Of a stretch of 38,499 nt of DNA, positions 1 to 38,499 are shown in pieces. The position numbers were made by a program, and so were the translations under genes. The notes beneath the pieces are model-generated. The model was not told where the DNA came from, ran no database searches, and was given only the letters and a program-made list of their open reading frames with translations. Within the stretch, counting starts at the first letter, position 1, and each line of letters opens with the position of its first letter. The stretch spans positions 1-38,499 of the forward strand of contig QZKS01000001.1 of the NCBI GenBank assembly GCA_003599865.1. Reading direction: 5' to 3'. The DNA is from Desulfobacteraceae bacterium (GTDB taxonomy: Bacteria; Desulfobacterota; Desulfobacteria; Desulfobacterales; SURF-7).

Positions 1-108
1 AGGTGATTATCGGAAATGCCCTGAAGCCAAATTCATTATTATCCTTAGTTTTTAGATCCATAAACACTTTCCCCCAAAACGATGAATTAAAAAAATCTTT
101 TGTATTGA

Positions 109-191
109 GGCGGTTTTCTTTATTGCCTTGATGGCAACAGCATAACCGCCGCCATGCCGGATGGAAATCAAAAGACGGTTTTCAGTCTTTT
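109..191 (+). promoter_or_regulatory. Structured leader upstream of the first chemoreceptor
   Basis: Seen by eye: an outer 7-bp inverted repeat (GGCGGTT 109-115 with AACCGCC 144-150) encloses a 5-bp one (TTGCC 123-127 with GGCAA 133-137). A second hairpin (AAAAGAC 170-176 with GTCTTTT 185-191) ends 11 nt before the ribosome-binding site of the receptor. The arrangement could be a cis-regulatory RNA, but I could not match it to the c-di-GMP (GEMM) riboswitch consensus or another known class. No convincing promoter and no gene were seen in 1-216. Confidence 0.3.
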
Positions 192-216
192 CATTGTCAA
201 TAAAAGGAGAAAATAC

Positions 217-2730
217 ATGAACGCATTTACGAATTTAAAGGTCGGAAGAAAACTTTTGATCAGTTTTTCCATGATGATCATCTTAATGGGAATCATCGGC
301 ATCACCGGATATTTGAGCATGAATAAGATACAGATGCAGCTGAACACAATATTTGCCGTTCGCCTGCCGAGCATCGACTATTTGATTGAGGCGGATCGTG
401 ACCTGCAGCAACTCCTCGTGGCTGAACGTTCCATGATTTTTACGGATGTAAAATCGGATGAATTTAAAACATTGCTGGATGAGTATCATGAGAATCTGGA
501 GCAGGCAAAAATGCGCTGGGAAAAGTATAAATCGCTGGCATCCGCACCGGAAGAATTGGCCATAATCTCCCAATTTGAAAAAGCCAGGGAGGAGTGGCAA
601 GCCATATCCCGGAAAGTGGTGGATGCCAGAATGACCGATTCAAGTCAAGGAAGACGGGAAGCCATTGATTTAACCAAAACCATCGCAAAAGAAAAATTTG
701 AAACCATGCGGGATTTTATCAACAAGTTAACCGAAATCAATCTGTCGATTGCCCAGAAAGCAGATGATTTTGCACGGAATACCTATTCCCGGACCACCTT
801 ATATCTGTTTGTCATTTTAGGCGTTGGCATTTTGATCGGAATCGGCTTTACATGGATCATCAGCCGGCAAATCTCAAAGCCAATCAACAAACTGGTGATT
901 TTTGCCGAACATCTTCGTAACGGCAATCTGAAGGCCCGGCTTCAGGATACCTATGATGAAAAAAATCAGGATCAGGAATTGTCCAAACATGTCCTGACCA
1001 ATCGCAAGGATGAAATCGGCGTTCTTTTATCTGCCATGGATAAAATGCGGGACAGCCTCGTCGCCAAAGCCGAGGTGGCGGAAAAAATCGCCGGCGGGGA
1101 ACTGTCCACCAAGGTAGAGATTCTTTCGGATCAAGACATACTGGGAAAATCGCTGTCCATTATGGTGGAAAACCTCAACCGGCTGACCGATGAAATCAAT
1201 CAGCTTACCGGAGCCATCAGCGATGGCCGGCTCAGTATCCGGGGTAAAAGCGACCGCTTTCAAGGCGGCTGGAAAAATCTGGTTGACAATATCAACGACC
1301 TCATTGAATCTTTTGTACGGCCGATCAACATGACATCCGACTACATCAACCGCATTTCCAGCGGCGACATTCCGGAAAAAATCACCACGGAGTACAAAGG
1401 CGATTTCAATAAAACCAAAGAAAACCTGAATCAATGCGTGGACATTATAAAAGGCCTGCTCAACGAAATCATGATTCTGATCGAAGCCGTGGATGCCGGC
1501 GATCTGGCCAAGCGCGGAAATCATGAAAAATATTCCGGGAACTGGGGCACCCTGGTCAAAGGAATCAACGACCTGATTTCAGCCTTTGTAACTCCTTTCA
1601 AACTAACCGCTTCCTATATTGACCGCATGTCCAAAGGCGATATCCCGGAACTGATTCAGGAAGCCTACAAAGGTGATTTTAATGAAATCAAAAGCAATCT
1701 CAACTCGCTGATCAGCGCCAACATTGATGTTACCAATATCGCTCAGGAAATTTCAAACGGGAATCTGAAAGTCAAGGTGGAAAAACGCTCGAAAGAAGAT
1801 CAGCTCATGGCATCTCTGGACCGCATGCTGAAAGGTCTCACCCATATTGTAGTGAACGTGCAAACCGCAGCCAATCAGGTTGCCGCCGGTAGCCAGCAGA
1901 TCAATACCTCCGGGCAGCAAATGTCCCAGGGATCTACGGAACAGGCTGCCAGTGTGGAAGAAATCTCAAGCTCCATGGAGCAGATGAACAGCACGGTTCA
2001 GCAAACCGCCGACAACGCAAAGGAGACAGCGACAATTGCGCAAAAAGCCGCACTGAATGCGGAAGAAGGCGGCAAAGCTGTTTCTGAAACTGTTTTGGCA
2101 ATGAATACGATTTCCGCCAAAATCAGCATTGTTGAAGAAATCGCCCGGCAGACCAATATGCTCGCCCTGAACGCCGCCATTGAAGCAGCGCGGGCCGGTG
2201 AACATGGCAAAGGATTCGCGGTGGTTGCGGCAGAAGTCCGGAAACTGGCGGAACGAAGCCAAAGCGCAGCCAAGGAAATCAGCACCTATTCCACCACCAG
2301 TGTTGAAATTTCCGAAAAGGCCGGCAAACTGCTGGAAAATATCGTGCCCAATATTAAGAGAACCTCTGAACTGGTGCAGGAAATCAGTGCGGCAAGCTCG
2401 GAGCAGGCCAGTGGAATCAATCAGGTCTCGGAAGCGATTTCACAGCTGGATCAGATTATTCAGCAAAACGCCGCTGCTACAGAAGAGATGGCTTCCACCA
2501 GTGAGGAATTATCCGACCAGGCCGATCACCTCAAGGAGGTCATTGCTTTTTTTAAGGTTGATGAACAGGAAATACTCAAAAGAGCGGAATTTCGAGGGCC
2601 TGAATCAAGCCATATCCAGATGCATGACGAAAAGAGCCCATCCTATGCTCATTTACAACATGACGCCCCCAAAAAAGGAATTACATTAAAGATGGACTAC
2701 CAGGACGACTCTGAATTTGAACAATACTAA
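217..2730 (+). CDS. Methyl-accepting chemotaxis protein, 4HB sensor with poly-HAMP chain
   Basis: Transmembrane chemoreceptor of 837 residues. The start at 217 is chosen because AAGGAGA lies 8 nt upstream and the protein then opens with a short basic stretch and a membrane helix (about 12-35). A periplasmic four-helix-bundle sensor (about 36-190) and a second membrane helix (about 193-216) follow. The stretch from about 217 to 540 is a chain of HAMP-type modules. Within it a block with F/Y-x-G-x-W, GDIPE and YKGDFN motifs occurs twice in tandem. The signalling domain (about 550-790) carries the conserved hairpin with [22 protein letters not shown]. The C-terminus EFEQY fits a CheR-docking pentapeptide. 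The sensor half is closely related to that of the hemerythrin receptor at 21841. It lies outside the main che operon, separated by the TetR gene pair. The ligand is unknown. Confidence 0.95.
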
Positions 2731-2797
2731 CCCGATGAAAGAGAAACTTTTTCAGCCTCATCGGAACCGCCGCTCCTGCCAATATCATTCCGGCAAA

Positions 2798-2835
2798 AAC
2801 CGTGATCCGGAAAATCGTATATCCGGATCACGGTT
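2798..2835 (+). terminator. Perfect 13-bp hairpin, possible terminator of the first receptor
   Basis: AACCGTGATCCGG (2798-2810) pairs perfectly with 2823-2835 around a 12-nt loop, 67 bp after the receptor stop codon. No U tract follows, so it may be a non-canonical terminator, an mRNA-stabilising hairpin or a REP-like element rather than a classical intrinsic terminator. Confidence 0.4.
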
Positions 2836-3022
2836 CAAATCCGATAAGACTTCCCATACCTGTCCCTTTCTATACCCTATCTATCCATTGCCCCCCGGCA
2901 ATTCCTTTCCTGCCAGGCAATACACCCCAAAGCACAAATGATGAAACCGTAAAAAATCCCAACTTGTCAGAATGACAAAAAAGATAATTTTCGACTTTTT
3001 ACGACTTCATCAATGTTGGATC

Positions 3023-3050
3023 TTGACAAAGCGGTTTAAATGAGTAAATG
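3023..3050 (+). promoter_or_regulatory. Sigma-70-type promoter of the TetR gene
   Basis: TTGACA at 3023-3028 is followed after 16 bp by TAAATG at 3045-3050. The -35 box is a consensus match and the -10 box is moderate. The -10 box lies inside the palindrome at 3043-3069, the usual layout for autorepression. Confidence 0.5.
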
Positions 3051-3069
3051 ATTTAATAAATTATTTACT
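3043..3069. promoter_or_regulatory. 27-bp near-perfect palindrome, likely TetR operator
   Basis: The outer arms AGTAAAT (3043-3049) and ATTTACT (3063-3069) and the inner arms ATTTA (3051-3055) and TAAAT (3057-3061) are mirror images. Only the central base and one base pair break the symmetry. It covers the -10 box and ends 19 bp before the regulator's start codon. TetR-family dimers bind palindromes of about this size, so autoregulation by the adjacent gene is the natural reading (inference). Confidence 0.55.
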
Positions 3070-3088
3070 AAAATACTCATGAGGGCCG

Positions 3089-3694
3089 ATGATTCCCAAA
3101 AAAAACATGGCTGAGATTTATGAGGCTTCGCTATCTGTTTTCTCCGATTATGGATTCAAGAAAACCACCCTGAACGACATTGCAGAAAGACTCAACATGA
3201 CCGGCGGCAACTTTTACCGCTATTTTAAAAGCAAAAAAGACCTCTATGAACAAACCGTAAGCTATGCCCTGCTTCAATGGCAGGCCTATTCCATAGACTC
3301 CATCCCCCGGGAAGCGGATATCCGCACCCAGTTCACCATGATGAGTTTCAAGGCCGTGGAATATCTGTCCATAAATGACGCCTTTCGAAGGCTCCTGATT
3401 CGTGATCCGGATATTTTTCCGATCTTCCCGGCAAATGATCCCTATGAAAAAATCAACAACGACTCCATGGAACTGGTGAAATCCATGCTCAAAAAAGGAG
3501 TCGATACAAAAGAATTTCGAAACATTGATCCGGAATTGACCACACAGCTTCTCTGGCTCATCTATAAAACATTTATCATCCGGATTTATGTCCAAAATCA
3601 TGGAAAAGAGATGCAGGATATCTGGAAAGTCTTTGTGGATCTGATTACCAACGGCCTGTTTGCCGAAAAGACAAACCAGGACCCTGACGTATAA
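3089..3694 (+). CDS. TetR/AcrR-family transcriptional regulator
   Basis: DNA-binding one-component repressor of 201 residues, the normal length for the family. The N-terminal helix-turn-helix (about 10-57) contains the typical pattern FSDYGFKKTTLNDIAERLNM followed by GNFYRYFKSKKDLY. The C-terminal two-thirds is a ligand-binding/dimerisation domain with no recognisable ligand specificity. The start at 3089 follows GAGGG at 3081-3085. An in-frame ATG at 3107 is a less likely alternative. The gene is 37 bp upstream of a membrane protein gene and probably co-transcribed with it, so that gene is the best candidate target besides its own promoter. The signal that releases it is unknown. Confidence 0.92.
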   Translation: MIPKKNMAEIYEASLSVFSDYGFKKTTLNDIAERLNMTGGNFYRYFKSKKDLYEQTVSYALLQWQAYSIDSIPREADIRTQFTMMSFKAVEYLSINDAFRRLLIRDPDIFPIFPANDPYEKINNDSMELVKSMLKKGVDTKEFRNIDPELTTQLLWLIYKTFIIRIYVQNHGKEMQDIWKVFVDLITNGLFAEKTNQDPDV

Positions 3695-3731
3695 TCATTG
3701 ATGATATGACACCATTTCAAAAGGAGGGCAC

Positions 3732-4355
3732 ATGAATCATCCGGAAGCGACACAAAAGGCATTATCCATTCTGCGGGATCCCGCAACATTTCAGTGGTAC
3801 ATCATTCCACTTCTCATGTTTTTGTTTTACATCTATTTTAACGAATATGACAAAAAAAATTATAAAGGAATTGCTGCTGGCTTGTCACTCTACATGGTTC
3901 ACTGGTTCTATGAAATCATCAACGCCCTGATTCAGCATTTCAGCGGCCATGCCCTGTGGACGGTTCCGGAAGGAACCGGTTTTTTGCTTCTGGTCGGTGT
4001 GTGCGCGGAAATCAGCATCATGTTTGCCGGAGCCGGCCTTGTATACAGCAAACTCCTGAATAAAGATCCCGGATATAAAGTTTTCGGCATCAGCGACAGG
4101 CTGCTGATCGGTGTCAGCACAGCGGCGTTTTTCTCCATATTTGAAATTTTCCTTGCCAGGACACCTACCTTCATATGGGTATACCCCTGGTGGGGCTCAT
4201 TCCCGGTATTCATTACCGTGTACATCCCCTTTTTCGTCATTTCCATGTACAGCTATGACTGGAAACCCGGAACACAGGTCCGTTTCATCGGATCTCTCGC
4301 TGCGGTCAATGCGATCATGCTGGTTGTTTTTGCGGGAATATTGAAATGGATTTAA
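3732..4355 (+). CDS. Integral membrane protein of unknown function
   Basis: A 207-residue protein with about six hydrophobic segments, beginning near residues 20-37 (FQWYIIPLLMFLFYIYF) and ending in a hydrophobic C-terminal helix. Many aromatic residues (WYI, HWFYE, VYPWWG) sit at the predicted membrane edges. I recognise no transport or enzyme motif and assign no function. The start is well supported by AAGGAGGGC just upstream. It follows the TetR gene by 37 bp and precedes a hairpin at 4386-4429, so the two genes probably form a closed bicistronic unit, perhaps an effector pump or membrane-modifying protein controlled by the regulator (inference). Confidence 0.8.
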   Translation: MNHPEATQKALSILRDPATFQWYIIPLLMFLFYIYFNEYDKKNYKGIAAGLSLYMVHWFYEIINALIQHFSGHALWTVPEGTGFLLLVGVCAEISIMFAGAGLVYSKLLNKDPGYKVFGISDRLLIGVSTAAFFSIFEIFLARTPTFIWVYPWWGSFPVFITVYIPFFVISMYSYDWKPGTQVRFIGSLAAVNAIMLVVFAGILKWI

Positions 4356-4385
4356 CCGCAATATCCGGATAAAATGTATAGACAC

Positions 4386-4429
4386 CCGGACTGGCCGGCG
4401 TATCACTTTGCAAAGGCCGACCAGTCCGG
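4386..4429 (+). terminator. Hairpin terminator candidate after the TetR unit
   Basis: CCGGACTGG (4386-4394) pairs with CCAGTCCGG (4421-4429), and after one mismatch CGGC (4396-4399) pairs with GCCG (4416-4419), leaving a 16-nt loop. It begins 30 bp after the stop codon of the membrane protein. The following sequence is AT-rich but lacks a real T tract. Confidence 0.5.
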
Positions 4430-4502
4430 TTATAAAAACAGCGGTATCGGTTTCAAAACCTTCCGTCCGCCCAACCCAGTTGCATTCCATAAAAGAAAAC
4501 AA

Positions 4503-4531
4503 TTGACCCCTGCCGGTTTTTAGGTTATTTT
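4503..4531 (+). promoter_or_regulatory. Candidate sigma-70-type promoter of the chemotaxis cluster
   Basis: TTGACC (4503-4508) and TATTTT (4526-4531) are separated by 17 bp. The -35 box is good and the -10 box is weak. No sigma-28 or sigma-54 consensus was found in this gap. A perfect inverted repeat starts 5 bp downstream. Confidence 0.35.
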
Positions 4532-4536
4532 AAGAC

Positions 4537-4571
4537 ATCTGAAGTTCTCAGGAAGCGACATCACTTCAGAT
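4537..4571. promoter_or_regulatory. Inverted repeat downstream of the che promoter candidate
   Basis: ATCTGAAGT (4537-4545) and ACTTCAGAT (4563-4571) are perfect 9-bp inverted repeats with a 17-bp spacer. They lie between the promoter candidate and the first che-cluster gene, so they could be an operator or a leader hairpin. Confidence 0.35.
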
Positions 4572-4670
4572 CTCATCGGAAATACATTCTATATTTACAA
4601 AAACAACTATCAATCCAAATCATTACTGGAACAGGAAATACCTGAATCTTATTCAGTTATTGGCCTTTAC

Positions 4671-6677
4671 ATGGATTCAATAAAAAGGTTGATCCGCATT
4701 GTGACTGTTGGTCTGAAAAAAAGAATCAAGATGACCGGGCAGGAAAAAATATCGATATCGACAATCCAAAAACAGTTAGCCGGGTTATCCGATACGATGG
4801 GAACCATTATCGCCGGTTCGGAACCTGACTTTATCCATCTTGGGAGCGATCTTCAGTCAATTTTCAGCACGGCCGTCAGACTTTCCGATATTGTGATTCA
4901 AAGCGCACAAGGATGCGCTGATGATTCGGAAGAAAAAATACTGGCCCGGATCAGCGGATTTGCCAAGGAATCTGTTGACAAACTCAAGGGGTGCCGGAAT
5001 CGAATCTCTGAAAGCCTGACCATTCTTGATTCCGGAAAAAGTGATCTGGAGCGGCTGGCGGGCTTGTGTTCCAAACAGGAAAAAATTTCCATGCTGCTGA
5101 ATGTGATTGCCTTGAACATTGCCGTGGAAAGCAGCCGGAACAGGCAGTCGAGCGAAATGTTTATTGTTTTTGCCCAGGAAATCAAACAGGTTTCCGAAAA
5201 CATGAAAGACATTACCCGGAATCTGTATGAAGATTCTGTCGCGACCTGTAACCGGCAGACAACCATTCAGACGGAAATTGCAGTCCGGTTCAACCAGTTG
5301 TCCACCGTAACCGTCGGCGCGGAAAACATTGTATCGGAAGCTGTCAAAAAAATCGACCAGCTCTCTATTCTGTTTGAAGATGCCATGCAAAACGGAATCC
5401 GGTATTCCAAAGAAATATCGGATCAGGTCGCCGAAGTCGTCATGGCCATTCAGTTCCATGATATTGTGCGGCAGCAGATCGAACATGTTGTGCAGGCTCT
5501 GGCGGATACGGAACGGTTATGCCGGGAAGAAGATACCGATGCCGATACCGGAAACGTGCCGGGAAAAATTTACGCCATCCTGCAGATCCAGGCAGCCCAG
5601 ATACAGCAGGTCATCCTTGAAATTGAGAATGCGGAAGGCCGGATCACCCGATCTCTTGAAAACATAGAAGTCAAGGCTTCCCGGCTGGTTGCCTGTCTGT
5701 CGGAGTCTTTTGTCTCCCGGAACGGCGCTGAAGGTTCTTCGGACAACCCTTTTGTCATTCTGATTCAAAGTCTTGAAGAACTGGGTCTTCTGCTGAATCA
5801 GGCATATGACCTGCAGTCTCTTATGGATGGTGCCGCCACAGAGGCCTCATCATCGGTCAGCGGACTGGCAGGGCATACGAAAAAGGTGCAGGATATCAGC
5901 CTGGATCTCCATCGCAAGGCGTTGAATGCGATCATAAAATCCGCCCATCTGGGAGAAAGGGGTGCAACCTTTGAAATTCTGGCGCAGGAAGTTACGGCTG
6001 TTTCCGAAGAATCAAATCTTTTTGCGAACCAGGTCATCCGGATGATTGATTCTGTTTCCAGCCTTGCAGGCAGGCTGGGAGGAGCCGGCCAAAACAGAAT
6101 CGGAGAAGAAGTAAAAGAGATGAACCGGTCTGAATTTCAAGTGGATGAAGAGGTAAAAAAAATAAAAGATACCTATCGCTTGTTTCTGGAAAATACCTCC
6201 CGCGCATCCGAAATATCGAAAGAGCTTGAAACATCCATTCGCGAAACCAGGGTGTTTGTATCATTTCTGAAAACCCTGCTGGAACAACTGAATGTTCCTT
6301 TGAAAGAACTTGAAAAAGCAATGGAAGAATTGTCCCCCTGGAAGAATGACGGTGAAAATCAGGCAGAGGATATTCCGGATGCTGCAAAGCGGTATACCAT
6401 GGAAAGCGAACGAGTCATCCATTTACAGATCACGGGCCAACACCATCTGCAGGAGAAGCAGGAGAAGCAGGAGAAGCAGGATGATCCTGTATCTGATCTT
6501 CCCTCAGAGGAAGCACCTGTAGAACTCTTTATAGATGATGACCAAACCAATATCGAGCTGTTTGATGAAACCTCTTCTGATCCGGAATCCGTTGAATGGT
6601 TTGAGTCCGATCCTGACGCAAAGGATCATGTGGAAGCGCCGGAAGAAGAAAAGAACGATAATATAGAACTCTTTTAA
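4671..6677 (+). CDS. Soluble coiled-coil chemotaxis protein with CheZ-like helix
   Basis: First gene of the che cluster, 668 residues, with no membrane segment and mostly long helices with coiled-coil character. Two regions resemble receptor-like helices, for example residues near 143-160 and 422-450 (ALNAIIKSAHLGERG). The segment QFHDIVRQQIEHV around residue 264 carries Asp264 and Gln268 in the D-x3-Q spacing of the CheZ phosphatase motif (DLTGQ). The acidic C-terminal tail contains three short ELF motifs (PVELF, TNIELF and the terminal DNIELF), recalling the CheY-binding C-terminal peptide of CheZ. The family is often labelled simply as methyl-accepting protein. A CheY-P phosphatase or scaffold role is my inference, and no CheC, CheX or CheZ is otherwise present. 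A start at 4731 is possible, since neither ATG has a clear ribosome-binding site. Confidence 0.75.
   Translation: MDSIKRLIRIVTVGLKKRIKMTGQEKISISTIQKQLAGLSDTMGTIIAGSEPDFIHLGSDLQSIFSTAVRLSDIVIQSAQGCADDSEEKILARISGFAKESVDKLKGCRNRISESLTILDSGKSDLERLAGLCSKQEKISMLLNVIALNIAVESSRNRQSSEMFIVFAQEIKQVSENMKDITRNLYEDSVATCNRQTTIQTEIAVRFNQLSTVTVGAENIVSEAVKKIDQLSILFEDAMQNGIRYSKEISDQVAEVVMAIQFHDIVRQQIEHVVQALADTERLCREEDTDADTGNVPGKIYAILQIQAAQIQQVILEIENAEGRITRSLENIEVKASRLVACLSESFVSRNGAEGSSDNPFVILIQSLEELGLLLNQAYDLQSLMDGAATEASSSVSGLAGHTKKVQDISLDLHRKALNAIIKSAHLGERGATFEILAQEVTAVSEESNLFANQVIRMIDSVSSLAGRLGGAGQNRIGEEVKEMNRSEFQVDEEVKKIKDTYRLFLENTSRASEISKELETSIRETRVFVSFLKTLLEQLNVPLKELEKAMEELSPWKNDGENQAEDIPDAAKRYTMESERVIHLQITGQHHLQEKQEKQEKQDDPVSDLPSEEAPVELFIDDDQTNIELFDETSSDPESVEWFESDPDAKDHVEAPEEEKNDNIELF
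6450..6481 (+). repeat. 9-bp tandem repeat inside the coiled-coil protein gene
   Basis: CAGGAGAAG is repeated exactly three times (6450-6476) and then partly (CAGGA), encoding a Gln-Glu-Lys run in the linker before the acidic tail. The copies are identical, so copy number could vary in frame without breaking the gene. Confidence 0.8.
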
Positions 6678-6699
6678 ACGGAAACAGCGAAACCCCATT

Positions 6700-7851
6700 A
6701 TGAAGCCTATGGAGCCCAGCCGAAAAGGCAAAATTTTGATCGTAGACGACGCGCCTTCCGTGGCAAGATTCACCAGTGAGATTCTGAAAACGGAATATCA
6801 CATCCGGATTGTCTCAAATGGTGTGGAAGCCCTGGAGGTTATCAGCACATATCACCCGGATATTGTCCTGCTGGATGTTGTCATGCCGGGAATGAACGGC
6901 ATTGAGGTGTGCAAAAAAATCCGAACCGAAAAGAGTTTTGCTTTCATGAAGATTATCATGATTTCCAGCAAAACCCATATAGAAGAGCGAATTCAGGGAT
7001 ATGAAGCCGGCGCTGATGATTATATCGGCAAACCGTTTAAAAAAGAGGAACTGCTGGCCAAGGTGCGTGTTTTTTATCGTCTGAAACTGGTGGAAGACCA
7101 GCTGCATGAAATGAATGAAAAACTCAATGAGCAGGTCCGGATTCGGACGGATCAACTGATTGATTCCGCCAGAATGGCCGCCATCGGAAAATCAACAGCC
7201 GGAATCGTCCATAACCTGAACAATCCGCTCCAGGCCATCCTCGGCTATTCCGAGCTTCTTGAATTGAAATCTCCGGAAAATCCGATGATCCAAAAACTGA
7301 GGTCTTCGGCCATGCTCATGAAGGAAATGATCGCAACGATTCTGACAACCAGCCGGGAGGAAAACTGCATCAAGGTCGACAATATTGATCTGAACACGCT
7401 CCTCAGAAATCAGATTGAAATGATGAAGGCAAACAATTTTTTCAAGCATCAGGTAAAAACGGAAATCGATCTGCAGCCGCTCCCCTTGTACAAGGGAGTA
7501 TACGCCCACTTCAGCCAGAGTCTGGGCAATCTGATCAAGAATGCCGTGGATGCCATGTATCAGACGGCGAACAAGGTACTGTCCGTTCAGACAAAAGCCG
7601 ATGAACAAACCATTCAAATCACCATATCCGATACCGGATGCGGAATGGACCCGGAGACATTACCGAAAATTTTTGATCCGTTTTTCACGACCAAGCCCTT
7701 GTCGGCCCCAAACGATGAACCTTGCGGCACCGGAATCGGGCTTGCCTCCACCCAGGAAATGATTGAGGCCTATGGCGGAAAGATTGATGTTGAATCCCGG
7801 ACCGGGATCGGTTCCCGTTTTACCGTAACGCTTCCCCTGATAATCAGATAA
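6700..7851 (+). CDS. Receiver-histidine kinase hybrid
   Basis: A 383-residue soluble protein. Residues 11-125 form a receiver domain with the acidic pair in VDD and phospho-acceptor Asp59 (VLLDVVMP). A coiled coil (about 128-158) leads to a HisKA-type dimerisation domain with His171 in the H box (GIVHNLNNPLQ). The C-terminal HATPase_c domain has the N box (NLIKNAVDAM), G1 (DTGCGM), F box (FDPFFTTK) and G2 (GTGIGLAS). All catalytic elements look intact. It follows the preceding gene by 22 bp, which places it in the che operon. It has no membrane or sensory domain of its own, so its input is probably phosphorylation of its receiver, perhaps by CheA, and its output may go to a response regulator outside the window (inference). 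A start at 6709 is also possible. Confidence 0.92.
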   Translation: MKPMEPSRKGKILIVDDAPSVARFTSEILKTEYHIRIVSNGVEALEVISTYHPDIVLLDVVMPGMNGIEVCKKIRTEKSFAFMKIIMISSKTHIEERIQGYEAGADDYIGKPFKKEELLAKVRVFYRLKLVEDQLHEMNEKLNEQVRIRTDQLIDSARMAAIGKSTAGIVHNLNNPLQAILGYSELLELKSPENPMIQKLRSSAMLMKEMIATILTTSREENCIKVDNIDLNTLLRNQIEMMKANNFFKHQVKTEIDLQPLPLYKGVYAHFSQSLGNLIKNAVDAMYQTANKVLSVQTKADEQTIQITISDTGCGMDPETLPKIFDPFFTTKPLSAPNDEPCGTGIGLASTQEMIEAYGGKIDVESRTGIGSRFTVTLPLIIR

Positions 7852-7861
7852 AGGAATGAAC

Positions 7862-8137
7862 ATGGATCTTACTGTTGAAAAAAAATTCACCATTTATGAA
7901 GTCTCTGAAATCCGCGAAAAAATTCTGAGCATACTGAACAGCGGCCAGGCTGTCCGGATGGATCTGAGCCGGGTGACGGAGTGCGATACGGCCGGAGTAC
8001 AGCTGTTGTGTTCCATTCTTCGCCCGGCTGGAGAAGAGAACGCAAAAATAACCATCCGTACAGTATCCAAAGCAATAACGGACGCTGCCGGAAAAATCGG
8101 AATCGCGCTTTCTGCCGGCAGCGTGAAATCCATGTAA
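7862..8137 (+). CDS. STAS-domain protein
   Basis: A 91-residue single STAS domain of the anti-sigma-factor-antagonist type. The conserved phosphorylation loop reads VTECDTAGVQLL, with Thr where SpoIIAA-type proteins usually have Ser after the Asp. The start at 7862 is preferred over 7856 because AAGGAA lies 6 nt before it. It sits 10 bp after the histidine kinase gene and 13 bp before cheY. STAS proteins of this size are common companions of CheA in environmental bacteria. Their role there is not well established, but array scaffolding or regulation of the kinase is plausible. No partner serine kinase or phosphatase is encoded in the window. Confidence 0.88.
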   Translation: MDLTVEKKFTIYEVSEIREKILSILNSGQAVRMDLSRVTECDTAGVQLLCSILRPAGEENAKITIRTVSKAITDAAGKIGIALSAGSVKSM

Positions 8138-8150
8138 CAAGGAAGAACTT

Positions 8151-8516
8151 ATGTCCAAAATTATCATGACAGCGGATGATTCGGCCAGCATACGACAGAT
8201 GGTAGGCTTTACCCTCAAGCAGGCAGGATATGATGTGATCGAGGCGGTTGACGGCCGGGACGCGCTGAGCAAAATTACAAACAGCACCATACATATGCTG
8301 CTGACCGATTTGAATATGCCCAACATGGATGGAATTGAGCTGATCAAGCAGGTAAGAGCCCTCCCGGACTACCGATTCATGCCCATTATCCTGCTGACCA
8401 CCGAATCTCAGGCAGAAAAAAAACAGGAAGGAAAAGCAGCAGGGGCAACCGGATGGATTATCAAGCCTTTTAAACCGGACCAACTGGTGGGAGTTGTCAA
8501 AAAGGTACTCAAATAA
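8151..8516 (+). CDS. cheY: Chemotaxis response regulator CheY
   Basis: A 121-residue single receiver domain. Asp9 and Asp10 form the metal-binding acidic pair, Asp53 (LLTDLNMP) is the phospho-acceptor, a conserved Thr follows in ILLTTES, and the Lys of IIKPF is present. It has no output domain, as expected for a protein that carries the signal from CheA to the flagellar switch. It is directly upstream of cheA and downstream of the STAS gene, with AAGGAAG as ribosome-binding site. It could also serve as a phosphate sink, but its position next to cheA favours the main CheY role. Confidence 0.93.
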   Translation: MSKIIMTADDSASIRQMVGFTLKQAGYDVIEAVDGRDALSKITNSTIHMLLTDLNMPNMDGIELIKQVRALPDYRFMPIILLTTESQAEKKQEGKAAGATGWIIKPFKPDQLVGVVKKVLK

Positions 8517-8558
8517 AAATCTCGTCATTTTATACTACATCAAATCATAGGTGGAAAT

Positions 8559-10643
8559 ATGAACGATGCCGTTCAGCACATTGAAGTGTATCGACAGGAA
8601 GCAGAAGAACTCCTGGTCGAAATTGAGGAAACCGTTCTGGACCTGGAAGAGAATCCGGATGATACCGAAGCCATCAATAAATTGTTCCGTGCCATGCACA
8701 CCATCAAGGGCTCCGGTGCCATGTTCGGATTTGATGAAATCGCGGAATTTACCCATCATGTGGAAACCACGCTCGATAAGGTCAGGAATGGTGACATCCC
8801 GGTTTCCAGAGAGCTCATTGACCTGATCCTCCTCTCAAGGGACCGGATCAATGAAATGCTGAATGCCGCGCAAAAAGGAATTACGGTAACCCAGGAAGCC
8901 GGTGAAACCATCATCGCATCCCTGAATGCCTTACAGCCGGGCAAAACTGCCGGCAACCCTCAACAAGAAAAAAAGACAGCGCCCGCAACGCCGACCAGGG
9001 ATCCGGAAGCAGAAAATACCTATCGAATCCGCTTCTCCCCCCATCAGGATCTGTTTTTATCCGGGACCGAACCGGCCCTGATCATTGAAGAGTTGAGAAA
9101 TCTGGGCCAAGCAACGATTGTCGCCCAGTGGAAGGATATTCCGCCCTTTTCTTCTTTCCATCCGGAATCCTGCTATCTATACTGGGACATTATCCTGACA
9201 ACCTCAAAAACCATAAATGAAATCAAGGATGTTTTTATCTTTGTCGAGGACAACTGCGATCTGTCGATAGAACTCCTGGATGATGATCAGATACCCGTTG
9301 ACGAAAAAGAACCCAAAAAAATCGGTGAAATCCTTCTGGAACGAAATGACCTGAAGCCGGAGGACCTGCAAGGAGTTCTGTCCGGCCAGAAACGAATCGG
9401 AGAACTGCTCGTTGAGGCCAAAATCATTGATCCAAAGCTGGTGGAATCCGCTTTGGCAGAGCAACAGCATGTCAGACAGGTCGCTGCAAAACAGAAAGAA
9501 AAACAGGCGGCTTCCAGTATCCGGGTCCCTGCGGACAAACTGGATACCCTGGTGGATCTGGTCGGTGAAATGGTGACCGCCCAGGCAAGGCTCAACCAGA
9601 AAGCGTCCGAACTGAACCATCCGGACCTGACCCTGATCACGGAAGAAATCGAGAGACTGGTGGCCGGATTGCGGGACAATACCATGAGCCTTCGCATGCT
9701 GCAGATCGGTGTGACATTCAGCAGCTTCAAACGTCTGGTTCGGGATCTTTCCAATGAGCTGGGCAAGGAGATCAACCTCACCACGGAAGGAGGAGAAACC
9801 GAGCTGGACAAGACGGTCATCGAACGCCTGAATGATCCCCTGGTTCATATCATCCGCAATTCAATTGACCACGGCATCGAAAGTCCGGAGGTTCGACAAA
9901 AGGCCGGCAAGCCAAAAGAAGGGACAATCAAGCTATCTGCCGAACATTCCGGTGCCCACGTGGCCATACGGATATCCGATGACGGAGCAGGCCTGGATAC
10001 CGAGGTCATTCGTGCCAAGGCTATGGAAAGAGGCCTGATCACTTCGGATGAAAACCTGACGGACAAGGATATCTTTCAGTTTATTTTCGCACCCGGTTTT
10101 TCAACGGCAAAATCCGTGACCGATGTGTCCGGCCGGGGTGTCGGCATGGATGTGGTCAAACGGAATGTGGAATCCCTTCGCGGAACCATTGAAATCGAGA
10201 GTCAAAAAGGAAATGGGACCACCATCACGTTGAAACTGCCGCTTACCCTCGCCATCATTGACGGATTGATGGTTAACATCGGAAACGATTATTTTATCCT
10301 TCCCTTATCTTCCGTAGAGGAATGTGTGGAACTGGACAAAAAAAAGGCGGACAAGGTCAAAGGAAGGAATATCCTCAATGTCCGGGGGGAGGTTGTACCC
10401 TATATTCGTTTGCGGGACCAGTTTGAAATCCAGCAGGAAAGACCGGAACTGGAGCATATTGTCATTACCGAAGTGAATGGGGAAAGAATCGGGTTTGTCG
10501 TAGATAGCGTGATCGGCGGACATCAGACAGTGATCAAATCCCTGGGACCGGCATTCAAGGATATCCAGGATATCTCCGGCGCAACCATTCTGGGAGACGG
10601 CACGGTTGCCCTGATTCTGGATGTGAACAAACTCGCTCGGTAA
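8559..10643 (+). CDS. cheA: Chemotaxis histidine kinase CheA
   Basis: Core kinase of the array, 694 residues. The order is an HPt (P1) domain with phosphorylatable His47 in HTIKGSGAMFGF, a P2-like region (about 150-245), an insert, the dimerisation domain (from about 315), the HATPase domain with HIIRNSIDHGIE, DDGAGL and GRGVGMDVV, and a C-terminal CheW-like domain (about 560-690). The insert at about 255-305 contains two tandem IGE(I/L)L...Q units of about 23-26 residues. They resemble the N-terminal helical modules of type II secretion ATPases (GspE/MshE-N). All catalytic boxes are intact. The ribosome-binding site is AGGTGG. CheA phosphorylates CheY and CheB and is controlled by the receptors through CheW. 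Confidence 0.96.
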   Translation: MNDAVQHIEVYRQEAEELLVEIEETVLDLEENPDDTEAINKLFRAMHTIKGSGAMFGFDEIAEFTHHVETTLDKVRNGDIPVSRELIDLILLSRDRINEMLNAAQKGITVTQEAGETIIASLNALQPGKTAGNPQQEKKTAPATPTRDPEAENTYRIRFSPHQDLFLSGTEPALIIEELRNLGQATIVAQWKDIPPFSSFHPESCYLYWDIILTTSKTINEIKDVFIFVEDNCDLSIELLDDDQIPVDEKEPKKIGEILLERNDLKPEDLQGVLSGQKRIGELLVEAKIIDPKLVESALAEQQHVRQVAAKQKEKQAASSIRVPADKLDTLVDLVGEMVTAQARLNQKASELNHPDLTLITEEIERLVAGLRDNTMSLRMLQIGVTFSSFKRLVRDLSNELGKEINLTTEGGETELDKTVIERLNDPLVHIIRNSIDHGIESPEVRQKAGKPKEGTIKLSAEHSGAHVAIRISDDGAGLDTEVIRAKAMERGLITSDENLTDKDIFQFIFAPGFSTAKSVTDVSGRGVGMDVVKRNVESLRGTIEIESQKGNGTTITLKLPLTLAIIDGLMVNIGNDYFILPLSSVEECVELDKKKADKVKGRNILNVRGEVVPYIRLRDQFEIQQERPELEHIVITEVNGERIGFVVDSVIGGHQTVIKSLGPAFKDIQDISGATILGDGTVALILDVNKLAR

Positions 10644-10695
10644 CAAGGTAATCAGATCCATCAACACAAGAACCGCACACCTGTCAATTGAATCT

Positions 10696-10701
10696 TATAA
10701 T
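10696..10701 (+). promoter_or_regulatory. Isolated TATAAT in the cheA-receptor gap
   Basis: A consensus -10 hexamer lies 68 bp before the carbonic anhydrase-receptor start, in the longest gap (126 bp) between che genes. No matching -35 box is visible at 16-18 bp, so an internal promoter is only a possibility. Confidence 0.2.
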
Positions 10702-10769
10702 GAATCTGCTGCCTGATCTGAAAACCTCTTTTCATACTTGAAAAACGGTATACAAACAGGAGAAAAAAA

Positions 10770-13418
10770 ATGAAAAGAACCGCATCTGCTGTTTTAATTC
10801 TGCTTTCCATTGCCTTATTGTCTTCCAGCAGTTTTGCTTTTACATCCGGCGCCCACTGGGGATACAAAGGTGCGGAAGGTCCGGCAAACTGGGGAAAACT
10901 GTCACCGACATACAGCCAGTGCAGTGCCGGTATCAACCAATCCCCGATCGATATTGGCAAAACAATACCAATCGATACCGGCGGGCTTGAATTTCAGTAT
11001 CGGAATTCTCCGATGGATGTGGTGAATAACGGCCATGCCATACAGGCCAATTATGCCCCCGGCAGCATGCTGACCATTGGCGGCAAACCCTATGAACTGG
11101 TCCAGTTTCACTTTCACAGTCCCAGCGAAAACACTCATCAGGGAAAGCCCTATGATATGGAGGTTCATCTGGTTCACAAAGATGCAAGCGGCAACCTGGC
11201 GGTAGTGGGAGTTTTTATGCAATCCGGCGCCGAGAATCCTCTGATTCGGAAAATATGGGACAGTGTCCCCCATGAAGTCAACCAGATCAATTCCACGGGG
11301 CAGACCATCAATGCTTCATCCCTGCTCCCTGCCGATCAGTCCTTTTATCATTTCACAGGCTCCCTGACCACCCCCCCCTGTTCCGAAGGGGTCAAATGGT
11401 ATGTAATGAAAAATCCAATACAGGTTTCCGAGGCACAGGTGAATCATTTTCTGTCCATCATCGGTCCCAATGCAAGACCGGTTCAGCCCCTGAACAAACG
11501 GACGGTTTTTGAAGTCACCGTGGCTGCCTCAGCTTCCGGTCATGGGACTGCTGTACCTTCTCAAACCGCACATGCGGCCGCCGACCACGGTGCTGCCCGA
11601 ATCACGGCCGTCCCAACAGTGATGGCAGCAACCCATGAAAAACCGGGCAAAAGCATAAATGACTCGATGCGTGACAGCGGACATGCTCCTGAAGAAAAAT
11701 CAACCCATCCGATCAGGAGTAAAGAGAACGGTTTTTCAACAACCGCATGGATCCTGATACTTGCCGGCATTCTGGCAGTGGCCGGTTTATTTATTTTTAT
11801 GGCAAAGGGAGGAATGGAAATGGATTTTACCCGCAACATGAAAGTCGGTACCCGAATCGGAATCATCATCGCCAGCCTGCTCGGTTTGATGCTTGTGATC
11901 GCCGTTGTCAGTTTCTGGAAATTTTCGGTAATCGGAGGGGAAATCAAGGCAATTGTAGAGGAGGATATTCCTCTGACGGCGATCATCACCCAAGTGGAAA
12001 GCAATCAGATGGAACAGGCGATCTGGTTTGAAAGGGCGTTAAAATATGGGGGAACAAAGAATGCCGATGGCGTGAAACAAGCCTGGGAAAAATTCAACAG
12101 TCATAAAGGAGTCATTGACGAGAACATCCAAAAAGGTGAAACCATTGCCGAGGAGATCATCCGCAATGCCTCCGACATCGAGATTCGCCGGGAGGGAGAA
12201 ATCGCCCAGAGTGCTCTGGCAACGATAAAAAAACACCATGATGAGTTCATGGAATCCTCCGGCGAGATGTTTGGTGCTCTTCTGGCCGGGAATCTTCATC
12301 AGGCCGAGCAAATTTCCGAAGGAGTCGAAAAGATAGAACAAGATCTGGAAAACGAGATCAAGGATCTTCTGTTCAAGATTGAAAAATTCACCGAAGAGGC
12401 CGCACTCAAGGTAGAAGAAGATGAAGTGATGGCGCAAAATACCGTACTTGTGATCAGCATTTTTGCTGCCATCCTGGGGCTTGCCCTTGGCATCGTGATT
12501 ACGCGGGGGATTACGAAGGTGCTGCAGGACGTGAAATCCGTCGCCGACAGCGTGGCGGCCGGCAGCCGGCAGATGTCCGCCGGTTCGGAAGAATTGTCCC
12601 AGGGCGCCACCGAACAGGCATCATCGGTGGAGGAGGCCTCGGCATCCATGGAACAGATGTCGGCCAACATCCGGCAGAATGCGGAAAATGCCAATGAAAC
12701 CGAAAAAATTTCCCGCAAGGCCGCCACAGATGCGGATGAAAGCGGGAAAGCCGTCCGACAGGCAGTCGGCGCCATGCGGGAGATCGTGGAAAAAATCGGT
12801 TTTGTGGAAGAGATCGCCCGCCAGACCAATATGCTGGCGCTGAATGCCGCGATCGAAGCGGCCCGTGCCGGCGAACACGGCAAAGGATTTGCCGTGGTGG
12901 CGGCAGAAGTCCGCAAGCTGGCCGAACGAAGCCAGATTTCCGCCAATGAAATCAGCCAGCTTTCCCTGACCTCCCGGGATACTTCGGAAAAGGCCGGCGA
13001 AATGCTGGAAAACCTGGTCCCCAACATCCAGAAAACCGCCGACCTGATCAGTGAAATCAACGCAGCCTGTTCCGAACAGAACAGCGGCGTCGCTCAAATC
13101 AATTCCGCCATTCAGCAACTGGACCAGGTGATTCAGCAGAATGCCTCGTCAGCCGAGGAGACGGCATCCATGGCCGAAGAGATGTCCTCCCAGGCCGAAC
13201 AACTTCAGGAATCGGTGGCGACATTGATCTCAACACAAGACAAGAATAAAACGCGAAACAGAGCAGCAGTCCATACGCATGCCCCCGCGCATCCGACCAA
13301 ACCTGAAAATATACTCAAAAAAACGACCAAATCGGTTCCTGCCAAAAACAAAACAGGCATCATGCTCGATATGGAAAACAAGCACGATGAAATGGACAGT
13401 GAGTTTGAAAAATACTAA
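10770..13418 (+). CDS. Alpha-carbonic anhydrase-chemoreceptor fusion
   Basis: An 882-residue protein. Residues 1-23 are a signal peptide. Residues 24-255 are an alpha-carbonic anhydrase with zinc ligands His114, His116 ([10 protein letters not shown]) and His133 (EVHLVH). It also has the gate residue Glu120, Thr200-Thr201 (SLTTPPC), proton-shuttle His89 (NGHAIQ) and a Cys51/Cys204 disulfide pair, so an active enzyme hydrating CO2 is predicted. A His/Ala/Thr-rich linker leads to a membrane helix (about 326-345). A second helix (about 363-384), a periplasmic helical domain, a third helix (about 557-579) and, with no clear HAMP domain, an MCP signalling domain with [17 protein letters not shown] follow. 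The tail ends in EFEKY. Three helices place the enzyme in the periplasm and the signalling tip in the cytoplasm. It lies between cheA and cheW. CO2, bicarbonate or pH sensing is inferred. AGGAGA precedes the start. Confidence 0.95.
11805..11822 (+). promoter_or_regulatory. Internal ribosome-binding site and start codons at the fusion joint
   Basis: AAGGGAGG at 11805-11812 is a strong Shine-Dalgarno sequence, followed in frame by ATG at 11814 and ATG at 11820 (7 nt spacing). Translation from either would give a conventional receptor starting [10 protein letters not shown], like its neighbours, without the carbonic anhydrase and first membrane helix. It could be a relic of gene fusion or an active second start. 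Confidence 0.5.
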
Positions 13419-13459
13419 TTTTGATTTTCAATACACCTTAATATTTAAGGAGGCCCATA

Positions 13460-13978
13460 ATGAAAGAACAAGCTGCGTTTGAAACAGGACAGTTTTTAAC
13501 CTTCAAGCTGGATGAAGAGGTTTATGCCCTGGACATCCTGCAGGTTCGTGAAGTGCTGGACTATACCACCATCACCAAAGTGCCGAAAATGCCGAAATTC
13601 ATGCGGGGCGTGATCAATCTCCGGGGAGGCGTTGTTCCGGTCATTGATCTCCGATTGAAATTCGGACTGGACATCGCAGATAACACGGTGGATACCTGTA
13701 TCATCATCATGGAGATCACCCTGGATGGAGAAACAACCCTGCTGGGCGCTCTGGCGGATTCCGTTCAGGAGGTCATCACCCTGGATTCCGGGCAGATCGA
13801 ACCCCCGCCGAAAATCGGAACCCGGCTCAATACGGAATTTATCAAAGGCATGGGCAAAAAAAATGACGACTTCATTATCCTGCTCGACATTGACCGTGTA
13901 TTCTCATCCGAAGAACTTTCCCTTGTTCAGGGAGACCATGAACAAAAAGAAGAATTGAGCCAGGCTCATATGGCCTAA
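13460..13978 (+). CDS. cheW: Chemotaxis coupling protein CheW
   Basis: A 172-residue single CheW domain that bridges receptors and CheA. Typical features are FKLDEEVYALDILQVREVL near the N-terminus, the RGVINLRGGVVPVIDLR loop, and DDFIILLDIDRVF near the C-terminus. An acidic, Gln-rich tail of about 20 residues follows. AAGGAGG lies 7 nt before the start. It sits 41 bp after the carbonic anhydrase receptor and 35 bp before the next receptor, within one transcriptional direction. It is the only stand-alone CheW in the window. Confidence 0.96.
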   Translation: MKEQAAFETGQFLTFKLDEEVYALDILQVREVLDYTTITKVPKMPKFMRGVINLRGGVVPVIDLRLKFGLDIADNTVDTCIIIMEITLDGETTLLGALADSVQEVITLDSGQIEPPPKIGTRLNTEFIKGMGKKNDDFIILLDIDRVFSSEELSLVQGDHEQKEELSQAHMA

Positions 13979-14013
13979 ATCCATAATGACAGGATCTAAA
14001 AAAGGAGACCATC

Positions 14014-16161
14014 ATGAAGTTGTCAATAGCGCGAAAATTTTTATTCATGGGAGGCGGGGTTGTCCTGGTTCTTCTCATTACCGGTGTGATATCGCTGGTA
14101 ACCAATGCCATGACCCAAAACGGTTCGGAGGCCTCTATTCTGAGAAGCCGGCAGTTTGAGTTAACTGCCGAAATGCGGGAGCGAACCCTCCGGCTGATGC
14201 TGGCGGCCATGGATTCCATTATCGACAAGGATTCCGGAAAAATCGATCCGGAACGAATGAAGATCATCAATGAAAACATCTCTTTTGTCCAGTCCAATCT
14301 GGGCAGCCTCCAGGAGCTGGCGGATACGGAAGAAGAAAAAAATGATGCTGCAAAGATCCGTGAGTCATTCGGCACCCTGGCCAGAAAAATCCAGGTGGAC
14401 CTTGTGACGCTGATCGAAAAAAGCGCCAACGAGTTCAATCTGATAGAACAGGAGTTTGCCAAAATCGATGACGGCCTGGATCAAAACGGCAGCCAGATAG
14501 AAGAAGCGATCCTGGCCATCCTCGCAACCCTGCAAAAAAAACAGCAGACGGCTTCGGATACGTCCTCTGTGAAAAACAGCCGGTTTGCCCTGCTGAACGA
14601 AATGACGAGGGCCTATTATCAGGTGATTCTTGCCGCCATGGACTCCATTATCGATAAAAATGATGGAAAAATTACGGACGAACGCATGGAACAGATCAAC
14701 TCCAATCTGGCTTATCTCCGGGATAACCTTGCAAACCTGAACCAGGCGGCGGAAACGGAAAAAGAAAGGATACTGGCTGTCAGGGCCGGCAGTATTTTTC
14801 CGACCTTTGCCCGTCAGGTTCAGACCGACCTGCCCCAATTGATACAAAAAGGAGCGGTGCGCGCACAGGAGATCCTTCAGGAATTCGAAGCCATGGATGA
14901 TGCCCTGGACCGGAACGGCAGCGCCGTAACGGAAGGACTGTCCCGTATGGCCGCATCGGTTTCACAGGAACAGCAGGAAGCCCAGAACGATCTGGCCGGC
15001 CTGGTGACCCGGGCATCAATTATCGGTGTGATTACACTGCTGATCGCCATCGCCATCCTCATTCCGGTATTGATGATGTTCAGCCGCAACATTACCATTC
15101 CGCTGGCAAAAGGTGTGGAAGTGTCCAACCGGCTGGCCAAAGGCGATCTGACCGTCGACATCGACGTCAACGGACATGATGAAACCGCCCAGTTGCTTGA
15201 TTCCATGAAAAACATGGTCTTCTCTCTGCGAAACATTGTCGGTGATGTGAGAAATGCTTCGGATAATGTGGCTTCCGGCAGCCAGCAGCTAAGCTCCACT
15301 GCCCAGCAGATGTCACAGGGAGCAACCGAACAGGCAGCCTCGGCTGAACAGGCCTCCTCATCCATGGAAGAAATGTCCGCCAACATCAAACAAAATTCGG
15401 AAAATGCCCAGCAGACGGAAAGAATCGCCATGCAGGCAGCAGATGATGCGGAAAAAGGCGGAAATGCCGTTCGACAGACCGTTGATGCCATGAAGCAGAT
15501 CGCAGAAAAAATTTCCATTATCGAAGAAATCGCCCGGCAGACCAATATGCTGGCATTGAACGCCGCCATTGAAGCGGCAAGAGCCGGAGAACATGGAAAG
15601 GGTTTTGCCGTTGTTGCCGATGCGGTTCGAAAACTGGCGGAAAGAAGTCAGACCGCCGCAGGAGAAATCAGCAACCTTTCCATTTCCAGTGTTGAAATTG
15701 CCGAAAATGCCGGTGAAATGCTGACCAAAATCGTTCCGGATATCCGTAAAACAGCCGAGCTGGTTCAGGAAATCAATGCCGCTTCCGGAGAACAGAACAG
15801 CGGGGCCGACCAGATCAATTCCGCCTTGATTCAATTAGACCAGGTAATCCAGCAGAATGCTTCGGCCTCAGAAGAGATGTCCTCCACTTCCGAAGAACTG
15901 GCTGCCCAGGCCGAGCAGCTTCAAAGTACGATTTCTTTTTTTAAAATCGCAAGCATGCACAGCGCCGCCCATTCCATGGTCTCTCAACCAACGGGCAGCC
16001 AATCGGGAAGCAGCAGAAAATTGGTCCGGCGGCAAACGGAAAAAACAAATCCGGTTCACAAAGCGCCCGTATCGGAAACCATAAAGGAAGGAATTTCCTT
16101 GAACATGAATGAAGCATCGCAGGATCATGATTCTCTGGATGAAGAATTTGTCAAATATTAA
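14014..16161 (+). CDS. Methyl-accepting chemotaxis protein with duplicated periplasmic module
   Basis: A 715-residue receptor with membrane helices at about 8-30 and 330-352. The unusually long periplasmic part (about 31-329) is helical and consists of two copies of one module, 143 residues apart. Each contains [10 protein letters not shown]-x2-GKI followed by an E/DERM segment, and each ends in a D-x-LD-x-NGS motif. A HAMP domain (about 353-405) and an MCP signalling domain follow, the latter almost identical to that of the receptor at 18805. The C-terminus is EEFVKY. It starts 35 bp after cheW with AAGGAGA upstream, and its 3' end overlaps cheD by 23 bp. I do not recognise the periplasmic module as a named ligand-binding family, so its ligand is unknown. 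Confidence 0.94.
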
Positions 16162-16705
16162 CAAAATTCATTTGAATATCGGAGAAGTATACATTACCCA
16201 GACGCCCTCGGTTATCTGGACGATCCTGGGTTCCTGCATTTCCGTTGTTTTTTACAACCGGCGCTTGCAGACCGGGGGAATCTGTCATGCGCAGCTCCCG
16301 GAAAAAAGACGCCAACATGAAAACTGCATGAAAACCTGCCCGGTAAAATGTTCCGGAAGGAGTATCGATTCCGAACGCTTTAAATTTGTGACCTGTTCCG
16401 TCCACCATATGCTGGAACAGTTTCACAACTATGGCATACAGGACAAGGAAATTGACGTAAAACTGTTCGGGGGAGCCAATGTTTTTCAAACAAAGGAAGC
16501 CACCAATACCGTAGGTTCCCAGAATATCGAAATGGCGATGAAATTCATTCAGCAGCATAATTTACATCTGGTCAGCAAGCACATTGGCGGAAAATCAGGC
16601 ATAACCATTTATTTTCATTCTCACACCGGAAAAGTATTTTTAAAAAAACACGGCAGCGTTCCGATCACGCTTGACTTTCTTCCATCCGGAAACAGGACAA
16701 TTTGA
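16139..16705 (+). CDS. cheD: Receptor glutamine deamidase CheD
   Basis: A 188-residue enzyme that deamidates specific glutamines on chemoreceptors, often with CheC as partner. The catalytic cysteine is Cys33 in [10 protein letters not shown] and the catalytic histidine is His50 in GICHAQLP, with the 17-residue spacing of the family. Conserved KLFGGANVF and [12 protein letters not shown] segments follow. The start at 16139, inside the preceding receptor gene, is chosen because the CheD fold begins just after it. Two earlier in-frame ATGs (16109 and 16127) would add unconserved residues. The 23-bp overlap suggests translational coupling with the receptor. No cheC is present in the window, so its usual regulatory partner is absent here. 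Confidence 0.92.
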
Positions 16706-16743
16706 TCCCGTCCGGCATGGATGGACACGAACCATAATTCCCT

Positions 16744-17604
16744 ATGGCAACAGCAGACTTCAGCAACTATTTTAAAGAGCAACTTACCGTGAATGATTTT
16801 CACAGGCTGAGCAGCTTTATTCAAAACAGAATCGGAATCAAAATGCCGGAAGCCAAAAAAGGGATGATTGAAGGGAGGCTTCGCAAAAGGCTTCGTATCC
16901 TGAACCTGAAAACCTACCGTGACTATTGTAATTATTTGTTTACCCCGGAAGGGATGGATCAGGAACTGCAGAGTTTCATTGATGTGATCACCACCAACAA
17001 AACCGATTTTTTCCGGGAACCGGATCACTTTGATTTTCTGATCCAGAAAGCCGTACCGTCACTTGTGCGCGAAAGAAAAAATATCCATCCGCCCATAAGA
17101 GTATGGAGTGCCGCCAGTTCCAGTGGAAACGAAGCCTATACCATTGCCATGGTCTTAAGTGAATTTGCGGAAAACAATCCCGGATTCGATTTTTCAATCC
17201 TCGGGACGGACATATCATCCGATGTCCTGCAGGAGGCCGGCCTGGCGATTTATCCTGATTTTGAAATCGCTCCCATACCGATTGATTTACGCACCAAATA
17301 TCTGCTGCGCAGCAAGGATCGAAAAAAAAACATGGTCCGTATCTGCCCTCAGCTCAGAAGCAAAGTACGTTTCCGGCGGCTGAATCTGATGGATCAGGAT
17401 TATAAGCTTCGTCAGCCCATGGATATTATTTTTCTGCGGAATGTCATGATTTATTTTGACAAAAAAACGCAGGAAGAACTGATATCCCGTCTGTTTCAAT
17501 GCCTGATAAAAGGCGGCTACCTGTTTGTCGGACATTCGGAAGTACTTCATGATTGCCGGCTGGGATTAAAAAATGTGGCCCCGGCGGTTTATCGTAAGAT
17601 CTGA
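16744..17604 (+). CDS. cheR: Chemotaxis protein methyltransferase CheR
   Basis: A 286-residue SAM-dependent enzyme that methylates receptor glutamates for adaptation. An N-terminal helical domain with GIKMPEAKKGMIEGRLRKRL precedes the Rossmann-type catalytic domain. TTNKTDFFREPDHF and the SAM-binding loop WSAASSSGNEAYTIAM are clear, though the loop differs from the commoner C-S-T-G-E-E version. GTDIS and IIFLRNVMIYF follow. No TPR extension is present. The receptors in this window all end in an aromatic tail fitting a CheR tether, so this CheR is a candidate pentapeptide-dependent type (inference). It lies between cheD and cheB, 38 bp after cheD. Confidence 0.95.
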   Translation: MATADFSNYFKEQLTVNDFHRLSSFIQNRIGIKMPEAKKGMIEGRLRKRLRILNLKTYRDYCNYLFTPEGMDQELQSFIDVITTNKTDFFREPDHFDFLIQKAVPSLVRERKNIHPPIRVWSAASSSGNEAYTIAMVLSEFAENNPGFDFSILGTDISSDVLQEAGLAIYPDFEIAPIPIDLRTKYLLRSKDRKKNMVRICPQLRSKVRFRRLNLMDQDYKLRQPMDIIFLRNVMIYFDKKTQEELISRLFQCLIKGGYLFVGHSEVLHDCRLGLKNVAPAVYRKI

Positions 17605-17715
17605 TACACCTGTTTGTAAAAATGCTGCCGGCCACAGAGACCGCCATACGGATTATGACATGACAATAATGGATATCCCCTTGCCGGAGAAAAAACCTGA
17701 AACGGGAATGACACC

Positions 17716-18786
17716 ATGAATAAAATAAAAGTCCTGATCATAGATGATTCCGCCATTGTCCGGCAGTCGCTGGAGAATATTCTTTCTTCCGATCCACAGA
17801 TCGAAGTAATCGGAACGGCGGCAGATCCCTATATCGCAGCCAAAAAAATGCAGGAAAATGCACCGGATGTGATTACGCTCGATATTGAGATGCCCCGCAT
17901 GGACGGACTCACCTTTTTACAGAAAATCATGTCCCAGCATCCGCTGCCGGTTGTCATCTGCTCCAGTCTGGCGGAAGAGTTATCCCAGACAACCATCAAG
18001 GCGCTGGAATATGGTGCTGTTGAAATCATCCAGAAACCCAAACTGGGTACAAAGCAGTTTTTTGAAGAGTCCAAAATATTGATATGCGATATCATCAAGG
18101 CTGCCGCTGCCATCACACCCAAAAGAGTCTCCTCATTTCGACAGATTCCCAAAAAACTGACGGCGGATGCGGTTCTTCCAAAATCCAAAACAAATGCCAT
18201 GATTAAAACAACGGAAAAAGTCGTTGTCATCGGAGCCTCAACTGGAGGGACGGAGGCCCTTCGGGAATTTCTCGAAGTACTGCCCCCGGATTGCCCCGGC
18301 ATCGTCATCGTCCAGCACATGCCGGAAAATTTCACCAAGGCGTTTTCCAAAAGACTCGACGGTCTTTGCCAGATATCCGTAAAAGAGGCGGCGAATAACG
18401 ACACCGTACTTCGCGGTCAGGCATTGATTGCACCGGGAAATAACCACATGCTGCTCAAGAGGAGCGGCGCGCGGTATTATGTGGAAGTAAAAAAAGGCCC
18501 GCTCGTATCCAGGCACCGCCCATCGGTTGATGTTCTCTTCCGGTCTGCTGCCCGGTATGCCGGAAGTAATGCGATGGGCATCATCATGACCGGAATGGGA
18601 GATGACGGCGCCAGAGGAATGCTGGAAATGAAAGAAACGGGATCTTTCAATATCGCTCAGGATGAAGCCTCCTGTGTTGTTTTCGGCATGCCGAAAGAAG
18701 CCATCAAACTCGGCGGCGTTGATAAAATTCTGCCTCTGGAAAAAATAGCGGCCGAAATGCTGCGCGAGTGTTCAAAACATAATTAG
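17716..18786 (+). CDS. cheB: Chemotaxis methylesterase CheB
   Basis: A 356-residue response regulator with an N-terminal receiver domain ([10 protein letters not shown] acidic pair, phospho-acceptor Asp in [13 protein letters not shown]) and a C-terminal methylesterase domain. The serine hydrolase triad is visible as Ser in [11 protein letters not shown], His in VQHMPENFT and Asp in [10 protein letters not shown]. It removes methyl groups from receptors when phosphorylated by CheA and so opposes CheR. A gap of 111 bp separates it from cheR, without an evident promoter, and the next receptor follows after 18 bp. Confidence 0.96.
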
Positions 18787-18804
18787 GGATAAAAGGAGCT
18801 GTCC

Positions 18805-21186
18805 ATGAAACCAGTCAGAAACATTTTTAAAAACCTGAAAATATCCATGAAGATTGTTTTTCTGGGTCTTTTCATCACCATGCTGTTCGTTGCCACCATT
18901 CTTGTGTGGGTGGTTCCCAAGGCGGCCGATGCCCTGATCGACAAGAAAAAAGAAAAAATCAGAGAGCAGACGGAAATTGCCTGGACCATTGCCGTCTATT
19001 ATCATGACCTCGCGGAAAAGAAAGTGCTTTCGGAAAGCAAGGCCATGGAAGAAGCCATAAATACTATTCGAATTTTGCGATACGGACCGGAAATGAAAGA
19101 CTACTTCTGGATCAATGACAGCCGTCCCTACATGATCATGCACCCGTTTTCCAAAGACCTGGAAGGCAAGGACCTGAGCGGTAATCGGGATCCACAGGGG
19201 AAAGCCCTGTTTGCGGAAATGGTCAAGGTCTGCCGGCAGGACGGACACGGATTCGTTGACTATATGTGGCAGTACAAAGATGACGCAACCCGTATCGTAC
19301 CGAAAATCTCCTATGTCAAACGATTTGCGCCATGGGACTGGATCATCGGTACCGGCATGTATATCGAAGATGTGAATGAAGAGATTGGTGCCTGGAGAAA
19401 TACCATCATCGGCGTCATAGCCGTCATTGCCCTGATTGCCGTGGTACTGGCCATGCTGCTGAGCCGTTCCATATCCCATCGGCTCCGCAATACATCGGAG
19501 ATGATGGAAGCCATTGCCGACGGCAAACTGGATATTAAAATCGAAAATGATACAAAAGATGAGATCGGCGATATGCTGAGTTCCTTCCAGAAGGTTGTTT
19601 TGATATTGCAGAAAATACTTTCCGATATCAACAATCTGATCACGGTCGTCAAGGAAGGAAATCTAAACAGCAGGGGAGATGAATCATCCTACCAGGGGGG
19701 ATGGCAGGCCCTGGTTCAGGGTATCAACAGCCTGACCGATGTCATGGCCGGACACCTCCGCAATATCCCCTCTCCGGTCATGGTTGTCAATCAGGAATTT
19801 AATATTCTGTTTGCCAATGACTATTTGCTGAATCTCCTTGGAAAAACCGAGGAGCAGGTCCTTGGCACAAAATGCTACCAGCAGGTAAGGTATGATGATT
19901 GCCAGACCGGAAACTGTGCTTGCAAACAGGCGATTCAGACCGGCCAGAAAATCCAGAGAAGTACCAAGGCGACCATCGGAACCCACGCGCTGGAAATCGA
20001 CTACATCGGCATGCCGGTCAAGGATCAGAACAACAAGGTAGCGGCTTCATTCGAATTCATCACCGACCAGACAGAGGTGAGAAAAGCCGCACGGATTGCC
20101 GAAAAGCAGGCTGAGTATCAAAAAAATGAAACCAACAAACTTCTCGGAGCATTGAATCGAATTGCCGGCGGTAATCTGGATGCAACCCTGGAGGTCGGCG
20201 CTGCTGATGAGGACACTCGACAGATCGCTGAAAATTTTGAAGAAATCTCTTCCAATATTGAATCCATGGTCAGCAAGCTGAGTTCCGTTGTCGTCAATGT
20301 CATCACCAGCGCGGACAATGTTGCTGCCGGAAGCAAAGAGGTCAGCACCACCTCCCAGAAAATGTCTCAGGGCGCAACCGAGCAGGCAGCATCAGCCGAG
20401 CAGGCGTCTTCATCCATGGAACAGATGTCCGCCAACATCAAACAGAATGCGGACAATGCCCAGCAAACCGAAAGAATTGCCATTCAGGCTTCCGAAGATG
20501 CGGAAAAAGGAGGAAAGGCCGTAGCCAAAACAGTCGACGCCATGAAACAGATTGCGGAAAAAATTTCCATTATCGAGGAAATCGCACGTCAGACAAACAT
20601 GCTGGCCTTGAATGCCGCCATTGAGGCTGCCCGTGCAGGAGAACATGGCAAAGGCTTTGCCGTCGTTGCCGATGCGGTTCGAAAACTGGCCGAAAGAAGC
20701 CAGTCGGCAGCTGCCGAAATCAGCACCCTGTCCACATCCAGCGTGGAAATTGCCGAAAACGCCGGTGAGATGTTGAACAAGATTGTCCCGGATATCCGGA
20801 GAAATGCGGAACTTGTGCAGGAAATCAATGCGGCAAGCAACGAGCAGAGTACCGGAGCCGACCAGATCAATCAGGCCTTGCAGCAACTGGACCAGGTCAT
20901 CCAGCAGAATGCCGCAGCCTCGGAACAGCTTTCCTCCACCTCGGAAGAGCTGGCATCCCAGGCCTCCCAACTCCAGGATGTGATTTCATTTTTTAAAATC
21001 GATGAACGTCTTCTGCAATCCAACTATGCTGTAACGCCTCCTCCCACTCTTCCGGAAAAAATGCCGGCCAAGCCTCCGAAACGAAAGCCGGTTCATAAAA
21101 AATCACCTCCTTCCGGAATCATGATTGAAATGGGCAAGGACGATAAAGGGGGAGATTATCTCGACAGCGAGTTTGAACAATACTAG
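18805..21186 (+). CDS. Methyl-accepting chemotaxis protein with Cache and PAS domains
   Basis: A 793-residue receptor. A membrane helix (about 14-36) leads to a periplasmic single Cache domain (about 37-190) with [17 protein letters not shown] and [14 protein letters not shown], typical of sCache_2 sensors of small organic acids. A second helix (about 198-222), HAMP modules, a cytoplasmic PAS domain (about 318-435), another HAMP-like segment and the MCP signalling domain follow. The PAS domain has four cysteines (357, 366, 371, 373; pattern C-x8-C-x4-C-x-C), suggesting redox or metal sensing (inference). The C-terminus is EFEQY. The signalling domain is nearly the same as in the receptor at 14014. 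It directly follows cheB, with AAGGAG upstream of the start. Confidence 0.95.
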
Positions 21187-21248
21187 AATAGTATGACATT
21201 GGTTTTGACAGCGAAGGCAACAACATTATTACAAAGGAGAATCATGCA

Positions 21249-21812
21249 ATGAATACAAAAATGAGATGGATTGGAATGGGACTGATCAGCTTCCTGTTCG
21301 TAAGCGCAGCGTTTGCCGGTGAAAAAGCTCCGCAGAAAATCATGGATCTGGCCAACACAACTCTTGCGCAACTGGGCACTGATCCGGTTATTGTCAAGGC
21401 AGTTAGGGAGGAAAATGCAAAAGGAAAAACCCTGAACCAGATTCAGGATATGGACAAGAAGTGGCAAGCCCATGCCGGCATCGCGGATTACATGAAACAG
21501 ATGATGGATTCGGAATGCGGCAGGCATCTGCGGACGATTCAAAACAGCAAGCCTTACTATGCGGAGATTTTTGTCATGGATAATCAGGGAGCCAATGTGG
21601 CCATGACGGATAAAACTTCCGACTATTGGCAGGGAGATGAAGCCAAGTTCAAAAATTCTTTTAAAGAGGGACTGGGAGCGGTATTTGTGGATGATGTGGA
21701 GTTTGACGACAGTGCACAGACCTATCTTGTACAGATTTCGGTACCGGTGAAAGATGGTGATACCGTGATCGGCGCCATTACCTTTGGAATCGATGTAGAC
21801 AAGGTCGAGTAA
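21249..21812 (+). CDS. Secreted Cache-like sensor protein
   Basis: A 187-residue protein with a cleavable signal peptide (cleavage after about residue 23, SAAFA/GEKA). The mature part resembles an isolated periplasmic Cache/PDC-type domain: IFVMDNQGANVAMT, DYWQGDEAKF and a final strand pattern VPVKDGDTVIGAITFGIDVDKVE. It has no membrane anchor or signalling domain, so it would act as a soluble periplasmic binding protein. It sits 62 bp after the Cache/PAS receptor and 28 bp before the hemerythrin receptor, likely in one transcript, and may present a ligand to a neighbouring receptor (inference). The start codon overlaps a two-codon reading frame (21244-21252). Confidence 0.82.
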   Translation: MNTKMRWIGMGLISFLFVSAAFAGEKAPQKIMDLANTTLAQLGTDPVIVKAVREENAKGKTLNQIQDMDKKWQAHAGIADYMKQMMDSECGRHLRTIQNSKPYYAEIFVMDNQGANVAMTDKTSDYWQGDEAKFKNSFKEGLGAVFVDDVEFDDSAQTYLVQISVPVKDGDTVIGAITFGIDVDKVE

Positions 21813-21840
21813 ATCACAAACTTGCCAAGGGAGCTAAACC

Positions 21841-24129
21841 ATGCGTTTTATCCATAATATCAAGGTCAGTGGTAAACTGATCATCGGATTTTTCATCATG
21901 ATCATTCTGATGGCAGGTATCAGTCTTTCCGGATTTTCCGGTATCCGGAAAATACAAAGCCGACTGAATGCGGTCTTCATGGTCAATCTGCCCAGTGTGG
22001 ATTTTTTGATCCAGACAGACCGGGATTTGCAGCAGCTTCTGGTTTCCGAACGTTCCATGATTTTTGCAAATGTCAAAACCGACGAATTTCAGAATCTCGT
22101 GAACGACTATGAAGAAAACTTCAAGCAGTCCGTGGAACGGTGGAACCAATACAAAGCGCTTGACATCAGTCCGGAGGAAAGAGCACTGATTCCCCGATAT
22201 GAACAAGTGAGAACGGAATGGGAAAAAATCTCCCGGGAAATTGTCAATGGAAGAATATCGGACACGCGCGAGGGAAGGCGCAAGGCACTTGATCTTTCCC
22301 TTGGAACGGCAAAGGCGAAATTCGAAGAAATGCGCGGATACCTGGATCAACTCACCGGGATCAGCCTGGCAAAGGCGGACAACGCCCATCAAACCACCGG
22401 GCCGATTTACCGAATGACCCTGGTCGTGCTCTTTTCCATCACCGGCCTCGGTCTGCTGCTGGCTGTTATGATCGTATGGATACTAAGCCGCGCCATCACC
22501 AAGCCGATCCGCCTGATCGCCGAAGGCGCCAGACGATTTTCCATCGGGGATATCCAGCTGGAAGGAATGGACCTGAATGCCATCGCCGAAATCAATTCCA
22601 GAAAAGACGAACTGGGAGATACCGGACGCGCATTTTCCCAGCTGATCGCGTATATGAAGGAAAAAGCCGAAGCCATGGGAAGGATCGCCGACGGCAATCT
22701 GGATATTCTGGTGGAAAAAAAATCCGAACAGGACCAGCTTGGTGCGTCTCTTATCAAGATGATCCATAATCTCAATGTGATCATGAAAGATCTCTACACC
22801 GCTATTGAGCAGGTAGACAATGGTTCGCGGCAGGTTTCCGACTCCAGTCAATCCCTTTCGCAGGGTGCGACCCAGCAGGCTGCCTCTCTGGAAGAAATCA
22901 CCAGCTCCATGACCCAGATCGGTTCCCAGACCAAAACCAATGCGGAAAATGCCGGTCAGGCAAACCAGCTTGGCCTTTCCACAAAAGAGGCATCCAGCCA
23001 CGGTGTTCAGCAGATGGAATTGATGACAAAGGCCATGGACGAGATCAATCAGTCCAGCAAAAAAATCGCGAAAATCATCAAAACCATTGATGACATTGCA
23101 TTTCAAACCAACCTTCTGGCACTGAACGCCGCGGTGGAGGCGGCTCGTGCCGGCCACCACGGCAAGGGATTTGCCGTGGTGGCCCAGGAGGTGCGTTCCC
23201 TGGCCGCTAAAAGCGCAAAGGCCGCCCAGGAAACCGCCGAGATGATTGAATCCGGAAATCAAAAAGTGGATCATGGATTGAATATTGCCGCACAGACCAG
23301 CGAATCCCTTGCCGGCATCAATGAAGGAATCACCAAGGTAACGGACATCATCAATGAAATTGCCGCTGCCAGCAATGAGCAGGCCCAGGGAATCTCCCAG
23401 GTCAATATCGGTCTGTCCCAGATCGACAGTGTGACCCAGCAGAACACGGCCAACGCAGAGGAAACATCCGCCGCAGCCGTAGAGCTTGCCGGCCAGGCCT
23501 CCCATGTACGAAACCTTTTATCCCGGTTCAAACTCTCTTCGACGATTCATCAATCTGAGAAAACCCATTATCCTCCTGCCCGGATGGTGGCCCAGCCCGC
23601 TGAAAAACTGATCAACTGGGGTCCTCAATATTCCGTCGGCGTCCGGAATATGGACCAGCAGCACATGCGGCTCATCGACCTCATCAACGAATTGTATTCC
23701 GCGCTCAAGTCGGGGAAGGCCGTTGATGTGCAGGAATCCATACTCGATGGTCTGATTTCCTATACCCGGGAACACTTCGCAAAAGAAGAAGCCCTGCTTC
23801 GGGTGCACAAATTCCAAGGGCTGGCGGAGCACGAAAAAATGCACCGCGGGTTTGAGGCCAAAATTTCTGAATATCAGGAAAAAATGCGGTCCGGAGCCTC
23901 TCTTGGAGTGGATGCAATAAACTTTCTCAAGGATTGGCTGGTCAACCACATTCAGAAAGCAGACAAACAATATGAGCATGCCGTGGGCGATAACAAACCG
24001 GCAAATATCCGTCGTCCAGTACCGGATTATCAATGGGGCGTACCGGCTCCGGCAAGGGTGAACGATGATGGAAGGGCCGACCCTCGCCAAATCATCCGGC
24101 TCGATGACGAGGAGTTCGGAAAATACTGA
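21841..24129 (+). CDS. Methyl-accepting chemotaxis protein with C-terminal hemerythrin domain
   Basis: A 762-residue receptor. It has a periplasmic four-helix-bundle sensor closely related to that of the receptor at 217, two membrane helices, a HAMP domain, an MCP signalling domain and then a bacteriohemerythrin domain (about 589-716). The diiron ligands are all present: His608, His645 and Glu649 (HFAKE), His664 and His668 (HEKMH), and His703 and Asp708 (HIQKAD). The domain would bind O2 in the cytoplasm, as in the known Desulfovibrio receptor DcrH. The signalling hairpin ([27 protein letters not shown]) differs from the other four receptors and is closer to the enterobacterial type. The tail ends DDEEFGKY, keeping the shared pentapeptide after the extra domain. 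AAGGGAG precedes the start, and it converges on the next gene with 6 bp between them. Confidence 0.96.
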
Positions 24130-24135
24130 GATTGT

Positions 24136-25740
24136 TCAGTCCGGCTGTTTGCGGTCTCTTCCTTGCTGATTCAGCCTTTTGAAAATCCCTTTGTTTTTTT
24201 TATAAATACGCAGAAAGACTTCAAACAACTCATCATAGATCTGCCGGTTTTCCGGATTGGGTTCAAAAACCCTCTCGTATTCCATAAGATCCGGTATATC
24301 CTGAAAATCAATATAGCCCAGACCGGCAGATGCCAGAAAGGCCGCACCGCGGGCATTGGTTTCTCTGGCATTCCTGACTTTCCGGATATTCCTGTCCAGT
24401 ACATCTGCAAAAATCCGACACCAGATATCCGAAACCGCCCCGCCGCCAATGATGGTCAGGGTTTCCATTGGTCTTCCGATAAACTTCTCGACATACTGAA
24501 AACTCCATCGGGTATTGTAGGCAACCCCTTCCAGAACCGATCGCACAAAATGATCGGCGGTTGTTCTCATGGAAATATTGAAAAAACCGCCGCGCAGATT
24601 CGTATCGTCAACCGGTGCTCTTTCCCCATTGAGCCAGGGCATGAAAATCAGTTTATCACTTCCTGCCGGAACCCTTGAAGCGATTGCCGATAATTTTTGA
24701 TAAGGATGATCGGGATTTTTCCCGGAATGAAATTCATTGTGAAAGAGGATCAGGTTATCCAGCAGAAAAGACACGCATCCGCCGGCAATATCCTGCTCGT
24801 TCAAAACCTGATATCTGCCCGGAATCGCGGAAGGAAGGGATGCAATTTTGTGGAACAGGTCGGTCTTCTTGTAAGGCACAAGGCACTCCACCCAGGAAGA
24901 GGTTCCGATATAAATATGCCCTTCATAATCTCTCACGGCACCGGAACCGATCAGCGCAGCCTGATGGTCGGGTGAACCCATGATCACCCTGGTTCCGGAT
25001 TTCAGACCGATCTGTTCCGCGATTTCCGGCAGCACGGTTCCCAGAACATCCGTGGACGGTCTCAGGTCCGGCAGTTTGTCTTTATCAATATGAAAAAAAT
25101 CAATCAGGCCGTCATGATATTTCACATGATGAATATCCCGGATATCGGTTACCCAGAACAGCATGATCGAATCAAAGGATGCGGCAAATTCCCCGGTCAG
25201 CTTCATGTTCAGGTAATCCTTGCTGCCCAGGAACTTGTAGGTTTTTTCATAGATCGCCGGATATTCCCGTTGAATGAAAAGCACATGGGCAATGTCGTCC
25301 TTTCCGGTGAGAGACGGACCTCCGCCTGTGTAGTAAATGGACCGCAGTGCCTTTCCCAACCCAAAGCCCTCTACGCTGGGAAATCCTTTCACCAGATCTT
25401 CTATATACGGGGCTCCTCTTGAATCCATCCAGGTCAGGCAGTTCATGAGATGGTTGCCGTTCCGGTCCACGGCCACCGTGCTGGAAAATGTACTGGATAC
25501 GCAAACCGCTTCAATGCGCTCAACCGGTATGATTCCCTTTTTAATCAGACTACGCGCTGCCGAGAGCAGGGCAATCCACCAGTCGTCGGGATCCTGTTCC
25601 GCCCCTCCTCCCGGCAGAAAAAATGTCGGGGTCGGCACATAGTGAAAGTCCATTATCTGACCATAAATCGAGACAATCGCGACCTTCAGGCCGGACGTGC
25701 CATGATCAATGGCAAGGATATATCGGTCTTTGTCATTCAT
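24136..25740 (-). CDS. FGGY-family carbohydrate kinase
   Basis: A 534-residue sugar kinase of the xylulokinase/glycerol kinase family. The N-terminal ATPase fold starts with AIDHGTSGLKVAIV, the catalytic Asp is expected in GSPDHQAALIGSG, and MPWLNGERAP and TIIGGGAVSDIWCRIFADV are typical of the C-terminal lobe. Length is normal. The substrate cannot be read from the sequence. Its start overlaps the stop codon of the upstream dehydrogenase by 4 bp (ATGA), so the two are translationally coupled. No sugar transporter or isomerase is nearby, which leaves the pathway open. Confidence 0.9.
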   Translation of the reverse strand: MNDKDRYILAIDHGTSGLKVAIVSIYGQIMDFHYVPTPTFFLPGGGAEQDPDDWWIALLSAARSLIKKGIIPVERIEAVCVSSTFSSTVAVDRNGNHLMNCLTWMDSRGAPYIEDLVKGFPSVEGFGLGKALRSIYYTGGGPSLTGKDDIAHVLFIQREYPAIYEKTYKFLGSKDYLNMKLTGEFAASFDSIMLFWVTDIRDIHHVKYHDGLIDFFHIDKDKLPDLRPSTDVLGTVLPEIAEQIGLKSGTRVIMGSPDHQAALIGSGAVRDYEGHIYIGTSSWVECLVPYKKTDLFHKIASLPSAIPGRYQVLNEQDIAGGCVSFLLDNLILFHNEFHSGKNPDHPYQKLSAIASRVPAGSDKLIFMPWLNGERAPVDDTNLRGGFFNISMRTTADHFVRSVLEGVAYNTRWSFQYVEKFIGRPMETLTIIGGGAVSDIWCRIFADVLDRNIRKVRNARETNARGAAFLASAGLGYIDFQDIPDLMEYERVFEPNPENRQIYDELFEVFLRIYKKNKGIFKRLNQQGRDRKQPD

Positions 25741-26966
25741 GCGATATCGACAATCGAAACCTTTCCGGCCGCATCGACACTTTCGACGATCACACCGCTG
25801 AAAGAACCATCTTCGTTTTTCTTTTCGCCCAGTTTCATCACCTTGGAAATCAGATCAATGAAATCAGCCGGATTCACGCCTCCCTCCGGAGGGAAAATAC
25901 CCTTTTGGGTAATCCTGCCCTGCTGCATCAGCATGACGCCGATGGCTGCCGGAATGCCGGTGCCTTCTCCCAGAGCCTGGCTGCCGGAAGCCATATGAAA
26001 ACGGTATTCCTGATATCGGCCGTCCTTTTTTCCTTTTACCACAACCGAACAGCATCCCCGCTGGGAACCGAAACCGGTTTCTTTCAGGATCCGCTCTCTT
26101 TCCCGGATGATATAGGCGGTGGCAAACTCGGCAGGAACTACCGGCCGGCCCTTGACCATGACCGACTCCCGGCTTGCCAGCCCGAGACGGCACAACTCCC
26201 GGGTCAATTCATAGTAAGCATCCGGGATAACCGTACCTTTGTTGGTCACCTGCTTCACCTTGATATATTGGGGAATCGTGACCTGTTCCGGATGCGGATA
26301 GGGATACAGCGGAATATTTTTCCCCAGAACCGGAAAATCAAAGGTCTGCCGCATGGCCATGCCGTCCTCCTCAAAGTATTTCACATATTTCAGCTTACCA
26401 TCCAGAAACATGGGAATATCAATGCTCATGCAGTGAAACCGGTGTCCGATCACGCCCTCCCCCTCAAACGGCTCTCCGCCATGGGCATGAAAAATATCAA
26501 TGGAATCGGTTTCATCCAGCAGGCTTTCCGCAGCGAACCGGGCCAGAATATTGGTTGCTCCCGGCGAACTTCCCATCCCGATCAGCGCGGAAATTCCGGC
26601 CTTTCTAGCATCCGCATCCATGGCAAGGATTTCCAGGGTCACATCCACGTCATCACAGACATCCACATAATGGATGCCGGATTCGATAACCGCTTTTAAA
26701 ATGATTTTTACGGATTTGTAAAACGGTCCCACACAGTTCAAGACCAGATCGCAACCTCTGATCGCCTGTTTGATGCTTTGCGGATCCATGGCATCAAACC
26801 GAAGCGCCGATACTTTTTCCCCTCCGATTTCCGAAATCAGTTTTTCCGCTCGATCCATGTTCATGTCGCCGATCACGACATGATCAAAAATCTCCTGCGC
26901 TGCCAGGGTTTTAACCGCCACACTCCCGACTGCGCCGCACCCGCCCAGAACAATGACTGTTGCCAT
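25737..26966 (-). CDS. Saccharopine dehydrogenase-like NAD(P)-binding oxidoreductase
   Basis: A 409-residue protein with an N-terminal Rossmann fold (VIVLGGCGAVGSVAVKTL) and the family motifs DLVLNCVGPFYKSV, HYVDVCDD and GMGSSPGATNILARF. It belongs to the saccharopine dehydrogenase/carboxynorspermidine synthase-like group. Such proteins act on amino-acid-like or polyamine intermediates, but the substrate here is not evident. GGAGG lies 8 nt upstream of the start, which makes it secure. It is the first gene of a two-gene unit with the FGGY kinase. Lysine biosynthesis or degradation is not supported by neighbouring genes. Confidence 0.88.
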   Translation of the reverse strand: MATVIVLGGCGAVGSVAVKTLAAQEIFDHVVIGDMNMDRAEKLISEIGGEKVSALRFDAMDPQSIKQAIRGCDLVLNCVGPFYKSVKIILKAVIESGIHYVDVCDDVDVTLEILAMDADARKAGISALIGMGSSPGATNILARFAAESLLDETDSIDIFHAHGGEPFEGEGVIGHRFHCMSIDIPMFLDGKLKYVKYFEEDGMAMRQTFDFPVLGKNIPLYPYPHPEQVTIPQYIKVKQVTNKGTVIPDAYYELTRELCRLGLASRESVMVKGRPVVPAEFATAYIIRERERILKETGFGSQRGCCSVVVKGKKDGRYQEYRFHMASGSQALGEGTGIPAAIGVMLMQQGRITQKGIFPPEGGVNPADFIDLISKVMKLGEKKNEDGSFSGVIVESVDAAGKVSIVDIA

Positions 26967-27079
26967 TTTGCCTGCCTCCGGTAATTAAAAATTTAACTTT
27001 TTCTTTTCGCGCTGTTTTCATTTGTATAGCAATCAACCGATATTCTGATAAAGCTGTTCAAATTGCCGGAAAATGCACC

Positions 27080-29659
27080 CTACCGATCCGATGGATTGCC
27101 GGTTTCAGGCATTTTTGTGATCGCCGGATGCGGTTTATTTTCCACCATATCAGGTTTTTCATCTTGTTTGATATGAACGTCCATCTGCGGAAACGCAATC
27201 ACAATACCGCGCTCTTTGAAAAGGCGATCAATCCCGTAGCGAATCTCCGTTTCAACCGCATAAAAATAGTCCACCCAGGTCCATATCCGCAACCGGAAAA
27301 TGAGCGCACTATCCCCGAAATCCTTGAATATCACATCCGCTTGCGGCAGCTTCAGCACCCGGCTGGTATTTTCCGCCACTTCGAGCAATGTTTTCCGCAC
27401 CAGCTCCACATCCGAACCGTAGGCCACTCCTATATCGATATTGCGTCGCAGACGTCTGTCCTTGAAACTCCAGTTTGTAACCTGTGTGCTGATCAGATCT
27501 GAATTGGGTATGATCACGGATGCATTGTCATACGTTTGAACAATGGTGGACCGGACATTGATTTTTTTCACGGTTGCCCAGACACCGTTCATTTCAATAT
27601 CATCGCCGACCTGAATGGGGCGCTCGAACAGCAGAATAATCCCGCTTAAAAAATTGTTAAATATATTCTGCAGGCCAAATCCGATGCCGATACCCAGAGC
27701 ACCCAGAACCAGCGTCAAGGATGTGGAATCAAAACCCAGGGCATTCAGCGCCAGTATGATGCCGATCACCCAGATGGCATAAATCGATATGGTGGTTACC
27801 GAATCCTTTAATCCTTCTTCCATTCCGCTCTGTCCCAGGAACTTTTCATGGAAAATATGCCGCCATACCCTCGCCAGCCCCCGGGTGATCAGAAGAATGG
27901 GAATGGCAATGATAACGCCCAGCAGGCTGAATTTCATGGAACCGACGGTCAGCGGCATGCGGATAAATTCAAACATCCCCATCAGAACGGCTTTTTTGCC
28001 GCTCCACGACAATACGAACAGGACCATCAGTGCCGCAAACCACAATAAAGTCAGAAATTGAACCGCCACCCACTGGACGGTTGTTCTGGCCTCGGAAGCC
28101 TCCTCTACCGGCGTGTCCTTTTTCTTCCTGATAATGGGATTCCATTCCCGGATGGCCTTGAATGTCATTACGCCCCAGAGTCCTACAACAAAACTGCATC
28201 CCCATGATGTAAACCATAACCGGGATAATGATCCATATCCCGCAACATCCAGAACAAAACCGGAAACAATGATAACATAGGTCAATGGCTTCATGATCGC
28301 GGTACATCTCCGTAATTCGGATGGAACCGGATCATTTTCACCTTCCGGAATGGCGTTTTTGATATTGTCCGAAATTCTCCAGAAAACCATGTTTGCGAAA
28401 TACAGACAAATTGCAAACAGGATTCGCCCGAGGATGATGACCGCACTGTCATCGGTATACAGCCAGGAAATACCGATATAAAAGGCTGCAAACATCCGAA
28501 TGACATGAATTTGTATCCGGATCCAGAACAGTTGATGATCCGGCAGGATTGGCTGCACGTCTGTTTTCACCAACGTGAGTGTATCCATGAACCATTTGCT
28601 GAACAGCCATACCAGCAGCAGATTGACAACGGCATCCAGGATAGCCGGTTGGGGCTGAAATCGCTCCAGCTGAATGATCACGAAAAAGAACAGGGTCGCA
28701 CCGATCAGAAAAAGGGAACGCTTGTTCAGCACAACAACGAACCGGGTCCAGTATTTATCGGACAACACCGGAAGATTCATCAGCCTTTTGAGTTTTGCCC
28801 GCACCCGAAATACCAGCACCATCATGATCATGAACACCAGCAGAAACGACCCCAGAAACAGCTTTTCGGATGAATCAACAAACCGGAACTGATCTATCCA
28901 GAAATCCCGGGTCAGCATACCGGCGGATTTTTCCGTCAGTTGCCGGATATCCGCCATAATCTTCTGAAGACCCAGGCTTTCAAAAAACTTTTTCCGTTCC
29001 ATGAGTTCCTGTTTTTTCCGGTTTTCAATGGCCTGCTCAAATTGGCTGGTCAGGGAATTATAGCGCTCCGTAATATTGCCTGTTTCTGAAGAAAGGGCGG
29101 CATAGGTATCATAGACGACCTGTAACTTTTCCTTCCTGACCGGCAGAGATGCGGCAAGATCCTTCAGCTTTGCAATAATCGGCTTTGACTCCGGGTTTGA
29201 CCGGACATTGGGAGGGATATCCTGAATCCGCCCATTGGTAATGACGCTCAACTCACTGATCTGAAACAGTACCTTTTGAATCACCTCCTGCTTCATTTTG
29301 ATCTCACTGAAACGTAATGCAATTGTTCGAGACGATGCTGTCAGCGTCAGATAGCTGTCTTCCAGGGTCTTGAGCGGGACTATGGGACTCAGGAGCTGAT
29401 TGCTGAATATCGGTTCCTGGATTCGGTAGGTATCCAATTCCGCATTCCATTTGGCGCTCAGCTCATCCGCAGACGTCTTCAGTCCTTGAATATATTCCAT
29501 GGACTGCAAATCCGCCTTTAAGGACGCTTCAATGGAATGACTCCAGACTGAAAATGCGGAAGACTCCTTTTCCGCCTGCCCCATGGCTTGACCTGTCAAC
29601 AGGAAAAGAACACCGATCAACCAGCATACGATCCTTCTTCCCGTACGGCATGAATTCAT
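27080..29659 (-). CDS. MscS-family mechanosensitive channel with long N-terminal region
   Basis: A channel protein of 859 residues, of the large MscK/MscM-like type. A signal peptide (IVCWLIGVLFLLTGQAMG) is followed by a long periplasmic coiled-coil region (to about residue 260) and about ten membrane segments. The C-terminal MscS core has the Gly/Ala-rich pore helix (LGALGIGIGFGLQNIFNNF), GDDIEMNGVWATV and IIPNSDLISTQVTNWS. It would release solutes on hypo-osmotic shock. The start at 29659 is chosen because GAGG lies 11 nt upstream and the signal peptide then begins properly. A start at 29689 would overlap the corA gene by 10 bp. It follows corA on the same strand and is likely co-transcribed. 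Confidence 0.9.
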   Translation of the reverse strand: MNSCRTGRRIVCWLIGVLFLLTGQAMGQAEKESSAFSVWSHSIEASLKADLQSMEYIQGLKTSADELSAKWNAELDTYRIQEPIFSNQLLSPIVPLKTLEDSYLTLTASSRTIALRFSEIKMKQEVIQKVLFQISELSVITNGRIQDIPPNVRSNPESKPIIAKLKDLAASLPVRKEKLQVVYDTYAALSSETGNITERYNSLTSQFEQAIENRKKQELMERKKFFESLGLQKIMADIRQLTEKSAGMLTRDFWIDQFRFVDSSEKLFLGSFLLVFMIMMVLVFRVRAKLKRLMNLPVLSDKYWTRFVVVLNKRSLFLIGATLFFFVIIQLERFQPQPAILDAVVNLLLVWLFSKWFMDTLTLVKTDVQPILPDHQLFWIRIQIHVIRMFAAFYIGISWLYTDDSAVIILGRILFAICLYFANMVFWRISDNIKNAIPEGENDPVPSELRRCTAIMKPLTYVIIVSGFVLDVAGYGSLSRLWFTSWGCSFVVGLWGVMTFKAIREWNPIIRKKKDTPVEEASEARTTVQWVAVQFLTLLWFAALMVLFVLSWSGKKAVLMGMFEFIRMPLTVGSMKFSLLGVIIAIPILLITRGLARVWRHIFHEKFLGQSGMEEGLKDSVTTISIYAIWVIGIILALNALGFDSTSLTLVLGALGIGIGFGLQNIFNNFLSGIILLFERPIQVGDDIEMNGVWATVKKINVRSTIVQTYDNASVIIPNSDLISTQVTNWSFKDRRLRRNIDIGVAYGSDVELVRKTLLEVAENTSRVLKLPQADVIFKDFGDSALIFRLRIWTWVDYFYAVETEIRYGIDRLFKERGIVIAFPQMDVHIKQDEKPDMVENKPHPAITKMPETGNPSDR

Positions 29660-29679
29660 TTTTTGGTTATCCTCATGAT

Positions 29680-30738
29680 TTACAACCATTTTTTCCGCCT
29701 GAACCAGATCAGCATCAACAACAGACAGATCAGCACCGTTCCCCAGAACACGGGATAGGAATATCGCCATTCCAGCTCCGGCATATAGGTGAAGTTCATT
29801 CCGTAAACCCCGGCAAGAAACGTCAAGGGAATGAACAGCGTTGCAATGACGGTCAGCACCTTCATCACCTCATTCATTTTGATGCTTACGCTGGACATGT
29901 AGATGTCCAAGATACCGGACATCTGATCCCGGTTTGTCTCAACCGTATCCGCCACATGGATCACGTGATCATAAACATCCTGATAGTAAAACAGCAGTTT
30001 TTCATCGATAAACGCCGAATCTCCCCGCAAAAGACTGCTGAGCACCTCCCGCAGCGGCCAGATCGATTTTCTCAGCAGCACGAGTTGATGCCGAAGCTTC
30101 TGAATATCGGACAAGGTGCCGGTTTCCGGATGGTCCAGTACGCTCTCCTGCAATGTTTCGATTTCCTCTCCAACCTGTTCCAGCACCCCGAAATAATGAT
30201 CCACCACCATATCCAGCAATGCATAGGCCAGATAATCGGAACCATATCGTCTGATGCGCCCCTTTGACAGCCGGAGCCGGGCCCGTATCGGGCTGAACAT
30301 GTCCCCTTCCGCCTCCTGGAATGAAAGCAAAAACCCGTTGCCCACAACCAGACAGACATGTTCCATCGCAAGTGATCCGTCTGCTGGATCCAGCCGGGGC
30401 ATCTTCAGAATCAAAAAAAAATAATCATCGAACTCGTCCATTTTCGGCCGGTGATGGGTATTGACAATATCTTCCAGGGTCAGGGGATGCAGTCCGCATA
30501 ATTGACCGATTGTTTCGACCACGGCCGTATCCTGGATGCCGGAAACCGAAATCCAGTCAACCGAGTCCCGCTTCAGAAACGATTGCAGATCATCCGTGGT
30601 CAGATCATTTACCTCCTCTATGGTATCCGGGGTATAGTCAACGACGGATACCCGGACCGGTTCATGTGTCTTGTCACCAATATAAACCAGTGTGCCCGGT
30701 GAGAGTCCCGGACTTTTATAGGAAGTCTGAGCAGCCAT
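29680..30738 (-). CDS. corA: CorA-family divalent metal ion transporter
   Basis: A 352-residue Mg2+/Co2+ channel. A large cytoplasmic N-terminal domain with long helices ends in two membrane helices. The selectivity motif GMN (VYGMNFTYMPELEW) lies in the expected loop between them, and the protein ends in a basic RRKKWL tail. AGGAG is 7 nt before the start. It is transcribed away from the SET-domain genes, with 290 bp between the two starts, and lies upstream of the MscS-type channel. The pairing suggests a role in ion and osmotic homeostasis. Confidence 0.95.
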   Translation of the reverse strand: MAAQTSYKSPGLSPGTLVYIGDKTHEPVRVSVVDYTPDTIEEVNDLTTDDLQSFLKRDSVDWISVSGIQDTAVVETIGQLCGLHPLTLEDIVNTHHRPKMDEFDDYFFLILKMPRLDPADGSLAMEHVCLVVGNGFLLSFQEAEGDMFSPIRARLRLSKGRIRRYGSDYLAYALLDMVVDHYFGVLEQVGEEIETLQESVLDHPETGTLSDIQKLRHQLVLLRKSIWPLREVLSSLLRGDSAFIDEKLLFYYQDVYDHVIHVADTVETNRDQMSGILDIYMSSVSIKMNEVMKVLTVIATLFIPLTFLAGVYGMNFTYMPELEWRYSYPVFWGTVLICLLLMLIWFRRKKWL

Positions 30739-31027
30739 GCATTATCTCCTGAAAAAACCGTTTGAACAATTATGAAAAGAGTTTACATAAAGATTTGAAA
30801 AAACTATCAGAAAGTTATGATTCATGCAACCGGATAGTAACGTTACAAAGATCCGATATTTTTTCTGCCAAAGATCTCTCTTTTATCATAAAAAACGCTT
30901 TTTTTTTTGCATATATTTTGCTAATGAAGACGAAAAATTAACATGGGTTAAAATTATTCCGTTTATTTGTCAATTTTTAAGATCAATTTCAACATTATGC
31001 GTAACTATCAAAGCAAAAAAGGGCCCA

Positions 31028-31510
31028 ATGCTAAAAATTGATACGTATCTTGCCCAATCGTCTGTTCACGGGATGGGTCTGTTTGCTGCAAAGCCGATTG
31101 CCAAAGGCGAAATCATCTGGAAATACGACCCGCTGATCGACCAGATCTACAGTAAAATCAAATTCAAGAAATTGATCGATTCACTGGATCCGATCGGATT
31201 AAAACAAATACTCTCCGCCACCTATAAACGGAATCAGACCTATTTCTACCTGGCGGACAATGCGCGTTTCATCAACCATACGGAAACCGGATACAATATT
31301 TTTCTGATTGATGACTATACGGAGGTGGCCATTCAGGACATTGACGAGGGTGAGGAAATCCTGGAAAACTATTATTTATCCTATGATGATGATGACTTTT
31401 TCATGCTGGAAATGAAGAAGGTGGATGTCTTGCGGGTTCTTTTGTTCAATTACAAAAAAAAGCGGAATTATGCTGGAAATAAAAACATCTTTAAACACCT
31501 CCCCAATTAA
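31028..31510 (+). CDS. Small SET-domain protein 1
   Basis: A 160-residue protein consisting of little more than a SET domain, the fold of SAM-dependent lysine methyltransferases. HGMGLFAAKPIAKGEIIW is the N-terminal SET signature, ARFINHTETGYN matches the NH-[ST] SAM/catalytic motif, and EGEEILENYY carries the catalytic Tyr region. The reading frame is open further upstream, but 31028 is chosen because the paralogue downstream begins at the same point and homology starts there. The substrate is unknown, and bacterial SET proteins may methylate ribosomal or other proteins. It overlaps the second SET gene by 41 bp. The last 20 residues are very basic (YKKKRNYAGNKNIFKH). Confidence 0.85.
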   Translation: MLKIDTYLAQSSVHGMGLFAAKPIAKGEIIWKYDPLIDQIYSKIKFKKLIDSLDPIGLKQILSATYKRNQTYFYLADNARFINHTETGYNIFLIDDYTEVAIQDIDEGEEILENYYLSYDDDDFFMLEMKKVDVLRVLLFNYKKKRNYAGNKNIFKHLPN

Positions 31511-31865
31511 CGGCATCGGCCTTTTTGCCGAAGAGGATGTGCAAAAGGGGAAAATCATATGGTCGTTCAATCCGCTGGTGGATATTGTATTCCATTCCGA
31601 CCAATGGGATGAACTGCAAAGCAATATCTCAAAACATTCTTTTGACCAGATTAAAAAGTATGCCTACAAGGAAAACAACCGCCGTATCCTCTGTGTGGAT
31701 AACGCCCAGTTCATGAATCACAGTGATACCCATTATAACGTGGGCAACCTGAAAGACGGTGATATCATGATCGCTCTGACCCATATTAAAAAAGGGGAAG
31801 AGCTGCTTTGCAATTACTTTGATTACAGTGATGCGGATGACGATCACCTGAAGGAGATTTCCTAA
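31470..31865 (+). CDS. Small SET-domain protein 2, paralogue of the preceding gene
   Basis: A 131-residue SET-domain protein whose start lies inside the first SET gene in another frame. It keeps the same motifs: NGIGLFAEEDVQKGKIIW, AQFMNHSDTHYN and KGEELLCNYFDY. It lacks the basic C-terminal extension of its neighbour. Identity between the two is moderate, so the duplication is not recent. The overlap implies translational coupling, perhaps allowing a heterodimer (inference). GCGG is the only hint of a ribosome-binding site. Confidence 0.85.
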   Translation: MLEIKTSLNTSPINGIGLFAEEDVQKGKIIWSFNPLVDIVFHSDQWDELQSNISKHSFDQIKKYAYKENNRRILCVDNAQFMNHSDTHYNVGNLKDGDIMIALTHIKKGEELLCNYFDYSDADDDHLKEIS

Positions 31866-32039
31866 CCCCCGGTTCATACCATTGTCAGCCTTTTCCCAAA
31901 CCGGAACAGCATCGCATATTCCTCTCCCTGATCCGCATCTTTCCAAAAGGTTTTCTCTTTACTTATGGCAGCATTGGTGTTTACAATCACCTATACTGTT
32001 GTTTTGCAGATTTTACACAGATAACAATCCATCAGAAAA

Positions 32040-32627
32040 ATGTCCAATCATTCCGGTACCCTCATGGTTGAAACCGATATATTGATCACCGGCATCATCA
32101 TCTTTGTTGCACGGGTGTGCGATGTGGCCATCGGAACCCTCCGGACCATTGTAACCGTTCAGGGCCGGACGGTGATCGCCTTTTTTCTGGCACTGTTTGA
32201 AATCACCATATGGATTCTGGTAGCCAGCAAGGTCATCAACCAGATCAACGAACAGCCGCTGCTGGTCGTCTTTTATGCATTCGGATTTGCCACCGGAAAT
32301 GTGGTCGGCATTCTGGTGGAACGGAAACTGGCCCTTGGCATCATTATCCTCAAGGTGATCACCCCGACCGCCGGCAGGGAGATTTCAACAGCATTGCGGG
32401 AAAAAGGTCAGCCGGTAACCATCTTTGTCGGCGAAGGATTGAAAGGACCGGTAACCGAGTTATACATCGCGTGCAAAAGAAGGGATCTTCCCTGGATCCT
32501 TCCGGAAGTGCGGTCTTTTGACAGGGATGCTTTTTATATCATTGAACAGGCAAGGGACATGAGAAAAGTCCTGACTCCCACATCCGTCCCAACCACCGGA
32601 TGGCGTTCGGCCAGAAAACGGAAATAG
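32040..32627 (+). CDS. UPF0316-family membrane protein
   Basis: A 195-residue protein. Three membrane segments occupy about residues 14-100, including the family signature FVARVCDVAIGTLRTIVTVQGR, and a cytoplasmic domain of the DUF2179 type follows (GREISTALREKGQPVTIFVGEG and FYIIEQARDMRKV). The biochemical function of UPF0316 proteins is not established. The start may be 32040 or 32064; neither has a strong ribosome-binding site. The holin-like gene follows after 11 bp, so the two are probably co-expressed. Confidence 0.82.
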   Translation: MSNHSGTLMVETDILITGIIIFVARVCDVAIGTLRTIVTVQGRTVIAFFLALFEITIWILVASKVINQINEQPLLVVFYAFGFATGNVVGILVERKLALGIIILKVITPTAGREISTALREKGQPVTIFVGEGLKGPVTELYIACKRRDLPWILPEVRSFDRDAFYIIEQARDMRKVLTPTSVPTTGWRSARKRK

Positions 32628-32638
32628 GAAGAGATACC

Positions 32639-32980
32639 ATGCATATCATCTGGAACCTGCTGCTGTTAAGCCTCTCTGTTTTTGCCGTATCGCGGTTTCT
32701 GCCGGGCATCCACTGCAAAAATTTCGGAACCGCGGTTGCTGTGGCTGTTGTCTACAGCGTGATCAACTTTATCTTCGGCTGGTTTCTGATCCTGATATCC
32801 CTGCCCGCCGTCATTCTGACATTCGGCTTGTTCATTTTTGTCATCAATGCCATACTGCTGTCTCTTACCAATAAATTTGTGCGGGACTTCTGGATCGACG
32901 ATTTCGGCACCACCATCGTGGCGGCATTTTGCATCACGCTTGCCCACGCTGTTTTAAAATGGATTTTTATCTTGAAATAA
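32639..32980 (+). CDS. Phage holin family 4-like small membrane protein
   Basis: A 113-residue protein with four hydrophobic segments (WNLLLLSLSVFAV, VAVAVVYSVINFIFGWFLI, LILISLPAVILTFGLFIFVINAILL and TIVAAFCITLAHAVLKWIF). The pattern is that of the family named mycobacterial four-helix holin, which is widespread in non-phage contexts. Nothing else here is phage-derived, so lysis function should not be assumed. The start at 32639 is backed by AGGAAGAG just upstream. Confidence 0.82.
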   Translation: MHIIWNLLLLSLSVFAVSRFLPGIHCKNFGTAVAVAVVYSVINFIFGWFLILISLPAVILTFGLFIFVINAILLSLTNKFVRDFWIDDFGTTIVAAFCITLAHAVLKWIFILK

Positions 32981-33003
32981 CAAAAATTCACAAGGAGGCG
33001 GCA

Positions 33004-33363
33004 ATGAAAAAACGATCATGGATTATGTTGTTTTTCGCGATGGCTCTCATTCCGGTTGCAGCACCGGCGTTCTCTGCCGATGACCAGGAAACAATTTACG
33101 GCAGTCAGCTCATGACAAAGCAAGAGCGGGTCGAATTCCGCCAAAAAATGCGCAATGCACAAACAACCGAAGAACGAGAACAGCTTCGCCTGGAACATCA
33201 TGCGCAGATGCAGGAAAGGGCAAAGGAAAAAGGATTGACGCTTCCGGATGAGCCGATGCCAAAAGGCGCCGGCATGGGTTCCGGCCAGGGCATGGGACAT
33301 GGCGGCGGCATGGGGTACGGCAGCGGGAAAGGTACCGGCACCGGCAAGGGGATGGAACGATAG
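33004..33363 (+). CDS. Secreted Gly/Met-rich small protein
   Basis: A 119-residue protein with a signal peptide (about 1-25, ending PAFSA/DDQE). A charged helical segment (about 35-80, MTKQERVEFRQKM...) precedes a C-terminal tail of about 30 residues made of Gly, Met, Lys and Ser (GMGSGQGMGHGGGMGYGSG). The helical part vaguely recalls Spy/CpxP-type periplasmic proteins, and Met/His-rich tails can bind copper or nickel. Neither role is demonstrated. AAGGAGG lies 5 nt before the start. The gene ends at a hairpin shared with the convergent gene. Confidence 0.8.
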   Translation: MKKRSWIMLFFAMALIPVAAPAFSADDQETIYGSQLMTKQERVEFRQKMRNAQTTEEREQLRLEHHAQMQERAKEKGLTLPDEPMPKGAGMGSGQGMGHGGGMGYGSGKGTGTGKGMER

Positions 33364-33421
33364 GGGTGAATCTTTTTCAGCAACGATGAAATGATATTCT
33401 GCAATTTCAGGAGAGATTTTT

Positions 33422-33447
33422 CCCGGCCCGTGTTTTTTCGGGCCGGG
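33422..33447. terminator. GC-rich hairpin between convergent genes
   Basis: CCCGGCCCG (33422-33430) pairs perfectly with CGGGCCGGG (33439-33447) around the loop TGTTTTTT. It lies between the stop codons of two convergent genes, the position of a bidirectional terminator. Neither strand has a T tract after the stem. Confidence 0.55.
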
Positions 33448-33449
33448 TG

Positions 33450-33818
33450 TCAGGCCGACATCCACCTTTCCGCATCTTCCAGATTCTGAAATACCGCTAT
33501 CTCGGTATTGGCGTTGATGGAAAGGGCTTCAAACATTCTGGCAATCCGATAGTCGGAGGGTCTGTAGGCAACAAATGCCACTTTGACATCGTTAATCCCA
33601 TCCGGATATTGTATCGAATATCCTGCGATGCTTTCCACAATCTCGGCATTCAGAAGGGACAGATCTGCATCCATGAAATCCCACAGTCTTCCCATGCCTT
33701 TCCGGTAATCCTGATCCGCAACGACCTCCTCAAATGCCTCCAGGATTTTCCGTTTATCCAACAGCCCTGATAACTTGATATAGGCTATATTTTTCCGCTC
33801 ATCGATTCTGAGTTTCAT
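33450..33818 (-). CDS. STAS-like protein of unknown function
   Basis: A 122-residue soluble protein with an alternating strand/helix pattern: IAYIKLSGLLDKRKILEAFEE, RLWDFMDADLSLL, KVAFVAYRPSDYRIARMFEAL and IAVFQNLEDAERWMSA at the C-terminus. This resembles the SpoIIAA/STAS-type fold of small bacterial proteins that end in a W-L/M motif. It has no phosphorylatable Ser in the usual place. The ribosome-binding site is AAGGA, about 12 nt upstream. It is a single-gene unit convergent with the Gly/Met-rich protein gene. The function is unknown. Confidence 0.72.
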   Translation of the reverse strand: MKLRIDERKNIAYIKLSGLLDKRKILEAFEEVVADQDYRKGMGRLWDFMDADLSLLNAEIVESIAGYSIQYPDGINDVKVAFVAYRPSDYRIARMFEALSINANTEIAVFQNLEDAERWMSA

Positions 33819-34002
33819 ATCAGGGGCATCCTTAATAACCCAAGTGTTTGAAAAAAATCAAAAACAAGAAATCTGAAAGCAAAAACCGACATCAAAAAAA
33901 ATTATAATCAGAATAGATCCTGAATACAATAGATTTTTCATCTCTTTTTCTCCCAAGTTTGATGAGCAGGGACCAATTAAAAATTCCGGAAGTAAAAAAA
34001 TA

Positions 34003-34031
34003 TTGACAGTGTTGATTTTACCATTTAATAA
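34003..34031 (+). promoter_or_regulatory. Sigma-70-type promoter of the oxidase-amidase genes
   Basis: TTGACA (34003-34008) and TAATAA (34026-34031) are 17 bp apart, close to consensus. The region is AT-rich, and a palindrome starts 4 bp downstream, overlapping the expected transcription start. Confidence 0.6.
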
Positions 34032-34034
34032 ATT

Positions 34035-34050
34035 AGGTAGTCGACTAACT
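34035..34050. promoter_or_regulatory. Palindromic operator candidate
   Basis: TAGTCGACTA (34038-34047) is a perfect palindrome, extended to 16 bp by AG/CT at the ends with one mismatched pair. Its position over the expected transcription start fits a repressor site. The core resembles sites of GntR-type regulators, but no regulator gene is adjacent. Confidence 0.4.
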
Positions 34051-34111
34051 TAATATTAAATACATGATATTTTCGTCACGCGAAAGATTCCATAAACAGG
34101 AGGTAACCCTC

Positions 34112-35458
34112 ATGACCGAGCATCAATCAACCGATTATCAATCCAAAAGCTGGTGGCTGGAATCGCTGCCGCAAACCATCGTACCCAATCCGCCGCTCTC
34201 CGGAAAAGACAAGGCCGATGTGGTGGTCATCGGAGGCGGATATACCGGACTTTCCGTCGGGTATCATCTGAAACGGTTAAAACCGGATATTGATGTGCGG
34301 GTGATCGAATCCGATGTCTGCGGATACGGGGCTTCGGGTCGGAACGGCGGGTTTTCCATGACCCTCTTCGGCTTAACCAAAGGGATCACCGCGTTCCGGT
34401 TTAACGATCAAAAGGCACGGTCCGCCCACCGGTATATGGAGGAGGCCGTGGATTATCTCCATCAGGTAATCACCGAAAACCATATCGACTGCGATTACGA
34501 ACGCAGCGGTTATCTTCTGGTCGGGACCAGCCCGGGGCAGGTCAAACGGGTGGAGCATGATTTTAAAATCATTGAACGATGGGGAACCACGGGCATCGAG
34601 CGATGGAATCGAGCGCGCCTGGCCGAGGAATTCAAAACCGATTTTTACAAGCTTGGATGGTTTGAGCCCCGCTGCGGCATTATCCAGCCGGCGAAGCTGG
34701 CCCGGGGCATGAAGGCGCTGACCGAATCCAAGGGCGTTGTGATTTATGAAAATTCGCCCGTGACCGGATTCTCAAAAGGAAAGACCGCCGGATATACAGT
34801 GAAGACAGCTGCAGGCGAACTGCACTGTGAGTACCTGGTATTTGCAACCAACGCGTATTCCATCCTCTTTCCCCAATTGCAAACCCTTCAACGTCCGGTT
34901 TTTACGCATATCGTGATGTCCGAGCCGTTGACGGACGCCCAGATGGCCGGCATCGGCTGGCAGTGCCGGGCCGGTGTCGAGGATGCCCGGGACCTGATTC
35001 ACTATTACCGCCTCACAAAGGATAACCGCATCGTCATGGGCGGCGGGGATGTTTCCTTTACCTATGGCACAAACTTCAACAAGGACTTGAATGATAAAAT
35101 TTTCAACCACCTGGAGAACCATGTGACAGAGGTTTTTCCCCAGCTCAAGGGTATCCGCTTCACCCATAAATGGGGCGGCCCGGTCTCCGTGACTTTGGAT
35201 ATGGCCCCGGTGATCGGGTATCTGGGCAATGACAAGAAAGCGATTTTTTCCCTGGGGTGCATCGGGCACGGGGTTTCCCTGACCACTTACAACGGCATGA
35301 CGATTGCGGAAATGATTACCGGCCGAAAAACATCCCGCACGGAAATGTTTTTTGTGGGCCGAAAAACCATTCCCTGGCCCCCGGAACCGATCACCTACGG
35401 GGCGGCCAATGCGATACGCGGGTTTATGCGCCTGGAGGACTGGTTGTATTATAAATAA
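34112..35458 (+). CDS. FAD-dependent amine oxidoreductase (DAO family)
   Basis: A 448-residue flavoprotein of the D-amino-acid oxidase superfamily. The dinucleotide-binding motif VVVIGGGYTGLSVGYHL is near residue 35. GASGRNGGFSM follows, as in gamma-glutamylputrescine oxidase and related enzymes. Near the C-terminus GCIGHGVSLTTYNGMTIAEMI is typical of the second FAD-contact region. It should oxidise a primary or secondary amine, giving an aldehyde or imine, but the substrate is not determined. The start at 34112 is fixed by AGGAGGTAA upstream. An amidase gene follows after 83 bp, suggesting a joint pathway that degrades an amine or amide compound. Confidence 0.9.
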   Translation: MTEHQSTDYQSKSWWLESLPQTIVPNPPLSGKDKADVVVIGGGYTGLSVGYHLKRLKPDIDVRVIESDVCGYGASGRNGGFSMTLFGLTKGITAFRFNDQKARSAHRYMEEAVDYLHQVITENHIDCDYERSGYLLVGTSPGQVKRVEHDFKIIERWGTTGIERWNRARLAEEFKTDFYKLGWFEPRCGIIQPAKLARGMKALTESKGVVIYENSPVTGFSKGKTAGYTVKTAAGELHCEYLVFATNAYSILFPQLQTLQRPVFTHIVMSEPLTDAQMAGIGWQCRAGVEDARDLIHYYRLTKDNRIVMGGGDVSFTYGTNFNKDLNDKIFNHLENHVTEVFPQLKGIRFTHKWGGPVSVTLDMAPVIGYLGNDKKAIFSLGCIGHGVSLTTYNGMTIAEMITGRKTSRTEMFFVGRKTIPWPPEPITYGAANAIRGFMRLEDWLYYK

Positions 35459-35541
35459 GGTCTGTCGGCAAATCGTCCTCAGGGCTGCGGCTATTCCGCT
35501 TAACACGTTCTTATTCACTTTCAAGTGCAGGAGAATGTATT

Positions 35542-36957
35542 ATGAATCTGAAAATCAATCAATTACATGCCTATTCCGATGATTTTCTCGGTACCATGGA
35601 CGGTGTGGAAACAGCGGGAAAAATCGCCTCCGGAAAGATCAGCGCTACAGAAGTCGTCACCGCGTCAATCGACAGGGCAAAAAAGGTCAATCCCACTCTC
35701 AACGCTATCGTCACGGAAATGTATCATCAAGCCCTGGAAAAATCAAAAACGCCGCAGCCGGGCATTTTCTCCGGTGTTCCTTCTTTTATAAAAGATACGG
35801 AGAACGTTGCGGGTGCCCCCACCCGATACAGCTCCCATGCTGTACCGGTGAAAATCAAGAAAAAGTCATGCAAATTCGTCCGGCAGTTCCATTCCCTGGG
35901 GCTTATATGTCTTGGTAAAAGTAATCTTCCGGAATTCGGGCTGACGGCAACGACCGAGTCAGTGGCTACAGGCGCGGCTCGCAATCCCTGGAATCTCGAT
36001 TATTCCACCGGCGGTTCATCAGGAGGATCCGCGGCACTGGTGGCTGCGGGGGTCGTACCCCTGGCGCATGGAAATGACGGAGGGGGATCCATCCGGATAC
36101 CGGCCGCCTGCTGCGGTCTGGTCGGTCTCAAGCCTACACGGGGACGTCTTATAAAGGTTGACGGCTCGGAGCTGCTGCCGGTCGGAATACTGCACCAGGG
36201 CATCGTATCGCGAACGGTGCGTGATACGGCCGCCTTTTACGAAGGCGCTGAAAAATATTACCGCAATCCAAAATTGCCTGAAATCGGCCGTGTCCTTCAT
36301 CCGGGAAAAAAACGTCTCCGTATCGGTCTTTTTACGGAAACACCCTTTGGGACGCAGAGCCATGCCGAAACAACCGAGATGGTTCTTGACACGGGAAAAC
36401 TCTGTGAAAGATTGGGACATGCCGTTACGGAAATCCGGTGTCCTTTTCATGAAACCGTGATCGCCGATTTCTGGTGGTACTGGGGAATGATGGCTTTCAT
36501 GATACGTTTTGTCGGGTTTTATATCGTGGGTTCCGGCTTTGAAAGATCAAAAATGGAGGATTGGGGGGTGGGCCTGGGCCGACTCTTTCAGAAAAAATTA
36601 TGTAAGGCACCCTCTATCATTATGCGCCTCAAGGGGTTTGAAAAGATATATAATGATATCTTCAGGGATTATGATATTCTCCTCTCTCCGACCCTGTCCC
36701 ATCCTGCGCCGAAATTGGGTTACATCGGACCTGAGATACCGTTTGACACGGCTTTGGAGCGCGTCGGTAATTATTGTGCGTTTACTCCGTTTCAAAATAT
36801 TTCCGGCGCACCCGCCATATCCCTTCCCATGGGGTTTTCCAAAAACGGAGTGCCCATGGGCGTGCAGTTCGCGGCCACAACCGGCATGGAACGACTCCTC
36901 CTGGAGCTGGCCTACGAAATTGAGGAAGCCAGACCATGGCCCCTTCTGACAGATTGA
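35542..36957 (+). CDS. Amidase signature-family hydrolase
   Basis: A 471-residue enzyme of the amidase signature family, which hydrolyses C-N bonds. The Ser-cisSer-Lys triad is visible as Lys84 (GVPSFIKD), Ser159 (TGGSSGGSAA) and Ser183 (DGGGSIRIPAACCG), with the 24-residue spacing between the two serines typical of the family. The start follows GGAG. No GatB or GatC gene is adjacent and the C-terminal half differs from GatA, so a catabolic amidase is more likely than a tRNA amidotransferase subunit. It is paired with the amine oxidase upstream. Confidence 0.9.
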   Translation: MNLKINQLHAYSDDFLGTMDGVETAGKIASGKISATEVVTASIDRAKKVNPTLNAIVTEMYHQALEKSKTPQPGIFSGVPSFIKDTENVAGAPTRYSSHAVPVKIKKKSCKFVRQFHSLGLICLGKSNLPEFGLTATTESVATGAARNPWNLDYSTGGSSGGSAALVAAGVVPLAHGNDGGGSIRIPAACCGLVGLKPTRGRLIKVDGSELLPVGILHQGIVSRTVRDTAAFYEGAEKYYRNPKLPEIGRVLHPGKKRLRIGLFTETPFGTQSHAETTEMVLDTGKLCERLGHAVTEIRCPFHETVIADFWWYWGMMAFMIRFVGFYIVGSGFERSKMEDWGVGLGRLFQKKLCKAPSIIMRLKGFEKIYNDIFRDYDILLSPTLSHPAPKLGYIGPEIPFDTALERVGNYCAFTPFQNISGAPAISLPMGFSKNGVPMGVQFAATTGMERLLLELAYEIEEARPWPLLTD

Positions 36958-36989
36958 TATAGGAGATATTTCTTGGTATTCCGGGGTCA

Positions 36990-37007
36990 CCATGCTTAAT
37001 TGCATGG
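36990..37007 (+). terminator. Weak hairpin after the amidase
   Basis: CCATGC (36990-36995) pairs with GCATGG (37002-37007) over a 6-nt loop, and a short TCTTTTC follows. It is 33 bp after the stop codon and only a weak terminator candidate. Confidence 0.25.
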
Positions 37008-37192
37008 CAATAGTCTTTTCGAATTGCGTCTCTTGAACGCACAAGAAACTATACCTGCGGCATGAATACAGACGGCGGCACATGGGTTATGTCCGGCATG
37101 GGATGCTGATCTGTACATTTTTACATCCCGATCGGCAGGGTGTCCGGATTTTATAACTGCCTGAATGGAACTTGTAACCACATGTATTTGCT

Positions 37193-37241
37193 TGGTGATC
37201 CCAACGGGATTCGAACCCGTGTTACCGGCGTGAGAGGCCGG
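37193..37241 (-). other. 3' fragment of tRNA-Glu(CTC), attachment-site remnant
   Basis: On the - strand this reads as a tRNA from the anticodon arm to the CCA end. It has a 5-bp anticodon stem (CCGGC/GCCGG), loop CTCTCAC with anticodon CTC, a T arm with GGTTCGAATCC, and the acceptor 3' strand TGGGATC, A, CCA. The D arm and the 5' acceptor strand are missing; the DNA beyond 37241 is AT-rich and unrelated. Partial tRNA copies like this mark the displaced end of an element integrated into a tRNA gene. Confidence 0.85.
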
Positions 37242-37356
37242 GAATAATATCTTACCTGTTTTTACCTTTCTATTTATCTATTTAAAAAATAATCAATAAA
37301 TTCAAATTACAATTTTTCTTGACTTACTCTGATTTCCCGATATATTCAAATTGTCT

Positions 37357-37378
37357 GTTGGGTATAGTGTTGGGTATA
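37357..37378 (+). repeat. Direct repeats upstream of the integrase
   Basis: GTTGGGTATA occurs twice (37357-37366 and 37369-37378), separated by GT, so the copies are 12 bp apart. They lie 26 bp before the integrase start and could be arm-type integrase binding sites or an operator for an excisionase or repressor. Confidence 0.6.
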
Positions 37379-37403
37379 AATACTCATTCAAGGGGAATCA
37401 ATC

Positions 37404-38499
37404 ATGCCTGCTCAAAAAAGACATAAAACAAAATATCCGGGTGTTTATTACATTGAAGGCAAAGCCGTTGGGTCTGGTAAAAATGAAAAAATTTATTACA
37501 TTATGTATCGGAAAGATGGGAAACAGATCCATGAAAAGGCCGGTCGTCAATTTCAGGATGATATGACCCCCGCCAGGGCAGCACAAAAAAGAACAGACAG
37601 GATTCAGGGCCGTGAACCCTCAAATCAAAAAAAACGGGAAATCGAAGAGACAAAAAAACGTGAGGATGAGGGGCGCTGGACAATTGACCGCCTTGCATCG
37701 GAATATTTTAAATCCCGACCGGTCAATAAAGCAAAATCGATTGATAAAGGCCGGTATGAAAAATACCTGGAACCCCATTTTGAATCGAAAGTGCCGAAAG
37801 AGGTTTTGTCTCTGGATATCAAGCGGGTTCAAAGCAAACTTGAAAAGAGTCTTTCCCCGCAGACCGTCAAACATGTTCTGAACCTTTTTACATGGATCAT
37901 TAATTTCGGAGTAAAAAACAATCTCTGTGAAGGGATTTCGTTTCATATCAAAAAGCCTTCTGTAAACAACCTGACCACCGAAGACCTTTCAGGCAGTCAA
38001 ATACAGGCGCTCCTGAAAGCAATTGAAGCTGATGATAATATACAAATCAAGAATCTGATGAAAATGGCACTCTATACCGGAATGCGACGGGGTGAATTAT
38101 TCAAGCTGAAATGGGATCATGTTGATTTTGAGCGAGGGTTTATCCATATTAAAGATCCAAAAGGCGGCCCTGATCAAGTCATTCCGCTTAACGATGCCGC
38201 AAGGGATGTATTGGAGAGTCATCCAAAATCTAATAGCCCTTATATTTTCCCTGGTGACAAAGGGAAGCAGCGGGTTAGCTGTCAGGCTGGCGTCAACAAA
38301 ATCAAAACGGCTGCCGGTCTTCCGAGCAAATTTCGGCCAATGCATGGACTACGGCATGTATATGCTTCAATACTTGCGAGTTCTGGTGAGGTCGATATGT
38401 ACCATCTTCAGAGACTCCTTACTCATAAAGATCCACGGATGACCCAGCGCTATGCCCACTTACGGGATGATACATTAAAACGGGCTTCCAATCTGGCCG
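37404..38499 (+). CDS. Tyrosine recombinase/integrase (3' end cut by window)
   Basis: The open frame runs for 365 codons to the window edge without a stop. The N-terminal part (about 1-90) resembles the arm-binding domain of tRNA-targeting phage and island integrases, then comes a SAM-like core-binding domain (about 95-185) and a complete catalytic domain. The catalytic set is Arg228 (TGMRRGEL), Lys253, His314 and Arg317 (HGLRH), His341 (LLTHKD) and nucleophile Tyr350 (QRYAH). The enzyme integrates DNA at the tRNA-Glu site 160 bp to its left. AAGGGGA lies before the start. Only a few C-terminal residues are likely missing. It is more AT-rich than most genes to its left, in keeping with foreign origin. 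Confidence 0.93.
   Translation, partial: MPAQKRHKTKYPGVYYIEGKAVGSGKNEKIYYIMYRKDGKQIHEKAGRQFQDDMTPARAAQKRTDRIQGREPSNQKKREIEETKKREDEGRWTIDRLASEYFKSRPVNKAKSIDKGRYEKYLEPHFESKVPKEVLSLDIKRVQSKLEKSLSPQTVKHVLNLFTWIINFGVKNNLCEGISFHIKKPSVNNLTTEDLSGSQIQALLKAIEADDNIQIKNLMKMALYTGMRRGELFKLKWDHVDFERGFIHIKDPKGGPDQVIPLNDAARDVLESHPKSNSPYIFPGDKGKQRVSCQAGVNKIKTAAGLPSKFRPMHGLRHVYASILASSGEVDMYHLQRLLTHKDPRMTQRYAHLRDDTLKRASNLA

Follow-up and report, generated by a model that had tools for sequence, protein, structure and literature searches.

A carbonic anhydrase-chemoreceptor fusion and recurrent pairing of its sensor family with three classes of carbonic anhydrase

In a Desulfobacteraceae bacterium, an alpha-carbonic anhydrase (CA) and a chemoreceptor are joined in one protein, and this fusion is genuine. 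Its gene lies in the stretch of 38,499 nucleotides analysed here (the window). An earlier note on the same DNA had presented the receptor as a single oddity, which was not borne out, since it belongs to an association that recurs. New, beyond the lone fusion, is that a single sensor family is repeatedly paired with CAs of three kinds. In the parts of the open-licence literature covered by our search, no recognisable description was found of a chemoreceptor with a CA, whether as a fusion or as a pair.

Results

Structure of the fusion gene

The earlier note described an uninterrupted frame between cheA and cheW that encodes a signal peptide, an alpha-CA, three membrane helices and an MCP signalling domain. 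All of these elements are present. The gene and its surroundings are organized as follows.

8559..10643, + strand: cheA, upstream of the CA-MCP gene
10637..13448, + strand: stretch missing from congener G003 (locus L204), 2812 bp here and 122 bp there
10770..13418, + strand: CA-MCP fusion gene of 882 aa, starting with ATG and free of internal stops
10770..10838, + strand: signal peptide, residues 1-23 (hydropathy peak 7-25; putative cleavage site)
10878..11513, + strand: alpha-CA domain, residues 37-248 (PF00194, PDB alignments, residue positions)
11517..11744, + strand: His-rich linker, residues 250-325 (76 aa, 6 His; probably flexible, judging by composition)
11745..11801, + strand: TM1, residues 326-344 (hydropathy)
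11856..11912, + strand: TM2, residues 363-381 (hydropathy)
11913..12443, + strand: predicted periplasmic four-helix sensor FER-4HB, about residues 382-558 (alignment A1, model, fold matches, conservation)
12444..12500, + strand: TM3, residues 559-577 (hydropathy)
12708..13190, + strand: MCP signalling domain, residues 647-807 (PF00015)
13401..13415, + strand: C-terminal pentapeptide EFEKY (translation)
13460..13978, + strand: cheW, downstream of the CA-MCP gene

Both terminal domains exceed their Pfam cut-offs: PF00194 at residues 37-248 with 147.3 bits (cut-off 27) and PF00015 (MCPsignal) at 647-807 with 114.5 bits (cut-off 34.6). The zinc ligands H114, H116 and H133, proton-shuttle H89, T200 and the C51/C204 pair were confirmed as previously assigned, and in the three alignments shown the active-site positions coincide with those of structurally solved carbonic anhydrases. 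In the PDB, the CA part is matched best by 6im0, itself a carbonic anhydrase (E 3.2e-70). Hydropathy likewise supports the signal peptide and the three membrane helices, of which TM2 (363-381) and TM3 (559-577) flank the helical sensor predicted by modelling. These data suggest a topology in which the CA would be outside, with TM1 leading in, a short loop, TM2 leading out, the sensor outside, TM3 leading in and the MCP domain inside. HAMP is not among the Pfam matches listed for the protein. Cache families are also missing from its Pfam matches at E 0.001, and the receptor is thus not classed with dCache receptors.

The start codon is preceded by AGGAG, that of cheW by GGAGG. G+C content is 0.516 in the CA, 0.549 in the linker, 0.454 in TM1 and 0.478 in the four-helix part, with neighbouring genes at 0.49-0.51; the signal peptide lies below these values, at 0.391, and the MCP part above them, at 0.576.

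The surrounding cluster also encodes a CheY-like protein (identified by eye), cheD, cheR, cheB and several other MCPs. The EFEKY terminus presumably corresponds to the CheR/CheB docking pentapeptides, whose pattern it resembles; similar C-termini (EFVKY, DFEKY) occur on other receptors of the cluster and on relatives. One further MCP (21841-24129, + strand) ends in a bacteriohemerythrin domain (NF033749, 131 bits) and we take it to be perhaps an oxygen receptor of DcrH type. A 668-aa protein (4671-6677, + strand) matches MCPsignal weakly (37.4 bits) and CheZ below threshold (20.3 bits).

Empty site in a congener

The DNA of congener G003 is 80.6% identical to the window around cheA and 80.5% around cheW. 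Between these genes it has a clean empty site in place of the fusion gene. FER-4HB receptors were detected in 0/3 other genomes of the genus searched, and in 2/12 genomes of the family, own genome included. Absence from the congeners, together with the clean empty site, indicates that the CA-MCP gene was gained or lost as a single unit.

The chance that the joint is an assembly or frameshift artefact is next to negligible. Misassembly is made unlikely by beta-CA-MCP fusions that share this receptor backbone in other genomes, in which the TM1 region following the CA is similar, and by the empty site of G003; a ribosome-binding-like sequence precedes the CA start. We rejected the artefact on these grounds and on gene order.

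The alpha-CA and its relatives

Bacterial alpha-CAs are normally free exported enzymes. The window CA resembles alpha-CAs (PF00194; PDB 6im0, 4c3t) in family, zinc ligands, proton-shuttle His, Thr and Cys pair, but differs from the free bacterial enzymes in its position N-terminal to a chemoreceptor. It is the sole PF00194 match in its own genome, where no Pro_CA match and one weak gamma-CA-like match (26.8 bits) were obtained.

Further alpha-CA-MCP fusions were not found in 395 genomes of the phylum, 31 of which were matched by PF00194. Among the PF00194 frames listed there, that of the window (898 aa) is the only long one, the others measuring 53-328 aa. In a set of 59 relatives, PF00194 occurred in three and the only long frame was again that of the window. 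A 17-row alpha-CA tree groups the window CA with receptor-linked enzymes of Magnetococcales, not with stand-alone ones (97/95, branch 0.048), but it lacks L135, L136, L137 and L143 owing to the motif used to cut rows and carries no argument here. An AlphaFold2 model of the alpha-CA domain, based on an alignment of three rows, was of low quality (pLDDT 50) and was set aside.

A sensor family with a predicted four-helix fold

The earlier note had also proposed a periplasmic helical domain. AlphaFold2 agrees with it, predicting four long helices (pLDDT 79, pTM 0.59), whereas the Pfam four-helix-bundle family PF12729 (4HB_MCP_1) stays below its cut-off on the window sensor (residues 356-517, 19.8 bits, cut-off 27). 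The window protein is therefore not classed as a member of 4HB_MCP_1; its relatives L076 and L156 score 28.0.

Foldseek returned no match to the sensor model at E 0.001. Structural alignment with VIA-align, which is weak evidence for helical bundles since these match easily, retrieved solved sensors of MCP2201, PcaY_PP, Vc1313, Tsr/Tar and NarQ beside designed bundles. MCP2201 (6its_B) is the best chemoreceptor match (Z 17.2, 145 residues, 2.2 A), with two designed bundles ranking higher. The four-helix fold thus rests on prediction. Judging by helical register, Q413, Q416 and H490 would lie at roughly the same level of the bundle.

We named the family FER-4HB after a frequent F-E-R stretch. 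The TM-sensor part of seven receptors was aligned (alignment A1) and used as search query. Own genome included, it matched 16/242 genomes of the order (E 1e-12) and 5/395 of the phylum (E 1e-15); within the order Magnetococcales it matched 27/48 genomes (E 1e-12). In an alignment of 23 MCP sensors, in which L015 and L009 alone represent Magnetococcales, P401, Q416, E421 and H490 are invariant and R422 is conserved in 22/23.

The window receptor resembles four-helix-bundle chemoreceptors such as Tar/Tsr, MCP2201 and PcaY_PP in its predicted sensor fold and its MCP domain. Unlike them, it belongs to a sequence family of its own, marked by P401/Q416/E421/R422/H490, and it carries an exported enzyme at its N terminus and one more membrane helix, with no HAMP match.

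FER-4HB also occurs ahead of outputs resembling adenylate cyclase (L129, L131 and L132, assigned by motif and by eye), and one contig (L123, G152:C93) carries three tandem FER-4HB MCP genes. The three cyclase-like proteins, near which no CA was found, all retain P401, Q416, R422 and H490 (E421 in 2/3). The ligand of the sensor therefore need not be derived from CO2.

Three classes of CA accompany FER-4HB receptors

In L004, L076 and L088, a beta-CA with CSDSR and GHTQC motifs is fused N-terminally to FER-4HB and MCP. In L158, a frame-broken beta-CA remnant (7432-7662, + strand) stands directly before TM1 of an intact receptor; the break may reflect decay or assembly error. L119, whose host belongs to the same family as that of the window, displays the order receptor-cheW-CA with a 220-aa beta-CA that has an apparent signal peptide. 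A CADSR motif in a response-regulator-like ORF of the same locus was judged a chance match and excluded from the beta-CA profile, and the control remained empty.

In seven of the 17 Magnetococcales loci studied (the best 17 of 45 places listed), the receptor gene is immediately preceded by an alpha-CA gene of the same orientation. The CA gene ends 20-63 bases ahead of the receptor frame's first Met. These loci are L185 (two CA genes; the same place as L015), L186, L187, L189, L190, L195 and L197. Their CAs were recognized by Pfam in L015, L186, L190, L195 and L197 and by our own profile in L187 and L189.

The third class is represented by L156, where the receptor frame directly follows a gamma-CA gene that encodes a twin-arginine (Tat-like) stretch. 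The enzyme resembles Cam-type gamma-CAs (PDB 1qre, 1thj; E 2.8e-75), from which it differs in its NCBIfam score (314 bits, below the cut-off of 380), the Tat-like signal and the position before a chemoreceptor gene. With a gamma-CA profile built on two sequences, strong Cam-like matches were obtained in 18 chosen genomes only in G268 (the L156 gene) and G445, and none of the matches in these genomes reached the NCBIfam cut-off. No recognisable MCP adjoins the G445 gene.

A beta-CA search matched 64 of the 242 genomes of the order. Beta-CA in frames longer than 430 aa was found there in three places, all of them MCPs (G238 twice, G088). The same search matched 175 of the 395 phylum genomes, where the fusions counted among the matches listed are a minimum. 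Four loci chosen for long open frames (L152-L155) show no MCP motif, and the stand-alone beta-CAs of L090, L092 and L093 adjoin selB. In L087 (3234-6191, - strand) and L151 (2099-5155, - strand), from genomes of different families, beta-CA is joined to a helical MCP of another kind; of the two, only L151 has a sub-threshold HBM match.

Association of CA with FER-4HB receptors

A CA is linked (fused, adjacent, one gene away or present as remnant) to 14/37 FER-4HB MCP loci and to 0/72 other MCP loci (Fisher p 3.8e-8). When the window and the six loci behind the search alignment are removed, 10/30 remain (p 1.4e-6). Since the loci are related to each other, these p-values overstate the evidence and the independence of the observations.

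The 37 loci comprise 20 from outside Magnetococcales and 17 from inside. The 72 control loci were fetched by the same receptor query (median 16.7 kb), and one of them, L036, is located on the same contig as L123. The three tandem receptors of L123 were counted once, as was the single place formed by L015 and L185. Left out were loci with cyclase-like or unclear effectors (L129, L131-L134), the G385 fragment L159, the G338 hit and 28 weaker Magnetococcales places. The view of neighbouring genes is restricted where a contig end cuts the receptor (L121) and on the short contigs of L009, L076, L128, L191 and L192.

In 23/37 FER-4HB MCP loci, some of them on short contigs, no CA was found in the DNA examined, and it follows that the sensor can function without a linked CA. 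Genomes of the CA-less receptors L005 and L009 gave no match in the Pro_CA search.

Phylogeny of the receptors and their linkers

The window receptor, L158 (beta-CA remnant) and L119 (beta-CA neighbour) form one clade in both trees (100/99). As their CA arrangements differ, the class of CA changes while the pairing persists. The beta-CA fusion of L004 is sister to L005 (100/99), a CA-less receptor in which TM1 follows a signal peptide and a linker-like stub. Similar stubs are present in L006, L096, L156 and L157. This pattern suggests that a fused CA was lost in some lines; alternatively, CA may have been gained onto a pre-existing stub. Parsimony on the 41-row tree requires at least 11 changes of CA linkage, and the pairing is thus labile.

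Linkers of the six fusions measure 63-80 residues. Histidine makes up 31/428 of their residues (42/547 when the L156 stub, with its separate gamma-CA, is included), compared with 7/247 in four CA-less stubs (p 0.01, a small sample). The His-rich linker may serve in buffering or relaying protons, or in holding zinc.

Discussion

Alpha, beta and gamma CAs have no common fold and share only their reaction. Since all three accompany one sensor family, the receptor probably needs catalysis rather than a particular CA conformation. That the CA is either held on a long tether or produced as a separate protein is a further argument that chemistry is what the receptor needs. Uncatalysed hydration of CO2 takes tens of seconds, while bacteria compare gradients within seconds, and an attached CA is therefore physically sensible.

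We consider it rather probable, on comparative sequence grounds, that the fusion is a CA-coupled chemoreceptor, in which an exported CA brings CO2, bicarbonate and protons to equilibrium next to the sensor and so makes it a receptor of CO2, bicarbonate or pH. The enzyme would be exported on a flexible tether in the window, and as a separate protein from neighbouring genes in relatives. It would rapidly convert periplasmic CO2 to HCO3- and H+, and back, beside the four-helix sensor, so that changes of CO2, whether external or caused by the metabolism of the cell itself, would immediately change the species that the sensor reads. The sensor would respond to bicarbonate or pH, perhaps via the polar region of Q416 and H490, and would control CheA through the MCP domain. 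Extended to the family, the proposal has in our estimate an even chance: FER-4HB receptors and their CA partners would form a dedicated class of CO2/bicarbonate chemoreceptors, a general device of enzyme plus sensor with alpha-, beta- and gamma-CA as interchangeable chemical front end, fused or in trans.

The earlier note had left two options, a CO2/bicarbonate/pH receptor or signalling by conformation of the CA. Comparison of relatives lends support to the former, as one sensor family is combined with three unrelated CA classes, either in a fusion or with the CA as a separate protein that is apparently exported. The latter is disfavoured by this pairing and by linkers of 63-80 residues. A CA acting as binding domain, with its occupancy or shape signalling directly through the linker, is suggested by the physical fusion itself. 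It is nevertheless very unlikely, because the same role is filled by three unrelated folds, often as a separate protein, and because the tethers are long.

The array might merely position a periplasmic CA, for instance for bicarbonate uptake or for the capture of CO2 that escapes, with a sensor ligand unrelated to it. CA-less relatives that retain the sensor speak for such an anchor, as do stand-alone beta-CAs of the same type that have an apparent N-terminal anchor and adjoin selB. Yet an anchor needs no constant sensor family, and in L119, L156 and the seven Magnetococcales loci the CA is separate from and unanchored to the receptor but encoded in the same gene group; we regard anchoring as unlikely. 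The CA could also hold local pH and bicarbonate at equilibrium and thereby shield a sensor of another ligand or of pH from bursts of CO2. The anatomy expected is the same as for a CA-coupled chemoreceptor, and chemoreceptor sensors can be pH-sensitive. Such noise control is distinctly unlikely, however, as CAs would be predicted beside many receptor families, and none of the 72 non-FER MCP loci has a flanking CA. That CA genes were brought to receptors by shuffling, without any functional connection, is highly improbable in view of 14/37 against 0/72 loci and of in-frame fusions that keep their catalytic motifs intact, even though labile linkage (at least 11 changes) and a broken CA beside an intact receptor (L158) would fit neutral passengers.

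The closest principle to the CA-receptor pairing, by analogy, appears to be RsbQ and the PAS domain of RsbP, described as a bipartite sensing module of hydrolase and sensor (PMC3183031). As described there, enzyme and sensor domain are encoded by adjacent genes and the sensor is found on several output domains (PMC3183031). In the FER-4HB family, enzyme and sensor are likewise recurrently encoded together (14/37 against 0/72 loci). The systems differ in that an alpha/beta hydrolase and PAS are replaced here by three unrelated classes of CA, exported and sometimes fused, and by MCP output. The chemoreceptor TlpA of Helicobacter pylori was reported to respond to bicarbonate (PMC8406319, PMC5245789). 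It differs from the window receptor in its dCache sensor, and the portions of these papers available to us mention no CA.

Implications for CO2 sensing

To our knowledge, bacterial sensing of CO2 and bicarbonate gradients is poorly understood. If the proposal of a CA-coupled chemoreceptor is true, the window protein would be a dedicated CO2/bicarbonate receptor with a defined chemical front end, and one that is directly testable. The combination of one sensor family with three non-homologous enzymes is strong comparative evidence that the reaction, and not the fold, of the CA matters to the receptor.
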